A stretch of 64,000 bases of DNA from Variovorax paradoxus (GTDB lineage Bacteria; Pseudomonadota; Gammaproteobacteria; Burkholderiales; Burkholderiaceae_C): the NCBI RefSeq assembly GCF_009755665.1, contig NZ_CP046622.1:4898001-4962000 (forward strand), written 5' to 3'. The position numbers were made by a program, and so were the translations under genes. This document shows positions 1-64,000 of this stretch, one piece after another (positions within the stretch are counted from its first letter, which is position 1; every line of letters starts with the position of its first letter). The notes under the pieces are model-generated. The model was given only the letters and a program-made list of their open reading frames with translations, was not told the DNA's origin and did no database searches.

Positions 1-2
1 CC

Positions 3-386
3 TACCCGCCCGTCTCGGCCGCGAGCGATGCAACGCCCGCGCAGATGGCGCGCGGCCGCCAACTGGCGCTCGAAGGCGATGCGGCCCGCCGCATTCCGGC
101 CTGCGTGCAATGCCACGGCGCTGCGCTCACCGGCGTGCAGCCGACCATTCCGGGGCTGCTCGGGTTGCCTCGCCTTTACGTTTCTTCGCAGCTCGGCGCG
201 TGGCTTACCAGCGAGCGGCATGCGCTCGCACCCGACTGCATGGCCGAGATCGGCCGCCGCATGACCACCGCCGACATCAACGCCGTGGCCAGCTGGCTTG
301 CAGTGCAGCCCATGCCGGCCGACCCGAAGCCCGTGTCATCTTTGCCCGCAGCGCTGCCGATCGCGTGCGGCGGCATGCCGAAGTGA
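3..386 (+). CDS. c-type cytochrome, C-terminal part (5' end outside window)
   Basis: The reading frame is open from the left edge and ends at a TGA at 384-386, so only the C-terminal part is present. A single heme-binding motif CVQCH is visible, followed by a short segment with a plausible methionine axial ligand region (PDCMAEIGRRM). It ends seven bases before the next cytochrome gene on the same strand, which suggests a shared operon and delivery of electrons from a periplasmic dehydrogenase. The upstream dehydrogenase is not in the window, so the substrate cannot be named. Confidence 0.8.
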   Translation, partial: YPPVSAASDATPAQMARGRQLALEGDAARRIPACVQCHGAALTGVQPTIPGLLGLPRLYVSSQLGAWLTSERHALAPDCMAEIGRRMTTADINAVASWLAVQPMPADPKPVSSLPAALPIACGGMPK

Positions 387-393
387 GGCGGCC

Positions 394-1686
394 ATGAAGA
401 AGATGCGATATCTCGGCTGGACGCTGCTGGTTCTGGTGCTGCTGCTCGGCGGCGCGGCCGGCGGTATCGTGGCGCTGAACCTGCGCGGCGAAGACCCGCT
501 GCCCGAACACGCCGAAACCTTCAACGCCACGCCCCAGCAGGTCGAGCACGGGCGCTATCTTGCGCTGGCCGGCAACTGCGCCGGCTGCCACACCACGCGG
601 GGCGGCCAGCCCTATGCCGGCGGCCTGCCGATCGAGACGCCATTTGGCACCGTGTATTCGAGCAACCTGACGCCCGATGACAAATCCGGCATCGGCGGCT
701 GGAGCAGCGCGCATTTCTGGCGGGCCATGCACAACGGCCGCAGCAAGGACGGCCGGCTTTTGTATCCCGCGTTCCCGTATCCCAACTTCACGCAGGTCAC
801 GCGTGAAGATTCGGACGCCATCTACGCGTTCCTGCGCAGCGTGCCGCCCGCCCAGGTGCCCAACTTGGCGCACCGGCTGCGCTTTCCCTACGACACGCAG
901 GCCGCGCTGGCGGTGTGGCGGGCCCTTTCCTTCAAGCCCGAGAGCTTCGTCGCGAACGCCGGCAAGCCCGCCGAATGGAATCGCGGCGCGTATCTGGTCG
1001 GCGGGCTGGGCCATTGCATCGCCTGCCATGGCCCTCGCGATTCGCTGGGCGCAACGCAGACCCAACTCGGCCTTTCGGGCGGGTTGATCGCAGTTGAGAA
1101 CTGGTATGCGCCTTCGCTTGCCGATCCGCACGAGGCGGGCGTGGCCGACTGGCCCACGGCCGAAGTGGTCGCGCTGCTCAAGAGCGGCATCGCACCGCGC
1201 GGCTCTGTCATGGGGCCGATGGCCGACGTGGTGTTTCGCAGCACGCAGTACCTGAGCGAAGCCGACCTGGCCGCGATGGCAAGCTATTTGAAAGACCTGC
1301 CCGGCGCGCCGGCTCCGGCGTCTGGCGCGTCCGTGCGTCCTGCCATCGCCGTGCGCAGGGACGCCGGCACCATGGTGCGCGGCGCAAAGATCTACGACCA
1401 GCGTTGTGCCTATTGCCATGGCGACCAGGGCCAGGGAGTGCCGGGGGCGTTTCCGCCGTTGGCGGGCAACCGCGCCGTGAACATGGCGCAGACGGCAAAC
1501 CTGATCCAGGTGATCGCGCACGGAGGCTACCTGCCCTCCACCGAAGGCAACCCGCGGCCTTACGGCATGCCGCCGTTCGGGCATCTGCTGGACGCGGCCG
1601 ACGTGGCCGCGGTGCTCACCTTCATCCGCGGCTCATGGGGCAACGACAGCCCGCCAGTGACGCAACTCGACACCATGCGGCGCTGA
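394..1686 (+). CDS. membrane-anchored triheme cytochrome c (dehydrogenase electron-transfer subunit type)
   Basis: The 430-residue product has an N-terminal membrane anchor (about residues 8-28) and three heme c motifs: CAGCH at 62-66, CIACH at 208-212 and CAYCH at 338-342. Three evenly spaced cytochrome c domains are the pattern of the cytochrome subunits of periplasmic alcohol, gluconate or isoquinoline/aldehyde dehydrogenases, which pass electrons to ubiquinone. I chose the ATG at 394 because it begins the signal anchor directly; an upstream in-frame start at 298 would overlap the preceding gene. The partner dehydrogenase must lie left of the window, and the substrate is unknown. Confidence 0.88.
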   Translation: MKKMRYLGWTLLVLVLLLGGAAGGIVALNLRGEDPLPEHAETFNATPQQVEHGRYLALAGNCAGCHTTRGGQPYAGGLPIETPFGTVYSSNLTPDDKSGIGGWSSAHFWRAMHNGRSKDGRLLYPAFPYPNFTQVTREDSDAIYAFLRSVPPAQVPNLAHRLRFPYDTQAALAVWRALSFKPESFVANAGKPAEWNRGAYLVGGLGHCIACHGPRDSLGATQTQLGLSGGLIAVENWYAPSLADPHEAGVADWPTAEVVALLKSGIAPRGSVMGPMADVVFRSTQYLSEADLAAMASYLKDLPGAPAPASGASVRPAIAVRRDAGTMVRGAKIYDQRCAYCHGDQGQGVPGAFPPLAGNRAVNMAQTANLIQVIAHGGYLPSTEGNPRPYGMPPFGHLLDAADVAAVLTFIRGSWGNDSPPVTQLDTMRR

Positions 1687-1867
1687 GCGGACGGCGCAAG
1701 GCGCACTGGAGAGCTGTCGATACCGCGGCTGCTCAACCTCGATTTTTTGAACTCTTTTGTTTTCATCCGGGATTGCCCGAGGCGCCGCATCCCTTGTTTG
1801 CTGTTCCAATTCGTTACGGGAGTTGTTCTTAGGCGCCCCAGAACGCGCCACTCGAAGGAGAGCAACC

Positions 1868-2131
1868 TTGAGCCTTGTCGCTACGAATTTCTCGCACGCC
1901 AGCGTCGAGCGGCTGTGCGACTACGAACTGCCAGACCCGCTGGCACATGCCGCACCGCCGGCCGCACCGCCGGCCGACCCGCTTGCTGAACCCAACGGCG
2001 CAGAGAACGTTGCGCTGGCCTGGTGGCTGTGGATGGACGAAGTGGGCAAGACCATGCTGCGGCACTACGACACCTGGCGGCAACAACACCTCGGCGATCA
2101 TCCGGCCAAGAGCCCGCCGCGAGGCCACTGA
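1868..2131 (+). CDS. small hypothetical protein, TTG start
   Basis: This is an 87-residue product I do not recognise. It has a low-complexity Ala/Pro stretch (about residues 27-40) and a C-terminal part rich in Trp and charged residues (ALAWWLWMDEVGKT). The start is placed at a TTG because GAAGGAG lies at 1854-1860, seven bases upstream; an ATG at 1757 in the same frame has no such site. It lies between the cytochromes and a convergent phosphoesterase gene. No signal peptide is visible, and the function is unknown. Confidence 0.5.
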   Translation: MSLVATNFSHASVERLCDYELPDPLAHAAPPAAPPADPLAEPNGAENVALAWWLWMDEVGKTMLRHYDTWRQQHLGDHPAKSPPRGH

Positions 2132-2145
2132 GCCGCCCCTGCTGT

Positions 2146-3066
2146 TCAGGCTGCGACCGCTTCGCCCCGCTGTGCGCCGGCCTTGGCGGGCACCGGCATG
2201 TGCTGCGCCCAGTCGATGATCTCCAGCGTGCCGTCGGCATGCTCGGCCAAGGCCGTGAGGCTTTCGACCCAGTCGCCGTCGTTGCAATAGAGGATGCCGT
2301 CGATGTCGCGCATTTCGGCATGGTGGATGTGGCCGCAGACCACGCCCTGCACGCCGCGCTTGCGGGCTTCGCGCGCCACGGCGTTCTCGAAGTCGCCCAC
2401 GTAGCTCACGGCACGCTTGACCTTGCCCTTGAGGTACTTGGAAAGCGACCAGTACGGCAGCCCCAGGCGCGCGCGCAGCGAGTTGAGGTGCCGATTGAGC
2501 TTGAGCGTGAACTCGTAGAGCGAATCGCCCACGTGCGCGAGCCACTTGGCGCACTGGATCACGCCGTCGAACAGGTCGCCATGAATGATCCAGAGCTTGC
2601 GGCCGTCTGCCGTCTCATGGATCCATTCCTCCGCCACGTCGATACCGCCGAAGTTGTGGTGCAGGTACTTGCGGGCAAATTCGTCGTGGTTGCCCGGAAT
2701 GAAGATCACGCGGGTGCCCTTGCGCGCCTTGCGCAACAGCTTCTGGATCACGTCGTTGTGCGCCTGCGGCCAGTACCAGTGGCGCTTGAGCTGCCAGCCG
2801 TCGATGATGTCGCCGACCAGGAACAGGGTTTCGCACTCCGTGTGCTTCAGAAAGTCGAGCAGGGCGCGGGCCTGGCAACCGGGCGTGCCCAGGTGCAAAT
2901 CGGAGATCCAGAGGGTGCGATAGCGCAGCGGCGGGCGCGCAAGATCGTCGTCCTCCGGCTCGGGGGCCCGGGTCGCGGTGTCGCGCCATGCGCGGAGGAA
3001 AGCATCGTCGCGTTGCATGGACGGGTAGGCTCCCACCGCCGCGTGACGGCGCGATGGCTTTCCCAT
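2146..3066 (-). CDS. calcineurin-like metallophosphoesterase, UDP-2,3-diacylglucosamine hydrolase-like
   Basis: The protein carries the ordered metal-binding motifs of calcineurin-like phosphoesterases: SDLHLG, GDIIDGW, GNHDE, a later HGDLFD and GHIHHAE. This arrangement matches the COG2908 group that includes LpxH, the lipid A pathway pyrophosphatase, but the protein is longer than E. coli LpxH and could be a paralogue acting on another substrate. The start at 3066 (MGKPSRRH) is one of two reasonable choices; MQRDD at 3018 is the other. It lies downstream of the dmeF gene on the same strand, 46 bases after its stop. Confidence 0.8.
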   Translation of the reverse strand: MGKPSRRHAAVGAYPSMQRDDAFLRAWRDTATRAPEPEDDDLARPPLRYRTLWISDLHLGTPGCQARALLDFLKHTECETLFLVGDIIDGWQLKRHWYWPQAHNDVIQKLLRKARKGTRVIFIPGNHDEFARKYLHHNFGGIDVAEEWIHETADGRKLWIIHGDLFDGVIQCAKWLAHVGDSLYEFTLKLNRHLNSLRARLGLPYWSLSKYLKGKVKRAVSYVGDFENAVAREARKRGVQGVVCGHIHHAEMRDIDGILYCNDGDWVESLTALAEHADGTLEIIDWAQHMPVPAKAGAQRGEAVAA

Positions 3067-3112
3067 GACACTCCGGTGACGCGTGGCCAGGACGCCACGC
3101 GCCGCAGTCAAC

Positions 3113-4054
3113 TCAAGTTGTGCAGCGCTGGATTTCCACGGTCGAGTGGCGGATTTCCTCGTGCATCGAGAAGCAAGCGCGCACCTCGTCGGCCGAGAGC
3201 GTGGGGGAATGCGTCACCACGGTGAGCGCACAGGCATAGGCCTCTCGGCCCACGCGCCACACGTGCAGGTCGACCACGCGCGTCTCGGAATCGGCCAGCA
3301 TGGTCTCCACGCCTTCGCGGATTTCGGCCGTGACGGGATGATCCATTTCGCGGTCGAGCAACACGCGGCCGGTTTCCTTGAGCAGCCCCTTGGCCCACAC
3401 AGACACCAGCACCGCACCGACGATGCCCATCATGGGGTCGAGCCAGGCCCAGCCGAAGAACCAGCCGCCCAGCAGCGCCGCAATGGCGAGCACCGAGGTG
3501 GCGGCGTCGGCCACCACGTGAAGGTAGGCGGAACGCAAATTCAGGTCGTGACCGTGAGGGCCGTGTGCATGGCCATGGTCGTGCCCGTGCCCGTGGTGGT
3601 GCGCCGATCCGAGCAGCCGCGCACACACAAGGTTGACCACCAGCCCCAGCACGGCCACGGCCACGGCTTCGCGGTAGTGGATGGCCGAAGGCGAGAGCAG
3701 CCGTTCGATGGAGCCCACCACCATCAGCGCCGCAACCCCGAGCAGCATCAGCGCGCTCGCAAAGCCGCCCAGCACCTCGATCTTCCAGGTGCCGAACGCA
3801 AAGCGCGGATCATGCGCGTAGCGCCGTGCCGCCGCATAGGCAAAGGCGCTCAGGCCGATCGCCAGCGCATGCGAACTCATGTGCCAGCCGTCGGCCAGCA
3901 AAGCCATGGAGTTGAACCACCAGCCGGCGCCGATCTCGACCACCATGGCGGCGACGGTGATCCACATCACGAGGCGGGTGCTGCGCTCGGCCGATTCGTT
4001 GCCCGCGCCAAAGTGGTGGTCGTGCTGCCAGGCACTCAGGTCATGGGTATGCAT
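3113..4054 (-). CDS. dmeF: DmeF-type cobalt/nickel cation diffusion facilitator
   Basis: This 313-residue inner-membrane exporter begins with the His-rich MHTHDLSAWQHDHHF typical of DmeF proteins. Six membrane spans follow, with an ADGWHMSSHA metal-site segment in TM2 and a VVADAATS segment in TM5. The cytoplasmic His loop between TM4 and TM5 is extreme (roughly residues 155-175, alternating His and Gly). The C-terminal cytoplasmic domain is present. DmeF proteins use proton antiport to expel Co(II) and Ni(II). No dmeR-type repressor is next to it; the gene lies between ruvB and the phosphoesterase, all on the minus strand. Confidence 0.87.
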   Translation of the reverse strand: MHTHDLSAWQHDHHFGAGNESAERSTRLVMWITVAAMVVEIGAGWWFNSMALLADGWHMSSHALAIGLSAFAYAAARRYAHDPRFAFGTWKIEVLGGFASALMLLGVAALMVVGSIERLLSPSAIHYREAVAVAVLGLVVNLVCARLLGSAHHHGHGHDHGHAHGPHGHDLNLRSAYLHVVADAATSVLAIAALLGGWFFGWAWLDPMMGIVGAVLVSVWAKGLLKETGRVLLDREMDHPVTAEIREGVETMLADSETRVVDLHVWRVGREAYACALTVVTHSPTLSADEVRACFSMHEEIRHSTVEIQRCTT

Positions 4055-4065
4055 TGGGGTAAAAC

Positions 4066-5130
4066 TCAGATTCCGAAAAGGTCTTGTCCGTCGGAGCGGC
4101 TCGAAGGCGGCGTCACGCCCAGGTGGCGGTAGGCCGCCAGCGTGGCGATGCGCCCGCGCGGGGTGCGCTGCAGGTAGCCCTGCTGAATGAGGTACGGCTC
4201 GATCACGTCCTCGATGGTGCCCGGCTCTTCGCCGATGCTGGCCGCCACGTTGTCCAGCCCCACCGGCCCGCCGTCGAAACGGTGGATGACGGCTTCGAGC
4301 AGCTTGCGGTCCATCAGGTCGAAGCCCTGCGGATCGACGTCCAGCATGGCGAGCGCCTTGTGCGCAATCTCTTCGGTGATGCGGCCGGTGCCCTTCACCT
4401 CGGCGTAGTCGCGCACGCGGCGCAGCAGGCGATTGGCAATGCGGGGCGTGCCGCGCGAACGGCGCGCAATCTCGAAACCGCCGGCTTCATCGGTCTCGAC
4501 CTTGAGCAGCCCGGCGCTGCGCCGCACGATGAGCGCCAGTTCTTCAGGCGTGTAGAACTCCAGCCGGGCCACGATGCCGAAGCGGTCGCGCAGCGGGTTG
4601 GTGAGCATGCCGGCACGCGTGGTGGCGCCCACCAGCGTGAAGGGCTGCAGGTCGAGCTTGATGCTGCGCGCCGCGGGGCCTTCGCCGATCATGATGTCGA
4701 TCTGGTAGTCCTCCAGGGCCGGGTAGAGGATTTCCTCGACCACGGGGCTCAGGCGGTGGATCTCGTCGATGAAGAGCACATCGTTGGGCTCCAGGTTGGT
4801 CAGCAGCGCCGCCAGGTCCTTGGGCTTTTCGAGCACGGGGCCGGAGGTCTGGCGCAGGTTCACGCCCAGCTCGGCCGCGATGATGTGCGACAGCGTGGTC
4901 TTGCCGAGGCCGGGCGGGCCGAACAGCAGCACGTGGTCGAGCGCTTCCTTGCGCTTGCGCGCCGCGCCGATGAAGATTTCGAGCTGCTCGCGCACCTTGG
5001 CCTGGCCGACGTATTCATCGAGCAGCTTGGGGCGTAGCGCCCGCTCGATCGCCTCTTCCTGGGGCGAAGCCGGGGCGGCGGACACCACGCGGGGCGGTGC
5101 GGGGGCGAAATCGTCGGTCTGGATGGTCAT
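4066..5130 (-). CDS. ruvB: Holliday junction branch migration helicase RuvB
   Basis: The 354-residue AAA+ ATPase has Walker A GPPGLGKT at 71-78, Walker B LFIDEIH with D122/E123, the sensor segment GATTRAG, and a C-terminal winged helix ending at [11 protein letters not shown]. It forms hexamers that pump DNA through RuvA-bound Holliday junctions. [10 protein letters not shown] was chosen as the start because it gives the usual family length; an earlier in-frame start would add 62 unrelated residues across a repeat-rich spacer. ruvA is on the same strand but more than 7 kb away (12464-13036), with a plus-strand lipid operon in between. Confidence 0.97.
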
Positions 5131-5171
5131 GAAATGAGGGGCTTCGGCGGCAAGTTTAGTCCGAGCGCGCG

Positions 5172-5252
5172 TCGGGCCGCCCCAAGCAAGCGAGTGGCCC
5201 CCTCGGGGGGCAGCGAGGACATGAAGTGCCGAGCGTGGGGGCCAATCCCCAC
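5172..5252. repeat. GC-rich intergenic palindromic repeat (REP-like)
   Basis: The spacer between ruvB and the ynb-like operon holds a GC-rich imperfect palindrome built around GGCCCCCTCGGGGGGC, followed by a second G-run, GTGGGGGCC. Elements of this look recur between genes in Comamonadaceae chromosomes (recalled, not searched). It occupies most of the 178-base spacer, so the promoter of the plus-strand operon must lie within or just after it. Confidence 0.5.
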
Positions 5253-5308
5253 ACTGGCAGAATGCTCCGGCCGTCTCAGGCCATATAACAACCAGGGGAA
5301 GCCAGCAC

Positions 5309-5911
5309 GTGTCCATCTACGAACTGAAACCGCGGTTCCAGGCGCTGTTGCGGCCACTGGTGGCACGCCTGCACGCCGTTGGCGTCACCGCCAACCAGGT
5401 TACGCTGGCAGCGTGCGTGGTTTCGGTCGGCATCGGGCTGTGGCTTTTCTTTGCGGCGCCATCGCTCGCGGCCTTTGCGCTCATACCGGCCTGGATGTTC
5501 GTGCGCATGGCGTTCAACGCCATCGACGGCATGCTGGCGCGAGAGCACGGGCAGCAGAGCAAGCTCGGCGCCTTCCTCAACGAACTGACCGACGTGGTCT
5601 CCGACGCCGCGCTGTACCTGCCGTTTGCGCTGGTGCAGCCGTTCAGCCCGTTCTGGGTCGGCACGGTGATCATGCTCGCTGGCCTGAGCGAGTTTGCCGG
5701 CGCACTCGGCCCCACGGTGGGCGCCTCTCGCCGCTACGACGGGCCGCTCGGCAAGAGTGACCGCGCCTTCGCGTTCGGCGCGCTCGGCCTTTATGTGGCG
5801 CTGGGCTGGCCGCTGCCGGGCTGGACGGCCTGGCTGATGCCGCTTCTCGCCGCGCTGGTCGCCTGGACGGTGGCCAACCGCGTGCGGCGTGCGCTGGCCG
5901 AAGCCGCATGA
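5309..5911 (+). CDS. ynbA: YnbA-like CDP-alcohol phosphatidyltransferase
   Basis: This 200-residue integral membrane enzyme has the CDP-alcohol phosphotransferase core. Reading along the signature: N70, D73-G74, A77-R78, G87, N91 and D95. The usual motif has Asp at the positions held here by N70 and N91. The family exchanges CMP on a CDP-lipid for an alcohol head group. GTG is the start, and the stop TGA at 5909-5911 is followed at once by the next gene. From memory, E. coli YnbA shares the order, length and general sequence, including the Asn positions. The head-group alcohol is unknown. Confidence 0.8.
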
Positions 5912-5951
5912 ACCCATGCACAACAAACAAAAGAACAGCGATCTGGATTCA

Positions 5952-7721
5952 ATGACCGATACCAACACTCACCAACGCATGGCGCAAGAGCGCCAGTTCC
6001 GCACGCACGACGGCGAATCGCTCTTCTACCGGCACTGGCCGGCCGCGGGCGCGGCGCGCCGGGGCGCCATCGTGCTGTTTCATCGCGGGCACGAGCACGG
6101 CGCGCGCATGGCGCACCTGGTCGACGAGCTCAACCTGCCCGATTTCGACTTTTTTGCCTGGGACGCGCGCGGCCACGGCCGCTCGCCGGGGCAGCGCGGC
6201 TACAGCCCGAGCTTTGCCACGTCGGTGCGCGACGTGCAGACCTTCGTGCAGCACATCGGCAGCGCGCACGGCGTGGCCGAGCAGGACATCCACGTGATTG
6301 CGCAGAGCGTGGGCGCCGTGCTGGTCTCCACCTGGGCGCACGACTACGCCCCCAAGGTGCGCGGGCTCACGCTGGCCTCGCCGGCTTTCAAGGTCAAGCT
6401 GTACGTGCCGTTTGCGCGCGCCGGGCTGGGGCTGATGCACAAGCTGCGCGGCCTGTTCTTCGTCAACAGCTACGTGAAGGCGAAGTTCCTTACGCATGAC
6501 CCCGAGCGCATTGCCAGCTACGAAAACGACCCGCTGATCTCGCGGCCCATTGCGGTGAACATCCTGCTGGGGCTCTACGAAGCTGCCGACCGCGTGGTGG
6601 CCGACGCCAATGCCATCACGCAGCCGGTTCAGCTGCTGATCTCGGGCGCCGACTGGGTGGTGCACCACAAGCCGCAGCACCAGTTCTTCGAGCGGCTGGG
6701 CAGCGCCATCAAGACCAAGTTGGAACTGCCGGGCTTCTTTCACGACACGCTGGGCGAGAAGGACCGCGCACCGGCGGTGCAGGCCATCCGCGAGTTCGTG
6801 CTGCAGCTGTTCGAGGAGCCGCCGGCACCGGTCGACTTGCGCGCGGCGCACCTGAACGGCAACACCGCCGACGAGTCGCGCGCGCTGGCCGAGCCGTTGG
6901 CGCCGCTGTCTCCGCGTGGCGCCTACTGGGGGATGACACGTGCCGGGCTGCGCTTTGGCGGCACCCTTTCGCGCGGCGTGAAGCTGGGGCACGACACCGG
7001 CTTCGATTCGGGCAGCACGCTCGACTACGTCTACCGCAACGAGCCGCAGGGCAAGGGCCCGCTCGGCCGCTCCGTGGACAAGACCTACCTGAACTCGATC
7101 GGCTGGCGCGGCATCCGGCAGCGCAAGATCCATGTCGAGGAGCTGATCCGCATCGCGATGGAACGCCTGGCCGAAATGCACCGCGAGGTGCGCGTCATGG
7201 ACATTGCGGCGGGCCATGGCCGCTACGTGCTCGACGCCGTGACCGCGAGTCCCGTCAAGGCCAGCTCGATCCTGCTGCGCGACTACAGCGACATCAACGT
7301 GCGCGACGGGCGCGCGCTCATTGCCGAAAAAGGCCTGGAAGACGTCGCGCAGTTCGTTCAGGCCGACGCCTTCGACCGCATCAGCCTGGCCACCGTAACG
7401 CCGCGCCCCACGCTGGCCGTGGTGTCGGGCCTGTACGAACTCTTTCCCGACAACGAAATGGTGCGCCGCTCTCTTGCGGGCGTGGGCGACGCGGTGGAAG
7501 ACCGCGGCTACCTGGTCTACACCGGCCAGCCCTGGCACCCGCAGCTCGAGATGATTGCGCGCGCGCTCACCAGCCATCGCCAGGGCGAGGCGTGGGTGAT
7601 GCGCCGCCGCACGCAGGCCGAGATGGACCAACTGGTGGAAGAAGCGGGCTTCCGCAAAATCGACCAGCGCATCGACGAGTGGGGCATCTTCACCGTCTCG
7701 CTCGCGGTGAGGGTGGCATGA
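5952..7721 (+). CDS. ynbC: YnbC-like fusion: alpha/beta hydrolase plus SAM-dependent methyltransferase
   Basis: The 589-residue fusion has two domains. Residues about 15-290 form an alpha/beta hydrolase related to monoglyceride lipases, with an oxyanion segment FHRGHEHG, a nucleophile elbow AQSVGA (S119, Ala replacing the first Gly of GxSxG) and a late His in FFHDTLGE. Residues about 320-589 form a Rossmann methyltransferase with the SAM loop DIAAGHGRY at 417-425. The same fusion exists in E. coli ynbC. The start is uncertain: ATG 5916 is also in frame, and neither has a strong ribosome site. It may act on a lysolipid or lipid head group; the substrate is unknown. Confidence 0.8.
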   Translation: MTDTNTHQRMAQERQFRTHDGESLFYRHWPAAGAARRGAIVLFHRGHEHGARMAHLVDELNLPDFDFFAWDARGHGRSPGQRGYSPSFATSVRDVQTFVQHIGSAHGVAEQDIHVIAQSVGAVLVSTWAHDYAPKVRGLTLASPAFKVKLYVPFARAGLGLMHKLRGLFFVNSYVKAKFLTHDPERIASYENDPLISRPIAVNILLGLYEAADRVVADANAITQPVQLLISGADWVVHHKPQHQFFERLGSAIKTKLELPGFFHDTLGEKDRAPAVQAIREFVLQLFEEPPAPVDLRAAHLNGNTADESRALAEPLAPLSPRGAYWGMTRAGLRFGGTLSRGVKLGHDTGFDSGSTLDYVYRNEPQGKGPLGRSVDKTYLNSIGWRGIRQRKIHVEELIRIAMERLAEMHREVRVMDIAAGHGRYVLDAVTASPVKASSILLRDYSDINVRDGRALIAEKGLEDVAQFVQADAFDRISLATVTPRPTLAVVSGLYELFPDNEMVRRSLAGVGDAVEDRGYLVYTGQPWHPQLEMIARALTSHRQGEAWVMRRRTQAEMDQLVEEAGFRKIDQRIDEWGIFTVSLAVRVA

Positions 7722-7740
7722 CCTCGGAGCTTGGCGCGAA

Positions 7741-9090
7741 ATGAAGCGCTGGCTGGCACGGCGTCCTTGGAAGCGGGCCGCTGCATGGCTGGTGTTTTTG
7801 GGGCCGCTGTTCTATGCGACCTACGGCCTTGCCAACTGGTGGGCCACCACGCGCGCGCAGGTGCCTTCGATGGCCTTCGAGTGGGAACGGCAGGTGCCGT
7901 TCTGGGCCTGGACGATTTTTCCGTACTGGACGATCAACGTCTTCTACGCGCTCTCGCTCTTTCTGGCGCGCAGCAAGCACACGCTCGACAGGCACGCGCT
8001 GCGGCTGATGAGCGCAACGCTCATCGCCTGCACCTGCTTCGTCGTCTGGCCGCTGCATTTCAGCTTTGGGCAGCCGGCAGTCGAAGGCGCGCCGGCCTTC
8101 TTGTTCAATGCGCTGCGCGGCTTCGATCAGCCCTATAACCAGGCGCCTTCTCTGCACATTGCGCTGGCGGTGATCCTGTGGGACTGGTACCGGCAGTTTC
8201 TGCGTGCAACATGGGCAAGGCTGGTACTGCATGTGTGGGCGTTCGCCATCTGCGCGTCGGTGCTCACCACCTGGCAGCACCACTTCATCGACATTCCCAC
8301 GGGTGCGCTGCTCGGAATCTTCTGCGTCTGGCTGTGGCCGCTGGAGCGCACGGTATCGATGCCGCACGCCTGGCAATGCGCGCGCGATGCGCAGCGCTGG
8401 AAGCTCGGGGGCTTCTACGCAGTGGGCGCAGCCTTGTTTCTTGCAGCCGCGTTGTATGGCGGTGGCATGTGGCTGTGGCTCGCCTGGCCCGCGGTTTCGC
8501 TGGCGCTGGTGGCGCTCAACTACATCGGCTTTGGCGCGCGCGGCTTCCAGATGAACGGCGTGGGTCGCATGAGTTGGGCCGCGCGCTGGCTGTTTGCACC
8601 CTATCGGCTTGGAGCCGCCATCAATGCATGGCTCTGGACGCGCACGCTGCCGGCGTCGGTCGAAGTAGTGCCGGGGCTGCGCCTCGGACGCTTGCCGACG
8701 AAGGCCGAATGGATCGACGCCGGGCGGCCGCGGCTCGTGAGCCTGTGCGCCGAGCTGCAGGCGCCGGCCGGCGTTCCGCATGCGCGTTGCGTGCCGATGC
8801 TCGACCTGACCGTGCCGCCCACCGTGCGGCTGCAGCGCGCCGCCGTGGTGATCGAAGGCCAGCGCCTCCATGCCGAAGGCGCTCCCGTGTGGGTCTGCTG
8901 TGCGTTGGGCTTCTCGCGCAGCGCCGCGGCTGCCATTGCATGGCTGGGGCGCTACGGCGCATCGGGCGGCCTGGCGCAGGCGGAAGACGCTGTGCGCCTC
9001 GCGCGCCCGCAGATCGTTCTGCGTGCTGCCTGGCGGACCTCGCTCGAACCATTAGGTGCCGCTGCACCTGGAGTGCCGCCCCATGACTGA
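7741..9090 (+). CDS. ynbD: YnbD-like membrane protein: PAP2 phosphatase plus dual-specificity phosphatase domain
   Basis: The 449-residue protein begins with a multi-spanning PAP2 unit bearing PSLH (136-139) and TTWQHHFIDIPTG (176-188), the lipid phosphatase motifs. After further membrane spans, a cytoplasmic dual-specificity phosphatase domain (about 300-435) carries the cysteine loop C387-ALGFS-R393. The residue before the nucleophile is Cys386, where most families have His. Phosphatases of this fold include phosphatidylglycerophosphate phosphatases, so removal of a phosphate from the CDP-alcohol product is plausible but not shown. Its last eight bases overlap the next gene. Confidence 0.8.
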   Translation: MKRWLARRPWKRAAAWLVFLGPLFYATYGLANWWATTRAQVPSMAFEWERQVPFWAWTIFPYWTINVFYALSLFLARSKHTLDRHALRLMSATLIACTCFVVWPLHFSFGQPAVEGAPAFLFNALRGFDQPYNQAPSLHIALAVILWDWYRQFLRATWARLVLHVWAFAICASVLTTWQHHFIDIPTGALLGIFCVWLWPLERTVSMPHAWQCARDAQRWKLGGFYAVGAALFLAAALYGGGMWLWLAWPAVSLALVALNYIGFGARGFQMNGVGRMSWAARWLFAPYRLGAAINAWLWTRTLPASVEVVPGLRLGRLPTKAEWIDAGRPRLVSLCAELQAPAGVPHARCVPMLDLTVPPTVRLQRAAVVIEGQRLHAEGAPVWVCCALGFSRSAAAAIAWLGRYGASGGLAQAEDAVRLARPQIVLRAAWRTSLEPLGAAAPGVPPHD

Positions 9091-9523
9091 GAACGAGCGC
9101 GCCACCTGCGCGGCCCTGGCCGGGTTGCTGCGCGCCGCAGCGGTGCTGGCGGCCTGGGGCTTCGCGCTCATGTGCATTGCGGCGCTGGTGCTCGCGCTCA
9201 CCATGCGCTCGCTCTCGACCACGGCCGCCATGGGCTTTGGCGCAGTGGTGGTGCTGGGCACGCTCGATCGCTACTTCGCATTCAGGCTGCGGCTCGACCA
9301 GGCGCTGTTCGCCGACTTGGCGCGCGGCACCATCGCATCGCTCAGTGCGCTCGACGGCGCGCTCGACCGGCTCGGCCTGCGGAGCGCGCAGCCGCCCGCG
9401 GCCCTGCGGCCGCTCGATGACCGCGTGCAGGGCACCCGGCAGCTCATGCAGCGCCATGCCATCGTGGTCGCATGCCAGAGCGCCATGTTTCTCCTTGCCT
9501 TGATGACACAGGACCTGTCGTGA
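9083..9523 (+). CDS. small membrane protein within the ynb-like operon
   Basis: The 146-residue product is not recognised. It has two adjacent hydrophobic helices (about 15-40 and 48-63), an amphipathic middle (RLDQALFADLARG, then Leu-rich heptads) and a C-terminal hydrophobic helix ending in ALMTQDLS. The ATG overlaps the end of the ynbD-like gene (ATGACTGA), and its TGA overlaps the GTG of the acyltransferase gene, so translation is probably coupled on both sides. The context suggests a membrane accessory or scaffold for lipid enzymes; no catalytic motif is visible. Confidence 0.72.
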   Translation: MTENERATCAALAGLLRAAAVLAAWGFALMCIAALVLALTMRSLSTTAAMGFGAVVVLGTLDRYFAFRLRLDQALFADLARGTIASLSALDGALDRLGLRSAQPPAALRPLDDRVQGTRQLMQRHAIVVACQSAMFLLALMTQDLS

Positions 9524-10245
9524 CCGAAGAAGAAAACAACAATGAAAAAGACCGCCGCCCAGAAAGCACGGTGCTGCGCCGTGCGCTTGCCGTCGTTGCG
9601 GGCAAGCTGATCATCGGCGCGGCCGGCCTCTTGACGGGCGTACGCGCCATCTGGAGCGGCACCACGCCCAAGGCCGAGCAGACGCTGTACTTCGCCAACC
9701 ACACGAGCCACGGCGATTTCGTGCTGCTGTGGGCCACGCTGCCGCCCGATCTTCGAGCGCTGACGCGGCCTGTAGCCGGGCAGGACTACTGGATGGCGTC
9801 GAAGGTGCGGCAGTTCATCGGCGCGGATGTGTTCAACGCGCTGATGATCCGCCGCGACGGCTCGGGCCAGGGCGGCAACCCGGTCGACCAGATGAAGGAA
9901 GCGCTGGAAGGCGGGGACTCGCTCATCATGTTTCCCGAGGGCACGCGCAACACCGGCGACGAGATCCTGCTGCCGCTCAAGAGCGGCCTCTATCACCTGG
10001 CGCGTGCCTGCCCCACCGTGCGGCTGGTGCCGGTGTGGATCGAGAACCTGAAGCGCGTGCTGCCCAAGGGCACGCTGGTGCCGATTCCTCTCGCCTGCAC
10101 GGTCCGCTTCGGCACGCCGATCCAGCTGGCCGAAGGCGAAGACAAGACCGGCTTTCTCGCCCGCGCGCGTGCCGCCATGCTCGACCTGCGCCCCGAATAC
10201 GACCGCGTGCCCGAACAAGAAAAAGCAGCCGCAACGACGCCATGA
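9520..10245 (+). CDS. lysophospholipid acyltransferase (PlsC-like), GTG start
   Basis: The 241-residue protein has the PlsC-family HX4D box in NHTSHGDF (H61 to D66) and the acceptor motif FPEGTR at 138-143, with an N-terminal membrane-associated helix. These enzymes acylate lysophosphatidic acid or related lysolipids. GTG at 9520 overlaps the preceding stop (GTGA), and its own stop overlaps the next start (ATGA). It would supply the diacyl substrate for the cytidylyltransferase encoded next. From memory, E. coli ynbABCD lacks this gene. Confidence 0.85.
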   Translation: MTEEENNNEKDRRPESTVLRRALAVVAGKLIIGAAGLLTGVRAIWSGTTPKAEQTLYFANHTSHGDFVLLWATLPPDLRALTRPVAGQDYWMASKVRQFIGADVFNALMIRRDGSGQGGNPVDQMKEALEGGDSLIMFPEGTRNTGDEILLPLKSGLYHLARACPTVRLVPVWIENLKRVLPKGTLVPIPLACTVRFGTPIQLAEGEDKTGFLARARAAMLDLRPEYDRVPEQEKAAATTP

Positions 10246-11195
10246 ACATCTCGCCTTTTACACAGACCACGCTGCAATTGTTCGGAGGCGTGGCCGGCGT
10301 GCTGATCCTTGCCTCGGCCATCGGCGCAACGCTCAAGTGGCGCGTGGCGCAAGGCAGGCCCCATTCGGTCATCGACAACCTCAACGCACGCGTCAATGCG
10401 TGGTGGCTGATGGTGGCGGTGATCGGCCTCGCTTTTGCATTCGGCAAGGGCGGCGTGATCGTGCTGTTCTATCTGATCTCGTTCTACGCGCTGCGTGAGT
10501 TCATCAGCCTGGCCTACACCCGGCGCGGCGACCATCATGCAATTGCGGCGGCGTTCTACATCGGGCTGCCGGTGCAGTACTTCCTAGTGTGGATCGAGTG
10601 GTACGGGCTCTATTCGATCTTCATTCCGGTCTACGCCTTTCTTGTGCTGCCGATTCTTGCGGCCGTGGGCGGCGACACGCAGCGCTTTCTGGAACGCACC
10701 TCCAAGATTCAGTGGGGCCTGATGATCTGCGTGTTCTGCATCAGCCACGTGCCCGCGCTGCTTACGCTGCAGATTCCCGGCTTCGAAGGCCGCAACCTGC
10801 TGCTGATCGCTTTTCTCGTGATTGTGGTGCAGGGCAGCGACGTGCTGCAGTACGTCTGGGGTAAGCTCTTCGGCAAGCGCAAGGTAGCGCCCGAGCTCTC
10901 TCCTTCCAAAACCTGGGAAGGCCTGGTCGGCGGCGTCGCCAGCGCCACCGCCCTGGGCGCGGCGCTCTATTGGGCGACGCCGTTCAACCCTTGGCAGGCG
11001 GCGCTGATGGCGCTCACCATCTGCCTCATGGGCTTCTTCGGCGGGCTCGTGATGTCCGCCATCAAGCGCGACCGCGGCGTGAAAGACTGGGGCTCGATGA
11101 TCGAGGGCCACGGCGGCATGCTCGACCGGCTCGACTCGGTGATCTTCGCGGCGCCGATCTACTTTCACGCGCTGCGCTACTGGTGGGTACCGTGA
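10242..11195 (+). CDS. ynbB: YnbB-like phosphatidate cytidylyltransferase (CdsA family)
   Basis: The 317-residue polytopic protein ends with the full CdsA signature at about 272-299: SAIKRDRGVKDW, then GHGGMLDRLDS, which binds CTP and metal. The enzyme makes CDP-diacylglycerol from phosphatidic acid and CTP. It lies after the acyltransferase with an ATGA overlap, and its stop overlaps a GTG of the next gene. Every cell needs a housekeeping cdsA, normally near dxr or rseP, so this is probably a second, dedicated copy feeding the YnbA-like transferase. Confidence 0.87.
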   Translation: MNISPFTQTTLQLFGGVAGVLILASAIGATLKWRVAQGRPHSVIDNLNARVNAWWLMVAVIGLAFAFGKGGVIVLFYLISFYALREFISLAYTRRGDHHAIAAAFYIGLPVQYFLVWIEWYGLYSIFIPVYAFLVLPILAAVGGDTQRFLERTSKIQWGLMICVFCISHVPALLTLQIPGFEGRNLLLIAFLVIVVQGSDVLQYVWGKLFGKRKVAPELSPSKTWEGLVGGVASATALGAALYWATPFNPWQAALMALTICLMGFFGGLVMSAIKRDRGVKDWGSMIEGHGGMLDRLDSVIFAAPIYFHALRYWWVP

Positions 11196-11806
11196 GTACG
11201 GCAAGCACAAAGAAAGCGGCAGTTGCCGAGCGCGTTCCGCATGACACGCCCGTCGAATGCACCACCGCCGCCTCATGGGAGCGCTGGCTCAAGCGACACC
11301 ATGCCGCCGCGGCCGGCGTGTGGCTGCGAATGGCCAAGAAGGACAGCGGCATTGCGTCGGTCAACCACGCCGAGGCGCTCGAAGTGGCGCTGTGCTACGG
11401 CTGGATCGACGGACAGCGCAAGGCGGAAGACGACAAGCACTTTCTGCAGCGCTTCACCCCACGCACGCCGCGCAGCACCTGGTCGAAGATCAACCGCGAC
11501 AAGGCACTGAAGCTGATCGAGGAAGGCCGCATGCAGCCTGCCGGCCTGGCCGAGGTCGACCGCGCCCGCGCCGACGGCCGCTGGGATGCGGCCTACGACG
11601 CCCAGAGCGTCGCCACCGTGCCGCCCGACCTGCGGGCCGCGCTGGACGCGAACCCCAAAGCCGCCGCCTTCTTCGCCAAGCTCGATTCGCGCAACCGCTA
11701 CGCGGTGCTGTTCCGAACGCAGGGAGCGAAGAAACCCGAGACACGGGCGCGGCGTATTGCGCAGTTCGTGGAAATGTTGGCCAAGGGCGAGAAGATCCAC
11801 CCCTGA
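11192..11806 (+). CDS. YdeI/OmpD-associated family protein
   Basis: The 204-residue soluble protein has the YdeI-family core: a segment with NHAEALEVALCYGWIDGQ, then RFTPRTPRSTWSKIN, and a C-terminal Arg/Lys-rich region (RARRIAQFVEML). Family members are linked to stress and peptide or bacteriocin tolerance, but their biochemistry is unclear. The GTG start overlaps the stop of the CdsA-like gene (GTGA), which makes it the last gene of the lipid operon by layout. Whether it takes part in lipid work or only rides along cannot be told. Confidence 0.78.
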   Translation: MSTASTKKAAVAERVPHDTPVECTTAASWERWLKRHHAAAAGVWLRMAKKDSGIASVNHAEALEVALCYGWIDGQRKAEDDKHFLQRFTPRTPRSTWSKINRDKALKLIEEGRMQPAGLAEVDRARADGRWDAAYDAQSVATVPPDLRAALDANPKAAAFFAKLDSRNRYAVLFRTQGAKKPETRARRIAQFVEMLAKGEKIHP

Positions 11807-11821
11807 GCACCGCCGCGGGCG

Positions 11822-12442
11822 CTACGTATCCAATCGCTGGAGCGTGTACTCGCCGGGCTTGTAAGGCCCCATGGCCACGCCGATGTCCCACAGCTTCAGC
11901 GCGCCCGGCAACACGGCCCGGCTACCGACCTTGGCGACACCGCGTTTTCGGATCTCGCGATTGAGCCTGGATGAGAAAGATGTGATCTTTGCGAAGTCCC
12001 ACGCCCCGACATCGCCCATCTCCTCCACTGTGTCCGACCACGATTGCGCACGCTTGAGCGAGTTGTGGTTGGTGTGCGAGTCTTCCAGCCGCTCGTCGCC
12101 CGCGGAAGCCGAGCCGAGGTAGAGCTGCACCAGGCCCCATCCGTCCGCGTCGTAGCGGAAGGTGGCGCCGCCGCAGGCTACAGGGTCCAGTTCCACGCGG
12201 CGAGGTTCGAACGCAGGACCCGCGCCGCGCACATACAGCTGCAGATGTACGGAGCGCCACTTCTTGCCATTGGGATAGCTGCGCTCGAACTGCGCCAGCA
12301 CCTCCGCCGCGGAGCGGAAGCACTTCAGCGGCTGCTCGAAGTCGGACGCAAGTTCATACACGTCGCAGCTCTCTTCCGCGAAGAGCCACGTGAGCAGGCC
12401 CTCGTGATCTTCCTTCGTTGCATAAAAGTCGCAGTTGGGCAT
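11822..12442 (-). CDS. hypothetical protein, unrecognised family
   Basis: The 206-residue product starts MPNCDFYATKEDHEGLL and looks soluble, with no signal peptide or membrane span. It is rich in aromatic and acidic residues, with a core that reads like a mixed alpha/beta domain (FRYDADGWGLVQLYLG) and a C-terminal Lys/Arg-rich helix (SRLNREIRKRGVAKVG). It lies 21 bases downstream of ruvA on the same strand and converges on the YdeI-like gene. I cannot assign a function; solitary proteins of this look are sometimes immunity-like, but nothing here proves it. Confidence 0.7.
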   Translation of the reverse strand: MPNCDFYATKEDHEGLLTWLFAEESCDVYELASDFEQPLKCFRSAAEVLAQFERSYPNGKKWRSVHLQLYVRGAGPAFEPRRVELDPVACGGATFRYDADGWGLVQLYLGSASAGDERLEDSHTNHNSLKRAQSWSDTVEEMGDVGAWDFAKITSFSSRLNREIRKRGVAKVGSRAVLPGALKLWDIGVAMGPYKPGEYTLQRLDT

Positions 12443-12463
12443 GGCCGATTCCCGTGTCTTGCG

Positions 12464-13036
12464 CTACTTGGCCAGCGCCTTCAGCGCGAGCTTGATGCCC
12501 TCGCTCACTGTCGCATCCTTGGGCAAGGCCTTCAGCGCCAGCGCGGCTTCCTTGTCGCTGTAGCCCAGCGCGATGAGCGCCTGCAGGATGTCGGCCTGCG
12601 CGTCGGAGGCCGCATGCGCGGGCAGGCCGATGTCGGCGCCCAGCTTGCCCTTGAGTTCCAGCAGCAGCCGCTCGGCGGTCTTCTTGCCGATGCCCGGAAT
12701 CTTGACCAACCGGCCGAGTTCCTGCGTGGTGATGGCCTGCGACAGCTCGCCCACGCTCATGCCCGACAGCAGGCCGAGCGCCGTGCGCGGGCCCACGCCG
12801 GTGATCTTGATGAGTTGCCGAAAAGCCGCACGCTCCTCAGCGGTGCCGAAACCGTAGAGAATCTGCGCGTCCTCGCGCACCACGAAGTGCGTGAGCAGCG
12901 AGACGCGCTCTCCGGTGCCGGGCAGGTTGTAGAACGTGCTCATCGGCACATCGACCTCGTAACCGACGCCGTTGCAGTCCACCACCACTTGCGGTGGGTT
13001 GCGCTCGGCAAGGATGCCGGTGAGTTTGCCTATCAT
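12464..13036 (-). CDS. ruvA: Holliday junction branch migration protein RuvA
   Basis: The 190-residue protein begins [11 protein letters not shown] as RuvA does. Its OB-fold is followed by a helix-hairpin-helix pair ([15 protein letters not shown] and [16 protein letters not shown]) that contacts the junction DNA, and it ends with the small domain III ([17 protein letters not shown]) that binds RuvB. ruvC is not adjacent. It is divergent from the phoH gene with about 20 bases between starts, and ruvB lies 7.3 kb downstream on the same strand rather than directly after it. Confidence 0.96.
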
Positions 13037-13056
13037 GGGTGCCCTTTTTCCTTGAA

Positions 13057-14013
13057 ATGTCCGGCGTGATTCTGCGACACACCTTTGCTCCCCCCAACAA
13101 CTCGCGCCTCGGCCACCTGTGCGGACCGCTGGATGCGCACCTGCGCCGTATCGAAGAGGTGCTGGGCGTGAAGATCGCGCATCGCCACGAGCAGTTCAAG
13201 GTCGACGGGCCCAAGGCCTCCGCGCAGCGGGCGATGGACGTGCTGCAGGCGCTGTACGAAATTGCCCAGCGCCCGATCGACCCGGCCGTGGTGCAGCTCA
13301 CGCTGGCGGGCGACGGTTCCATGATCGACGGCGACGAGGACGCGGCCATGCTCGTCACCCGCCGGGCCGACCTGCGCGCGCGCACGCCCACACAGGCGCT
13401 GTACCTCGACAACATCGCCAAGCACGACATCACCTTCGGCATCGGTCCGGCCGGCACCGGCAAGACCTACCTGGCCGTGGCCTGCGCGGTCGATGCGCTG
13501 GAGCGCGCCGCGGTGCAGCGCATCGTGCTCACGCGCCCGGCGGTGGAAGCCGGCGAGCGGCTCGGCTTCTTGCCGGGCGACTTGACGCAGAAGGTCGACC
13601 CTTACCTGCGCCCGCTGTACGACGCGCTCTATGACCTGATGGGCTACGAGAAGGTGCAGAAGGCGTTTGAGCGCAATGCACTGGAAATTGCGCCGCTGGC
13701 CTTCATGCGCGGGCGCACGCTGAACAACGCCTTCGTGATCCTGGACGAGGCGCAGAACACCACGGTCGAGCAGATGAAGATGTTTCTCACGCGCATCGGC
13801 TTCGGCGCCAAGGCGGTGGTGACGGGCGACGTGAGCCAGATCGACTTGCCCAAGCAGCAGCTGAGCGGCCTGATCGACGCCGAGCGCGTGCTGCGGCGCG
13901 TGAGCGGCATCGCGATCACGCACTTCACCAGTTCCGACGTGGTGCGGCATCCGCTGGTCGCCAAAATCGTCGATGCCTACGACGGCCAGCGCAAGCGTGC
14001 GGGGTCGCACTGA
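13057..14013 (+). CDS. phoH: PhoH-family ATPase (YbeZ-like)
   Basis: The 318-residue protein has an N-terminal KH-like segment (residues about 15-70) and the PhoH P-loop [11 protein letters not shown] at 130-140. The Walker B and helicase-like motifs [10 protein letters not shown] and [11 protein letters not shown] follow. PhoH/YbeZ works with the endoribonuclease YbeY in rRNA and ribosome quality control, and ybeY follows directly. ATG 13057 was preferred to an in-frame GTG at 13039, which would add six residues and leave only two bases to the ruvA start. Confidence 0.92.
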
Positions 14014-14014
14014 C

Positions 14015-14476
14015 ATGGCACTGGCTCAGCTTTCGCTTTCGCTGCAGTTCGCACCGCGCTTCAAGGATATCGAGCGGCATCGCGCCGCATTGCCGCGGCA
14101 TAGCGTGGCCCGCTGGATCCGCCATGCGCTCGACGCGGACGGCGAGATCACGGTGCGCATCGTCGATGCCGAGGAAGGGCAGCGCCTGAACCGCGGATTT
14201 CGCGGCAAGGACTACGCGACCAACGTGCTGACGTTCGACTATGCGCAAAGCCCGATGGTGATGGCCGACCTGGTGCTGTGCGCGCCGGTGGTTGCCGCCG
14301 AGGCCAAGGAGCAGCGCAAGACATTGGCGGCGCACTACGCGCACCTGCTGGTTCACGGCACGCTGCACGCGCAGGGGTGGGACCACGAGACCGGTGAGGC
14401 CGATGCAGAGGAAATGGAAGCGCGCGAGATCGAGATCCTGGCGGGCCTCGGCATCCGGAATCCGTACGGCAGGTAG
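14015..14476 (+). CDS. ybeY: endoribonuclease YbeY
   Basis: The 153-residue metalloprotein carries the zinc motif [11 protein letters not shown], with H114, H118 and H124 as ligands, plus the conserved [14 protein letters not shown] segment. YbeY matures the 3' end of 16S rRNA and takes part in 70S quality control. It starts one base after the phoH stop codon, so the two are almost certainly cotranscribed. The corC/ybeX and lnt genes that often follow in other proteobacteria are absent here. Confidence 0.94.
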
Positions 14477-14478
14477 CG

Positions 14479-15078
14479 ATGGCGGCGCATGGGGCGATTA
14501 CCACCGATCCGTGGCTGGACCGCTGGCTGGGTCTGGTCGCCGAGCGCGCAGGCGCTGCCCCGGTGCTCGAACTCGGCTGCGGAATGGGCCGGGACAGCGC
14601 TGTGCTGGTGAATGCGGGGCAGCGCGTGGTGGGCATCGAGCTCTCGACTGAATCGGTTGCGGCGGCGCGGGAGCGCGTGCCGCAAGGCGCGGAGTTTCAC
14701 TGCAGCGATTTCCGTGCGCCCTTTCCAGTGGCCGACGGAAGTGTCGGCGTGGTGCTCGCGAGTCTTTCGCTGCACTACTTTGCCTGGGATGAAACGCTGA
14801 CGCTGGCACGGCGCATTCACCGCGTGCTGCGACCAGGCGGCGTGCTGCTGTGCCGGTTGAACTCGGTGAACGACTTTCACCACGGCGCGAGCGGCCCGCC
14901 ACCGAGAGGCGAAGATTCTTTCTACCTGGTGGACGGCGTGCCCAAGCGCTTTTTCGACCGCGAAGCGGTGGAGCGGCTCTTCACCGAGGGCTGGCGCATG
15001 CTGCAGCTGGAAGAGCTCATGGTCGAGCGCTACGAACAGCCGAAGGTGCTTTGGGAAGCCGTGCTCGAACGCGAGTGA
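14479..15078 (+). CDS. class I SAM-dependent methyltransferase
   Basis: The 199-residue protein has the SAM loop LELGCGMGRDS (31-40), an acidic ribose-binding residue in VVGIELS, and a later post-motif RVLRPGGVLLCRLNSVND. The small size and lack of extra domains give no clue to the substrate. It begins two bases after the ybeY stop codon, so it may be the third gene of that operon. It converges with dtd. A role in RNA or ribosome modification is possible from context only. Confidence 0.8.
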   Translation: MAAHGAITTDPWLDRWLGLVAERAGAAPVLELGCGMGRDSAVLVNAGQRVVGIELSTESVAAARERVPQGAEFHCSDFRAPFPVADGSVGVVLASLSLHYFAWDETLTLARRIHRVLRPGGVLLCRLNSVNDFHHGASGPPPRGEDSFYLVDGVPKRFFDREAVERLFTEGWRMLQLEELMVERYEQPKVLWEAVLERE

Positions 15079-15088
15079 AGACGGCGCG

Positions 15089-15532
15089 CTAGGCCGTCAT
15101 CTGCAGCGGAATGGTGACTGGCCCGTCGTTGACCAGGTGCACCTGCATGTCGGCGCCGAACTCGCCCGTGGCAACGACCGGATGCGCGGCGCGCGCCTGC
15201 GCCACGAAATAGTCATAAAGCCGCCGCCCTTCGTCGGGCGCCGCCGCCTGCGTGAAGCTCGGGCGATTGCCGCCGCTCACGTCGGCCGCAAGCGTGAACT
15301 GGCTCACCACGAGCAGGCCGCCGCCGATGTCCTGCAGGCTGCGGTTCATCTTGCCCGCTTCATCTGAAAAGATGCGCAGCTTCAGTATCTTTGCAAGCAT
15401 GCGGTCGGCCAGCGCATCCACATCGCCGCGCTCCGCACAAAGCAGCACGAACAGGCCGGCCTCGATGGCGCCCACGGTCTGCCCGGCAATATCGACGCGC
15501 GCGCTTGCCACGCGTTGAATCACGGCCTTCAT
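15089..15532 (-). CDS. dtd: D-aminoacyl-tRNA deacylase
   Basis: The 147-residue protein starts [13 protein letters not shown] and holds the two active-site signatures of bacterial Dtd, SQFTLAAD and the Gly-cisPro motif NDGPVTIP. It hydrolyses D-amino acids mischarged on tRNA. Its ATG overlaps the stop of the CDF transporter gene (ATGA), so translation is probably coupled. It converges with the methyltransferase gene, leaving only ten bases between stops. Confidence 0.95.
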
Positions 15533-16440
15533 GCCTCGTCCTTCATCCGGGTGGAGCGCGCTTCCATGCCCAGCGGCAGCAGCTGGATGGTCACCCGCAG
15601 GCCGGGCACGGCATCCATGAGGGCCTGCTCCAGTTCGTCGCGCATGGCGGCCGCGTGCTGCAGCGTCCAGTCGCCCGGCACGTGCATGTGCAGGTCGGCA
15701 AACCGGCGCTGGCCCGCGCGCCGGGTGACCATGTCGTCGAAGCGCAGCCGCGCGCCTTCGGGCAGGCGTGCGGCGAACTCGTCGAGCGTGGTGCGCAGCA
15801 TGGTAATGGTTTCGGGCTCGAGCGCCTCGTCCATCAGCCCCTGCGACGAGCGCCACACGAGCTTCACGCCTTCCCGCACGATGTTGAGCGCCACGCCGAT
15901 GGCCAGCAGCGGATCGAGCCAGAGCCATCCGCTGAAGTGCACGGCCACAATGCCGATGACTACGGCGGCCGAGGTCCAGACGTCGGTCATGAGATGCCGC
16001 GCATCGGCCTCCAGCGCGATCGACCGGTGGGTACGCGCCGCGCGAAACAGCGCATAGGCCAAGCCGGCGTTGAAGGCGGAACTGAGCACCGAAAGCGCGA
16101 GCCCCCAGCCCAGTTGCTCGAGCGGCTGGGGAGAAAGCAGCCGCTGCAGGGAAACCCAGAGAATGGCAGCCGCTGCACCAACGATCAGGATGCCTTCGAA
16201 GCCCGACGAAAAGTACTCGGCCTTGTGGTGGCCGTAGGGATGGTCCTCGTCGGCTGGCCGTGCCGCCACCGTCACCATCGCCAGGGCGAACATCGCGCTG
16301 GCAAGATTGACGAAAGACTCCATGGCGTCGGAGATCAGGCCCATCGAGTTCGTCACGTAGCCCGCCAATCCTTTGAGCAGAATTGTGATCAGCGCGACGA
16401 GAACGGAAATGCGGAGCAGCGTCTTGGGCGTGAAGGTCAT
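15529..16440 (-). CDS. cation diffusion facilitator family transporter
   Basis: The 303-residue CDF protein has the TM2 site [13 protein letters not shown] and the TM5 site [13 protein letters not shown]. It also has the loop [14 protein letters not shown] typical of zinc or iron exporters of this family, and a C-terminal cytoplasmic domain. Unlike DmeF at 3113 it lacks a long His-rich loop, so it is probably a different metal class such as Fe(II), Zn or Mn. MTFTPK at 16440 was chosen over an upstream ATG at 16515, which would add a basic stretch without a hydrophobic core. Confidence 0.87.
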
Positions 16441-16582
16441 GCGAGCGAGAGGCGTCGGGCTATAAAAACGACGGAAATGCGGCAAAAGACCGAATCTTTG
16501 TAGCCGAGTCATCAAATGAGGCCTCCGCTTCTAACAGGTTCAATTTAATATTTGTGTCACCGCGAGACATTCGCAGAGAGTG

Positions 16583-17077
16583 ATGATGAAAAAATTCCTG
16601 ATCGCCCTGGGAGGCTTCGCCTTTTCGGGCGCAGTGGCGCTGGTCCACGCACAAGCAACTCCCACCGCACCCGCAGCCGCGCCGGTCGCCGAACTCCAGG
16701 CGGGTTTCGTCAAATCGGTGCGCGGCAACGTGCAACTGCTCAGTTCGGCCGGTACGCCGCGCGCCGCGAGCGCAGGCGACGCGCTCACCGCCGTGGACCG
16801 TATCGTGACGGGCCCGGACTCTTCCGCTGCCGTGGTCTTGCGCGACGACACGACCCTCGTGGTCGGCCCCTCGTCGCGGCTGGACTTGAAGGAATTCCAC
16901 TTCAACGCCACCACGCATGAAGGCGGCGTACTCGTGTCGCTGCTGCGCGGCTCCATGCGCATGATCACGGGCCTCATCGGCAAGGCCAACCCCGACGCGA
17001 TCCGCGTGGAAACGCAAACGGCCACGATCGGAATCCGCGGAACCGACTTCATCGTGCAGACCGACGGCCAGCCATGA
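16583..17077 (+). CDS. secreted FecR-domain protein
   Basis: The 164-residue protein has a classical signal peptide (cleavage likely after ALVHA) and a single FecR domain running to the C-terminus. The domain has the usual landmarks: GDALTAVDRIVTGPDSSA, the LRDDTTLVVGPSSRL turn and the end motif IGIRGTDFIV. It lacks the cytoplasmic and transmembrane parts of true FecR anti-sigma proteins, so it is a periplasmic domain protein of unknown ligand. The first codons GTG ATG ATG give three possible starts. Its stop overlaps the OmpA-like gene (ATGA). Confidence 0.8.
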   Translation: MMKKFLIALGGFAFSGAVALVHAQATPTAPAAAPVAELQAGFVKSVRGNVQLLSSAGTPRAASAGDALTAVDRIVTGPDSSAAVVLRDDTTLVVGPSSRLDLKEFHFNATTHEGGVLVSLLRGSMRMITGLIGKANPDAIRVETQTATIGIRGTDFIVQTDGQP

Positions 17078-17691
17078 CGATGAAGTTGCGGCCCCATGCC
17101 TCCTTCCTTCTTGCCGCCCTGACCACTGCGCTGCTTGCCGCCTGCAGCTCACCGGGCACCCGCGTGGTGCTGCTGCCCCAGGCGGACGACAAGCCCTCTG
17201 CGGTGGTGGTGCGCGCGAAGGACGGCGAAGAAGTTCTTTCCAGGCCCTATCAGCGCGCAACCGCGGCGGTCGGCGCTTCGGGCGCACCCGTGGTCGACCA
17301 GGCAGATCCGGCCAAGGTGCGCGCCGAAAACAAGGCACTGTTCGACATGCGCCCGCCTCCGCCGCAGCGGTACACGGTGTTTTTCGACGCGGGGGGCACC
17401 ACGCTCACGCCCGCGTCGCAGCAGGTCATGAACGAGGCGCTGGTTGCGGCTCAAACCCGCAGCGGCAGCGACATCGTTGTGACGGGGCACACCGACACCA
17501 AAGGCGCGCTGGAGCAGAACGACATGCTTTCGCAGCGCCGGGCGCAGGAAGTGGCGCAACTCTTCATCGACCGGCAGTTTCCGGCCAAGCGCATCGAGGC
17601 CGTAGGCCGCGGCGAACGCGAGCTCGCCGTTTCCACGGCCGATGAGGTGGACGAGCCGCGCAACCGGCGCGTCACCATCGAAGTCCGGTAA
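17074..17691 (+). CDS. OmpA-family lipoprotein
   Basis: The 205-residue product has a lipoprotein signal (LLAAC lipobox, Cys about residue 25) and a C-terminal OmpA peptidoglycan-binding domain. Visible landmarks are FFDAGGTTLTPAS, the diaminopimelate-binding region VTGHTDTKGALEQND and the end motif NRRVTIEVR. It would tether the outer membrane to peptidoglycan. It is translationally coupled to the preceding FecR-domain gene, which suggests the two act together in the envelope. Confidence 0.85.
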   Translation: MTMKLRPHASFLLAALTTALLAACSSPGTRVVLLPQADDKPSAVVVRAKDGEEVLSRPYQRATAAVGASGAPVVDQADPAKVRAENKALFDMRPPPPQRYTVFFDAGGTTLTPASQQVMNEALVAAQTRSGSDIVVTGHTDTKGALEQNDMLSQRRAQEVAQLFIDRQFPAKRIEAVGRGERELAVSTADEVDEPRNRRVTIEVR

Positions 17692-17727
17692 AGGCGGCTG
17701 GCGGCCAGCGCCGCCGCAGCTCTTCTG

Positions 17728-18960
17728 TCAGCTGACGGTCACGCGCGCAAACTTGCGCTTGCCGACCTGCACCACGTAGCTGCCCGCCGGCAGTTTCAGT
17801 GCCTTGTCGCTGATCACGACCGAATCGACGCGCACGCCACCGCCGTCGACCAGCCGGTTACCTTCGGAGGTCGAGGGCGCCAGGCCGGCCTGCTTGAGCA
17901 GCTGCGCAATGCCCAGCGGCGCACCGCCAAGCGTCACTTCGGGAATGTCGTCCGGCACGCCACCCTTGCTGCGGTTGATGAAATCCTGCTCCGCCGCCTC
18001 GGCCGCCGCCATGCTGTGGAAGCGCGCGGTGATTTCCTTGGCCAGCGCCACCTTCGCATCCTTCGGATTACGGCCGGCCGCAATTTCGGCCCTGAGCGCC
18101 TCGATCTGCTCCAGCGACTGGAAGCTCAGCAAGGTGTACCAGCGCCACATCAAATCGTCGGAAATCGACAGCACCTTGGCGAACATGGTGTTGGCGTCTT
18201 CGCTGATGCCGATGTAATTGTTCTTGCTCTTGGACATCTTTTCGACGCCGTCGAGACCTTCCAGCAGGGGCATAGTGAGTATGCACTGCGGCTCTTGCCC
18301 GTATTCTTGCTGAAGATGGCGACCAACCAGCAAATTGAACTTCTGGTCGGTGCCGCCCAATTCGAGGTCGCTCTTGAGCGCCACCGAGTCATAGCCCTGC
18401 ATCAGCGGGTAGAGGAACTCGTGCACGGAGATCGATTGCCCGGCCTTGAAGCGCTTGTTGAAGTCGTCGCGTTCCATCATGCGGGCGACCGTGTATTTGG
18501 CGGCCAGCTGGATCATGCCGCGCGCGCCCAGCGGGTCGCTCCATTCGGAGTTGTAGCGAATCTCGGTTTTTTCAGGGTCCAGTACCAGACTGGCCTGCCG
18601 ATAGTAGGTCTGGGCGTTGGCCTCGATCTGCTCCCGCGTGAGCGGCGGCCGGGTGCTGTTGCGGCCCGAAGGGTCGCCAATGGTGGTCGTGAAGTCGCCG
18701 ATCAGGAAAATCACCCGATGCCCCAGGTCCTGGAGCTGACGCATCTTGTTGAGTACAACCGTATGGCCGATGTGGATATCTGGGGCGGTTGGATCGAGCC
18801 CCAATTTGATGCGCAACGGCGTTCCGCCGGCCTCCGAACGCTGCAGCTTGCGCACCCACTCGTCCCGGGGCAGCAGTTCGTCGGTCCCCCGGAGGGATAT
18901 CTCAAGCGCTCGTCTTACACCATCAGACAGGCCATTGGATGTAACAGATTCGGCATTCAT
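17728..18960 (-). CDS. tyrS: tyrosyl-tRNA synthetase
   Basis: The 410-residue class I synthetase has the signature [11 protein letters not shown], the KMSKS loop as [11 protein letters not shown], and a C-terminal S4-like RNA-binding domain ([19 protein letters not shown]). It attaches tyrosine to its tRNA. Length and motif spacing fit the TyrZ-type enzymes common in betaproteobacteria. It is divergent from the M23 peptidase gene and converges with the OmpA-like gene. Confidence 0.96.
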
Positions 18961-19015
18961 AGGCTTTTTGGCTGATTTTTCAGGTTGCCGAAGCTATACT
19001 CAGCCCGACTTTTCA

Positions 19016-19042
19016 AGCGCCGGATTCTAAGCGGCGCTTTTT
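19016..19042 (+). promoter_or_regulatory. terminator-like hairpin in the leader between tyrS and the M23 peptidase gene
   Basis: A seven-base-pair stem AGCGCCG / CGGCGCT with a nine-base loop is followed by five T residues (19038-19042), pointing in the direction of the peptidase gene. A TATACT box lies at 18995-19000, but no well-spaced -35 box is seen. It could be an attenuator for the peptidase-anmK transcript or a transcription barrier between divergent genes. Confidence 0.35.
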
Positions 19043-19117
19043 CCGCACCGTCCTGCCGCCCTGTCCGTTCTGGGCTTTGCAGCGCGGATTTGCAGAACCT
19101 GAGCTGGAATTCAAAGT

Positions 19118-20458
19118 TTGATCAACGGCATTCTCGCCGCCGAGGAGCTCTTGGCTTCTCGCGTGGCCTATACATTCCGCACGTATCCCAAGCAGATTAC
19201 CGCGGCCATCGCGGCTGCCTTGCTGAGCGCCGGAACACTGGCGGTGGCCTCCCTGGGCCCCGACGCCTCCGACCTCCCGGTCCAGCAGGTGCTTGAAGCG
19301 ACCGCGCCCCTGTCTTTTGCAGAACAGAGCGAATCGCTCGAGAACTTCAGCTTTACGCTGTTTCGCACCGATATCACCCGCTCCAGCGACACGGCCGAGG
19401 CCCTGCTGAAGCGCCTGGGTATTTCCGACCCTGCCGCCACCGCCTTCGTGCGCGCGAGCGGCGAAGCCCGCAATGCGCTGTTCGCGCGCGCGGGCCGCAC
19501 CATCACGGCTGAAGCCACCCAGGAAAACCAACTCAAGAAGCTGAGCGCCCGCTGGATTCCCGACGGCGACGGCGGCTTCAAGCGCTTTGTGATCGAGCGC
19601 ACGGCAGTCGGCTTCGTCGCGCTCACCGAACGCGACACGCTCACGCCCGGCACGCGCCTGGCCAGCGGCACCATCCGCACCTCGCTGTTCGCAGCCACTG
19701 ACGACTCCCGCGTTCCCGATTCTGTCGCGAGCCAGCTGGCCGACATCTTCGCGGGCGACGTCGACGTGCGCGCGCTGCGCAAGGGCGACCGCTTTGCCGT
19801 GGTGTACGAAACCTTCGAGGCCGACGGTCAGGCGCTGCGCAGCGGCCGCGTGCTCTCGGCCGAATTCGAGAGCGGCGGCAAGGTGCACCAAGCCGTGTGG
19901 TTCCAGCCCCCCGGACAGAAGGGCAGCTACTACCGCCCGAACGGCGACAGCCTGCGCAAGGCGTACCTGAGCTCGCCCGTTGAGTTTTCGCGCGTGTCGA
20001 GCGGCTTCGCGATGCGCATGCACCCGATTCTGAACAGCTGGCGCCAGCACAACGGCATCGACTTTGCCGCGCCCACGGGCACGGCGGTGCGCAGCGTCGG
20101 CGACGGTACGGTCGATTTCGCCGGCACGCAAAGCGGCTACGGCAACATCGTCATCATCAAGCACCGCAACAATCAGCAAACGGCCTACGCCCATCTGAGC
20201 CGCGTTGACGTCAAGGCCGGCGAAAGCATCAGCCAGGGCCAGACGATCGGCGCCGTGGGCTCCACCGGCTGGGCCACCGGCCCTCACCTGCATTTCGAGT
20301 TCCGCGTGAACGGCGAATACCAGGATCCGGCCTCGATCGCCCAGGAAGGCGGCGCCCCGATCACCGCAGCCATGCGCCCGGCGTTCGAGCGCATCGCCGT
20401 TGGCGCGCGCACCGAACTGGCTGCGGCGTTCTCGGTCATCCAGGCCAGCGCCGACTGA
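19118..20458 (+). CDS. M23-family murein endopeptidase (MepM-like)
   Basis: The 446-residue protein has an N-terminal signal anchor (ITAAIAAALLSAGTLAVA), an OapA/LysM-like middle region, and a C-terminal lysostaphin-type M23 domain with zinc ligands in HNGIDFAAPTG and GPHLHFEFR. Such enzymes cut D-Ala-mDAP crosslinks in peptidoglycan. The start is TTG by best fit at 19118; a later TTG in LASRV is possible. It is followed by anmK 53 bases on, which links wall opening to recycling of the released sugars. Confidence 0.88.
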   Translation: MINGILAAEELLASRVAYTFRTYPKQITAAIAAALLSAGTLAVASLGPDASDLPVQQVLEATAPLSFAEQSESLENFSFTLFRTDITRSSDTAEALLKRLGISDPAATAFVRASGEARNALFARAGRTITAEATQENQLKKLSARWIPDGDGGFKRFVIERTAVGFVALTERDTLTPGTRLASGTIRTSLFAATDDSRVPDSVASQLADIFAGDVDVRALRKGDRFAVVYETFEADGQALRSGRVLSAEFESGGKVHQAVWFQPPGQKGSYYRPNGDSLRKAYLSSPVEFSRVSSGFAMRMHPILNSWRQHNGIDFAAPTGTAVRSVGDGTVDFAGTQSGYGNIVIIKHRNNQQTAYAHLSRVDVKAGESISQGQTIGAVGSTGWATGPHLHFEFRVNGEYQDPASIAQEGGAPITAAMRPAFERIAVGARTELAAAFSVIQASAD

Positions 20459-20511
20459 GCAACCGCAGGGCAATAGCGGCAGCGCAACAAACGCCGCCGC
20501 CCCGTTCAGCA

Positions 20512-21639
20512 ATGGCCGCCGAACTGTTCATCGGCTTGATGTCCGGCACGTCGCTCGACGGCGTCGATGGCGTTCTGGCGGACTTTTCCGAAGGCCGTAT
20601 CGCGGTGCGGGCCTACGCCACGGCCCCTTTCCCCTCCGAACTGCGGGCAGAGCTGATGGCGCTCAACACGCCCGGCGATAACGAGCTGCACCGCGCCGCG
20701 CTTGCGGGCAATGGCCTGGCCCGCGTCTATGCAGACGTGGTCGGCCAGCTCCTCGCAGGCAGCGGGACTCCTGCAGGCGCCGTCACGGCGCTTGGCGCTC
20801 ATGGCCAGACGGTTCGCCATCGCCCCACCGAGTTCGATGCCGTGGGCTACACGCTACAGATCAACAACCCTTCTTTGGTGGCCGAACTGACCGGCATCGA
20901 CGTGGTCGCGGATTTTCGCAGCCGCGACCTCGCGGCAGGCGGCCAGGGCGCGCCACTGGTGCCGGCATTTCACCATGCGCTGTTCGGGCGTGCCAGCGAA
21001 CCGGTGGCGGTGCTGAACATCGGCGGCATATCCAATCTGAGCCTGCTGCCCGCCGCCGACGCGCCGGGCAGCCCCGCCGTGCTGGGTTTCGACTGCGGGC
21101 CGGGCAATGCCCTGATGGATTACTGGTGCCAGCTTCAAACCGGCCGGCCGTTCGATCGCGGCGGGCAATGGGCCGCGAGTGGGCAGGTGCTGCCTGAGCT
21201 GCTTGCAACGGTGCAGGCCGAGCCCTATTTCGCAAAGGCACCGCCCAAGAGCACGGGTCGCGATCTGTTCAATCCACCCTGGCTTTCAGCGCGCCTCGCC
21301 GGGGTTGAGGGCGCCGCGCCTGCCGACGTGCAAGCGACCCTGACCGAATTTACCGCCAGCGTTTGTGCGACCGACGTGCAGCGCTATGGAAACGGTAGCA
21401 AGCTGCTGATCGTTTGCGGCGGCGGCGCCATGAACGACCACTTGCTCGCGCGCTTGCGCGCGTTGCTGCCGGGCGTGGAGGTGGACGCGTCCACGAAGCA
21501 CGGCCTGCCGCCGCTGCAGGTCGAAGCTGCGGCCTTTGCATGGCTGGCGCGCAGCACCGTGCGGCGCGAGGCGGGCAACCTTGCCAGTGTGACGGGAGCG
21601 CGCGGGCCGCGCGTGCTGGGCGCGGTTTATCCGGCCTGA
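20512..21639 (+). CDS. anmK: anhydro-N-acetylmuramic acid kinase
   Basis: The 375-residue kinase begins with the family motif GLMSGTSLDGVDG and has further ATP-fold landmarks: GAHGQTVRHRP, NIGGISNLS, DCGPGNALMD and VCGGGAMND. It phosphorylates and opens anhydroMurNAc during cell wall recycling. It follows the murein endopeptidase gene in the same orientation and ends at a bidirectional terminator before erpA. Confidence 0.95.
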   Translation: MAAELFIGLMSGTSLDGVDGVLADFSEGRIAVRAYATAPFPSELRAELMALNTPGDNELHRAALAGNGLARVYADVVGQLLAGSGTPAGAVTALGAHGQTVRHRPTEFDAVGYTLQINNPSLVAELTGIDVVADFRSRDLAAGGQGAPLVPAFHHALFGRASEPVAVLNIGGISNLSLLPAADAPGSPAVLGFDCGPGNALMDYWCQLQTGRPFDRGGQWAASGQVLPELLATVQAEPYFAKAPPKSTGRDLFNPPWLSARLAGVEGAAPADVQATLTEFTASVCATDVQRYGNGSKLLIVCGGGAMNDHLLARLRALLPGVEVDASTKHGLPPLQVEAAAFAWLARSTVRREAGNLASVTGARGPRVLGAVYPA

Positions 21640-21696
21640 AACTCCGCACGCGGGGCGCGCCCCTCTTTGGGGGCCAGAATAGAAGCCCCAGGCAGC

Positions 21697-21722
21697 AAAA
21701 AGCCGCCCGAAGGCGGCTTTTA
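21697..21722. terminator. bidirectional intrinsic terminator between anmK and erpA
   Basis: A GC-rich stem AGCCGCC / GGCGGCT with a CGAA loop is flanked by A5 on one side and T5 on the other, so it reads as a terminator on both strands. It lies between the convergent stop codons of anmK (21639) and erpA (21740). Confidence 0.85.
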
Positions 21723-21739
21723 TCAGCAGCAGAACGAAA

Positions 21740-22105
21740 TCAAGCCGAAAAGCTGGATCCGCAGCCGCAGGTGCTGGTGGCGTTCGGATTCTTGATCACG
21801 AACTGCGCGCCCTGCAGGTCTTCCTTGTAGTCGATTTCAGCGCCGACCAAGTACTGGTAGCTCATGGCATCGATCAGCAGCGACACGCCGTTCTTGGTCA
21901 TGGTCGTATCGTCTTCATTCGTGATTTCGTCGAAAGTGAAGCCGTACTGAAAGCCCGAGCAGCCACCGCCCTGCACGAACACGCGCAGCTTGAGGTCGGG
22001 ATTGCCTTCCTCGGCGATCAGGTCGGCTACCTTGGCGGCCGCACTGTCCGTGAAGACGATCGGTTCGGGCATCTGGGTCTGGATGTTTTCGGCAACAACG
22101 CTCAT
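21740..22105 (-). CDS. erpA: iron-sulfur cluster insertion protein ErpA
   Basis: The 121-residue A-type carrier has the three conserved cysteines: one in [14 protein letters not shown] and two in the C-terminal [11 protein letters not shown]. It transfers Fe-S clusters to apoproteins such as those of isoprenoid synthesis and respiration. [11 protein letters not shown] at 22105 is the start; a longer frame upstream would add an unrelated segment. It follows the rplM-rpsI operon but is separated from it by a terminator, so it has its own promoter. Confidence 0.95.
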
Positions 22106-22240
22106 GTGGGATAACTCCTTGAGGGCCGAACAGGCGGCCAATGAACCAATGCTACTGCAATGCGGCATTCTCGGCAGGGCGGCATCGGCGAGCACCCAAC
22201 ACAAGTGGGGTCGAAACCGCCCCGGCCAAGAGCCGCAATG

Positions 22241-22262
22241 AAAAAGCCGCCCGAAGGCGGCT
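22241..22262 (-). terminator. intrinsic terminator after rpsI
   Basis: Reading the minus strand, GCCGCC-TTCG-GGCGGC is followed by five T residues. The hairpin lies about 20 bases beyond the rpsI stop codon and nearly copies the stem between anmK and erpA, with a UUCG tetraloop. Confidence 0.85.
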
Positions 22263-22282
22263 CTTGCTTGCAGCAGACAGTA

Positions 22283-22675
22283 TCAGCGCTTGCTGAACTG
22301 CTTGCGGCGGCGTGCAGAGTGCAAACCGACCTTCTTACGCTCGACTTCACGCGCGTCGCGGGTCACGAAGCCAGCTTGGCTCAGCACCGGCTTCAGGCTC
22401 GCGTCGTAGTCGATCAGCGCACGGGTGATGCCGTGGCGCGTTGCGCCGGCCTGGCCCGATTCACCGCCGCCGTTCACGTTGACCATCACGTCGAAAGCTT
22501 CGAGGTTGTTGGTCAGCACGAGGGGTTGCTTCGCGATCATGATCGAGGTTTCGCGGCCGAAGAACTCTTGAATGTCCTTGCCGTTGACCGTGATCTTGCC
22601 CGAGCCCTTTTTCAGAAACACGCGGGCGACGCTCGATTTGCGACGGCCGGTGCCATTGTTCCATTCACCAATCAT
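22283..22675 (-). CDS. rpsI: 30S ribosomal protein S9
   Basis: The 130-residue protein has the S9 start region [14 protein letters not shown] and the C-terminal basic tail [19 protein letters not shown], which reaches the P-site tRNA in the ribosome. The length equals the usual S9 size. MIGEW at 22675 gives that length. It follows rplM by 12 bases in the common rplM-rpsI operon and ends before a strong terminator. Confidence 0.98.
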
Positions 22676-22687
22676 TCTCAAGGCTCC

Positions 22688-23119
22688 TTACAGTTCCAGC
22701 ACTTTGGGCTGTTGGGCGGTATGCGGGTGCTCAGCGCCACCGTACACCTTGAGTTTCTTGATCATCGCGTAGCCGAGCGGGCCCTTGGGCAGCATGCCCT
22801 TGACAGCCTTTTCCAGGGCGCGGCCCGGGTGCTTGGATTGCATGTCGCGGAAGTTGGTCGCCGTGATACCGCCCGGGTAGCCCGAGTGACGGTAGTACAC
22901 CTTGTCGATCGACTTGGCGCCGGTGACGCGCAGCTGGGCTGCGTTGATGATGACGATGAAGTCACCGGTATCGACGTGAGGCGTGTAAATGGCCTTGTGT
23001 TTGCCGCGCAAACGGAGAGCAACTTCGCTGGCTACTCGTCCGAGGACCTTGTCGGTCGCGTCAATCACAAACCACTCGTGCGTCACGTCAGCGGGCTTGG
23101 CGCTGAACGTTTTGGTCAT
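22688..23119 (-). CDS. rplM: 50S ribosomal protein L13
   Basis: The 143-residue protein starts [16 protein letters not shown] and shows the L13 landmarks [16 protein letters not shown], the YRHSGYPGG loop and GMLPKGPLG. It is an early-assembly 50S protein. The leader between promoter and start is about 135 bases, long enough to hold an L13-type autoregulatory structure, although I cannot fold it here. Confidence 0.98.
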
Positions 23120-23264
23120 GAGTTTTCTCTTAAAAAGAGGGTTTGGCGAGCCCTTTTCCACGGTCGGCGTTCCTCTGACGGGAATCTCTTAGGTGGGTTT
23201 CACGCGCCCGCATGACGGGTGAGTGCCTTCGCCGCGGGGCTACAAAAACGCTGCGAAGCCCGCG

Positions 23265-23293
23265 ATTATATGAAGAAATGGCCAAACGGCCAA
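23265..23293 (-). promoter_or_regulatory. sigma-70 promoter of rplM-rpsI
   Basis: On the minus strand a TTGGCC -35 box (23293-23288) and a perfect TATAAT -10 box (23270-23265) are separated by 17 bases. It lies about 150 bases upstream of the rplM start codon, just beyond the end of the serine protease gene. Confidence 0.75.
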
Positions 23294-23305
23294 CTTCCGG
23301 CGTCC

Positions 23306-24547
23306 TCAGCGCTGGATCCGGACCAGTTCCAGGCTCTCGTTGGTCACGCTGGCATAAGCGCGTCGGTGCGTGGCCTCGAATTTGACGATTCGTCTCAGTG
23401 CGGGACTGTACGAGACGCCCACCTTGAACGGCGTGCCGGTCAGCGCAGCGCCCGTGCCGGCGGAGGCGTAGATCCAGCCTTCGTAGCTGATGCGCATCAC
23501 CGTAAGCTCCACGCCGTCCACAGTGGCCGTGTGTTCGGCGCCCACCGTGGCATTGAGCTCATGCCGCAGCCGGTCGCCGGTGGTCGTCACATAGTCCAGA
23601 TGCCAGCGCATGCCCGGCTGGACATCGTCCTTCGGCATCCAGCCGCCCGGCGGCGATGCGCTGTCGAACAGGCCGCCGACCGGCGAGGTGAGCGATACCA
23701 CCTGCCCATCGGCCTTCTCGATCCGGCTGCCGGCATTGAACGACACCTCGTCGCCGCTGACCCGGTCCACGCGGTAGATCACCGGCGTGCGGTTGCCCGT
23801 GAGACGATCGGTGCGCACGTACTCCAGCGCGTCGCCGGCGCGCAGCGGGTCCGCCAGCGCCACGCCGACACGGCGGCGGGCAGCGCCTTCGGGTTCGCTG
23901 GCCCGCGCAGCCAACTGCGCCTGGGCGCGGGCCGGCAGTTCCGCCAGGAACTCGGCCGGCATCGCGAAATTCAGGTTGCCGCCGTCACGGGCGGCGAAGG
24001 TGGTGATGCCCAGCAGCCGGCCGTCGCTGTCGAACAGCCCGCCGCCACTCGATCCGGGTGCGATAGCGGCGGTCGTCTGCAGCAGCCGCGCCTCGCCGTC
24101 GCCGCCGCGCAGGCCCGACAGCAGCCCTTCGCTCAACGTGTTTTCGAGTCCGCGCGGATTGCCAATGGCATAGACCCGCTGGCCGACGCGCGCACTGCCG
24201 GTGGGCGCCATTGCCACCGGCGGCGCCGTGAAGTTGGCAACCTTGATCTGGCAGAGGTCGCGCCCCGGGTCCGGGTACTCGAGAGTGGCCCCGTACGTGA
24301 CGTTGTCGCGCTTGACGACGAAGTTGCTGGCCTTGGCGAGCACGTGGCAGTTGGTGACCAATCGGCCGGGAGCGATCACCACGGCGCTGCCGGCGCGCAG
24401 CGGGCGCTCCTGCGCGTCGAAGGTGCGCACGGCCCAGACGCTGCCCGACAACTTGGCAAACAGTGCGTCGGGCTCCAGCGCGGCGGCGTGGCCGGCGGCC
24501 AGCAACACGCCTGCGGCACACAGCCACGGCGCGTAGTTCGTCCACAT
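23306..24547 (-). CDS. secreted trypsin-like (S1/Deg-type) serine protease
   Basis: The 413-residue protein has a signal peptide ending near AAALE and a chymotrypsin-fold protease domain with a plausible triad: H68 in TNCHV, D97 in PGRDLC and S167 in APGSSGGG. A C-terminal region of about 200 residues follows and has no PDZ motif I can recognise; it reads as beta-rich (YRVDRVSGDEVSFNAGS, VGAEHTATVDGVELTV). It begins five bases after the lipoprotein gene. A GTG at 24556 overlapping that gene's stop (GTGA) is an equally good start. The two products probably work together in the envelope. Confidence 0.82.
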   Translation of the reverse strand: MWTNYAPWLCAAGVLLAAGHAAALEPDALFAKLSGSVWAVRTFDAQERPLRAGSAVVIAPGRLVTNCHVLAKASNFVVKRDNVTYGATLEYPDPGRDLCQIKVANFTAPPVAMAPTGSARVGQRVYAIGNPRGLENTLSEGLLSGLRGGDGEARLLQTTAAIAPGSSGGGLFDSDGRLLGITTFAARDGGNLNFAMPAEFLAELPARAQAQLAARASEPEGAARRRVGVALADPLRAGDALEYVRTDRLTGNRTPVIYRVDRVSGDEVSFNAGSRIEKADGQVVSLTSPVGGLFDSASPPGGWMPKDDVQPGMRWHLDYVTTTGDRLRHELNATVGAEHTATVDGVELTVMRISYEGWIYASAGTGAALTGTPFKVGVSYSPALRRIVKFEATHRRAYASVTNESLELVRIQR

Positions 24548-24552
24548 CGGCT

Positions 24553-25218
24553 TCACGGCTTGGCAGGCAACAGGCCGCGCAGGTCGTCCATCGAGACCCG
24601 GGCGTCGGGCGCCACGGATGGCGAGGCGGCAGGAGGCGCCGGGCGCGCCGGCGCGACGGCCACGGGAGGAGGAGGAGGAGGCGGAGCCACGACGGCGGGC
24701 GCCGGCACAGCCGCAGCGGCCGTCTTCGGCGCCGCCACCTCGGTTGTGCCGATCTTCATTCCGACCGTCGCCTCGTCGCCGGTCTGCGCGGTGCGGTCGA
24801 AACTGCGCACCTCGCCGAAGATCAATCGGATCCAGCTGGGGTAGTTGAAGCCCGCCCCGGTGCCGGCGTCGATCGCCACACCGATCAGGCCGCCGATCAT
24901 CACGTTGCCAACCAGCCCGACGTTGGCGCGCGAGATCGCCTGGCCGCGTGCCGGCGGCAGGCCGGCCTGGGTGCATTCGATGCTCAGGTTCTCGCCCGAG
25001 CGCCTCACCGGCAGGGTCAGGCCGGAGGGCACGACAGCATCATTGCGGTCATTGGAGACCCGGCAGCGGGCGCCGTCGACGACCTTGCCCTCGGGCGACA
25101 GGGTCTCTATCTTCACGTTCTGCGTCGTCCCGTGGGTTACCGAGGCGCAGCCCGTCAAAATAGACAAAACGCCCGCGCCGACGCACAGGCCCCAAAATCG
25201 CCATTCGGCTCCTCGCAT
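24553..25218 (-). CDS. lipoprotein with Pro-rich linker, partner of the serine protease
   Basis: The 221-residue product has a lipoprotein signal with lipobox LTGC, followed by SVTHGTTQNVKIETLSPEG and a small beta domain that ends in a glycine-rich hydrophobic segment (NVMIGGLIGVAIDAGTGAG). That segment resembles the GG-motif of small envelope lipoproteins. A long Ala/Pro linker with a run of seven prolines (about residues 160-205) leads to a short tail, MDDLRGLLPAKP. The family function is not known to me. It is directly followed by the protease gene, so a tethering or inhibitor role is possible. Confidence 0.72.
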   Translation of the reverse strand: MRGAEWRFWGLCVGAGVLSILTGCASVTHGTTQNVKIETLSPEGKVVDGARCRVSNDRNDAVVPSGLTLPVRRSGENLSIECTQAGLPPARGQAISRANVGLVGNVMIGGLIGVAIDAGTGAGFNYPSWIRLIFGEVRSFDRTAQTGDEATVGMKIGTTEVAAPKTAAAAVPAPAVVAPPPPPPPVAVAPARPAPPAASPSVAPDARVSMDDLRGLLPAKP

Positions 25219-25302
25219 TGCTGCCCCTCGTTGTGTTTTGTAAATCAATGTAGCGCCGCGCGAGTCTAGCGCTCACCTTCCACTTTTTTCAGGCCTCATT
25301 CC

Positions 25303-26262
25303 ATGTTCAGTTACCGCCACGCCTTCCATGCCGGCAACCACGCCGACGTGCTCAAGCACACGGTGCTGATTGCCACGCTCGACCACCTGCTTGAAAAAGA
25401 AGCAGCCCTGACCGTCATCGACACCCATGCCGGCGCCGGCCTGTACCGCCTCGACGGGGACTACGCCGGCACCAGCGGCGAAGCGGCCGAAGGCATATTG
25501 CGCCTGCTTTCGGACAAGAAAGCTGCTGCTCCCACGGCGCAACCAGCTCCGGCGGCAAAGTCTGCTACTAAAAAGGTCGCGCCCGAAGCCGAAGCGCCGC
25601 TGGCTGACGCGATTGCACGCTACCTCAGCGTGATTCACGACTTCAACCCCAAGGGCGGCGCGCGCATCTACCCCGGCTCACCCTTCATCGTGCAGCACCT
25701 GCTGCGCGACCACGACAAGCTCAAGCTGTTCGAACTGCACCCCACCGACGCCCGCACGCTGGACGCCAACATTGCGCAACTCGAAGCCGGTCGCCAGATC
25801 GCCGTGCTGCGCGAAGACGGCTTCGGCAGCGCCACCAAGTTCCTGCCGCCGCCATCGCGGCGCGCGCTGGTGCTGATGGACCCGAGCTACGAAATCAAGA
25901 GCGATTACGGCCGCGTGCTCGACTTCGCGGCCGAGGCGCTCAAGCGCTTTGCGACCGGCACCTATGCGGTCTGGTATCCGATCATTCCCCGCCCCGAGGC
26001 GCACGATCTGCCCCGACGCCTCAAGACGCTGGCGACCAAGGCCGGCAAGTCGTGGCTGCATGCCACGCTCACGGTCAAGTCGAGCAAGCTGATCACCACG
26101 ACCACCGGTGAAACCCAGCGCCCGGGGCTGCCCGCCAGCGGCATGTTCCTGATCAACCCGCCCTATACGCTGAAGCCGCTGCTGGCAGCCGCCTTGCCGC
26201 AGCTGGTGGAGCGGCTGGCCCAGGACAAGCACGCCGCGTTTTCGCTCGATTCGGGCGGCTAG
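25303..26262 (+). CDS. rlmJ: 23S rRNA (adenine-2030-N6)-methyltransferase RlmJ
   Basis: The 319-residue protein starts with the hallmark MFSYRHAFHAGNHADVLKH, and the SAM-binding and catalytic region follows. The catalytic motif reads DPSYE, where E. coli RlmJ has, from memory, DPPYE. Compared with the roughly 280 residues of E. coli RlmJ there is an Ala/Lys/Pro-rich insertion at about residues 73-102, which looks like a flexible surface loop. The enzyme adds N6-methyl to A2030 of 23S rRNA. Confidence 0.93.
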   Translation: MFSYRHAFHAGNHADVLKHTVLIATLDHLLEKEAALTVIDTHAGAGLYRLDGDYAGTSGEAAEGILRLLSDKKAAAPTAQPAPAAKSATKKVAPEAEAPLADAIARYLSVIHDFNPKGGARIYPGSPFIVQHLLRDHDKLKLFELHPTDARTLDANIAQLEAGRQIAVLREDGFGSATKFLPPPSRRALVLMDPSYEIKSDYGRVLDFAAEALKRFATGTYAVWYPIIPRPEAHDLPRRLKTLATKAGKSWLHATLTVKSSKLITTTTGETQRPGLPASGMFLINPPYTLKPLLAAALPQLVERLAQDKHAAFSLDSGG

Positions 26263-26292
26263 CCCTTTCCGGTTCTTCTTCGCCCGACGTTT

Positions 26293-26979
26293 TCAGCGTC
26301 GGCGGCGTGCCGGCACATTCACCTTGCGGCGCGGAGCCGCTGGTGCGGACGCCAGCGCTGGCTCGGCCGCCTCCACATCGGCACCACCGCAGCGCATGCC
26401 CTCGCGGTCGATGATCGTCAGCGCCACCTGCTTGATACCGAGACCGATCATGCCGATACGCTCGGCCGCGGCACGGCTCAGGTCGATGATGCGGCCCTGC
26501 GCATAGGGACCGCGGTCGGTAATGCGCACCAGCACTTCGCTCCCGGTGACCAGGCTGCGCACGCACACGCGTGTATTGAACGGCAAGGTCTTGTGGGCCG
26601 CCGTCATGGCCATCATGTCGAAGCGTTCGCCGCTCGCAGTCTTGCGCTGGTGAAACTGGATGCCATACCAGGACGCTCCACCGCGTTCGTAGATCTCGCG
26701 AGGGCCACCGTCGCCCGGCACGCCATCGTCCGGCCCCAGGTCGCCAGAGCTTGGCGCCGCAAGGTCGTAGCGGACCGAAGGCACGCTCGACCGGGCCGGT
26801 GCGCCTGCAGGCACCGCCAGCTGGCGCGGCAAGGGCGAAAGCTTTGCATCTTTCGTGTCAGCCGCTGCACCTTCGGTGGCCGGGGGCATGGCACAGCCTG
26901 CCACCGCGCAGGTTGCTGCGACAAGGACCACGCGCAAGGCCCCGCGCAGCGAGCGTCCTGCTTCCGCGCGCCCTCTCAA
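26293..26979 (-). CDS. rlpA: septal-ring lytic transglycosylase-like lipoprotein RlpA, TTG start overlapping metF
   Basis: The 228-residue protein has a lipoprotein signal ending AVAGC and a double-psi beta-barrel with the RlpA landmarks ASWYG, RKTASGERFD, HKTLPFNTRV and VRITDRGPYAQGRIIDLS. There is no C-terminal SPOR domain, only a basic tail. The start is the TTG at 26979, which overlaps the metF stop (TTGA). It yields exactly a short basic N-terminus before the hydrophobic core, and no ATG lies upstream of the lipobox. RlpA proteins bind or cut peptidoglycan lacking stem peptides. Confidence 0.85.
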   Translation of the reverse strand: MRGRAEAGRSLRGALRVVLVAATCAVAGCAMPPATEGAAADTKDAKLSPLPRQLAVPAGAPARSSVPSVRYDLAAPSSGDLGPDDGVPGDGGPREIYERGGASWYGIQFHQRKTASGERFDMMAMTAAHKTLPFNTRVCVRSLVTGSEVLVRITDRGPYAQGRIIDLSRAAAERIGMIGLGIKQVALTIIDREGMRCGGADVEAAEPALASAPAAPRRKVNVPARRRR

Positions 26980-27800
26980 TCGAGACGCTCCAGCACAGCC
27001 AGCGTCGGCGCCGACTGGTTCATTGTGTAGAAATGCAGCGCCGGCGCGCCGCCATCGCGCAGGCGCGCGCAGAGGTCGGCCACCACGTCGAGGCCAAAGG
27101 CCTTGATGGATGCCGTGTCGTCGCCGAAGCCCTGCAGCCGCAGGCGAATCCAGCGCGGAATCTCGGCGCCGCAGGCGTCGGAGAAGCGCATGAGCTGCGT
27201 CGAGCTGATGATCGGCATGACGCCCGGGACGATCGGCGTGTCGAGCCCCAGCTTGCGGGCGTCGTCGACAAAACGGAAATACGCCTCGGGGCTGAAGAAG
27301 TACTGCGTGATCGCCGAATCGGCGCCGGCCTTCACCTTGGCGGCAAAGGCCTGCATGTCGGCTTCCGGCGAACGCGCCTGCGGATGCACCTCGGGGTAGC
27401 AGGCAACCTCGATGTGGAAGTCGCGGCCGGTTTCTTCGCGAATGAAGGCCACGAGATCGCTCGCGTATAGAAATTCGCCGCCGATGCCGTAGCCGCTCGG
27501 CAGGTCGCCGCGCAGGGCCACCAGACGCTTCACGCCCATGGCCTTGAGTTCGGCCAACTGCTCGCGCACGGTGGCGCGCGTCGCGCCGATGCACGAGAAA
27601 TGGCTGGCGGCATCCACGCCTTCGGACAATATCTCCTGCACCGCGCCAAAAGTGCCCTGGTGCGTGGAGCCGCCCGCACCGTAGGTGACCGAGCAGAACT
27701 CGGGCTTGCGCGCATACAGCTGCTGGCGCACCGCACGCAGCTTGACCGCGCCTTCAGGCGTCTTGGTCGGAAAGAATTCGAAGCTCAGCGGAAGGCGCAC
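26976..27800 (-). CDS. metF: methylenetetrahydrofolate reductase, GTG start
   Basis: The 274-residue TIM-barrel flavoprotein begins SFEFFPTKTPEG and contains SVTYGAGGST, ALRGDLP and the FAD-binding region through QYFFSPEAY. It makes 5-methyl-THF for homocysteine remethylation. The GTG at 27800 is preceded by TTAAGGAGACGCAG, an almost perfect ribosome site; longer readings add residues that belong to the upstream methyltransferase gene. It is the third gene of the ahcY operon. Confidence 0.95.
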   Translation of the reverse strand: MRLPLSFEFFPTKTPEGAVKLRAVRQQLYARKPEFCSVTYGAGGSTHQGTFGAVQEILSEGVDAASHFSCIGATRATVREQLAELKAMGVKRLVALRGDLPSGYGIGGEFLYASDLVAFIREETGRDFHIEVACYPEVHPQARSPEADMQAFAAKVKAGADSAITQYFFSPEAYFRFVDDARKLGLDTPIVPGVMPIISSTQLMRFSDACGAEIPRWIRLRLQGFGDDTASIKAFGLDVVADLCARLRDGGAPALHFYTMNQSAPTLAVLERLD

Positions 27801-27810
27801 CTGCGTCTCC

Positions 27811-28599
27811 TTAAGAGCCGTCCGCTTGAACAGCGCGCACGGCGTGAATGAAAAACTCGCGGTTGCCGTCGCCACCGGCGATCGGGCTGTCGAACCACTG
27901 CAACACGCGAAGCTCGAGGGCTTCGCAGGCATCGCGAAGGCGCTTTTCGACCACGGCGTACATCGACTCGTCGCGCACAATGCCGCCCTTGCCGACCTGC
28001 CCCGGCTGCAGCTCGAACTGCGGCTTGACCAGCATCAGCAGGTGGCCGTCGTCGGCCAGGAACGGCATCAGCGCCGGCAGCACCAACGTCTGCGAAATGA
28101 ACGACAGGTCGCCGACGATGAGGTCGAAGCGCAGATCGGAAGGCTCCTCGCCCTCCTCTTGCAGATCGTCCGCCGACAACGCACGCGCATTGACGCCTTC
28201 GACGGCGACAACCCGCTCATCCTCGCGCAACCGCGCATGCAACTGCCCGTGGCCCACGTCGACGCCCACTACCTTTGCGGCGCCGCGCTGCAGCAGGCAA
28301 TCGGTAAACCCGCCGGTCGATTGGCCGACGTCGAGGCACAGCTTGCCCGATGGGTCCAGGCCGCTTGCGGCCAGCGCACCTTCGAGCTTGAGCCCGCCGC
28401 GCGACACGTAGCGGGCCTCCGCCGCATTGTCGAGTTCGACCTCGGCCGACTCGGGCACTTCGTCGCGGTTCTTCACGACGGAGCGCCATGCGTCGCCCGC
28501 ACCCGCGTCTCGCCAGCGCATGCCGCCGGCAATCAGCCGCACGGCCTGCGAGCGCGACGCGGCAAAGCCGCGTTCGACCAGCAATTGATCAGCGCGCAT
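27811..28599 (-). CDS. tlyA: TlyA-family S4-domain rRNA methyltransferase
   Basis: The 262-residue protein opens with an S4 RNA-binding domain (MRADQLLVERGFAASRSQAVRLI). An FtsJ-like methyltransferase follows, with the SAM loop LDVGQSTGGFTDCLLQRG and the catalytic region VGDLSFISQTLVLP. Family members 2'-O-methylate rRNA and were once called hemolysins. It lies between ahcY and metF, so its SAH by-product would be cleared by the gene just upstream. The gap from the ahcY stop is zero to one base. Confidence 0.88.
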   Translation of the reverse strand: MRADQLLVERGFAASRSQAVRLIAGGMRWRDAGAGDAWRSVVKNRDEVPESAEVELDNAAEARYVSRGGLKLEGALAASGLDPSGKLCLDVGQSTGGFTDCLLQRGAAKVVGVDVGHGQLHARLREDERVVAVEGVNARALSADDLQEEGEEPSDLRFDLIVGDLSFISQTLVLPALMPFLADDGHLLMLVKPQFELQPGQVGKGGIVRDESMYAVVEKRLRDACEALELRVLQWFDSPIAGGDGNREFFIHAVRAVQADGS

Positions 28600-30039
28600 T
28601 CAGTACCGGTACGTGTCCGCCTTGTACGGACCCGCCTTGTTCACGCCAATGTAGGCGGCCTGTTCGTCGGTCAGCTCGGTGAGCATGGCGCCAACCTTCT
28701 TCAGGTGCAGGCGCGCGACCTTTTCGTCCAGGTGCTTGGGCAGCACGTAGACCTTGCCGGCCTGGTAGGCATCGGGCTTGGTGAAGAGCTCGATCTGGGC
28801 GATGGTCTGGTTCGCGAACGACGACGACATCACGAAGCTCGGGTGGCCCGTGCCGCAACCCAGGTTCACGAGACGGCCCTTGGCCAGCAGGATGATCTTC
28901 TTGCCGTCCGGGAAGGTGATGTGGTCGACCTGCGGCTTGATCTCTTCCCACTCGTACTTCTCGATCGACGCCACGTCGATTTCGTTGTCGAAGTGGCCGA
29001 TGTTGCAGACGATGGCCTGGTCCTTCATCGCAGCCATGTGCTCATGGCGGATCACGTCCTTGTTGCCCGTGGTGGTCACGAAGATGTCGGCCTTGTCGGC
29101 GGCGTATTCCATGGTGACGACCTTGTAGCCTTCCATTGCGGCCTGCAGTGCGTTGATGGGGTCGATCTCGGTCACCCACACCTGGGCGCTCAGTGCGCGC
29201 AGCGCCTGGGCCGAGCCCTTGCCCACGTCGCCGTAGCCGGCCACGCAAGCCACCTTGCCGGCAATCATCACGTCGGTGGCGCGCTTGATGCCATCCACGA
29301 GCGATTCGCGGCAGCCGTACAGGTTGTCGAACTTGCTCTTGGTGACCGAATCGTTCACGTTGATGGCGCGAAACAGCAGCGTGCCCTTGGCGCTCATCTC
29401 GTTCAGGCGGTGCACGCCGGTCGTCGTTTCTTCGGTCACGCCGATGATCTCGGCCGACTTGCGCGTGTACCAGGTCGAATCGACGGCCAGCTTGGCCTTG
29501 ATGGCCGCGTAGAGGATGCGCTCTTCCTCGCTGGTCGGGTTGGCGAGCACGCCCAGGTCCTTTTCGGCGCGCTGGCCCAGGTGCATCAGCAGCGTGGCAT
29601 CGCCGCCGTCGTCCAGGATCATGTTCGGGCCTTCGCCCTTCGAACCCTTGGGTCCGAAGTCGAAGATGGCGTGGGTGTAGTCCCAGTAGTCCTTCAGCGA
29701 CTCGCCCTTGATTGCGAACACCGGCGTGCCGGCGGCGGCAATGGCGGCGGCAGCATGGTCCTGCGTCGAGAAGATGTTGCACGAGGCCCAGCGAACGGTG
29801 GCGCCGAGCGCCTGCAGCGTCTCGATGAGCACGGCGGTCTGGATCGTCATGTGCAGCGAACCCGTGATGCGCGCGCCATTGAGCGGCTGCGCCTTCGAGA
29901 ACTCTTCGCGGATGGCCATCAGGCCAGGCATTTCGGTTTCCGCGATGCGGATTTCCTTGCGGCCCCAGGCGGCCAGCGACAGGTCGGCAATCGCCTGGTC
30001 GGCGGAGGAAACGGGGGTGGGCTTGAGAACAGCGCTCAT
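28600..30039 (-). CDS. ahcY: adenosylhomocysteinase
   Basis: The 479-residue enzyme has the NAD-binding motif [14 protein letters not shown], the substrate region [16 protein letters not shown] and the C-terminal KADTYRY tail that ends all long AHCY proteins. It splits S-adenosylhomocysteine into adenosine and homocysteine. It leads the operon ahcY-tlyA-metF-rlpA and is preceded by an SAH riboswitch and a promoter on the same strand. Confidence 0.98.
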
Positions 30040-30090
30040 GAGAACTCCAACAAAGCAAGTTTGAAAGGTGCCACTGCGTTCGGGGAAAAG

Positions 30091-30172
30091 ACTCACCGCG
30101 AGAACAGCGGGTGAGCGTGGTTGCGATGTAGTCCGAGCCTCACGCCTGATGGCGCTGCAACGCTCCTCGGAA
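30091..30172 (-). promoter_or_regulatory. SAH riboswitch controlling ahcY
   Basis: On the minus strand the conserved SAH aptamer words are in order: CCGAGGAGCGTTGCAGC (30170-30154), then AGGCTCGG, then CGCTCACC ending near 30110. CCGAG pairs with CTCGG, and the GAGCG strand can pair with CGCTC, as in the known pseudoknotted aptamer. A possible competing hairpin, CTCACCCGC with GCGGTGAG (30115-30092), is followed by TCTTTT, so ligand binding could prevent termination. Binding of SAH would raise ahcY expression. Confidence 0.85.
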
Positions 30173-30178
30173 CGGGGG

Positions 30179-30207
30179 ATTGTAAACGGGGTGGGGAGGC
30201 GAGCCAA
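30179..30207 (-). promoter_or_regulatory. sigma-70 promoter of the ahcY operon
   Basis: On the minus strand TTGGCT (30207-30202) and TACAAT (30184-30179) are spaced by 17 bases. Transcription would begin near 30172, exactly at the 5' edge of the SAH aptamer, so the riboswitch is the first thing transcribed. The rest of the gap up to 30412 shows only the ribosome site of the phasin gene. Confidence 0.72.
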
Positions 30208-30412
30208 TCGCCCGGGCATCCCACATGCCGGAATGTAAGGGCGTGCACGCCTCTTTTGGGTTACCAGGCAAGACCAAGGGAAATCCCGCAGGCAAATTTG
30301 TTGCCGGACCCATCGCCCGCGAGGCCGGCCCGGCGTATCGTGCCGAGGGACTTCGCCGTCCGGCCGGTCCTTGCCATTCACCCGTTCACCCCGACACAGG
30401 AGATACCGCACC

Positions 30413-30925
30413 ATGGCCACAGCCAAGAAAGCCGCCGCGAAGAAAACCACGGCCAGCAGCAGCGACAACAGCAACGGCAGCACCAGGGCATCCGCCCCCG
30501 ATGCCGCCGACATGCTGAATCCGCTGAAGAATCTCAAGGCCATGACAGATCGCCTGCAGGAACTCAACCTGACCGGCGGGGCGAGCAAGCTGCTCGAAAG
30601 CGGCCAGAAGGATCTGCAGGCGCTGATGCAGGCCAACGAAAAGTCCTACCAGGGCCTGCAGACCGTGGTGCAGCGGCAGACGGAGATGATCAAGAACGCC
30701 ATCACCGAATGGCAGACGGCCGCCAAGGAAATGCCCGGCAAGGACCCGAAGGCCAACTTCGCCAAGCTCGACGAACTCGGCCGCCAGTCCTTCCAGCGCG
30801 CCATCGACGACATCAAGGAACTGGCCAACCTGGCCGCCAAGTCGCAGGCCGATGCGTTCGAGCTGGTGCGCCAGCGCATCCAGGCCAATGTGGACGAAGT
30901 GACAAAGATGCTCAAGCGGAAGTAA
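30413..30925 (+). CDS. phasin-family protein
   Basis: The 170-residue protein has a Lys/Ala/Ser-rich low-complexity head (residues 1-30) and then long amphipathic helices (about 35-165) rich in Leu, Gln and Ala, the shape of granule-coating phasins. It would bind the surface of polyhydroxyalkanoate granules. A clear ribosome site, ACAGGAGAT, precedes the ATG at 30413. No pha biosynthesis gene is adjacent. Confidence 0.8.
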
Positions 30926-31011
30926 GGCGGCCACGGGGGCGTTCGGGTCCAGGCCGGAGGGTTCCCGGCCGGCCTTCTAAAATCGGGCAATCCCCCTGCA
31001 GATTGCCCACC

Positions 31012-32640
31012 TTGTCTTTTGTTGCCGAAACCCGCCGCCGTCGCACCTTCGCGATCATTTCCCACCCTGACGCCGGCAAGACCACGCTGACCGAGAAGCT
31101 GCTGCTTTTCTCCGGCGCGATCCAGATTGCCGGCTCGGTGAAGGCGCGCAAGGCTTCGCGCCACGCCACGTCCGACTGGATGGAAATCGAAAAGCAGCGC
31201 GGCATTTCGGTGGCCTCGTCGGTCATGCAGATGCTGTACCGCGACCACGTGATCAACCTGCTCGACACGCCGGGCCACAAGGACTTCTCCGAAGACACCT
31301 ACCGCGTGCTCACTGCCGTCGACTCGGCCCTGATGGTGATCGACGCGGCCAACGGCGTGGAAGCGCAGACGCGGCGGCTGATCGAGGTTTGCCGCCAGCG
31401 CGACACGCCCATCATCACCTTCGTCAACAAGATGGACCGCGAAGTGCGCGAGCCTCTCGACATCCTGGACGAAGTGGAGCGCGAGCTCGGCATGCCCTGC
31501 GTGCCGATGACCTGGCCGGTGGGCCAGGGCAAGAGCTTCCGCGGGATCATGAACCTGCGCACACAGACGATGACGGTGTTCGAGTCGGGCAGCGAGCGGC
31601 TGCCGCAAGACTTCGAGACCAGTCCGCTATCGGAGCGCGACACGCTCACCCAGCGCTTCGGCGCTGATTTCGAATCCGCCATGGACAGCATGGAGCTGGC
31701 GACCGGAGCCTCGCCCACCTGGGACCGCGAGGCCTTCCTGGCCGGCAAGCAGACGCCCGTGTTCTTCGGCTCCGGCGTGAACAACTTCGGCGTGATGGAA
31801 GTGCTCGACGCACTGGTCGACCTTGCGCCTTCGCCGCAGTCGCGCACCAGCACCACCATGGTCAATCGCCAGCCGGTAGTGAAGGAGATCCAGCCCGAGG
31901 ACAAGGACTTCGCGGGCGTGGTCTTCAAGGTGCAGGCCAACATGGACGCCAACCACCGCGACCGCATCGCCTTCGTGCGCATGGCCTCGGGCAAGTACAC
32001 GCCGGGCATGAAACTCAAGGTGCAGCGCACCGCCAAGGAGCTGCGTCCCACCAGCGTCGTCACCTTCATGAGCCAGCGCCGCGAGGCGGTCGAAGAGGCC
32101 TACGCGGGCGACATCGTGGGCTTTACCACGCATGGCGGCGTGCAGCTGGGCGACACCATCACCGACGGTGCGAGCCTGCAGTTCACCGGCTTGCCCTTCT
32201 TCGCGCCTGAACTCTTCATGACCGTGATCCTGAAGAACCCGCTGCGCACCAAGCAATTGCAGCAGGGCCTCGCCCAGCTCGGTGAGGAAGGTGCCATCCA
32301 GGTGTTCCGCCCCGAAATCGGCGGCCCGATGCTGCTGGGCGCGGTCGGCCAACTGCAGTTCGAAGTGGTGCAGCACCGGCTGAAGGCCGAGTACGACGCG
32401 GATGTGCGGCTCGAAGGTTGCCAGTACACCGGCGCACGCTGGATCACGGCCGACTCGCCGGCCGAACTGCGCGAGTTCGTCAACGCCTACCCGCAACGCA
32501 TGGCAAGGGACGCCGCCGATACGCTGGCCTTCCTGTGCACTTCGCCTTACGACGTGCGGCTGGCGCAGGAGCGCTTTCCGAAGATTCATTTCCATCCGCT
32601 GCGGGAGCACGCGGGCCTGGCGCTGCAGAGCGCGGGCTGA
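31012..32640 (+). CDS. prfC: peptide chain release factor 3
   Basis: The 542-residue translational GTPase starts MSFVAETRRRRTF at a TTG. It carries G1 HPDAGKTT, G3 DTPGHKDF and G4 NKMDR, followed by domain II and the RF3-specific C-terminal domain (GAVGQLQFEVVQHRLKAEY). RF3 recycles RF1 and RF2 after termination. The TTG choice rests on the fit of length and on the first residues; no ATG or GTG lies nearer the conserved start. Confidence 0.95.
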   Translation: MSFVAETRRRRTFAIISHPDAGKTTLTEKLLLFSGAIQIAGSVKARKASRHATSDWMEIEKQRGISVASSVMQMLYRDHVINLLDTPGHKDFSEDTYRVLTAVDSALMVIDAANGVEAQTRRLIEVCRQRDTPIITFVNKMDREVREPLDILDEVERELGMPCVPMTWPVGQGKSFRGIMNLRTQTMTVFESGSERLPQDFETSPLSERDTLTQRFGADFESAMDSMELATGASPTWDREAFLAGKQTPVFFGSGVNNFGVMEVLDALVDLAPSPQSRTSTTMVNRQPVVKEIQPEDKDFAGVVFKVQANMDANHRDRIAFVRMASGKYTPGMKLKVQRTAKELRPTSVVTFMSQRREAVEEAYAGDIVGFTTHGGVQLGDTITDGASLQFTGLPFFAPELFMTVILKNPLRTKQLQQGLAQLGEEGAIQVFRPEIGGPMLLGAVGQLQFEVVQHRLKAEYDADVRLEGCQYTGARWITADSPAELREFVNAYPQRMARDAADTLAFLCTSPYDVRLAQERFPKIHFHPLREHAGLALQSAG

Positions 32641-32647
32641 GCCGGGC

Positions 32648-33484
32648 ATGCGCCAGCCGTCCTCCCTGCCGCCCTCCCCCACCCACCTGCTGCCGCTGGC
32701 GCAATGGCCGGCGGCGGCGCGCAGTGCGCTCATCGGCGTGTTCACCGACATCGACGACACGCTCACCAGCGAGGGCGCGATCACGGCCGATGCACTGCAG
32801 GCGCTCGGCGACCTCAAGGCAGCCGGGCTCTCCATCGTGGCAATCACCGGACGGCCTGTAGGCTGGAGCCTGCCCTTCGTCAACACCTGGCCGGTCGACG
32901 CCATCGTGGCCGAGAACGGCGCGGTGGCATTGCTGCCGGCCGCCGGTGGCAAGATCGAAAAGCGCTACCAGCAAGACGCCCCCACGCGCGCCGCCAACTT
33001 CGAGCGCATGCAGGCCGTGCTGGCTCGCATCGAGCGCGACATTCCAGGCGCCAGCCGCGCCACCGATTCACCGGGCCGCGAGACCGACATTGCCGTCGAC
33101 CACAGCGAGTTCGTGCAGCTGAGCGACCAGACCATCGCCCATGTGGTGGAACTGATGCGAAGCGAGGGCATGCACGCCACGGTGAGCAGCATCCACATCA
33201 ACGGCTGGTACGGCGACAACGACAAGCTGGAAGGCGCGCGCTGGATCGTGCACGAGCTCTGGGGACGCACGCTGGAGGACGAGCTCGATCGCTGGGCCTA
33301 CGTGGGCGACTCCACCAACGACCAGCTGATGTTCCGCACCTTCGCAAGCAGCATCGGCGTGGCCAACGTTGCGCGATTTGTGCCGCAGCTGGAGCACTTG
33401 CCGCGCTACGTGACGAACGGGGAGCGCGGCACGGGCTTTGCCGAGGCGGCGCGCGCCGTGCTTTCGGCGCGCGCTACTCGCTGA
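32648..33484 (+). CDS. HAD-IIB family phosphatase
   Basis: The 278-residue protein has the HAD motif TDIDDTLT, with D34 the likely nucleophile and D36 the acid/base. It also has ITGRPVGWS and a late GDSTND motif that binds magnesium, and a cap domain lies between them as in sucrose- or mannosylglycerate-phosphatase relatives. The exact sugar phosphate is unknown. It starts seven bases after prfC, and its last 11 bases overlap the convergent MFS gene. Confidence 0.8.
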   Translation: MRQPSSLPPSPTHLLPLAQWPAAARSALIGVFTDIDDTLTSEGAITADALQALGDLKAAGLSIVAITGRPVGWSLPFVNTWPVDAIVAENGAVALLPAAGGKIEKRYQQDAPTRAANFERMQAVLARIERDIPGASRATDSPGRETDIAVDHSEFVQLSDQTIAHVVELMRSEGMHATVSSIHINGWYGDNDKLEGARWIVHELWGRTLEDELDRWAYVGDSTNDQLMFRTFASSIGVANVARFVPQLEHLPRYVTNGERGTGFAEAARAVLSARATR

Positions 33485-34739
33485 CCGGCAGGCTGCGCAC
33501 CGAAGCGCCCCGCAGTGCCGCCCATTGGCGCCAGGCGCCGAAAGCTGCGATAACCAGCAGCACCGCCGCATAGCCTTCCGCCACGCGCAGCAGCCCCAGC
33601 GGCGCCACCAAAAAGCCCGCGAGCATTGCGGGCAGGCTGAACGCAAGGTACGAGACCACGAAGATGGCCGCGAACAACTCGCCGCGCTCGTGCGCACCGG
33701 CAAGCGGGGCGAGAATTTGAATCAGCGCCGAGAACGCGCCGCCGAAGCCGATTCCCGCGACCGCCGTACCGATGAAGAAAAGCGCGAGCGACCGCGTGGC
33801 CAGCGAAGCCAGCAGCAACACCAGCCCCGCCGCGATGCTGACTGTGCCAAAGACGACCGAACGAGGCGCGCCCAAGCGGCCCAGCAGCGTGGGGGCAACC
33901 GCGCCAAAGCCCGACAGCACCGCAATCGTGAGGCCGTTGACCACGCCGTTGTCGATGCCGAACACGTAATGCATCAGCGTGGGCGCGAGCGACAGTTGCA
34001 GCCCGCCGAGTGCCCACACCACGACGAACACCGGCAGGCCGCGTGCAAACTCGCGCCGCGCCCGCGCGGGAATCGACACGCGCGGCACCAGCGAGGCCAA
34101 CGCGCCGGCACGCGGCGTCACGGTTTCCGGCAGCCACAGCACGGCAACTGCGCCCAGCGCAAACACCGCAACCAGCACACCGAAGACCAGCGCCACCGGC
34201 ACGCCGGTGAACTTCACCGCCATGCCCGTCAGCAGCGCCCCCACCGCAAGCCCGGCAAGCGGCGACACGCTCGTGATCAACGCCCCCAGCCGCTTGCGCG
34301 ACGCGGGCGCCGCCTCGACCACTGCGGCGCTCAGTGCGCCGCTCGCCACGCCCGTGGCCACGCCTTGCACGATGCGCGCGGCAATCAGCCCCGTGATGTC
34401 ATGCGCCCACAAGAAGAGCCCCATGGCCCCAGCCTGGAGCACCAGCGCCGCCAGCACCACCGGCCGGCGCCCGATGTAGTCCGACAGCGACCCCGCCACC
34501 AGCAGCGAGATCAGGAGCGCGATCGCATAGACCGCAAAGGCCACCGTGAGCATCGACGCCGAAAAACCCCAGGCATGCTGGAACACCACGAACAGGGGTG
34601 ATGGCGCGGCGGCCGCAAAGAAGAACGCAAAGAGCACCGCCCCCAGCAAGGCGAAGCTGAGCGGCGCCGGCAGGCGCCGGGGGTTCGAGCGGGCCGCGGC
34701 GGCTGTGGCAACCGCGAGTTCAGGGCAGGAGGACGACAT
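33474..34739 (-). CDS. MFS transporter
   Basis: The 421-residue protein has 12 hydrophobic spans and the MFS loop motif GSLSDYIGRRPV between TM2 and TM3. It resembles drug:proton antiporters of the DHA1 type. It is divergent from a TetR-family gene 88 bases away, the usual arrangement for a self-regulated efflux system. Inverted TTAACGCAA / TTGCGTTAA sequences in the gap are likely operators. The substrate is unknown. Confidence 0.85.
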   Translation of the reverse strand: MSSSCPELAVATAAAARSNPRRLPAPLSFALLGAVLFAFFFAAAAPSPLFVVFQHAWGFSASMLTVAFAVYAIALLISLLVAGSLSDYIGRRPVVLAALVLQAGAMGLFLWAHDITGLIAARIVQGVATGVASGALSAAVVEAAPASRKRLGALITSVSPLAGLAVGALLTGMAVKFTGVPVALVFGVLVAVFALGAVAVLWLPETVTPRAGALASLVPRVSIPARARREFARGLPVFVVVWALGGLQLSLAPTLMHYVFGIDNGVVNGLTIAVLSGFGAVAPTLLGRLGAPRSVVFGTVSIAAGLVLLLASLATRSLALFFIGTAVAGIGFGGAFSALIQILAPLAGAHERGELFAAIFVVSYLAFSLPAMLAGFLVAPLGLLRVAEGYAAVLLVIAAFGAWRQWAALRGASVRSLPVSE

Positions 34740-34748
34740 GGCAGATCC

Positions 34749-34818
34749 TTAACGCAACTTTTTTGGCTTTTGCGATTCTAGACCTCCATATCCTCTAAAG
34801 CAAATATCTTTGCGTTAA
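34749..34818. promoter_or_regulatory. candidate TetR operator region between MFS and regulator genes
   Basis: The 88-base divergent gap contains TTAACGCAA (34749-34757) and its exact inverse TTGCGTTAA (34810-34818), plus a short palindrome GCAAA-TATC-TTTGC (34800-34813) just before the TetR gene start. The region is AT-rich, as expected of the promoters. The symmetric sites suggest binding by the adjacent regulator. Confidence 0.5.
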
Positions 34819-34827
34819 AGTGTTGCC

Positions 34828-35430
34828 ATGAATGATGTCGTCCTTCCCAGCAAACGTCCCGGTGGCCGCAGCGCACAAGTGCAGGCGCTGGTGCGCACCG
34901 CCCTCGAGGAACTGGTGGCCGAACAGGGCCGCGAGCGCGTGACCGTGCCGGCCGTGGCCGAACGCGCGGGCGTCAGCGCCTCGAGCATCTACCGGCGGTG
35001 GGGCGACCTGTCAGGCCTCCTGGCCGAAACCGCGACCCACCGGCTCGACCCGAACCGGCCCCTGCCCGATACGGGTTCGCTGCGGCAAGACCTGGTGGCT
35101 TGGGCGCAGGAACTCATCACCCATCTGGCGCAGCCCTGCAGCAAGTCCTTGTTGAAGGCCGCAGCCGCGCTGGCCAACGACGGCGCAGACACCGACTGCC
35201 TGCGCAACCGCCGCAAGGAGGCGGCCACGCTGGTCGAGCAGGCGCGCGCCCGCGGCGAGCATGCGCCCGAAACACAGCAGGTGATCGATCACCTGATCGC
35301 GCCCATCGTCTTCCGGCTGGTGTTTGGCGCCGAGCCGGTAAAGCCCGAGCTCGCCCAGCGGCTGGTGGGCGAGCTGTTCGCAATCAGTTCGTCTTCGGCT
35401 GTTCCTTCGCCAGGCCCAGCTTCTCGATGA
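34828..35430 (+). CDS. TetR/AcrR family transcriptional regulator
   Basis: The 200-residue protein has an N-terminal TetR helix-turn-helix (about residues 36-58: VTVPAVAERAGVSASSIYRRWGD) and a C-terminal ligand domain with a PAFR-like WxY replaced by an Ala-rich helix. It is divergent from the MFS efflux gene, which it probably represses. Its 3' end overlaps the convergent Bug protein gene by 47 bases, so the last residues (after about 185) lie opposite another coding sequence. Confidence 0.85.
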   Translation: MNDVVLPSKRPGGRSAQVQALVRTALEELVAEQGRERVTVPAVAERAGVSASSIYRRWGDLSGLLAETATHRLDPNRPLPDTGSLRQDLVAWAQELITHLAQPCSKSLLKAAAALANDGADTDCLRNRRKEAATLVEQARARGEHAPETQQVIDHLIAPIVFRLVFGAEPVKPELAQRLVGELFAISSSSAVPSPGPASR

Positions 35431-36364
35431 CGGCCTTCTCCTTCACCACGGTCTCCTGCGCAAACTTGGTGTAGGTGGCCGAGCTCATGTAGTTAGGCAG
35501 CATGTCGTAGCGGCCGAGCGACGCCACGTAGCTCGGCTCTTCCATCGCCTGCTTGAACGCATCGTGCAGCTTCTTCACCACCTCGGGCGGCGTGCCCTTG
35601 GGGGCGCCGATGCCGAAGGGTGAGTTCTGCACCACGTCGTAGCCCAGTTCCTTCAGCGTCGGCGCATCGGGGAACTTGGCCAGGCGCTTTTCGCCCCAGG
35701 TGTTCAGCACGCGCAGCTTGCCGGCTTCGACCTGCGGCGCAAAGCCGGTGCTGTCGGCGGCAGCCATCAGCTGGCCGCTGACCACGGCGAGCATCAGGTC
35801 GGCGCTGCCCTTGTAGGGCACGTGCTGCAACTCGATGCCGGCCTTCTGCGCAATGATTTCGGTCGTGAGGTGCGGGCTCGTCAGGTTGCCGGTAGAGCCG
35901 TAGGTGAGCTTGCCGGGGTTGGCCTTGGCGTAGGCGACGAAGTCGGCCCAGGTCTTGAAGGGGCTGCCGGCCGGCACCACGATGCCGAAGGCGTAACCCG
36001 TCACGTTGATGACGTAGCTGATGTCCTTGAGCGGGTCCCAGTTGATCTTGGTGGTGTAGCCGAGGCGGAACACGCCGAGCGGAATCTGCGCGACCGTGTA
36101 GCCGTCGGGCTGCGAGGTTTGCAGCGCCTGCGCGGGCAACGTGCCGCCGGCACCGGGCTTGTTATCGACGATGACGGGTTGGCCGAGGATCTTGCTCGCG
36201 TTGTCGGCCAACTGGCGCATGGTGATGTCCGTCGGGCCGCCCGCCGGGAAGGCGATGACCAGCTTGATCGGCTTGCTGGGAAAAGCCTGGGCAAGCGCCG
36301 CCAGCGGAAGAGCAAGACCGCACGCGGCAAGCGTGGCGGCACAGAGAAGGGAACGGCGGGACAT
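35384..36364 (-). CDS. Bug/TctC-family periplasmic substrate-binding protein
   Basis: The 326-residue protein has a signal peptide (MSRRSLLCAATLAACG, cleavage near ALAQA) and the Bug signatures FPSKPIKLVIAFPAGGPTD, VIVDNKPGAGG and a later HVPYKGSADLM. Bug proteins bind small carboxylates or amides and usually need a tripartite transporter, none of which is nearby. It is the last gene of an ocd-deacetylase-Bug run on the minus strand, so an amino acid or polyamine-derived ligand is conceivable. Confidence 0.85.
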   Translation of the reverse strand: MSRRSLLCAATLAACGLALPLAALAQAFPSKPIKLVIAFPAGGPTDITMRQLADNASKILGQPVIVDNKPGAGGTLPAQALQTSQPDGYTVAQIPLGVFRLGYTTKINWDPLKDISYVINVTGYAFGIVVPAGSPFKTWADFVAYAKANPGKLTYGSTGNLTSPHLTTEIIAQKAGIELQHVPYKGSADLMLAVVSGQLMAAADSTGFAPQVEAGKLRVLNTWGEKRLAKFPDAPTLKELGYDVVQNSPFGIGAPKGTPPEVVKKLHDAFKQAMEEPSYVASLGRYDMLPNYMSSATYTKFAQETVVKEKAVIEKLGLAKEQPKTN

Positions 36365-36461
36365 GGCGGAAGACTCCTGAAACTGAAATGAACCGCGCAT
36401 TGGGCCTTGCTCCGTCGCCCCTCGCAATCGGGGCTCACCCGACTGCTGTCGCCGAAGTTCC

Positions 36462-37508
36462 TCAGCCGGCCCGCTGGTCGAAACCCTCGAGCACATTCAC
36501 GGTGTTGACGCCCACTTCCGCGACGGCGTAGCCGCCCTCGAACACGAACACCGTGGGCAGCCCGGCGCACGCCAGGTCTTCCCCCATACGCAGGTAGTCG
36601 TCGCTTTTCAGCTTGAAGCCGGAGATCGGATCGCCCTCGAAGGTGTCGACGCCGAGCGACACCACGAGGGCACCGGCCTGCACTTTCGCGATGCCGTCGA
36701 GCGCCGACTCGAGCGCCGCGCGCCATGCGGTAAAGCCGGTGCCGCGCGCGAGCGGCAGGTTGTGGTTGAAGCCTTCTCCTTGGCCGGCACCGCACTCGTC
36801 GGCATGGCCGAGGTAATACGGGTAGTCGGTGAGCGGGTCGCCGTGCAGGCTTGCAAAGTGGACATCGCTTCGCTCATAGAAGATGGCCTGGGTGCCGTTG
36901 CCATGGTGGTAGTCCACATCGAGCACGGCAACGCGCTCCACGCCGGCGTTGCGCAGCGCCTCTGCAGCAATCGCAGCGTTGTTGACGAAGCAATAGCCGC
37001 CGAAGAAATCGGCACCCGCATGATGGCCCGGTGGCCGAGTGAGCGCAAAGGCGGCGCGCCGGCCCCCAATGACGCGCTGCGCCGCAGTCCATGCACAGGC
37101 GGCGCCATGCCGCGCAGCGGCCCAGCTGCCGGCCGTGAGCGGAGTGCCCGCGTCGAACGAGAACAGGCCCAGGCGGGCGGGAAAGCTTTGGGGCAGCACA
37201 TCGGTGCGCATGCCGCGCGCGGGCCAGTAAGAAGGCAGCGCATCGCGTGAGGCATTGGCCGCGTCGAGCGCCACCCACTCTTCCCAGGCATGCGCAATGA
37301 AGTCCAGGTAGCGCGGCGCATGCACCTTGGCCAGCAGGGCTTCGTCGAAATCATCGGGCGCCTGCAGCGGGCCCAGGCCCCGGCGCTCCAACTCATGCTT
37401 CACGTGGTCGACGCGATCGGGCACCTCGAAGCACGGCACCAGCTCGCCGCGGAACATCTCGACTTTGCCTTGGTGCAGCGCGTGCTGGTCGTTGTAGATG
37501 GTGAGCAT
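36462..37508 (-). CDS. histone-deacetylase-like amidohydrolase (acetylpolyamine amidohydrolase type)
   Basis: The 348-residue zinc hydrolase has the class II deacetylase landmarks RPPGHHAG (active-site His pair), LDVDYHHGNGTQ (zinc Asp and His) and later SLGVDTFEGDPISG and FEGGYAV. Bacterial members remove acetyl groups from acetylated polyamines or similar amides. MLTIYNDQ is the start. It lies seven bases after an ornithine cyclodeaminase gene, which fits ornithine/polyamine catabolism. The actual substrate is not shown. Confidence 0.85.
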   Translation of the reverse strand: MLTIYNDQHALHQGKVEMFRGELVPCFEVPDRVDHVKHELERRGLGPLQAPDDFDEALLAKVHAPRYLDFIAHAWEEWVALDAANASRDALPSYWPARGMRTDVLPQSFPARLGLFSFDAGTPLTAGSWAAARHGAACAWTAAQRVIGGRRAAFALTRPPGHHAGADFFGGYCFVNNAAIAAEALRNAGVERVAVLDVDYHHGNGTQAIFYERSDVHFASLHGDPLTDYPYYLGHADECGAGQGEGFNHNLPLARGTGFTAWRAALESALDGIAKVQAGALVVSLGVDTFEGDPISGFKLKSDDYLRMGEDLACAGLPTVFVFEGGYAVAEVGVNTVNVLEGFDQRAG

Positions 37509-37515
37509 GCCTCGA

Positions 37516-38565
37516 TCATGCCGCACGCCGCAGCACCGCGCGGCGCCGGCCCGATGCAGTCAGGCCGAACAGATCCTTCGGGTCGTCCAGCTCGGGCACC
37601 AGCGCAATCTGCTGGCCCACGCCCCGCTCGATGGCCAGCTGGTGGATGTAGCGCAGCGCGGTGTAGTCCTCGAGCGCGAAGCCGACCGAATCGAATACCG
37701 TGACCTGGTCGGCGGTTTCGCGGCCCGGCACGTCGCCGACAAGCACCGTCCAGAGTTCGTGCACCGGAAAGCCGGCCGGCAGCTGCTGGATCTCGCCCTC
37801 CACGCGGGTCTGGGCTTCGTATTCGACGAACACGCGCGCCAGGCGCAGCACATCGGGGTGCAGCTCGGTCTTGCCGGGCGAATCGCCGCCCACGGCGTTG
37901 ATGTGCATGCCGGGCTCGATCATGTCGGGCGTGAGAACGGTGGCCTGCCCCTGAAAAGCGGTGATGGTGGTGACGATGTCCGCACCTCGCACTGCCTCGG
38001 CAACGGACCGGGCGCGCACCACGTCCATTGGCGTGCACGCGGACAAGTGGCGCACCAGCTTGTCGGTTGCCTGGGGGTCGATGTCGAACACGCGCACTTC
38101 CTCGATGCCCAGCAGCGCATGAAAAGCCAGCGCCTGGAACTCGCTTTGCGAGCCGTTGCCGATAAGCGCCATGCTGCGCGAGCCGGGCCGCGCCAATGCC
38201 TGCCCCGCCATCGCCGAAGTGGCGGCGGTGCGCAGCGCGGTGGTGAGCGTAAGTTCAGACAACAGCACCGGGTAGCCGGTGTCGACCTCGGCCAGCACGC
38301 CGAATGCCATGACGGTGGGCAGGCCGACCTGCGTGTTGTGCGGATGGCCGTTGACGTACTTGAAGGCATAGGCGCCGTCGTCGGCCACCGGCATCAGCTC
38401 GATCACGCCAAGGTGCGAATGGCTCGCCACGCGCGCTTTCTTGTCGAACTCGCGCCAGCGCAGGAAGTCGTCGCGCAGCGCGTCGGCCAACGCCGTGAGG
38501 AATTGCGGAACGCCGGTTTCATCCACCAGGCGAACCAGGCTGTGAACATCGATGAAGCGGGTCAT
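37516..38565 (-). CDS. ornithine cyclodeaminase family protein
   Basis: The 349-residue protein is of the OCD/mu-crystallin fold. It has a Rossmann motif (SMALIGNGSQSEFQALAFHA), a substrate lysine region (FKYVNGHPHN) and a DSVGFALEDYTALRY end block. The N-terminal signature with FDKKARVASHSHLGVIELMP fits ornithine cyclodeaminase, which converts L-ornithine to proline and ammonia. It is the first gene of a three-gene minus-strand run with the amidohydrolase and the Bug protein. Confidence 0.85.
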   Translation of the reverse strand: MTRFIDVHSLVRLVDETGVPQFLTALADALRDDFLRWREFDKKARVASHSHLGVIELMPVADDGAYAFKYVNGHPHNTQVGLPTVMAFGVLAEVDTGYPVLLSELTLTTALRTAATSAMAGQALARPGSRSMALIGNGSQSEFQALAFHALLGIEEVRVFDIDPQATDKLVRHLSACTPMDVVRARSVAEAVRGADIVTTITAFQGQATVLTPDMIEPGMHINAVGGDSPGKTELHPDVLRLARVFVEYEAQTRVEGEIQQLPAGFPVHELWTVLVGDVPGRETADQVTVFDSVGFALEDYTALRYIHQLAIERGVGQQIALVPELDDPKDLFGLTASGRRRAVLRRAA

Positions 38566-38738
38566 GACATGGCTCCTTGCGTAGCCCCGGCACGGCGCTT
38601 CATCCTGTCACCCGACTCGATCGATCCCCCATGGCTGATTCAGGATGCGCCTGCGCCAAGGATTGAAGCCATTGTGCGCCCGCTTCCGGCGCTTTGCGAG
38701 CCCCCGCGGACCGGCGTTGGCCGGCCCGCAGTGCTGCG

Positions 38739-41700
38739 CTATCTGGTGAGCACCGGCGCCAGCGCCACGCCCGTATGGGTACCCAGCCGAACCACCTCTT
38801 CCGGCGGTGCCGCGGCAACGATGCGCCCGCCGGCATTGCCGCCTTCCGGGCCCAGGTCGATGATCCAGTCGGCCTCGGCGATCAGGTCGAGATCGTGCTC
38901 GATCACCACCACGCTGTGGCCGCCGTTCACCAGCCGGTGCAGCACGCGGATCAGCTTTTCGACGTCGGCCATGTGCAGGCCCACGGTCGGCTCGTCGAGC
39001 ACGTAGAGCGTGTGCGGCGCCTTCTGGCCGCGGCGCGTGATGTCGTCGCGCACCTTGCTGAGCTCGGTCACCAGCTTGATGCGCTGCGCCTCGCCGCCCG
39101 AGAGCGTGGGCGAGGGCTGCCCCAGCGTGAGGTACCCCAGGCCCACGTCCTTCAGCAGTTGCAGCGGATGGCTGATGTTGGGCATGGCGGCAAAGAACTC
39201 CACCGCCTCGTCCACTTCCATCTGCAGCACGTCGCCGATGCTCTTGCCGCGCCAGCTCACGGCCAGCGTTTCGGGGTTGAAGCGCGCGCCGTGGCACACC
39301 TCGCAGGGCACCTTCACGTCGGGCAGAAAGCTCATCTCGATGGTGCGCACGCCCGCGCCTTCGCAGCCGGGGCAGCGGCCTTCGCCGGTGTTGAAGCTGA
39401 AGCGCGCGGGGCCGTAGCCGCGCGCCTTGGCCTCGAGCGTGTCGGCAAACAGCTTGCGGATGGTGTCCCAGAAGCCGATGTAGGTGGCCGGGCAGCTGCG
39501 CGGCGTCTTGCCGATGGGGGTCTGGTCGACCTCCAGCACGCGATCGATGGTTTCGTAGCCCTCCACGCGATCGCAGCCGGACCATGCCGGGCGCTTGCCC
39601 GCGGCGTCCGCGTCGCGGCCGGCCTTGGTCATGCGCTGCACCACCACGGCCTGTACGCTGGCCAGCAGCACGTCGCGCGCAAGCGTCGACTTGCCCGAGC
39701 CGCTCACACCGGTGACCACCACCAGGCGGTGCAGCGGCAGCGTAGCGGTCACGTCCTGCAGGTTGTGCAGGTCGGCGCCGTGCACCGTGAGCCAGTTGCC
39801 GCTGTCCTCCGCCTTCGGGTCCGGCGAGGGAATCAACCGGCGTGCCTGCAGCGGATGCTTGATGGCGTCGCGCAAATAGCGGCCGGTTTGCGAATCGCCC
39901 GCCGACTGGATGTCGGCCACCGATCCCTCCGCCACCAAGCGGCCGCCGCGCTTGCCGGCACTGGGGCCGATGTCGATGATGTGGTCGGCACGGCGAATGG
40001 TGTCTTCGTCGTGCTCCACCACCACCAGCGTGTTGCCCTTGTCGCCGAGCTTGTGCAGCGCGTCGAGCAATATCTGGTTATCGCGCGCATGCAGGCCGAT
40101 GGTCGGCTCGTCGAGCACGTAGCACACGCCCTGCAGGTTGCTGCCGAGCTGCGCCGCAAGTCGAATGCGCTGCGCCTCGCCGCCGCTCAGCGTGGGCGCG
40201 CCGCGGTCGAGCGTGAGGTAGCCCAGGCCCACCTCTTCGAGAAACTCGAGCCGGCTCTTGATCTCGGGCACCAGGTCGCGCGCGATCTCGGCTTCGCGGC
40301 CGGTCAATGCAAGTCCTTCGAACCATTGCCGCACCTCGGTCACGCTCATGCGCGCAAGTTCGGTAATGCCGATGCCGCCCATGCCGTCCGCCAACGATGC
40401 GCCGAAGCTCACCGCGCGCGCCGTGGCATTGAGCCGCGTGCCTTCGCAGGTGGGGCACACCACGTCGGCCAGATCTTCCACTTCGGGCTCTGCAAAGGTC
40501 TGCTCGCGGCCCTTGTTGTCGTCATCGCGAATCGAATCGTCGAAGACCTTGCGCTGGTCCTTGCTGAGCTTGACGCCCGTGCCCACGCAATCGGGGCACC
40601 AGCCGTGCTTGCTGTTGTAGCTGAACAGGCGCGGATCGAGTTCGGCATAGCTGGTGCTGCAGATCGGGCACGCACGCAGCGTCGAAAACACGTTGACGCG
40701 GCCAATGCCGGAGGCCGAAACGCCCGCCATCATCGCCGCCTTCAGGCCGTCGAGCTCGCTCAGCACATGCACCACGCCCTTGCCATGCTCGAGTGCCTTG
40801 GTCAGTGCCTCGCGCAACTCGGTTTCCTTCGACGGCAGCACGTCGAGGCTGGCCACCGGCAGTTCGATGCTGTGTTCCTTGAAGCGGTCGATGCGCGGAA
40901 AGCCCGTGGTCGGAAGAAACTCCCCGTCCACGCGCAGGTGCGTAAAGCCGCGCGGGCGCGCCCAGTCTGCCAGCTCGGTGTACACGCCCTTGCGGTTGCT
41001 CACCAGCGGGGCCAGCAGACCGATGTGTTGGCCCTTGAAGTTGCGCATCAGCTGGGCCGCGATGCTGTCGGGCGTTTGCGGCTGCACGGCCGCGCCGTCG
41101 TGCGTGCAATGCTGAATGCCCAGCTTGACGTACAAGAGGCGCAGGAAGTGCCACACCTCGGTGGTGGTGCCCACCGTGCTCTTGCGGCCGCCGCGCGACA
41201 GGCGCTGCTCGATGGCCACCGTGGGCGGAATGCCGTACACCGCATCCACTTCGGGCCGGCCCGCGGGCTGCACGATGCTGCGCGCATAGGCGTTGAGCGA
41301 TTCGAGATACCGCCGCTGCCCTTCGTTGAACAGGATGTCGAAGGCCAGCGTCGACTTGCCCGAACCGCTGACGCCCGTCACCACGCTGAACTTGCCTCGC
41401 GGAATATTGACGCTGAGGTTCTTCAGGTTGTGCTCGCGCGCATTGACGATCTCGATCGCCTTGCCGCCCGGCGCCGTCTTGGCATTGGCCACATAACGCC
41501 GTGCTGCGCGTTCGGCCACCTTGTAGGCCTCAGGGCCGATGGCCAGTTCGTAGTCGGCCAGCGCCGCGCCGGTGAGCGAAGAGCGGTTCTCGCGAAGCTG
41601 CTCGGGCGTGCCCTCGGCCACCACCTGTCCACCGCCTTCGCCGCCTTCGGGCCCGAGGTCGATGCACCAGTCGCTCGCGCGGATCACGTCGAGGTTGTGC

Positions 41701-44492
41701 TCGATCACGATCAGCGAATGCCCTGCGTCCAGCAGCTTGCGCAGCGCGCGCATCAGGCGCGCAATGTCGTCGAAGTGCAGTCCGGTGGTCGGCTCGTCGA
41801 AGAGAAACAGCGTGCCCTTGCGCGCCACCGATTGCTTGCTGGCCGTGCCGTTCTTTGCCGCTTCCGCCAAAAAGCCTGCGAGCTTCAGGCGCTGCGCCTC
41901 GCCGCCGCTCAGCGTGGGCACCGGCTGGCCGAGCTTCACGTAGTCGAGCCCCACGTCTGAAATGGGCTGCAGCACGCGCAGCACGTCGCGGTCGGCCTCG
42001 AACACGGCGGCAGCTTCGGCTACCGTGAGCTCGAGCACGTCGGCCACGTTGTAGCTCTTGCCCTTGCGCTCGACCTTCACTTCCAGGATTTCGGGGCGGT
42101 AGCGCTTGCCGTCGCAATCGGGGCAGCGCAGGTACACGTCCGACAGGAACTGCATCTCGACGTGCTCGAAGCCCGAGCCGCCGCAGGTCGGGCAGCGCCC
42201 GTCGCCCGAGTTGAAGCTGAACTTGCTCGCGGTGTAGCCGCGCTGGCGCGAAAGCGCGGCGGTGGCGAAGATCTCGCGAATCGCGTCCCAAGCGCCCACG
42301 TAGCTCGCCGGGTTGGAGCGTGCCGTCTTGCCGATGGGCGACTGGTCGACAAAGACCACGTCGCCCAGGTGATCGGCGCCCAGCAGGCGGTCGTGCGCAC
42401 CGGGCGTTTCGGTGGCCTTGCCAAAGTGGCGCATGAGCGCTGGCGCCAGCACGTCCTGGATCAGCGTCGACTTGCCCGAGCCGCTGACCCCGGTCACGCA
42501 CACCAGGCGCGCGAGCGGAAACTCGACCGTCACGTTCTGCAGGTTGTGCTCGCGCGCACCTTCAAGAATGAGGCGATGCGTGTTCTCGCTCACGAGCCGC
42601 TTGAAGCCCATGCCGATCTTCTTGCGTCCGCCCAGGTATTGGCCGGTGAGCGTGTCGGCATCGCGCAGCTGGTCGGTGCTGCCGTCGAACACGATCTGCC
42701 CGCCGCGCACGCCGGGGCCGGGGCCCATGTCGATCACGCGGTCGGCCGCCAGCATCACGGCCGGGTCGTGCTCGACCACCACCAGCGTGTTGCCGGCGTC
42801 GCGCAGGCGCAGCATGGCCTCGGTGATGCGGTTCATGTCGCGCGGATGCAGGCCGATGCTGGGCTCGTCGAGCACGAAGAGCGTATTGACCAGCGAGGTG
42901 CCGAGCGCCGTGGTGAGATTGATGCGCTGCACCTCGCCGCCCGACAGCGTGCGGCTCTGGCGGTCGAGCGTGAGGTAGCCGATGCCCACGTCGTGCAGGT
43001 AGCGCAGGCGTGTGGTGATTTCTTCGAACAGCAGCTTCAGCGCCTGCGCCTCGCCCTCGCTCGCGGTGTTGCCGTTGCCGTGCCGCTCCACACGGTCGAA
43101 GAAGCGCCGCAACCGCTCGATCGGCAGCAGCATCAGGTCGTGCAGGCACAGCCCCGGCAGCGCCTCGAGCTGCGCGCGCGTCCACTTGGCGCCGGTCGGC
43201 ATGAAGCGCTTGGCGGGCTCCAGCACCGCGTCGGCGTCTTCCTTGCTGCCGATGCGCCACAGCAGGCTGTCGAGCTTGAGCCGCGCGCCGCTGCACACGG
43301 GGCATGGCGTGTAGCTGCGGTACTTGGACAAGAGCACGCGGATGTGCATCTTGTAGGCCTTGCTCTCCAGGTAGCCGAAGAAGCGGCGCACGCCGTACCA
43401 CTGCTTGTTCCAGTTGCCTTCCTTGTAGTTGGGCGTGCCCTCGATCACCCAGTGCTTCTGCTCGTCGGTGAGCTTGTTCCAGGGCGTGTCGCGCGGGATG
43501 CCGGCCGCCTCGGCGTGGCGCATGAGGTCGTCCTGCGCTTCTTTCCAGGCGGGGGTCTGGATGGTCTTGATCGCGCCGGCGCGGAGCGTGAGCTTGTCGT
43601 TCGGAATCACCAGGCCCAGGTCGACGCCGATCACCCGGCCGAAGCCGCGGCAGGTGTCGCAGGCGCCCACCGCCGAGTTGAACGAGAACATCGACGGGAT
43701 CGGGTCGGTGTAGCGGATGTCGCTCTCGGGGCAGTGCAGGCCGGTCGAGAACTTCCACACATCGGTCGATGCGTTTTCTTCAGCGCCTGTTGCATGCACC
43801 GTGACCCGCCCGCTGCCTCGCTTGAGCGCCACTTCGATGGCTTCGACGACGCGCGAACGCTCGGCACTCGAAATGCGGAAGCGGTCGGCCACCACGTCGA
43901 GCATCTTGCGCGGCCCGGTGGGCGTTGCCACCTCGCGCTCCGCCTGCACGCGCGTGAAGCCGCTGGCTGACAGCCACTGCGTGACTTCTTCCGCAGAAGT
44001 ACCCGCGGGCAGCTCGACCGGAAAGGTGACCACCAGCCGAGGATCGCCCGCCGCGGCCGCCCGCTCGGCAATCTGCGCATAGATGCTGTCGGGGGAATCG
44101 TGGCGCACAGGCAACGCGGTTTCGCGGTCGAACAGCTGGGCTGCGCGCGCGTAGAGCAGCTTCAGGTGGTCGTTGAGTTCGGTCATCGTGCCGACCGTGG
44201 AACGCGACGAGCGCACCGGGTTGGTCTGGTCGATGGCAATGGCGGGCGGCACGCCTTCCACCTTGTCGACGGCCGGCTTGTCCATGCGGTCCAGGAACTG
44301 GCGCGCATAGGCGGAGAAGGTCTCCACATAGCGCCGCTGGCCTTCGGCATAGAGGGTGTCGAACACGAGGCTCGACTTGCCCGAGCCGCTGGGCCCGGTG
44401 ACCACGGTCATCTCGCCTGTGCGGATGTCGAGGTCGAGGTTCTGGAGGTTGTGCTGGCGCGCGCCGCGAATCCGGATGGAGCCCTGTGTCAT
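38739..44492 (-). CDS. uvrA: excinuclease ABC subunit UvrA, tandem double-length form
   Basis: The product is 1917 residues, about twice normal UvrA. It holds four ABC Walker A motifs (GPSGSGKSS at 33-41, then three GVSGSGKST) and four LSGGE signatures ([18 protein letters not shown] three times). It also holds the zinc-finger cysteine pairs of two UvrA units, such as CDTC/CPVC in the first half and CPIC/CPDC in the second. The first unit spans about residues 1-1000 and the second the rest, whose own start resembles a UvrA start ([15 protein letters not shown]). UvrA finds damage for UvrB in nucleotide excision repair. Fused forms are known in betaproteobacteria. Confidence 0.95.
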
Positions 44493-44666
44493 GAGTGCCT
44501 TGGGGGGTGGGGCAAACATTCTAGGGAGTGGCTGGTGACGAATTTGCGCACTCCGTCACATGGACTGTGCCCGTGCAGGGGTTTATACGGATTCAGCCAA
44601 AGACACTTTGAGTAACAAATAGACGATTTTATTTACGTTTATCCGAACACCTCCGGACGACCACCC

Positions 44667-45773
44667 ATGAAGACGCTGCACGCGCTTTGCGCCGCCCTCC
44701 TGACGATGGCCGCTACGGCCGCTTCGGCCCAGATCCTGATTGGCCAGACGACCGGCGTGACCGGCTCGGTAGCCGCCAGCGTGAACGAAGCCCTGGGCGG
44801 TGCCCAGCTGGTGATCGATGCCGCCAATGCCCAGGGCGGCATTCACGGCGAGAAGATCGAGATCCTCCGCATGGACGACGCTTTCGACGTGAAGCGGGCC
44901 GGCGAGAACGCCCGCGTGCTGATCGAAGACAAGAAAGTGCTGGCGCTGTTCCTGAGCCGCGGCACGCCGCATTCGCAGGCCATCGTGCCGTGGCTCGACA
45001 AGCACGGCGTTCCGCTCATCGCGCCTTCCACCGGCGCCATGGCGCTGCACAAGCCGGTTCTCAAGCACGTGTTCAACGTGCGCGCCACCTACCAGCGCGA
45101 AGCGGAAAAGGCGATCCAGCACCTGCTCACCACCGGCATTGCCCGCATTGCGGTGGTCTACGTGACCGACTCCTTCGGCCAGGACGCGCTCGAAGGCGCA
45201 ATGACCGGCTTTGCGAAGGCCCAAGCCAAGCCCATCGTCACCGTGCCGGCCGACCGCGAGAAGCCCGACTACAAGTCCATCGTGCCGGCCATCAAGGACG
45301 CCAATGCGCAGGCGGTGCTCTGGATCGGCTCGGGCGTCGCCGTGGTCGACGGCATCAAGGCGCTGCGCGCGGGGGGCTCATTCGCGCAGGTGGTCACCTT
45401 GTCGAACAACGCCTCGTCGGGCTTCATCAAGCAATTGGGCGATGCGAGCAAAGGGGTGATCGTGACCCAGGTGTTCCCGAACGAACGTTCCATCAGCTAC
45501 CCGATGGTCAAGGAAGCCATGGCGCTTGCGCAGGCCAAGGGCCAGGCCGAACTCTCGCCCGCGGCGCTGGAGGGCTTTGCCTCGGCCAAGGTGCTGGTGG
45601 AGGCGCTGCGCCGCGCCGGGCCCAAGCCCACGCGCGCCAAGGTGCTTGCGGCGCTTGAAACCCTGCGCGCCTATGATCTCGGCGGCCTGGAAGTGAGCTA
45701 TTCGCCGCAAGACCATTCGGGCATCGACTTCGCCGACCTGGCCATCATCAGCGACGGCCGCTTCAAGCGGTAA
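44667..45773 (+). CDS. branched-chain amino acid-type ABC transporter substrate-binding protein (copy 1)
   Basis: The 368-residue protein has a signal peptide (MKTLHALCAALLTMAATAASA) and a type 1 periplasmic binding fold with GQTTGVTGSVAASV at the start and the VYVTDSFGQDALEG hinge region. It resembles LivJ/LivK-type proteins that bind amino acids or small amides. No permease or ATPase genes are near, and a close paralogue follows at 45931. It is divergent from uvrA. Confidence 0.85.
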   Translation: MKTLHALCAALLTMAATAASAQILIGQTTGVTGSVAASVNEALGGAQLVIDAANAQGGIHGEKIEILRMDDAFDVKRAGENARVLIEDKKVLALFLSRGTPHSQAIVPWLDKHGVPLIAPSTGAMALHKPVLKHVFNVRATYQREAEKAIQHLLTTGIARIAVVYVTDSFGQDALEGAMTGFAKAQAKPIVTVPADREKPDYKSIVPAIKDANAQAVLWIGSGVAVVDGIKALRAGGSFAQVVTLSNNASSGFIKQLGDASKGVIVTQVFPNERSISYPMVKEAMALAQAKGQAELSPAALEGFASAKVLVEALRRAGPKPTRAKVLAALETLRAYDLGGLEVSYSPQDHSGIDFADLAIISDGRFKR

Positions 45774-45818
45774 ACGGCGCCCGCGCGAGCCACGTTGTTG
45801 CGGGGCTCCTTGTCGATT

Positions 45819-45834
45819 CCATAGGAAACTATGG
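45819..45834. promoter_or_regulatory. perfect 16-base palindrome before the second binding-protein gene
   Basis: CCATAG-GAAA-CTATGG, directly followed by TTTGACAGG, lies in the 157-base gap between the two binding-protein genes, about 100 bases before the second start. A short palindrome with an ATAG..CTAT core suits a LysR- or other dimeric regulator; TTTGAC could be part of a -35 region. Confidence 0.45.
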
Positions 45835-45930
45835 TTTGACAGGGTTTCCACGAGCGAGTGAACGCCACTCGCTGCAACACATTTGCGCATCTTCCGACGG
45901 AAGCATCCGCTTCGCGTAAAGGCTCGTTCG

Positions 45931-47052
45931 ATGAAGATGTACAGGTTCCACGCCGGCGCGCTTTTCCTGGCCGTGACCTTGGCCGCGGCGGTCTCCGGCG
46001 CATCGGCGCAGATCGTCATCGGCCAGTCGGCCGACCTGTCGGGCCCGGCGGCGGTGGGTGTGAAGGAAACGATCATGGGCTCGCAGCTGGTCATCGACCA
46101 TGTGAATGCCCAGGGCGGTGTCCACGGCCTGCAGATCGAGGTGATCCGGCTGGACGACGGCCTGGACCCCAAGCGCTCGCTCGAGAACAGCCGCATCCTC
46201 ATCGAGGACAAGAAGGTGCTGGCGCTGCTGCTCAACCGGGGCACGCCCAACACCCTTGCCGTCATTCCCCTGCTCGACCAACACGGCGTGGCGCTGGTTG
46301 GCCCTTCGACCGGCGCCATGGCGCTGCACAAGCCGCTGCAGAAAAACGTATTCAACGTGCGCTCGACCTACCAGCGTGAGGCCGAAACGGCGGTGCAGCA
46401 CCTGTACACCACCGGCATCCAGCGCATTGCGGTGGTGCAGGCCGATGATTCCTTCGGAAGAGACGCGATGGAAGGCGCGAGCCGAGGCTTCGAGCGGGCC
46501 GGGCTGGCGCCGGCCGTGCTTGCGTTGGCCGACCGCAGCAAGCCCGACTACGCGGCGATCGTGCCGCAGCTCGTCAAGGCCAACGCGCAGGCGGTGCTGT
46601 GGATAGGCTCCGGCACGGCAGTGACCGACGGCGTGAAGGCACTGCGCGCCGCGGGCTCGGCGGCGCAGATCGTCACGCTGTCGAACAATGCGGCGTCAGG
46701 CTTCATCAAGGAGCTCGGCTCCGCCAGCACCGGCGTGATCGTGACGCAGGTGCTGCCCTACGAGCGCGCGCTCGGCCATCCGCTGGTCAAGGAAGCGATG
46801 GCACTCGCGCAGGCCCGGGGTCAGACCGAGCTGTCGCCGGCATTCCTCGAAGGCTTTGTAGCCACCAAGGTGCTGGTGGAGGCCCTGCGCCGCACCGGCC
46901 CCAGGCCGACCCGCGCCAGGCTGATCGCCGCGCTCAACCGCTTTCGCTACGACGTGGGCGGCAAGCTCGACGTGAACTACTCGCCGCAGGACCACACAGG
47001 CATCGACTACGTCGACCTGTCGATCGTCAGCGAAGGCCGCTTCAAGCGATAG
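45931..47052 (+). CDS. branched-chain amino acid-type ABC transporter substrate-binding protein (copy 2)
   Basis: The 373-residue product is a clear full-length paralogue of the preceding protein, sharing VLALLLNRGTPN/VLALFLSRGTPH, STGAMALHKP and the ending QDHTGIDYVDLSIVSEGRFKR. The signal peptide runs to about residue 25 (cleavage near SGASA). The ATG at 45931 was chosen because it begins the signal peptide. Like copy 1 it has no transporter partner nearby, so it may feed a distant Liv-type permease or sense a ligand. Confidence 0.85.
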   Translation: MKMYRFHAGALFLAVTLAAAVSGASAQIVIGQSADLSGPAAVGVKETIMGSQLVIDHVNAQGGVHGLQIEVIRLDDGLDPKRSLENSRILIEDKKVLALLLNRGTPNTLAVIPLLDQHGVALVGPSTGAMALHKPLQKNVFNVRSTYQREAETAVQHLYTTGIQRIAVVQADDSFGRDAMEGASRGFERAGLAPAVLALADRSKPDYAAIVPQLVKANAQAVLWIGSGTAVTDGVKALRAAGSAAQIVTLSNNAASGFIKELGSASTGVIVTQVLPYERALGHPLVKEAMALAQARGQTELSPAFLEGFVATKVLVEALRRTGPRPTRARLIAALNRFRYDVGGKLDVNYSPQDHTGIDYVDLSIVSEGRFKR

Positions 47053-47056
47053 CGGC

Positions 47057-47230
47057 TTACTTGGCCGGCGCTGCGGGCGCTGCGGGCGCCGCCGGGGTAG
47101 CGGGCGCGGGCTCATGCGTCACATCGCCGCCGTGCTTCTCGCCGGACATGTCGATCTTGTCGCCGCCCTTCGAAATCACGTAAAGGGCCACAGCGGCAAA
47201 GATGACGAAGCCGACAACGAGTTTCCACAT
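47057..47230 (-). CDS. 57-residue single-span membrane protein
   Basis: The short gene starts with ATG at 47230, with an AGGAG site nine bases before it, and stops with TAA at 47059-47057. The product MWKLVVGFVIFAAVALYVI... has one membrane helix (about 3-19), a charged stretch GGDKIDMSGEKHGGD and a long Ala/Pro tail (residues 41-57). The predicted stop lies only four bases past the end of the second binding-protein gene. It is on the minus strand, downstream of an MHS transporter and its terminator. Function unknown. Confidence 0.6.
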   Translation of the reverse strand: MWKLVVGFVIFAAVALYVISKGGDKIDMSGEKHGGDVTHEPAPATPAAPAAPAAPAK

Positions 47231-47265
47231 GGGTTCTATCTCCTGATGGGGTTCAATGGGTTCAA

Positions 47266-47298
47266 GAAAAAGGCCTCATGCCGACGGCATGAAGCCCC
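47266..47298 (-). terminator. intrinsic terminator after the MHS transporter gene
   Basis: On the minus strand GGGGCTTCATGCCGTC pairs with GGCATGAGGCC, through a CATGCC/GGCATG core, and is followed by five T residues. It lies between the MHS transporter stop (47349) and the 57-residue gene, which therefore needs its own promoter or readthrough. Confidence 0.75.
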
Positions 47299-47348
47299 TT
47301 TGTTGAACGGAGGGCCGGCTTGCGCCCTCCTCTCGAACATGCCTCGCG

Positions 47349-49043
47349 TCAGTCGTTCGCGTAGATGTCCACGTCCTTCGTCTCGCGGATGAAGAGCATG
47401 CCGACGACCAGCGTCACCCCGGCGATGATGATCGGGTACCAGAGGCCGTTGTACATGTTGCCGGTGGTCGCCACGATAGCGAAGGCGGTGGTTGGCAGCA
47501 GGCCGCCGAACCAGCCGTTGCCGATGTGGTACGGCAAGCTCATCGAGGTGTAGCGGATGCGCGTTGGGAACAGCTCGACCAGCATGGCGGCAATGGGGCC
47601 GTACACCATGGTGACCAGCAGCACCAGCCAGAACAGCAGCGCCACGACCATCAGCTTGTTCATCTTGGCCGGGTCGGCCTTGGCTGGATAGCCCGCCACC
47701 TTCAGGTCGTCGGCCACGGCCTTCTTGAAGGCTGCGATTTCCTTGGCGGACGATTCGTCGAACTTCAGGTTGACCACGTTGCCGACCGGCGCCTCGATGG
47801 TCTTGGTGCCGATCTTGACGATGGCCTTGGAGCCGGGGGCGCCTTCGACGTTGTCATAGCTCACCGAGTTCTGCACCAGGTAGCGCTTGGCGATGTCGCA
47901 AGAACTCCTGAAGTCGATCTCGCGTGCCACCGGGTTGCCCTGGAACGAACACGACTTCGGATCGGCCGTCACCGTGACGCCGGCGGTCGCTTGCGCGCGG
48001 GCCAGGTCGGGGTTGGCATATTCCGTGATCATCTTGAAGACCGGGAAGTAGGTCACCACGGCCAGCAGGCAGCCCGCCATGATGATCGGCTTGCGGCCGA
48101 TCTTGTCGGACAGCGTGCCGAAGACCACGAAGAACGGTGTGCCGATGAGCAGCGAGGCCGCGATCATCAGATTGGCGGTCGTGGGATCGACCTTGAGCTG
48201 TTGCGTCAGGAAGAACAGTGCGTAGAACTGGCCCGTGTACCAGACCACGGCCTGGCCGGCGGTCAGACCGATGAGCGCCAGGATCACGATCTTGAGGTTC
48301 TTCCACTGGCCGAACGATTCGGACAGCGGCGCCTTCGAGGTCTTGCCCTCGGCCTTCATCTTCTGGAAGGCGGGCGACTCGGAAAGCGACAGGCGGATCC
48401 ACACCGAGATGCCGAGCAGTGCGATCGACACCAGGAAGGGAATGCGCCAGCCCCAGTCGCCGAACGCCTGTTCGCCGAGCCAGGTGCGCACGCCCAGGAT
48501 GACCAGCAGGCTCAGGAACAGGCCGAGCGTTGCAGTGGTCTGGATCCACGAGGTGTAGGCGCCGCGCTTGCCGTGCGGCGAGTGCTCGGCCACATAGGTA
48601 GCGGCACCGCCGTACTCACCGCCGAGCGCAAGGCCCTGCAGCATGCGCAGCGCAATCAGGATCACCGGCGCGGCAACGCCGATGGTCGCGTAGCTGGGCA
48701 GCAGGCCGACGATGAAGGTCGACAGGCCCATGATCAGGATGGTGACCAGGAAGGTGTACTTGCGTCCGATCATGTCGCCCAGGCGGCCGAACACGATGGC
48801 GCCGAACGGCCGTACCAGGAAGCCCGCTGCGAATGCCAGCAGCGCAAAGATGAAGGCCGCGCCCGCATCGAGTCCGCTGAAGAACTGCTTCGCGATGATC
48901 GCGGCCAGCGAGCCGTAAAGATAGAAGTCGTACCACTCGAACACCGTGCCAAGGGAGGAAGCGAAGATGACCTTCTTTTCCTCCGCGGACATGGGCCGGG
49001 GGGCCGGGTGCGGCATCCCCCTCGAATCCAGTGTTGCTGCCAT
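47349..49043 (-). CDS. MHS-family MFS transporter with periplasmic insertion
   Basis: The 564-residue protein has the MHS subfamily start ASSLGTVFEWYDFYLYGSLAA and the motif GRLGDMIGRKYTF, with 12 hydrophobic spans. MHS members co-transport metabolites such as alpha-ketoglutarate, shikimate or proline with protons. A hydrophilic insertion of about 110 residues (roughly 345-455) between late spans contains two cysteines (SCSF and SCDIAKR) that could form a disulfide in the periplasm, and it includes VNLKFDESSAKEIAAFKKAV. The substrate is not evident. Confidence 0.85.
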   Translation of the reverse strand: MAATLDSRGMPHPAPRPMSAEEKKVIFASSLGTVFEWYDFYLYGSLAAIIAKQFFSGLDAGAAFIFALLAFAAGFLVRPFGAIVFGRLGDMIGRKYTFLVTILIMGLSTFIVGLLPSYATIGVAAPVILIALRMLQGLALGGEYGGAATYVAEHSPHGKRGAYTSWIQTTATLGLFLSLLVILGVRTWLGEQAFGDWGWRIPFLVSIALLGISVWIRLSLSESPAFQKMKAEGKTSKAPLSESFGQWKNLKIVILALIGLTAGQAVVWYTGQFYALFFLTQQLKVDPTTANLMIAASLLIGTPFFVVFGTLSDKIGRKPIIMAGCLLAVVTYFPVFKMITEYANPDLARAQATAGVTVTADPKSCSFQGNPVAREIDFRSSCDIAKRYLVQNSVSYDNVEGAPGSKAIVKIGTKTIEAPVGNVVNLKFDESSAKEIAAFKKAVADDLKVAGYPAKADPAKMNKLMVVALLFWLVLLVTMVYGPIAAMLVELFPTRIRYTSMSLPYHIGNGWFGGLLPTTAFAIVATTGNMYNGLWYPIIIAGVTLVVGMLFIRETKDVDIYAND

Positions 49044-49212
49044 TTGCGTCGTCTCCTGTGTATGCGTTCGTTCAGCCCCGGCAATCGGGACCGTGGCGCA
49101 TTCTTGGAGGCGCGACTGACCCGAGCCTTTCGCGAAACTGAACCGACGCTTACGGATTAAGGTGAAACCCGCAGGGTTCGTTTCAGGTTGTAAGAAATCG
49201 GGAAACCACTAG

Positions 49213-49857
49213 TCAGTTTTTGCTGCTGCGCAGCATCGAAGGCCGCTGGTCGGCGCCGGCCCAGTGCGGCCCGTCGAACCATGTGTCGCCGCCCATATAG
49301 GCGCGCAGCATCGCAAGCCCGTCGAAGCCCCAGAACTGGCGGCCGTCCACCACATAGGCGGGGGTGCCGAACACGCCGGCTTGCACGGCCTCGTCGGTGT
49401 TGCGCTTGAGCAGGGCCTTGCTCTCGTCGCTGTTCATGTCGCGCTTGAGCTGCAGTTGCGCAGCCAGCGCGGCCAGGCGCGCGGCGTCGCCGGCCTCTTC
49501 TCCGCCGCGCCACACGTTGCGAAAAATCGTCTCGGCCGCCAGGCGGCTGATGCGGCCGTCGTCCGAAGTCGAGACCGCAAGCCGCAGGTGCGGCAGCGGG
49601 TTGTACGGATGCGATGCGGGCATCTCGATGTGAATGCCGTTCGCATGGCCAAGCCAGAGCACATGCCGGTAGGTCCAGGCGCGCTTGGCTGGAATCTCCG
49701 CTGGGCCGAGCTGGCCGTGGTGCTTGAGCAATGCGCCGAGCAGCACGGGCTTGTAGGCCACGCTGTAGCTCAGGCCTTCGAGCGCCTCTGGCAGGTGCTC
49801 GAACGCAAGGTGTGCGTAGGGCGAGATGAAGTCCAGGTAAAAGTCGATGTGCTTCAT
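49213..49857 (-). CDS. 2-hydroxychromene-2-carboxylate isomerase family protein (DsbA-like fold)
   Basis: The 214-residue protein begins DFYLDFISPYAHLAFEHLPE, where a Ser replaces the first Cys of the thioredoxin CxxC, as in HCCA isomerases and GST-kappa. The end block VFGTPAYVVDGRQFWGFDGL is typical of that group. HCCA isomerases act in naphthalene breakdown using glutathione; whether this one does is unclear. Its ATG overlaps the upstream DUF1289 gene's stop (ATGA), and it is the last of four overlapped genes beginning with HMG-CoA lyase. Confidence 0.85.
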   Translation of the reverse strand: MKHIDFYLDFISPYAHLAFEHLPEALEGLSYSVAYKPVLLGALLKHHGQLGPAEIPAKRAWTYRHVLWLGHANGIHIEMPASHPYNPLPHLRLAVSTSDDGRISRLAAETIFRNVWRGGEEAGDAARLAALAAQLQLKRDMNSDESKALLKRNTDEAVQAGVFGTPAYVVDGRQFWGFDGLAMLRAYMGGDTWFDGPHWAGADQRPSMLRSSKN

Positions 49858-50120
49858 GCGTGGTTGTCTCCAGATGCCTCGGGGAGCCGCCAGATGCCGG
49901 CTCGCGCCCGCAACTCTATGGCACGCCACACGCCGCGCCGCGCTGCGTCGTCCATCTTGCCCCAGGCCGCAATCTCGGGAATGGTGCGCAGGCACCCTTC
50001 GCAAAAGCCGCTCTGGCGGTCCATGCGGCAGACGGAGGTGCAGGGCGAAGGCGCATCGCCGGCCGAGCGCTGTACGGCGTTGGCGCGCTCGGCCAGCAGT
50101 TCCGCAGCGTCGAAGTTCAC
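49854..50120 (-). CDS. DUF1289 family protein, GTG start
   Basis: The 88-residue protein has the DUF1289 cysteine layout SPCTSVCRMD then GFCEGCLRT (four cysteines), followed by EIAAWG and RRGVWRAIELRA. The metal content and function are unknown; Fe-S binding has been suggested for similar proteins. The GTG at 50120 overlaps the stop of the YbaK-like gene (GTGA) and gives the standard family length. Confidence 0.8.
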   Translation of the reverse strand: MNFDAAELLAERANAVQRSAGDAPSPCTSVCRMDRQSGFCEGCLRTIPEIAAWGKMDDAARRGVWRAIELRARAGIWRLPEASGDNHA

Positions 50121-50605
50121 ACCACGTCCGCCACCGGCGCGCCGGTGAGCTTCTCGAGGTCTTGCGGGCGCAGCTGGAACACCGCATGCGGATGCCCGGC
50201 CGCGGCCCAAATCTCCTCGAACCGGAACAGCTCGCGGTCGATCAGAACCACCGGCTCAGTGGTGTGCCCTACCGGCGACACGCCGCCGATGGTGAAGCCG
50301 GTGCGGGCCTTCACAAACTCGGCGTCGGCGCGGCCGGTCTTGCCGATGAGTGCGTCGACCTTCTTCTCGTCGACACGCTTGTCGCCCGAGGTGATGACCA
50401 GCACCGCCGCGTCGTCGCTCTTGCGCCGAAAGATGATGCTTTTGGCGATCTGCCCGACCAGGATGCCGAGTGCATCGGCCGCCTGCTGCGCGGTGCGGCA
50501 GGCATCGTCGAGCATGCGCGGCGAATGGGGATGGCCCGCGTCCTGCAGCACACGCGAAACGCGCTGCACGCCTTCTGGCAGCGAATGAAGTTCAGCGCCG
50601 CACAT
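50117..50605 (-). CDS. YbaK/EbsC-family aminoacyl-tRNA deacylase
   Basis: The 162-residue protein has the family lysine in IAKSIIFRRKSDDAAVLV, the GGVSPVGHT motif and the ending FQLRPQDLEKLTGAPV. Such proteins clear misacylated tRNAs such as Cys-tRNAPro. Its ATG shares one base with the HMG-CoA lyase stop codon (TGATG). The substrate tRNA cannot be told from sequence alone. Confidence 0.88.
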   Translation of the reverse strand: MCGAELHSLPEGVQRVSRVLQDAGHPHSPRMLDDACRTAQQAADALGILVGQIAKSIIFRRKSDDAAVLVITSGDKRVDEKKVDALIGKTGRADAEFVKARTGFTIGGVSPVGHTTEPVVLIDRELFRFEEIWAAAGHPHAVFQLRPQDLEKLTGAPVADVV

Positions 50606-51525
50606 CAAGCTTCCCTTTTCGTACGGATTGCCTTCGACGCCCGCGAATTCGGCTCGCGCCCCAGCGCCCCGCTGATATACACGCCCGCGTCGATCAGCTT
50701 GTCCAGGTCGATGCCGGTCTCGATGCCCATGCCGTGCAGCATGTACACCACGTCTTCGGTCGCCACGTTGCCCGTGGCGCCCTTGGCGTAAGGGCAGCCG
50801 CCAAGGCCGGCGGAGGACGACTGGAAGTTCCAGACCCCCAGCTCCAGCGAAGCCAGCGTGTTGACCAGCGCCTGGCCGTAGGTGTCGTGGAAGTGGCCCG
50901 AGATGTGGTCCACGCCGAAGTGCGCCAGCGTGGCCTCGATGGCGGCCCGCACCTTGCCCGGCGTGCCCACGCCGATGGTGTCGGCCACATCCACGCGCTG
51001 CACGCCGATGTCCTTCATCAGCTTCGCCAGCATGCCCACGCGCTCGGATGCAACCTCGCCTTCGTAGGGGCAGCCGACGGTGCACGACATGGCGCCGCGC
51101 ACGTCGATACCCTTCTCGCGAGCCGCGGCCACCACCGGCGCAAAGCGCTCGATGCTCTCGGCAATGGAGCAGTTGATGTTCTTCTGGCTGAAGGCCTCGC
51201 TCGCGGCGCCGAACACAACAATCTCGTCGGGCCACTCTTCGCGCGGCGCGGCAATCGAGGCCTCGAAGCCCTTCATGTTGGGCGTGAGCACCGAGTAGCG
51301 CACGCCGGGCTTGCGCTTTATGCCGTGCATCACCTCGGCGTTGTCGGCCATCTGCGGCACCCACTTGGGGCTCACGAAGCTGGTGACCTCGATCTCCTTC
51401 AGGCCGGCGTCCTGCAGGCGATGCACCAGCCCGATCTTGACTTCAGCCGAGACCGGCTGCTTCTCGTTCTGCAGTCCGTCGCGCGGACCGACGTCAACGA
51501 TCTTGACCTTGGCGGGGAGTTTCAT
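50605..51525 (-). CDS. mvaB: hydroxymethylglutaryl-CoA lyase
   Basis: The 306-residue TIM-barrel enzyme begins KIVDVGPRDGLQNEKQ, has the metal-site residues in DTIGVGTPG and HFHDTYGQA, and the active-site cysteine loop GLGGCPYAKGATGN. It splits HMG-CoA to acetyl-CoA and acetoacetate, the last step of leucine breakdown. The start MKLPAKVK at 51525 fits the family. The other leucine genes are about 6 kb away on the same strand. It heads a run of four overlapped genes. Confidence 0.95.
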   Translation of the reverse strand: MKLPAKVKIVDVGPRDGLQNEKQPVSAEVKIGLVHRLQDAGLKEIEVTSFVSPKWVPQMADNAEVMHGIKRKPGVRYSVLTPNMKGFEASIAAPREEWPDEIVVFGAASEAFSQKNINCSIAESIERFAPVVAAAREKGIDVRGAMSCTVGCPYEGEVASERVGMLAKLMKDIGVQRVDVADTIGVGTPGKVRAAIEATLAHFGVDHISGHFHDTYGQALVNTLASLELGVWNFQSSSAGLGGCPYAKGATGNVATEDVVYMLHGMGIETGIDLDKLIDAGVYISGALGREPNSRASKAIRTKREA

Positions 51526-51674
51526 GGCGTGTCTCTGGAGTTCGCAGGAAGAAGAAAAATAGGCCGTCCTTCGATTGTCGGCCACCTGCGTCCGCCGTGC
51601 TCGGCCGGGCTGTTGCGCGGGGGTTGCAATGCCCGCCACTGGCGTTGCAAATCGCGCCAGCGCAGCAACATCGC

Positions 51675-52844
51675 TCAATACGACTTGGGCAGGCCGAGCG
51701 CTTTTTCCGCGATGAAGTTCAGGATCATCTGCGGGCTCACCGGCGCAATGCGCGGAATGTAGCTCTCGCGCAGCAGCCGCTCGACATGGTATTCCTTCGC
51801 ATAGCCCATGCCGCCAAGCGTGAGCACGGCGTTCTGGCAGGCGTCATGCGCCGCTTCGGCCGCCAGGTACTTGGCTGCATTGGCCTCGATGCCGCAGGGC
51901 TCGCCCGCGTCGTACAGCGTGGCGGCCTTGAACACCATCAGGTCGGCGGCCTCGAGGTTGGCCCAGGCGCGTGCGAGCGGATGCGCCACGCCCTGGTTCT
52001 GGCCGATGGGCCGGCCGAACACGACGCGCTCCTGCGCGTACTGCGAGGCGATGCGCAATGCGGCGCGGCCGATGCCGATGGCCTCGGCCGCAATCAGGAT
52101 GCGCTCGGGGTTGAGCCCGTGCAGGATGTACTCGAAACCGCGGCCTTCGTCGCCGATGCGGTCTTCCTCGGGCACCTGGAGCCCGTCGATGAAGAGCATG
52201 TTCGAGTCGACCGCCGCGCGCCCCAGCTTGTGGATCTCGCGCACCTCGACCTTGCTTCGGTCCAGCGGCGTGTAGAACAGCGTGAGGCCCTGCGTGGGCT
52301 TCTTCACCTGGTCGAGGGGCGTGGTGCGTGTGAGGATCAGCATGCGGTCGGCCACCTGTGCGGTCGAGATCCATATCTTGCGGCCATGCAGCAGATAGCT
52401 GCCGTTGGGCTGGCGCACCGCCTGCGTCTTGAGGCTCGTGGTGTCGAGCCCTGCGTCGGGCTCGGTCACGGCGAAGCAGGCCTTCTCGGTGCCGGCAATC
52501 AGCGGCGGCAAGAAGCGCTGGCGCTGCGCCTCGCTGCCGAACACCACCACCGGGTTGAGCCCGAAGATGTTCATGTGCACCGCAGAAGCACCCGACATGC
52601 CCGCCCCCGATGCGCTGATGGCGCGCATCATCAGCGCCGCTTCGGTAATGCCCAGGCCCGCACCGCCCTGCGCCTCGGGCATCGCGATGCCGAGCCAGCC
52701 GCTTTCCGCCACGGCGCGGTGGAACTCGTGCGGGAACGCGGCGCGGTCGTCGTGGTCGCGCCAGTAGTCGGCGGGAAAGTCTTCGCAGAGGCGCTCGATG
52801 GCCGCCACCAGCGAGCGCTGGTCTTCATTCAGGGAAAAGTTCAT
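51675..52844 (-). CDS. acyl-CoA dehydrogenase
   Basis: The 389-residue flavoprotein has the FAD/substrate motif CFAVTEPDAGLDTTSL, the WISTAQ region and the family end block with a CQNAVLTLGGMGYAKEYHVERLLRE segment that holds the usual Gly-rich helix. The active-site glutamate position is not certain from reading. Start MNFSLNEDQRSLV. Its first four bases overlap the end of the CoA-transferase gene (ATGA), so a CoA ester made by that enzyme is probably its substrate. The pathway is unknown. Confidence 0.9.
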   Translation of the reverse strand: MNFSLNEDQRSLVAAIERLCEDFPADYWRDHDDRAAFPHEFHRAVAESGWLGIAMPEAQGGAGLGITEAALMMRAISASGAGMSGASAVHMNIFGLNPVVVFGSEAQRQRFLPPLIAGTEKACFAVTEPDAGLDTTSLKTQAVRQPNGSYLLHGRKIWISTAQVADRMLILTRTTPLDQVKKPTQGLTLFYTPLDRSKVEVREIHKLGRAAVDSNMLFIDGLQVPEEDRIGDEGRGFEYILHGLNPERILIAAEAIGIGRAALRIASQYAQERVVFGRPIGQNQGVAHPLARAWANLEAADLMVFKAATLYDAGEPCGIEANAAKYLAAEAAHDACQNAVLTLGGMGYAKEYHVERLLRESYIPRIAPVSPQMILNFIAEKALGLPKSY

Positions 52845-54064
52845 TCGCTGTCCTTCGTGGGTTCCGGCTGCAGCGTGACGCCGCGCGCGAGCATCCGGTC
52901 GATCTCTTCGCTTGCATAGCCCGCTTCGCGCAGCAGCTCGACGCTCTGTTCGCCAATACGCGGCGCGGGCCGGCGAATGGCCGCGGGAGTGGCGCTGTAG
53001 CGGCCGACCGGCGCCAGCGTGCGGATGCGGCCCTCGCTCGGATGGTCGAGTTCCGGAAAGAAACCGACTGCGCGCAGGTGCGGGTCGTCCAGCAGGCTGT
53101 CGGTGCTGTGCAGGCGCGCGACCGGGATGTCGGCTGCTTCGAGCACCGCCATCCATTCATCGCTGCCGCGCGTGGCCATCACCTCGGCCACGAATGCGTA
53201 GACCGCACCAATGTTCGCGGCGCGCGCCGTGTGCGTACCGAACATCGGCGAATCGCGCAGCTCGGGCCGGCCGATCACGTCGAAGAAGGCCTGCCAGTGC
53301 TTGTCGTTGTAGATCAGCACGCTCAGGTAGCCATCGGCCGTGGCGTAGGGCTTGCGGTGCGGCGCGAGCAGGCGCGCATAGCCGGTGGGGCCGAGCGGCG
53401 GCTCGAAGCTGTGGCCACCGAGGTGGTCGCCCATCACGAACTGCGAAAGCGCCTCGAACATCGGCACTTCCACCGCCTGGCCCTTGCCGGTGCGCTGCGC
53501 ATGCAGCACGGCAGCCAACAGCGCGATGGCGGCCTGCAGGCCCACGGCGCGGTCGGCCAGCGTGACCGGGGCGTAGCGCGGCGCATCGCCGCTTTGCTGC
53601 GCAAAGAGCGAGGCGACGCCGGCCGCGCCTTGGATCAGGTCGTCGTACGCGGGCTTGCCGGCATACGGGCCTTCTTCGCCGTAGCCGAACGCGCCGAGGT
53701 AGACGATCTTCGGGTTGGCCGCAGCCACCGCTTCGTAGCCCAGCCCGAGCCGCGCCATCGCCTGCGGCCGCGTGTTGTAGATGAGCGCATCGCAGCCGGC
53801 CGCGAGCCGCAGGCAGGCCTCGCGGCCTTCGGGGTGCTTCAGGTCGAGCACGATCGAGCGCTTGTTGCGGTTGAGGTGCAGCGCCATCGCCCCCATGCCG
53901 GCATTGCGCATCGGACCGACCGCGCGCAGGTTGTCGCCTGAGGGAGGCTCGACCTTGACGATGTCCGCGCCCAGGTCGCCGAGCGTCTGCGTGGCGTAGG
54001 GGCCCATCACCACCGCCGTGAGGTCGAGGATGCGAATGCCGCGGAGTGGTCCCGTGGTGTTCAT
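52841..54064 (-). CDS. CaiB/BaiF-type (family III) CoA transferase
   Basis: The 407-residue protein has the family III CoA-transferase landmarks: RILDLTAVVMGPYATQTLGDLGADIVKVEPP, RNKRSIVLDLKHPEGRE and the PAYDDLIQGAAG segment with its catalytic Asp. It activates an organic acid as a CoA thioester using another CoA donor. It is followed by an acyl-CoA dehydrogenase gene (overlap) and preceded by a Bug binding protein, cupin and IclR regulator on the same strand, so it is part of an uptake and oxidation route for an unidentified acid. Confidence 0.9.
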   Translation of the reverse strand: MNTTGPLRGIRILDLTAVVMGPYATQTLGDLGADIVKVEPPSGDNLRAVGPMRNAGMGAMALHLNRNKRSIVLDLKHPEGREACLRLAAGCDALIYNTRPQAMARLGLGYEAVAAANPKIVYLGAFGYGEEGPYAGKPAYDDLIQGAAGVASLFAQQSGDAPRYAPVTLADRAVGLQAAIALLAAVLHAQRTGKGQAVEVPMFEALSQFVMGDHLGGHSFEPPLGPTGYARLLAPHRKPYATADGYLSVLIYNDKHWQAFFDVIGRPELRDSPMFGTHTARAANIGAVYAFVAEVMATRGSDEWMAVLEAADIPVARLHSTDSLLDDPHLRAVGFFPELDHPSEGRIRTLAPVGRYSATPAAIRRPAPRIGEQSVELLREAGYASEEIDRMLARGVTLQPEPTKDSE

Positions 54065-54071
54065 TTCTTTG

Positions 54072-54172
54072 CTCCTTCCCCTTCCGGGGGAAGGTTGGGA
54101 TGGGGGCAGGCAGAGCGGTCGACGGGAACGCCGCTTGCCCCCACCCCTGCCCTCCCCCGGGAGGGGAGGGAG
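54072..54172. repeat. REP-like double palindrome between Bug and CoA-transferase genes
   Basis: Two nested hairpins (CCTTCCCC-TTCC-GGGGGAAGG and CCCTCCCC-CGG-GAGGGGAGGG) form the ends, and GGGGGC...AGCGG pairs with CCGCTTGCCCCC inside. The region reads as one large imperfect inverted repeat. Such elements are common between genes in this family of bacteria, by recollection. Confidence 0.7.
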
Positions 54173-54185
54173 AAATACAGATTGC

Positions 54186-55199
54186 TCATTCCGGTTGAAT
54201 GCCCGCAGCCTGGATCAGCTTCTTCCACTTGGCCAGCTCCGCCACAGTGAACGCACCCAACTCTTCAGGCGTGCTGCCGAACGCATCGAAGCCCAGCTTC
54301 GCCACGCGTTCGCGGAACACCGCCCCGCTCGCCATTTCCGACAGCGCCTTGTTGAGCTTCAGCACAACGTCGCGTGGCGTTCCGGCCGGTGCGAACACGC
54401 CGTTCCAGGAGGTGATGTCGAAGCCCTTGAGCTCGGGCGTGTCGGCCAGCGGCGGCAGTTCTGGAAAGAGCTTGGTGCGCTCTTGCGTGGTGACGGCAAT
54501 CGCGCGCATCTTGCCGGCCTTCACCGTCGCGAGCCCCGCGGCAAGGTCGACCACCATCATCGACACCTGGCCGCCGATCAGGTCGGCGATGGCCGGCGGC
54601 GTGCTCTTGTAGGGCACGTGCAGCATCGGCACGCCGCTCATGCGCGACAGCGTGGCGCCGCTCACGATGCCGGTGCTGTTGCCGCTTGCATAAGTGAGCT
54701 TGCCCGGGTGGGCGCGGCCCCAGGCCAGCAGCTCGGCCACGCTCTTTACCGGCAGGTCGTTGTTCACCACCAGCATGAACGGCAGGTTGCCCATGCGGCT
54801 CACGGGCGCAAAATCTTTCACCGGGTCGTAGGGCAGCGACTTCATCAGGCTCGGGTTGGCCGAGTGCGTGGTGTTGGTCGTCATGAAGAGCGTGTAGCCG
54901 TCGGGCGGCGCCTTGGCCACGAACTCGGCGGCAATCACGCCGTTGGCGCCCGCGCGGTTGTCGACGATGACCGAGGTCTTCAGTGCCTCGCCCAGCATCT
55001 GCGCAGTGATGCGCGCCACCGCATCGGTGCCGCTGCCGGCAGCAAAGGGCACGATGAGCTTGATGGGCTGCTTCGGATAGCCCTCTTGCGCAAAGGCCCA
55101 CGGCGCCGCGCCTGCCAGGCCTGCCGCGGCTCCGATGGAAATGAAACGGCGGCGGCTTGCCACCGCGACTGTTTCTGTCGCGTTCTTCGTCGTCTGCAT
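54186..55199 (-). CDS. Bug/TctC-family substrate-binding protein with Tat-like signal
   Basis: The 337-residue protein has a signal with twin arginines (SRRRFISIGAAAG, cleavage near AFAQ). The Bug landmarks YPKQPIKLIVPFAAGSGTD, VIVDNRAGANG and HVPYKSTPPAIADLIGG are present. Tat export hints at folding before export. It lies between a cupin gene and the CoA-transferase gene, so it probably binds the acid that the transferase and dehydrogenase degrade. Confidence 0.88.
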   Translation of the reverse strand: MQTTKNATETVAVASRRRFISIGAAAGLAGAAPWAFAQEGYPKQPIKLIVPFAAGSGTDAVARITAQMLGEALKTSVIVDNRAGANGVIAAEFVAKAPPDGYTLFMTTNTTHSANPSLMKSLPYDPVKDFAPVSRMGNLPFMLVVNNDLPVKSVAELLAWGRAHPGKLTYASGNSTGIVSGATLSRMSGVPMLHVPYKSTPPAIADLIGGQVSMMVVDLAAGLATVKAGKMRAIAVTTQERTKLFPELPPLADTPELKGFDITSWNGVFAPAGTPRDVVLKLNKALSEMASGAVFRERVAKLGFDAFGSTPEELGAFTVAELAKWKKLIQAAGIQPE

Positions 55200-55226
55200 G
55201 TTGTCTGTCTCCGGGGTTGTTGTCGG

Positions 55227-55610
55227 TCAGGGCCGGATCACGCGCTCCGGCAGTTCCTCGTACGGCGGGCTGTAGATGACCAGCACGCGCACCGGCTCGT
55301 CGCTCACCACCGTGAAGGTGTGCATTGCGTCGGCCGGAAAAAAGCAGCTGTCGCCCGGGTGCAGCTCTTGCCGCTGCCCGCCCACCTCTGCCACCGCCCG
55401 GCCTTCGAGCATGTAGCAGACCTGCTCGATGCCAGGGTGGGCATGGGGCAACGCGCCCTTGCCCTTCTGGATGTGGCCGACCAGCACCTCGAGTTGTTTC
55501 GCGCCCACGGTCTCGGGGCCGATGAGCCGCTTGTTGAGCGTGCCGGTGTGGTTGGCCGGGTGATAGCCGGCAATCTCGCTTTCGCGGACGAAGTAGCGTG
55601 GGGAGGTCAT
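55227..55610 (-). CDS. cupin-domain protein
   Basis: The 127-residue beta-barrel protein has the cupin motif 1 region PHAHPGIEQVCYMLEG, with two His and one Glu as metal ligands, and motif 2 DSCFFPADAMHTF, with the last His. The enzymatic role is unknown; small cupins can be isomerases, dioxygenases or sensors. It lies six bases after the IclR-family regulator gene and 27 bases before the Bug gene. Confidence 0.82.
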   Translation of the reverse strand: MTSPRYFVRESEIAGYHPANHTGTLNKRLIGPETVGAKQLEVLVGHIQKGKGALPHAHPGIEQVCYMLEGRAVAEVGGQRQELHPGDSCFFPADAMHTFTVVSDEPVRVLVIYSPPYEELPERVIRP

Positions 55611-55616
55611 TGTTTT

Positions 55617-56354
55617 TCAGCCTTTGTGTTCGATGGCCAGGCAGGCCGAGCGCAGCATGGCGGCCACGTCGTCGATGCGGGGCTCCAGCCGGTAGCGCGG
55701 GCCCGCCACAGAGATGGCGTAGGCCTCGCCCCCGATGCGCAGCGGCCATGCAAGGCCGACCAGATCGGGAATGCTTTCGCCGAGGTTGCCGTACCAGCCG
55801 CGAGCCGGTGAGCGCTCGAGCTCTTGTTCGATGGCTTCGGCGGTGGTCAGCGTGGCGTCGGTCAGCGGCACCAGCCGGGTGGCTTCGAGCAGCTTGCGGC
55901 GCGCCTCGGGCGTGAGCGTGGAAAGCAGCGCGCGGCCCATCGAGTTGGCATAGGCCGGGCGGGTTTCGCCCGACTCGGCGGAGTAGCGAATGCTCTGCGG
56001 CGCGCTCAGCACTTCGAGGTAGACGACAGTGTTCGGGTCGCGGAACTTGCCGAACAGCACGGTTTCGCGCGTGCCGTCGCGCAGTTCTTCGAGCGCGGGC
56101 CGCACGCGGTCGAGCACCGGGTCGTGCGCCGCAATGATCTGCGCCATGGCGAGCAGCCGGCCGGTGGGGTAGTAGCCCTGACGGCGGCCGGTTTCGTACA
56201 TGTAGCCCTGCTCTTCGAGCGTACGAATCAGCCCGAGGCAGCTGGACACGGGCATTTCGAGCAGGCGCGCCATTTCGGACAGCGCCAGTGGCTGCTTCTC
56301 CCGGGCGAAGAGCTCGACGATCTCGATTACGCGAAAAGCAGTTTTCACAACCAT
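55617..56354 (-). CDS. IclR-family transcriptional regulator
   Basis: The 245-residue protein has an N-terminal winged helix (ALSEMARLLEMPVSSCLGLIRTLEEQGYM) and the IclR effector domain. Landmarks in the latter are RETVLFGKF, ANSMGRALLSTL and a hydrophobic end segment AISVAGPRYRLEPR. It heads the minus-strand run of cupin, Bug protein, CoA transferase and acyl-CoA dehydrogenase and probably controls them. A symmetric sequence lies just before the start codon. Confidence 0.87.
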   Translation of the reverse strand: MVVKTAFRVIEIVELFAREKQPLALSEMARLLEMPVSSCLGLIRTLEEQGYMYETGRRQGYYPTGRLLAMAQIIAAHDPVLDRVRPALEELRDGTRETVLFGKFRDPNTVVYLEVLSAPQSIRYSAESGETRPAYANSMGRALLSTLTPEARRKLLEATRLVPLTDATLTTAEAIEQELERSPARGWYGNLGESIPDLVGLAWPLRIGGEAYAISVAGPRYRLEPRIDDVAAMLRSACLAIEHKG

Positions 56355-56361
56355 GAAGGAA

Positions 56362-56379
56362 TTTTCGCGTATGTGAAAA
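56362..56379. promoter_or_regulatory. candidate IclR operator upstream of the regulator gene
   Basis: TTTTCGCGTATGTGAAAA lies eight bases before the IclR start codon; seven of nine base pairs are symmetric. A further GTTTTCACA element at 56341-56349, overlapping the coding start, mirrors the right half. Such palindromes suit IclR-type dimers and suggest autoregulation. Confidence 0.5.
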
Positions 56380-56452
56380 ACAAAAGCGTCAGGGTTTGCC
56401 CCTGGCTGCGCCTCCTTTCAGCGTAATCGTCGGTAACGCAGGCCGTTCGTTG

Positions 56453-57373
56453 TCAGTAGCCCCGGACCGGATCGACCACGCCGCTGACCGGCAGGCCCTG
56501 CTCCATGGCGCGGATCTTTCCGGCGATCTGGGCAATGGATTCCTCGCGCAGCGTGCGCGCCGAACCGTGCGGCGTGACCGTGATCTTCGGATGGCGCCAG
56601 AAGGCGTGGTCGGCGGGCAGCGGCTCGACCTGGAACACGTCGAGCGTGGCGCCCGCCAGCTGGTCCGCGTCGAGCATGGGGATCAGGTCGTCTTCGACCA
56701 GGTGCGCGCCGCGCGCAATGCTGATGAGATAGCCACCCGGCCGCAGCTTGCCCAGCGTTTGGCGGTTGAGAATCCCGCGCGTGGCATCGGTCAACGGCAG
56801 CAGGTTGACCAGCACACGCGTGGACGACAGGAACTCGTCGAACTGCGCTTCGCCACTGAACACCTTCACGCCGTCGATGGCCTTGGGCGAACGGCTCCAA
56901 CCCAGCACCGGAAACTCGAACTGCGCCACGGCCTTGGCAACCCTCTCGCCCAGCACGCCCAGGCCCATGATGCCGACCGGAAAGTCGCGCCGCAGCCGCG
57001 GCTTGCGGTAGCTCCAGCGCCCTTCGCGCGCGTCGGCCTCGTAGACGTCGAATTCGCGGAAGTGCCGGATCAGCGTATGGCACACGTACTCGGCCATCTG
57101 CACCGACATGCCGGCATCGTCGAGCCGCACGATGCGCGTCTGCGGCGGCACCTTCAGCTTGAGCAGCGCGTCGACGCCCGCGCCGATGTTGAACAGGCCA
57201 CGCAGCCCCGGCTGTTCGTCGAGCAACTGCTGCGGCGGCACCCACACCACGGCATGGTCGGCCTGGGCGGCACCCGGCTGCCAGGTCTCGATCTGCGCTT
57301 CAGGCAACTCGGCCTTGAGGCCTTCGATCCACGGTTCGGGGCGGTTGTCGGTGAGAGAGACGATGATTTTCAT
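56453..57373 (-). CDS. ghrA: glyoxylate/hydroxypyruvate reductase A
   Basis: The 306-residue D-2-hydroxyacid dehydrogenase has the NAD(P) motif GIMGLGVLGERVAKA, the catalytic Arg in ISIARGAHLVEDDL, a Glu in LDVFQVEPLP and the His in VTPHGSARTL. The shortened form without a lobe extension matches GhrA, which reduces glyoxylate and hydroxypyruvate. It lies upstream of the IclR gene on the same strand, but a separate unit is likely. Confidence 0.9.
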   Translation of the reverse strand: MKIIVSLTDNRPEPWIEGLKAELPEAQIETWQPGAAQADHAVVWVPPQQLLDEQPGLRGLFNIGAGVDALLKLKVPPQTRIVRLDDAGMSVQMAEYVCHTLIRHFREFDVYEADAREGRWSYRKPRLRRDFPVGIMGLGVLGERVAKAVAQFEFPVLGWSRSPKAIDGVKVFSGEAQFDEFLSSTRVLVNLLPLTDATRGILNRQTLGKLRPGGYLISIARGAHLVEDDLIPMLDADQLAGATLDVFQVEPLPADHAFWRHPKITVTPHGSARTLREESIAQIAGKIRAMEQGLPVSGVVDPVRGY

Positions 57374-57532
57374 GGCTCAATCTTAGAGGGGCCGTTAGAC
57401 GGGCTGCTGCAGGGGCCGGCCACGCCGCGGCCTGCCCGGGCCCATGACCAATGGCCGCTTGTAGCGCCCCGAGCCTTCTTCTATGCTGGTGCGCGACCGC
57501 CGAAGACATCGAAACACCAGGAGACCGAAGCA

Positions 57533-57847
57533 ATGATCAAAGTCAGCGTGATGTACCCCTACACCGAGGGCGCCCGATTCGACCACGCCTACTACCGCGA
57601 CACGCACATGCCGCTTCTGAAGGCACGCATGGGAGACGCCTGCAAGTCGTACACGATCGACAAGGGCCTGGCCGGCGGCGCACCCGGCACGCCGCCGACC
57701 TATGTCGGCATGTGCCATGTGTTCTGCGAATCGACCGAAGCTTTTCAGGCGGCCTTCGGCCCGCATGCCAAGGAGATCCTCGGCGACATCAGGAACTACA
57801 CCGACATCGCGCCTGTAATGCAGATCAGCGAAGTGGTGGTGGGCTGA
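57533..57847 (+). CDS. EthD-family protein
   Basis: The 104-residue ferredoxin-like alpha+beta barrel protein has the EthD segment RFDHAYYRDTHMPLLKARMG and the end block PHAKEILGDIRNYTDIAPVMQISEVV. Family members are found in ether or polyketide degradation and often act as small isomerases or cyclases; the role here is unknown. AGGAG lies nine bases before ATG 57533. It is divergent from ghrA and its stop is one base from the liuD stop. Confidence 0.87.
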   Translation: MIKVSVMYPYTEGARFDHAYYRDTHMPLLKARMGDACKSYTIDKGLAGGAPGTPPTYVGMCHVFCESTEAFQAAFGPHAKEILGDIRNYTDIAPVMQISEVVVG

Positions 57848-57848
57848 T

Positions 57849-59852
57849 TCAAGCTGCTGCAGCGGCCATCCGCAACAATTCGTCGCCTTCGGCCACCTGC
57901 TCGCCGGGCGAGAACATCAGTTCTTCCACGGTGCCGTCGGCCGGCGCGGCGATGGTGTGCTCCATCTTCATCGCTTCCATCACCGCAAGCGGCTGGCCTC
58001 GGCTGACCTTGTCGCCAGCCTTGACCGCGAAAGACACGACCTTGCCGGGCATCGGCGCAGTGAGCCGGCCGCCTTCGGCGTGGGTGTCGCCGGCATGGGC
58101 CAGCCGATCGATGGCCGTGATTTTGGTCGCGCCCTTCGACGCGAACACGTGGGCGGTCGCGCCGTCCAGATGCACGTCGAGCGTCTGCCGCGTGCCCGCG
58201 AACTCGACTTCGAACTCGCCCGACGGGAACTGGCCCACGGCCAGCAGGCCTTGCACGCCACCGGCTTCGAGCCAGAGGCTGCCGTCGCGCTTGTACGTCA
58301 CCAGGGCCGTCTCCTCGGCACCGCGAAACTCGAAGTCGAAGTGGCGCCGGTACTCGCCCATGGCGCGCCAGCCGTCGCGACGCTCGAACGGGTCGGGTGC
58401 GCCGGCCGGCCGTTCGGTGATCAGCGTGCGGGTGATGGCCGCCGCGGCGGCCAGCGGCAGGCCCAGTGCCTCGCGGTCGAACAGCACGGTGCGTTCGCGC
58501 TCGATCAGCGCGGTGTCGAGGTTCGCCTTCGAGAACGACTCGGTCGCGAGGATGCCGCGCAGAAACTGCACGTTGGTCGAAACGCCCACGATCTGCACCT
58601 GCGCCAGCGCCGCATCGAGCCGCGCCAGCGCCTCGTCGCGCGTGCTGCCGTGCACGATGAGCTTGGCGATCATCGAGTCGTAGAACGGCGAGATTTCGCC
58701 GCCCTCGCGCACGCCGTCGTCGATGCGCACGCGGCTGCGCTGGAAAGCCGTGGCCTGCGGTTTGCGGTACACGCGCAGCGTGCCGGTGGCCGGCAGAAAG
58801 TTGTTGTCGGGGTTCTCGGCGCAAATGCGCGCTTCGATGGCATGGCCATGAATCTGCAGCTCGGCCTGCTTGGCCGGTAGCGGCTCGCCCGAGGCCACGC
58901 GCAGCTGCCACTCCACCAGGTCGAGGCCGGTGATGGCTTCGGTCACCGGGTGTTCGACTTGCAGGCGTGTGTTCATCTCCATGAAGAAGAAGTTCATCTC
59001 GCCGCCTTCTCGCTGCTCCACGATGAATTCCACCGTGCCAGCGCCCACGTAATCGACGGCACGCGCCGCTGCCACAGCGGCTTCGCCCATCTGCTTGCGC
59101 ATCGCCTCGGTCATGCCGGGTGCGGGCGCTTCCTCGAGCACCTTCTGGTGCCGGCGCTGCACCGAGCAATCACGCTCGAACAGGTAGACATAGTTGCCGT
59201 GCGTGTCGCCGAACACCTGGATCTCGATGTGGCGCGGGCGCTGCACGTACTTTTCGATGAGCACCGCGTCGTCGCCGAAGCTGTTGATTGCCTCGCGCTG
59301 GCATGAAGCGAGCGCCGCAGCAAAGTCTTCGGCCTTGTCGACCGCGCGCATGCCCTTGCCGCCGCCGCCCGCGCTGGCCTTGATGAGCACCGGATAGCCG
59401 ATGCGGTCGGCCTCGCGCTGCAGCAGAGCCGGCTCCTGGTCATGACCGTGATAGCCGGGCACGAGCGGCACGCCGGCTTTTTCCATCAGCTGCTTCGACT
59501 CCGCCTTCAGTCCCATCGCCTTGATTGCCGAGGGCGGCGGGCCGATGAAGACAAGCCCTGCATCAGCGCAGGCCTGCGCGAATTCTTCGTTCTCGCTCAG
59601 GAAGCCGTAGCCGGGGTGCACCGCTTCGGCGCCCGTGGCCTTGGCGGCCTCGAGGATCTTCTGCCAGCGCAGGTAGCTGTCTTTCGGCGCGCTGCCGCCC
59701 AGGTGCACCGACTCATCGCAGGCGCGCACGTGGTTGGCATGCGCGTCGGCATCGGAGTACACGGCCACGGTACGGATCGCCATGCGACGGGCAGTAGCGG
59801 CCACGCGGCACGCGATCTCGCCACGGTTGGCGATCAGGATCTTCTTAAACAT
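57849..59852 (-). CDS. liuD: methylcrotonyl-CoA carboxylase biotin carboxylase/carrier subunit
   Basis: The 667-residue protein has the biotin carboxylase domain (KILIANRGEIACRV, the Gly-rich loop ASAGGGGKGMR, EKYVQRPRHIEIQVFGD, EMNTRLQVEHPVTE), a middle linker domain and a biotinyl domain with MEAMKMEH (K629 the biotin site). It carboxylates biotin and pairs with the carboxyltransferase at 61663. The first eight bases overlap the DUF4126 gene. Context with liuB and liuC points to 3-methylcrotonyl-CoA as substrate rather than acetyl- or propionyl-CoA. Confidence 0.9.
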   Translation of the reverse strand: MFKKILIANRGEIACRVAATARRMAIRTVAVYSDADAHANHVRACDESVHLGGSAPKDSYLRWQKILEAAKATGAEAVHPGYGFLSENEEFAQACADAGLVFIGPPPSAIKAMGLKAESKQLMEKAGVPLVPGYHGHDQEPALLQREADRIGYPVLIKASAGGGGKGMRAVDKAEDFAAALASCQREAINSFGDDAVLIEKYVQRPRHIEIQVFGDTHGNYVYLFERDCSVQRRHQKVLEEAPAPGMTEAMRKQMGEAAVAAARAVDYVGAGTVEFIVEQREGGEMNFFFMEMNTRLQVEHPVTEAITGLDLVEWQLRVASGEPLPAKQAELQIHGHAIEARICAENPDNNFLPATGTLRVYRKPQATAFQRSRVRIDDGVREGGEISPFYDSMIAKLIVHGSTRDEALARLDAALAQVQIVGVSTNVQFLRGILATESFSKANLDTALIERERTVLFDREALGLPLAAAAAITRTLITERPAGAPDPFERRDGWRAMGEYRRHFDFEFRGAEETALVTYKRDGSLWLEAGGVQGLLAVGQFPSGEFEVEFAGTRQTLDVHLDGATAHVFASKGATKITAIDRLAHAGDTHAEGGRLTAPMPGKVVSFAVKAGDKVSRGQPLAVMEAMKMEHTIAAPADGTVEELMFSPGEQVAEGDELLRMAAAAA

Positions 59853-60516
59853 TCGGAGTGTCTCCCGGAGGATTCTTTTTCAGTTGAAATGCAGGCGTGA
59901 CGCCCGGATCGGGTCGGCCGCTGAAGATGCGGGCCACGCGGCTGAACAATGCCTTCAGAAAGCGCCAGCTCTTGCGGATGAGCCACACGCTGAGCACAAG
60001 CACCAGCACAAAAAGCACCAGGAAGACCAGCGGATGCGCCACCGCCAGCCACAGGCCGGCCGGCACCATGCTGTCTTCGACCAGCGACGCGCCCACATTC
60101 GAGAAAGGCTCGGGCGATGTATTGATGGCCGCGCGCGTGGTGGCCTTGGCTGCATGTGCGGTGGCCGCAAAGCCGCCGCCAAGCAGCGCCGCAACAACCG
60201 CCATGGCCCCATGGTCGGCGCCGAACACGCTGGCCGCGAGTGCCGCGCCGGCCGGAATGCGAATGGCGGTGTGCACCACGTCCCAGAGCGAGTCGAGGCC
60301 GGGAATCTTGTCGGCGAAGAACTCGATGAACACCATGAAGCCGCTCGCCGCAATGACGACCGGATGCGCGAGCATCTGCAGCCCGCCGGGCAGCGGCACC
60401 CAGCCGAAGTAGCCGGCCAGCCCGGTGAGCAGCACGACCAGGTACAGCCGCACGCCGCTGGCCCAGCCGATAGCGGCGGCCAGGGCAAGCAGTTGGGGCA
60501 TGTCGAGCGCGTTCAT
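59845..60516 (-). CDS. DUF4126 membrane protein in the liu cluster
   Basis: The 223-residue protein has five or six hydrophobic helices (LLALAAAIGWASGVRLYLVVLLTGLAG start, a Gly/Ala-rich middle with GADHGAMAVVAALLGGG) and a basic C-terminus. It fits the DUF4126 family of unknown function. It lies between liuC and liuD on the same strand, nine bases after liuC, and its 3' end overlaps the liuD start by eight bases, so it is translated within that operon. A transport or lipid-related role is only a guess. Confidence 0.8.
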   Translation of the reverse strand: MNALDMPQLLALAAAIGWASGVRLYLVVLLTGLAGYFGWVPLPGGLQMLAHPVVIAASGFMVFIEFFADKIPGLDSLWDVVHTAIRIPAGAALAASVFGADHGAMAVVAALLGGGFAATAHAAKATTRAAINTSPEPFSNVGASLVEDSMVPAGLWLAVAHPLVFLVLFVLVLVLSVWLIRKSWRFLKALFSRVARIFSGRPDPGVTPAFQLKKNPPGDTPNV

Positions 60517-60525
60517 GGCGTGCGC

Positions 60526-61317
60526 TCAGCGGCCGAGCCAGGACGGCTTGCGTTTCTGCAGGAAGGCCTGCACGCCTTCGCGGCCTTCGTCGCTTGCGCG
60601 GATGTCGGCAATGCCCTCCACCGTCTTGGCAATCAGCGCGTCGTCGATCTCGCGCCCGTCCACGTCGGCGATCAGCTGCTTGCAGGCCCGTACCGCGGCA
60701 GGGCTGGCACCGGTGAGCGCCTTCACGAGCTCGTCGACCTTGGAATCGAGCGCGTCGGCGCCCGCAACCACTTCGTGCACAAAGCCGATGCGATGTGCCT
60801 CGGCGGCGGTGAAGCGCTCGGCCGTCAGAAAGTAGCGCTGCGATGCGCGCGTGCCCATGGCGCGCAGCACATACGGGCTGATGGTCGCGGGCACGAGGCC
60901 GATCTTCACTTCGCTCAGGCAGTACCAAGCCGTGTCGACACTCACCGCCATGTCGCAGGCTGCGACCAGCCCCATGCCGCCCGCATACACATCGCCCTGC
61001 ACGCGCGCGATGGTGGGCTTGGGGCATTCGGCAATGGTGTGCAGCATGGTGGCCAGCTTGCCCGCATCGGCGATGTTCTCGTCGCGCATGTAGTCGGCCA
61101 TGCGGCGCATCCAGTTGAGATTCGCTCCGGCGCAGAAGGCAGGGCCATTGGCGCCGAGCACGATGGCCTTGACCTGCGGCTGGGCGCCGGCTTCGGTGAA
61201 GGCCTGCGTCAGTTCGGCGATGACGATGTCGTCGAAGGCGTTGCGTGCGTCGGGCTGGTCTAGCCAGATGCGTGCGACTGCGTCCTGGACTGCCAGTTTC
61301 AGTTTAGTGAAGGTCAT
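60526..61317 (-). CDS. liuC: enoyl-CoA hydratase/isomerase, likely 3-methylglutaconyl-CoA hydratase
   Basis: The 263-residue crotonase-fold protein has the oxyanion segments GPAFCAGANLNWMRRM and VYAGGMGLVAACDMAVS and the C-terminal KRKPSWLGR. Its place between liuB and liuD points to hydration of 3-methylglutaconyl-CoA to HMG-CoA. Start MTFTKLKLAVQDAV. Confidence 0.87.
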   Translation of the reverse strand: MTFTKLKLAVQDAVARIWLDQPDARNAFDDIVIAELTQAFTEAGAQPQVKAIVLGANGPAFCAGANLNWMRRMADYMRDENIADAGKLATMLHTIAECPKPTIARVQGDVYAGGMGLVAACDMAVSVDTAWYCLSEVKIGLVPATISPYVLRAMGTRASQRYFLTAERFTAAEAHRIGFVHEVVAGADALDSKVDELVKALTGASPAAVRACKQLIADVDGREIDDALIAKTVEGIADIRASDEGREGVQAFLQKRKPSWLGR

Positions 61318-61390
61318 GTCATTCGTCCGTAGTGCTGATGCGTGGTTCGCAGTGCTTTCGGGGCGTGTGCAAAGGCCACCGGGCACTCCC

Positions 61391-61583
61391 CTCCGCGAAT
61401 GTCCCCCGGGGCTGCGCCCCTCCTCCTTTATTTCGCTGCGCGGAGCACCCGATGCCCTGTGCACCGGGGCACGCTGCTGGTGTACAGCCGATCAACGACC
61501 GCCGTTCATCACGCACACGTCGATGGGGTGCCTTGCGCAGCGAAATAAAGGAGGAGGCCGCAGGCCGGGGGACATTCGCGGAG
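61391..61583. repeat. large inverted repeat in the liuB-liuC gap
   Basis: The 345-base gap 61318-61662 has no gene. It holds two long complementary arms: 61391-61441 (CTCCGCGAATGTCCCCC ... CTTTATTTCGCTGCGC) and 61535-61583 (GCGCAGCGAAATAAAGG ... GGGGGACATTCGCGGAG). A 93-base loop separates them. The arms match in several blocks, with a differing centre (gctgcgcccc against ccgcaggcc). The organisation is that of a REPIN-like pair of REP elements. No transposase is present. Confidence 0.8.
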
Positions 61584-61662
61584 AAAGGTACCCCGTCGGC
61601 GGGGGCGCGCCCTGAAAGGCAACGCCCACATCGACCCGAAGCGCAAGAAAGCTGTGCCATGA

Positions 61663-63288
61663 CTACATCCGGAAAATGCCGAACTTCGGCTCCGGAATCG
61701 GAGCATTGCGCGCAGCAGCAAGCCCCAGCGCCAGCACCCGCCGCGTATCCGCCGGATCGATGATTCCGTCGTCCCACAGCCGCGCTGTTGCGTAATACGG
61801 GTGGCCCTGGTCTTCGTACTGCTGGCGAATCGGCGCCTTGAAGGCTTCTTCCTCTTCCTTGCTCCAGCTGCCGCCCTTCAACTCGATGCCGTCGCGCTTC
61901 ACCGTGGCCAGCACGCTCGCGGCCTGCTCGCCGCCCATCACGCTGATGCGCGCGTTGGGCCACATCCAGAGAAAGCGCGGGCTGTAGGCGCGGCCGCACA
62001 TGCCGTAGTTGCCGGCGCCGAAGCTGCCGCCGATGATGATGGTGAACTTGGGCACGTTGGCCGTGGCCACTGCCGTCACCATCTTGGCGCCATGGCGCGC
62101 TATGCCTTCGTTCTCGTATTTGCGCCCCACCATGAAGCCCGTGATGTTCTGCAAAAACACCAGCGGAATCTTGCGCTGGCAGCACAGCTCGATGAAGTGC
62201 GCGCCCTTTTGCGCCGACTCGCTGAACAGAATGCCGTTGTTGGCGACGATGCCGACAGGCATGCCCTCGATCTCGGCAAACCCGCACACCAGCGTGGCGC
62301 CGAAGCGGGCCTTGAACTCGTGGAACTCGCTGCCGTCCACGATGCGCGCGATGATCTCGCGCACGTCGAAGGGCTTGCGGGTATCGGTGGGAATCACGCC
62401 GTAGAGCTCTTCGCGCGGAAATGCGGGTTCGCGTACGGCGGCCTTCTCGTCGCCTTCAGTGGCCGTTTTCGCGTTGAGGTTGGCCACCGCCGAGCGCGCA
62501 AGCGCCAGCGCGTGCAGGTCGTTCTGCGCCAGGTGGTCGACCACGCCCGACAGCCGCGTGTGCACGTCGCCGCCGCCCAGGTCTTCGGCCGTGACAACCT
62601 CGCCCGTGGCTGCCTTCACGAGCGGCGGGCCGCCCAGGAAGATGGTGCCCTGGTTCTTCACGATGATCGACTCGTCGCTCATCGCCGGCACGTAGGCCCC
62701 GCCCGCCGTGCATGAGCCCATGACCACCGCAATCTGCGGAATGCCCTGGGCGCTCATGTTGGCCTGGTTGTAGAAGATGCGGCCGAAGTGGTCGCGGTCG
62801 GGAAACACCTCATCCTGGTTCGGCAGGTTGGCGCCGCCCGAATCGACCAGGTAGATGCAGGGCAGACGGTTCTGTTCGGCGATTTCCTGCGCACGCAAGT
62901 GCTTCTTCACCGTCATCGGGTAGTAGGTGCCGCCCTTCACCGTCGCGTCGTTGCAGACGATCATGCAGTCGACGCCGTTCACGCGGCCGATGCCTGCGAT
63001 AAGGCCGGCACCGGGAGCCGATTCAGTCCCCTTGGCGTCTAGGTACATCGCATGCGCCGCGAGCGGTGCGATTTCCAGGAACGGGGTGCCGGGGTCGAGC
63101 AGCTCGGCGACGCGGTCGCGCGGCAGCAGCTTGCCGCGTGCGGTGTGCTTGGCGCGCGCGGCCTCGCCGCCGCCCTGCTCCACTTTTGCGAACTGCTTGT
63201 GCAGGTCATCCACCAATGCGCGCATCGCCGCGGCGTTGGCCTGGAAGTCGGCCGAGCGCGCATTCAATTTCGTTTCGAGTTTGCTCAT
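61663..63288 (-). CDS. liuB: methylcrotonyl-CoA carboxylase carboxyltransferase subunit
   Basis: The 541-residue protein has two crotonase-like carboxyltransferase domains, with [20 protein letters not shown] in the first and the acyl-CoA pocket [38 protein letters not shown] in the second. It transfers CO2 from biotin to 3-methylcrotonyl-CoA. The ATG at 63288 overlaps the stop of the acyl-CoA synthetase gene (ATGA). Together with liuD at 57849 it forms the carboxylase. Confidence 0.92.
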
Positions 63289-64000
63289 GCTGTCTTTTCT
63301 TGCGTGAGACCGAGCTGCTCGGTCATGGCTTCGCGGATCTTGAATTTCTGGATCTTGCCGGTCACCGTCATCGGAAACTCGGTGACGAACTGGATGTACT
63401 TCGGCACCTTGTAGTGCGCGATCTGTCCCTTGCAGAACTCTCGGATCTCGGTGTCGGTTGCGCTCTGGCCGGGCTTGACGATGATCCAGGCGCAGAGTTC
63501 TTCGCCGTACTTCTTGTCGGGCAGCCCGACCACCTGCACGTCCTGCACCTTCGGGTGGCGGTACAGAAACTCCTCGATCTCGCGCGGGTAGATGTTCTCG
63601 CCGCCGCGGATCACCAGGTCCTTGATGCGGCCGACGATGTTGACGTAGCCCTCGGCGTCCATGGTGGCCAGGTCGCCGGTGTGCATCCAGTGCTCGGCGT
63701 CGATGGCCTCGCGGGTCTTGGGCTCGTCTTCCCAGTAGCCGTGCATCACCGAGTAGCCGCGCGTGCACAGCTCGCCCGATTGGCCGGTCGGCACGATGGT
63801 GCCGGTTTCGGGGTCGACGATCTTCACTTCGATGTGCGGCTGCACGGTGCCCACGGTCGACACGCGCTTGTCCAGCGGCGTGTCGGTGCTGCTCTGGCAG
63901 CTCACCGGGCTGGTTTCGGTCATGCCGTAGGCGATGGTGATTTCGCTCAGGTGCATTTCGTTCACCACGCGCTTCATCACCTCGATGGGGCACGGCGAGC
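63285..64000 (-). CDS. AMP-binding acyl-CoA synthetase, C-terminal part (5' end outside window)
   Basis: The frame is open at the right edge and covers the C-terminal half of an acyl-CoA synthetase. It shows the motif [25 protein letters not shown], the hinge [23 protein letters not shown] and the C-terminal lysine [11 protein letters not shown]. It activates a carboxylic acid, likely a short branched one given the cluster. It is directly upstream of liuB (ATGA overlap). The N-terminal half and the start codon lie outside the window. Confidence 0.88.

Follow-up and report, generated by a model that had tools for sequence, protein, structure and literature searches.

A Variovorax member of the arc1/ynb family of phospholipid operons and the conserved asparagine pair of its CDP-alcohol phosphotransferase-fold protein

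The closest described relatives of the locus analyzed here are the arc1 genes of Pseudomonas aeruginosa and the ynbABCD genes of Escherichia coli. In P. aeruginosa, the genes PA2541-PA2536 were named arc1A-F ('antagonism resistance cluster 1'), and deletions in this cluster were reported to reduce fitness in competition with B. thailandensis (eLife 2022). According to that study, five of the six products are related to phospholipids and four are homologous to enzymes of phosphatidylglycerol synthesis. Elsewhere, PA2536 (arc1F) is tabulated as a 'probable phosphatidate cytidylyltransferase'. Later work (Nat Commun 2025) tied the cluster to resistance against lipase effectors of type VI systems: in a P. 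aeruginosa strain that lacks the H1 type VI system, mutation of arc1A increases sensitivity to V. cholerae, an effect that is smaller when the TseL lipase of V. cholerae is inactive, and also to A. baylyi carrying only Tle1. In P. aeruginosa, arc1A is only auxiliary to arc3A; only one arc1 gene lies above the threefold cut-off in a Tle3 screen and one in a ColA screen, results that are among the reasons why arc1 was interpreted by the authors as a defence of broader scope. The cluster is among the few for which protection against the injected weapons of rivals has been shown although they are not dedicated immunity proteins. A sequence-only reading of the locus had held its product lipid to be undescribed. 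This part stands, in that no lipid product of any arc1/ynb member was found reported in the open-licence literature searched, whereas the gene cluster itself was already known as arc1. The sources are PMC8926400, PMC12663445, PMC6362211, PMC7018664, PMC6506517, PMC4634129, PMC8633023, PMC11888443 and PMC8190622.

The window, by which we mean the whole 64,000-nucleotide stretch of Variovorax paradoxus DNA analyzed, contains seven consecutive genes on the + strand, all without internal stops. Gene A (arc1A/ynbA-like; 5309..5911; GTG start) encodes a 200-aa protein with the six-helix CDP-alcohol phosphotransferase fold (CDP-OH_P_transf). Gene B (arc1B/ynbC-like; 5952..7721; 589 aa) encodes an alpha/beta hydrolase (Hydrolase_4, PF12146, 230.8 bits) fused to a methyltransferase (Methyltransf_20, PF12147, 507.6 bits); among proteins of known structure, those most similar in sequence are monoacylglycerol lipases (6qe2, 84 bits), and the Ser, Asp, His triad and the D-x-A-x-G-x-G motif are kept in at least 113 of the 114 rows with a hydrolase half. 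Gene C (arc1C/ynbD-like; 7741..9090; 449 aa) combines a PAP2-type membrane domain, recognizable by the motifs PSLH and HHFID, with a dual-specificity phosphatase domain carrying the CX5R motif CALGFSR, although the matches to PF14378 (PAP2_3, 25.1 bits) and PF00782 (DSPc, 25.2 bits) fall under the curated cut-offs of 27 and 33.5, and that to DUSP23 is weak (E 0.01). Gene D (arc1D-like; 9083..9523) encodes an all-helical small membrane protein of 146 aa that has no match in Pfam, NCBIfam or PADLOC; its model of four helices (pLDDT 94.7) gave no Foldseek match at E<=0.001, and R68, D72, F76, D91, R114 and L121 are invariant in 37 sequences. It is followed by gene E (arc1E-like; 9520..10245; 241 aa), a PlsC-type acyltransferase (PF01553, 62 bits) with the motifs NHTSHGD and FPEGTR, gene F (arc1F/ynbB-like; 10242..11195; 317 aa), a CdsA-type cytidylyltransferase (CTP_transf_1, PF01148, 238.3 bits) with the motifs KR-x5-DWGS and GHGG, and gene G (11192..11806; 204 aa), which codes for a YdeI/OmdA protein (PF13376, 84.6 bits). 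Genes A and B are separated by 40 bases and B and C by 19, while the remaining junctions overlap by ATGACTGA (8 bases, C/D), GTGA (D/E), ATGA (E/F) and GTGA (F/G). Coordinates and open frames thus bear out exactly the proposed one-strand operon with gaps of at most 40 bases, and the protein families named in the sequence-only reading agree with Pfam, weakly so for gene C and with no family for gene D.

The operon is more than a chance arrangement. Its complete order A-B-C-D-E-F recurs in 72 of 80 named loci, a set drawn as the nearest ones from at least 580 and biased towards close relatives, and a phylum-wide sample shows it in 21 of 26 other genomes; moreover, a comparison with locus L001 of Variovorax gives dN/dS values of 0.05-0.22 for all seven genes. 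In the other five genomes of the phylum-wide sample, the six genes are not all found together in this order. Loci L081-L084 and L086-L119 (short copies or unrelated) were excluded from alignments and order counts, with L120-L145 replacing the useful ones, as were matches below 60 bits from the alignments and below 45 bits from the order counts. The same six genes in the same order are present in the seven named Pseudomonas loci (L065, L067, L072, L074, L075, L077 and L078) through which the window was compared with arc1; as in P. aeruginosa, there are six genes, five of them phospholipid-related, with the cytidylyltransferase in last position, so that the product given for PA2536 fits gene F. 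The products of PA2541-PA2537 we take to be, gene by gene, the counterparts of A-E. Judged by sequence, genes A-F represent the arc1/ynb operon family in Variovorax and hence a known system. Unlike its P. aeruginosa counterpart, it is adjoined by a YdeI gene. Of the 80 named loci (the nearest among at least 580), 25 have gene G next to F, and all of these are titled Variovorax; they make up 25 of the 33 Variovorax loci in which A-F are complete. One more genome, again from this genus, shows the same adjacency. It therefore stands outside the conserved unit; a neighbourhood comparison, suggested earlier as a check on whether the seven genes travel together, found that six of them do, but not the YdeI gene outside Variovorax.

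The ynbABCD genes of E. coli K-12 likewise include homologues of four of these genes side by side, but in the order A-F-B-C, with the CdsA-like gene second as had been pointed out, and without acyltransferase E and small protein D. The Variovorax genes are thus homologous to ynbABCD but do not constitute that operon. The description of the locus as a ynb-like phospholipid operon with an added acyltransferase and small membrane protein is supported, whereas its portrayal as an extension of ynbABCD is not: ynbABCD is a smaller relative, and the six-gene form is the commoner one in our samples and already bears the name arc1A-F. A Citrobacter plasmid with the order A-F-E-B-C and a sixth small gene links the two forms. 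A Pseudanabaena plasmid has no more than genes A, F and E plus a methyltransferase that lacks the hydrolase half, a reduced set that suggests methylation to be central. Gene B matches 35 plasmid records, several of them chromosome-sized and 29 over at least 80% of the gene; eight of the 35, chosen by hand, were examined. Clustering of the open reading frames around 42 chosen loci, with fewer frames visible near contig ends, yielded 15 outside families common to at least four loci, none of which makes a convincing extra gene or head-group supplier. The widest (seven loci from different groups) consists, by eye, mostly of common ABC-type ATPases at varying positions, and the other 14 are confined to two sets of loci, mostly close relatives. 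An anti-phage system was also considered and rejected, because none of the seven proteins has a PADLOC match and gene B has none in 50,697 phage records.

Gene F shares the CTP_transf_1 domain and motifs of the CDP-diacylglycerol synthases CdsA and YnbB, the latter of which, according to a review, makes CDP-diacylglycerol in vitro. In a tree, it groups with E. coli YnbB, while E. coli CdsA and the CdsA encoded at 3.22 Mb in the same genome split from the other 26 rows with a support of 100/99; several long branches and one flagged join leave the finer order unsure. Unlike this housekeeping-type CdsA, gene F is a separate, operon-linked copy.

Gene A departs from its enzyme class at the signature residues. 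In class I CDP-alcohol phosphotransferases, all four Asp residues of the signature D1xxD2GxxAR...GxxxD3xxxD4 are described as 'absolutely conserved' (PMC4634129). At this signature, gene A has the sequence N70-A-I-D73-G-M-L-A-R ... G87-A-F-L-N91-E92-L-T-D95, in which Asn takes the positions of D1 and D3. This pair is present in 234 of 234 aligned rows, E. coli YnbA among them (the alignment has 235 rows, or 232 different sequences, with one row gapped at the signature; 120 of the rows are the best 120 of 7999 scored sequences), and in 28 of 28 representatives, whereas the three other CDP-alcohol genes of the same genome have canonical Asp signatures. In the PS synthase MjPSS, any change of a motif residue cut or abolished activity; D62N, at the position of N91, showed negligible or no rescue by Mg, while D41S, with Ser at the position of N70, was partly rescued, in a passage that is silent on D41N. 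The Asn pair and the loss caused by D62N suggest that step A uses a rewired metal site or is something other than classical phosphatidyl transfer; gene A may not catalyse phosphatidyl transfer at all. The 'known family chemistry' invoked earlier for the head-group step is accordingly not supported, the protein being without two of the four signature Asp residues in every aligned sequence. What is new is that the supposed central lipid-making enzyme is devoid of two of four acidic residues regarded as essential in its class, and the product lipid is less settled than the annotation implies. Given the conserved pair, the label 'CDP-alcohol phosphatidyltransferase' is unsafe at face value for E. 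coli K-12 ynbA and the named Pseudomonas and Variovorax proteins alike, and since the four-gene K-12 version has the same pair, a laboratory strain offers direct access to this question.

The acceptor is probably phosphorylated, as suggested by K149xxR152, present in 234 of 234 rows, and R191, present in 233 of 234 (alignment including the best 120 of 7999), which fall roughly on the phosphate-binding RxxR and Arg of phosphatidylinositol-phosphate (PIP) synthases, in a profile alignment that is weak along the K149/R152 stretch (mean accuracy 0.66). The similarity to PIP synthases and the presence of an inositol-phosphate synthase gene (PF01658) in the same genome prompted the idea of an inositol head group, which we rejected. 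Bacterial PIP synthases are class I enzymes, from which gene A differs by its Asn at D1 and D3, and are marked by a positive residue after D4 together with an inositol-phosphate supply, a combination not seen here: R94 of MtPgsA1, described as critical for inositol phosphate, corresponds to Val96 (Val in 24 of 28 representatives, Met or Ile in the others), PF01658 occurs in only 2 of the 26 other arc1 genomes, and the copy in the own genome lies inside a sugar-nucleotide cluster.

We consider it fairly probable that A-F constitute a dedicated side branch making a minor phospholipid that protects the envelope against lipases injected by rivals, and infer its substrates, product and order of steps, as well as a use in Variovorax like that in P. 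aeruginosa, as follows. Gene E would re-acylate lysophosphatidate-like lipids, and F would convert phosphatidate to CDP-diacylglycerol in a pool apart from that of the housekeeping CdsA, a separation suggested by the three other canonical CDP-alcohol genes and the separate CdsA in the genome. Gene A would then use CDP-diacylglycerol as donor, with Asn70, Asp73, Asn91, Glu92, Asp95 and Asp99 forming its remodelled metal site; the methyltransferase half of B would modify the head group, and C would take off a phosphate; the lipase-like half of B and D may be accessory, serving in trimming or scaffolding. It is tempting to speculate, with more doubt than confidence, that Arc1A/YnbA is a new class of catalyst with the CDP-alcohol phosphotransferase fold, characterized by the loss of two Asp metal ligands and by an invariant Asn-Glu pair at the acceptor pocket, which may use a single or different metal, or else an acceptor or reaction new to the family, and which, with the attached methyltransferase, would produce an undescribed methylated phospholipid that blunts injected lipases.

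Instead of synthesizing a lipid, the operon could repair damage by salvaging phospholipase products, with the hydrolase of B and E reworking lysolipids, C dephosphorylating them, and F and A recycling phosphatidate. The proximity of the hydrolase half of B to monoacylglycerol lipases is consistent with such a role, as is the reported contribution of arc1A to lipase-effector resistance alongside arc3A and aas, a gene for lysolipid re-acylation. However, the Pseudanabaena cluster has neither hydrolase half nor phosphatase and ynbABCD has no acyltransferase gene, so that the salvage parts appear dispensable whereas A, F and the methyltransferase persist, and we regard repair as unlikely. A similarly low probability attaches to the notion that A is a non-catalytic binder or carrier of CDP-diacylglycerol in a complex whose chemistry is performed by B, C, E and F. 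The universal Asn pair and the sensitivity of MjPSS to motif changes, D62N in particular, would fit this idea, but Asp73, Asp95, Gly87, K149, R152, E92 and D99 are invariant in the alignment including the best 120 of 7999 sequences, and Asp95 is the presumed base, which a mere binder does not need. In addition, the partial Mg rescue of D41S indicates that the site tolerates loss of Asp at the N70 position, and dN/dS values of 0.09-0.36 over five comparisons place gene A under purifying selection.

Two further explanations invoke known products. PAP2 and DSP folds each include known PGP phosphatases, so that C could be such an enzyme and A a PGP synthase, duplicating phosphatidylglycerol synthesis under attack; despite the four homologies to this pathway seen in the P. 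aeruginosa study (eLife 2022), we find this improbable. Still less credible, to the point of being nearly negligible, is a supply of GlcNAc-PP-diacylglycerol, the precursor of the glycolipid MPIase, by F and its partners, as proposed for E. coli YnbB. Gene F does group with YnbB, whose overproduction raises MPIase and which, according to the review cited above, brings back MPIase, though not phospholipid, when CdsA is depleted; however, an E. coli ynbB knockout is reported to leave MPIase unchanged, and the proposal leaves A, B, C, D and E without a role.

In keeping with a function of the side branch in protection against rivals, the genome of this soil bacterium also contains two type VI sheath genes and codes for a DUF2339 protein of the Arc3A type. 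In Pseudomonas, arc1 belongs to the Gac/Rsm regulon, a trait of the cluster in that genus rather than of the protein set. Unlike in P. aeruginosa, CsrA/RsmA (PF02599) had no match in the Variovorax genome, in a search in which 3 of 14 control genomes, including E. coli, were positive. Gac/Rsm control as known from Pseudomonas is thus probably absent, its mode of induction is not simply transferable to Variovorax, and the module seems also to be kept outside the Gac/Rsm danger response. As to the Pseudomonas loci themselves, an A-N-GGA motif, to which we attach no weight because an ordinary ribosome site can also match it, is located in the 95 bases preceding gene A in all seven named loci, and ACAAGGAAG is found upstream of gene A in two of them (L065 and L067).

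The seven-gene operon proposed by the sequence-only reading was borne out, with open frames on the + strand at 5309–11806. Successive genes are separated by gaps of 40 and then 19 bases and thereafter linked by the overlaps ATGACTGA, GTGA, ATGA and GTGA. Pfam and NCBIfam searches confirmed the families assigned in that reading, i.e. a CDP-alcohol transferase (gene A), a hydrolase-methyltransferase fusion (B), a PAP2/dual-specificity phosphatase (C), a small membrane protein (D), a PlsC-type acyltransferase (E), a CdsA-type cytidylyltransferase (F) and a YdeI protein (G), with reservations for C, both of whose domains score below the Pfam cut-offs, and for D, for which neither collection returned a family. 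The upstream neighbor of the operon is a divergent ruvB gene, and gene G is adjoined by a 206-residue open frame on the − strand (11822–12442) without a Pfam or NCBIfam match. The sole Rfam match at the gathering threshold in the window is an SAH riboswitch at 30106–30174 on the − strand (52.5 bits).

The operon belongs to an already known cluster, arc1 (antagonism resistance cluster 1) of Pseudomonas aeruginosa. An eLife study from 2022 reports that this species requires three Gac/Rsm-controlled operons to survive type VI attack by Burkholderia thailandensis; one of them, PA2541–PA2536, was named arc1A–F, with five of its six genes being phospholipid-related (PMC8926400). In a CRISPRi study from 2025, arc1A was recovered again, with a role against lipase effectors of Vibrio cholerae and Acinetobacter baylyi that is auxiliary to that of arc3A (PMC12663445). 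PA2536 appears in another source as a probable phosphatidate cytidylyltransferase (PMC8190622), which fits the position of gene F. Seven named Pseudomonas loci contain the six genes A–F in an order identical to that in the window. PA2541–PA2537 would correspond to genes A–E.

The most distinctive part of the operon is the Methyltransf_20 domain of gene B. The domain is present in 27 of 398 genomes drawn from across the phylum, including the genome of the window itself, which is 5.57 Mb in size and of Variovorax type, with the window at 4.898–4.962 Mb. In the 12–14 kb fetched around the domain from each of the 26 other genomes, 21 have all six genes in the order A-B-C-D-E-F, and the remaining five show A divergent with B-C-D (two genomes), E and F divergent with A-B-C-D (one), A-B only (one) and A-B-E-F (one). 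Among the 80 nearest of at least 580 named loci, the closest of which are from Variovorax (95–96% in gene B), 72 have the complete order; the other eight comprise six in which the contig ends after C, one with F-E-A-B-C on a short contig and one with B-C-D only. A gene G next to F was seen exclusively in Variovorax, in 25 of the 80 named loci and in one additional genome from this genus. A further PlsC-like acyltransferase match lies upstream of A in 7 of the 72 complete named loci and in 3 of the 26 genomes (L041, L043, L055, L074, L075, L077, L078 and L124–L126), ending 0.2–0.4 kb before gene A, or 4 kb away in one of the seven named loci.

The operon is best explained as a dedicated pathway for a minor phospholipid that shields the envelope from injected lipases, with the chemistry of step A being putative. 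Residues K149xxR152 and R191 of gene A roughly align with the RxxR motif and the second phosphate-binding Arg of PIP synthase. Given this placement and the phosphatase-type nature of the C protein, it is plausible that the acceptor of gene A is phosphorylated. The head group is in general unlikely to be inositol, because the PIP synthase Arg that is essential for inositol phosphate corresponds to Val96 in gene A, and an inositol-phosphate synthase is found in only 2 of the 26 other arc1 genomes. The open-licence literature searched yielded no report on the product lipid for any member of the arc1/ynb family, and the question of an undescribed lipid raised by the sequence-only reading thus applies to this entire family, beyond the operon in the window.

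As to the biological setting, the genome contains two type VI sheath genes and one Arc3A-type DUF2339 protein, making interbacterial conflict a plausible context for the operon. No CsrA/RsmA homolog was found in the same genome by a search with E. coli among its positive controls, so that the Gac/Rsm-dependent induction of arc1 known from P. aeruginosa would not be expected here.

Variant clusters differ in gene content and order. The ynbABCD cluster of E. coli K-12 has the order A-F-B-C, and a Citrobacter plasmid carries A-F-E-B-C, followed by an annotated sixth small gene that the gene D profile did not match as D. On a Pseudanabaena plasmid, A-F-E is accompanied by a methyltransferase that lacks the hydrolase half, and a Fusobacterium record shows B-A-F with a partial F match. 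Thus, A, F and the methyltransferase persist where other genes are absent, with a few loci having A and B without a nearby F. On the E. coli plasmid pFHI_NMBU_11_02, an A-F-E-B cluster with an unannotated A and a short C match (96 bits) lies about 5–6 kb from colicin M genes. The Moraxella osloensis plasmid pNP7-2 carries a variant with A and with a B match that is split into two pieces, neighbored by genes for a patatin-like phospholipase, an SDR protein, a CdsA-type protein and a PAP2 protein. A second context for the B-type methyltransferase is provided by the Kosakonia cowanii plasmid p888-76-2, where a B relative at about 9.0–10.6 kb (37% identity over 99% of the gene) terminates a run of carrier-protein, ketosynthase, MaoC, FabG and hydrolase genes; no other arc1 gene was found within the 19.6 kb fetched. 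The genome of the window also harbors a second YnbB-like gene (G000:C1:951386-952174; loci L156 and L158), which lacks the GHGG motif of F and is neighbored by ftsZ-, lpxC- and ruvC-like genes, as named by eye.
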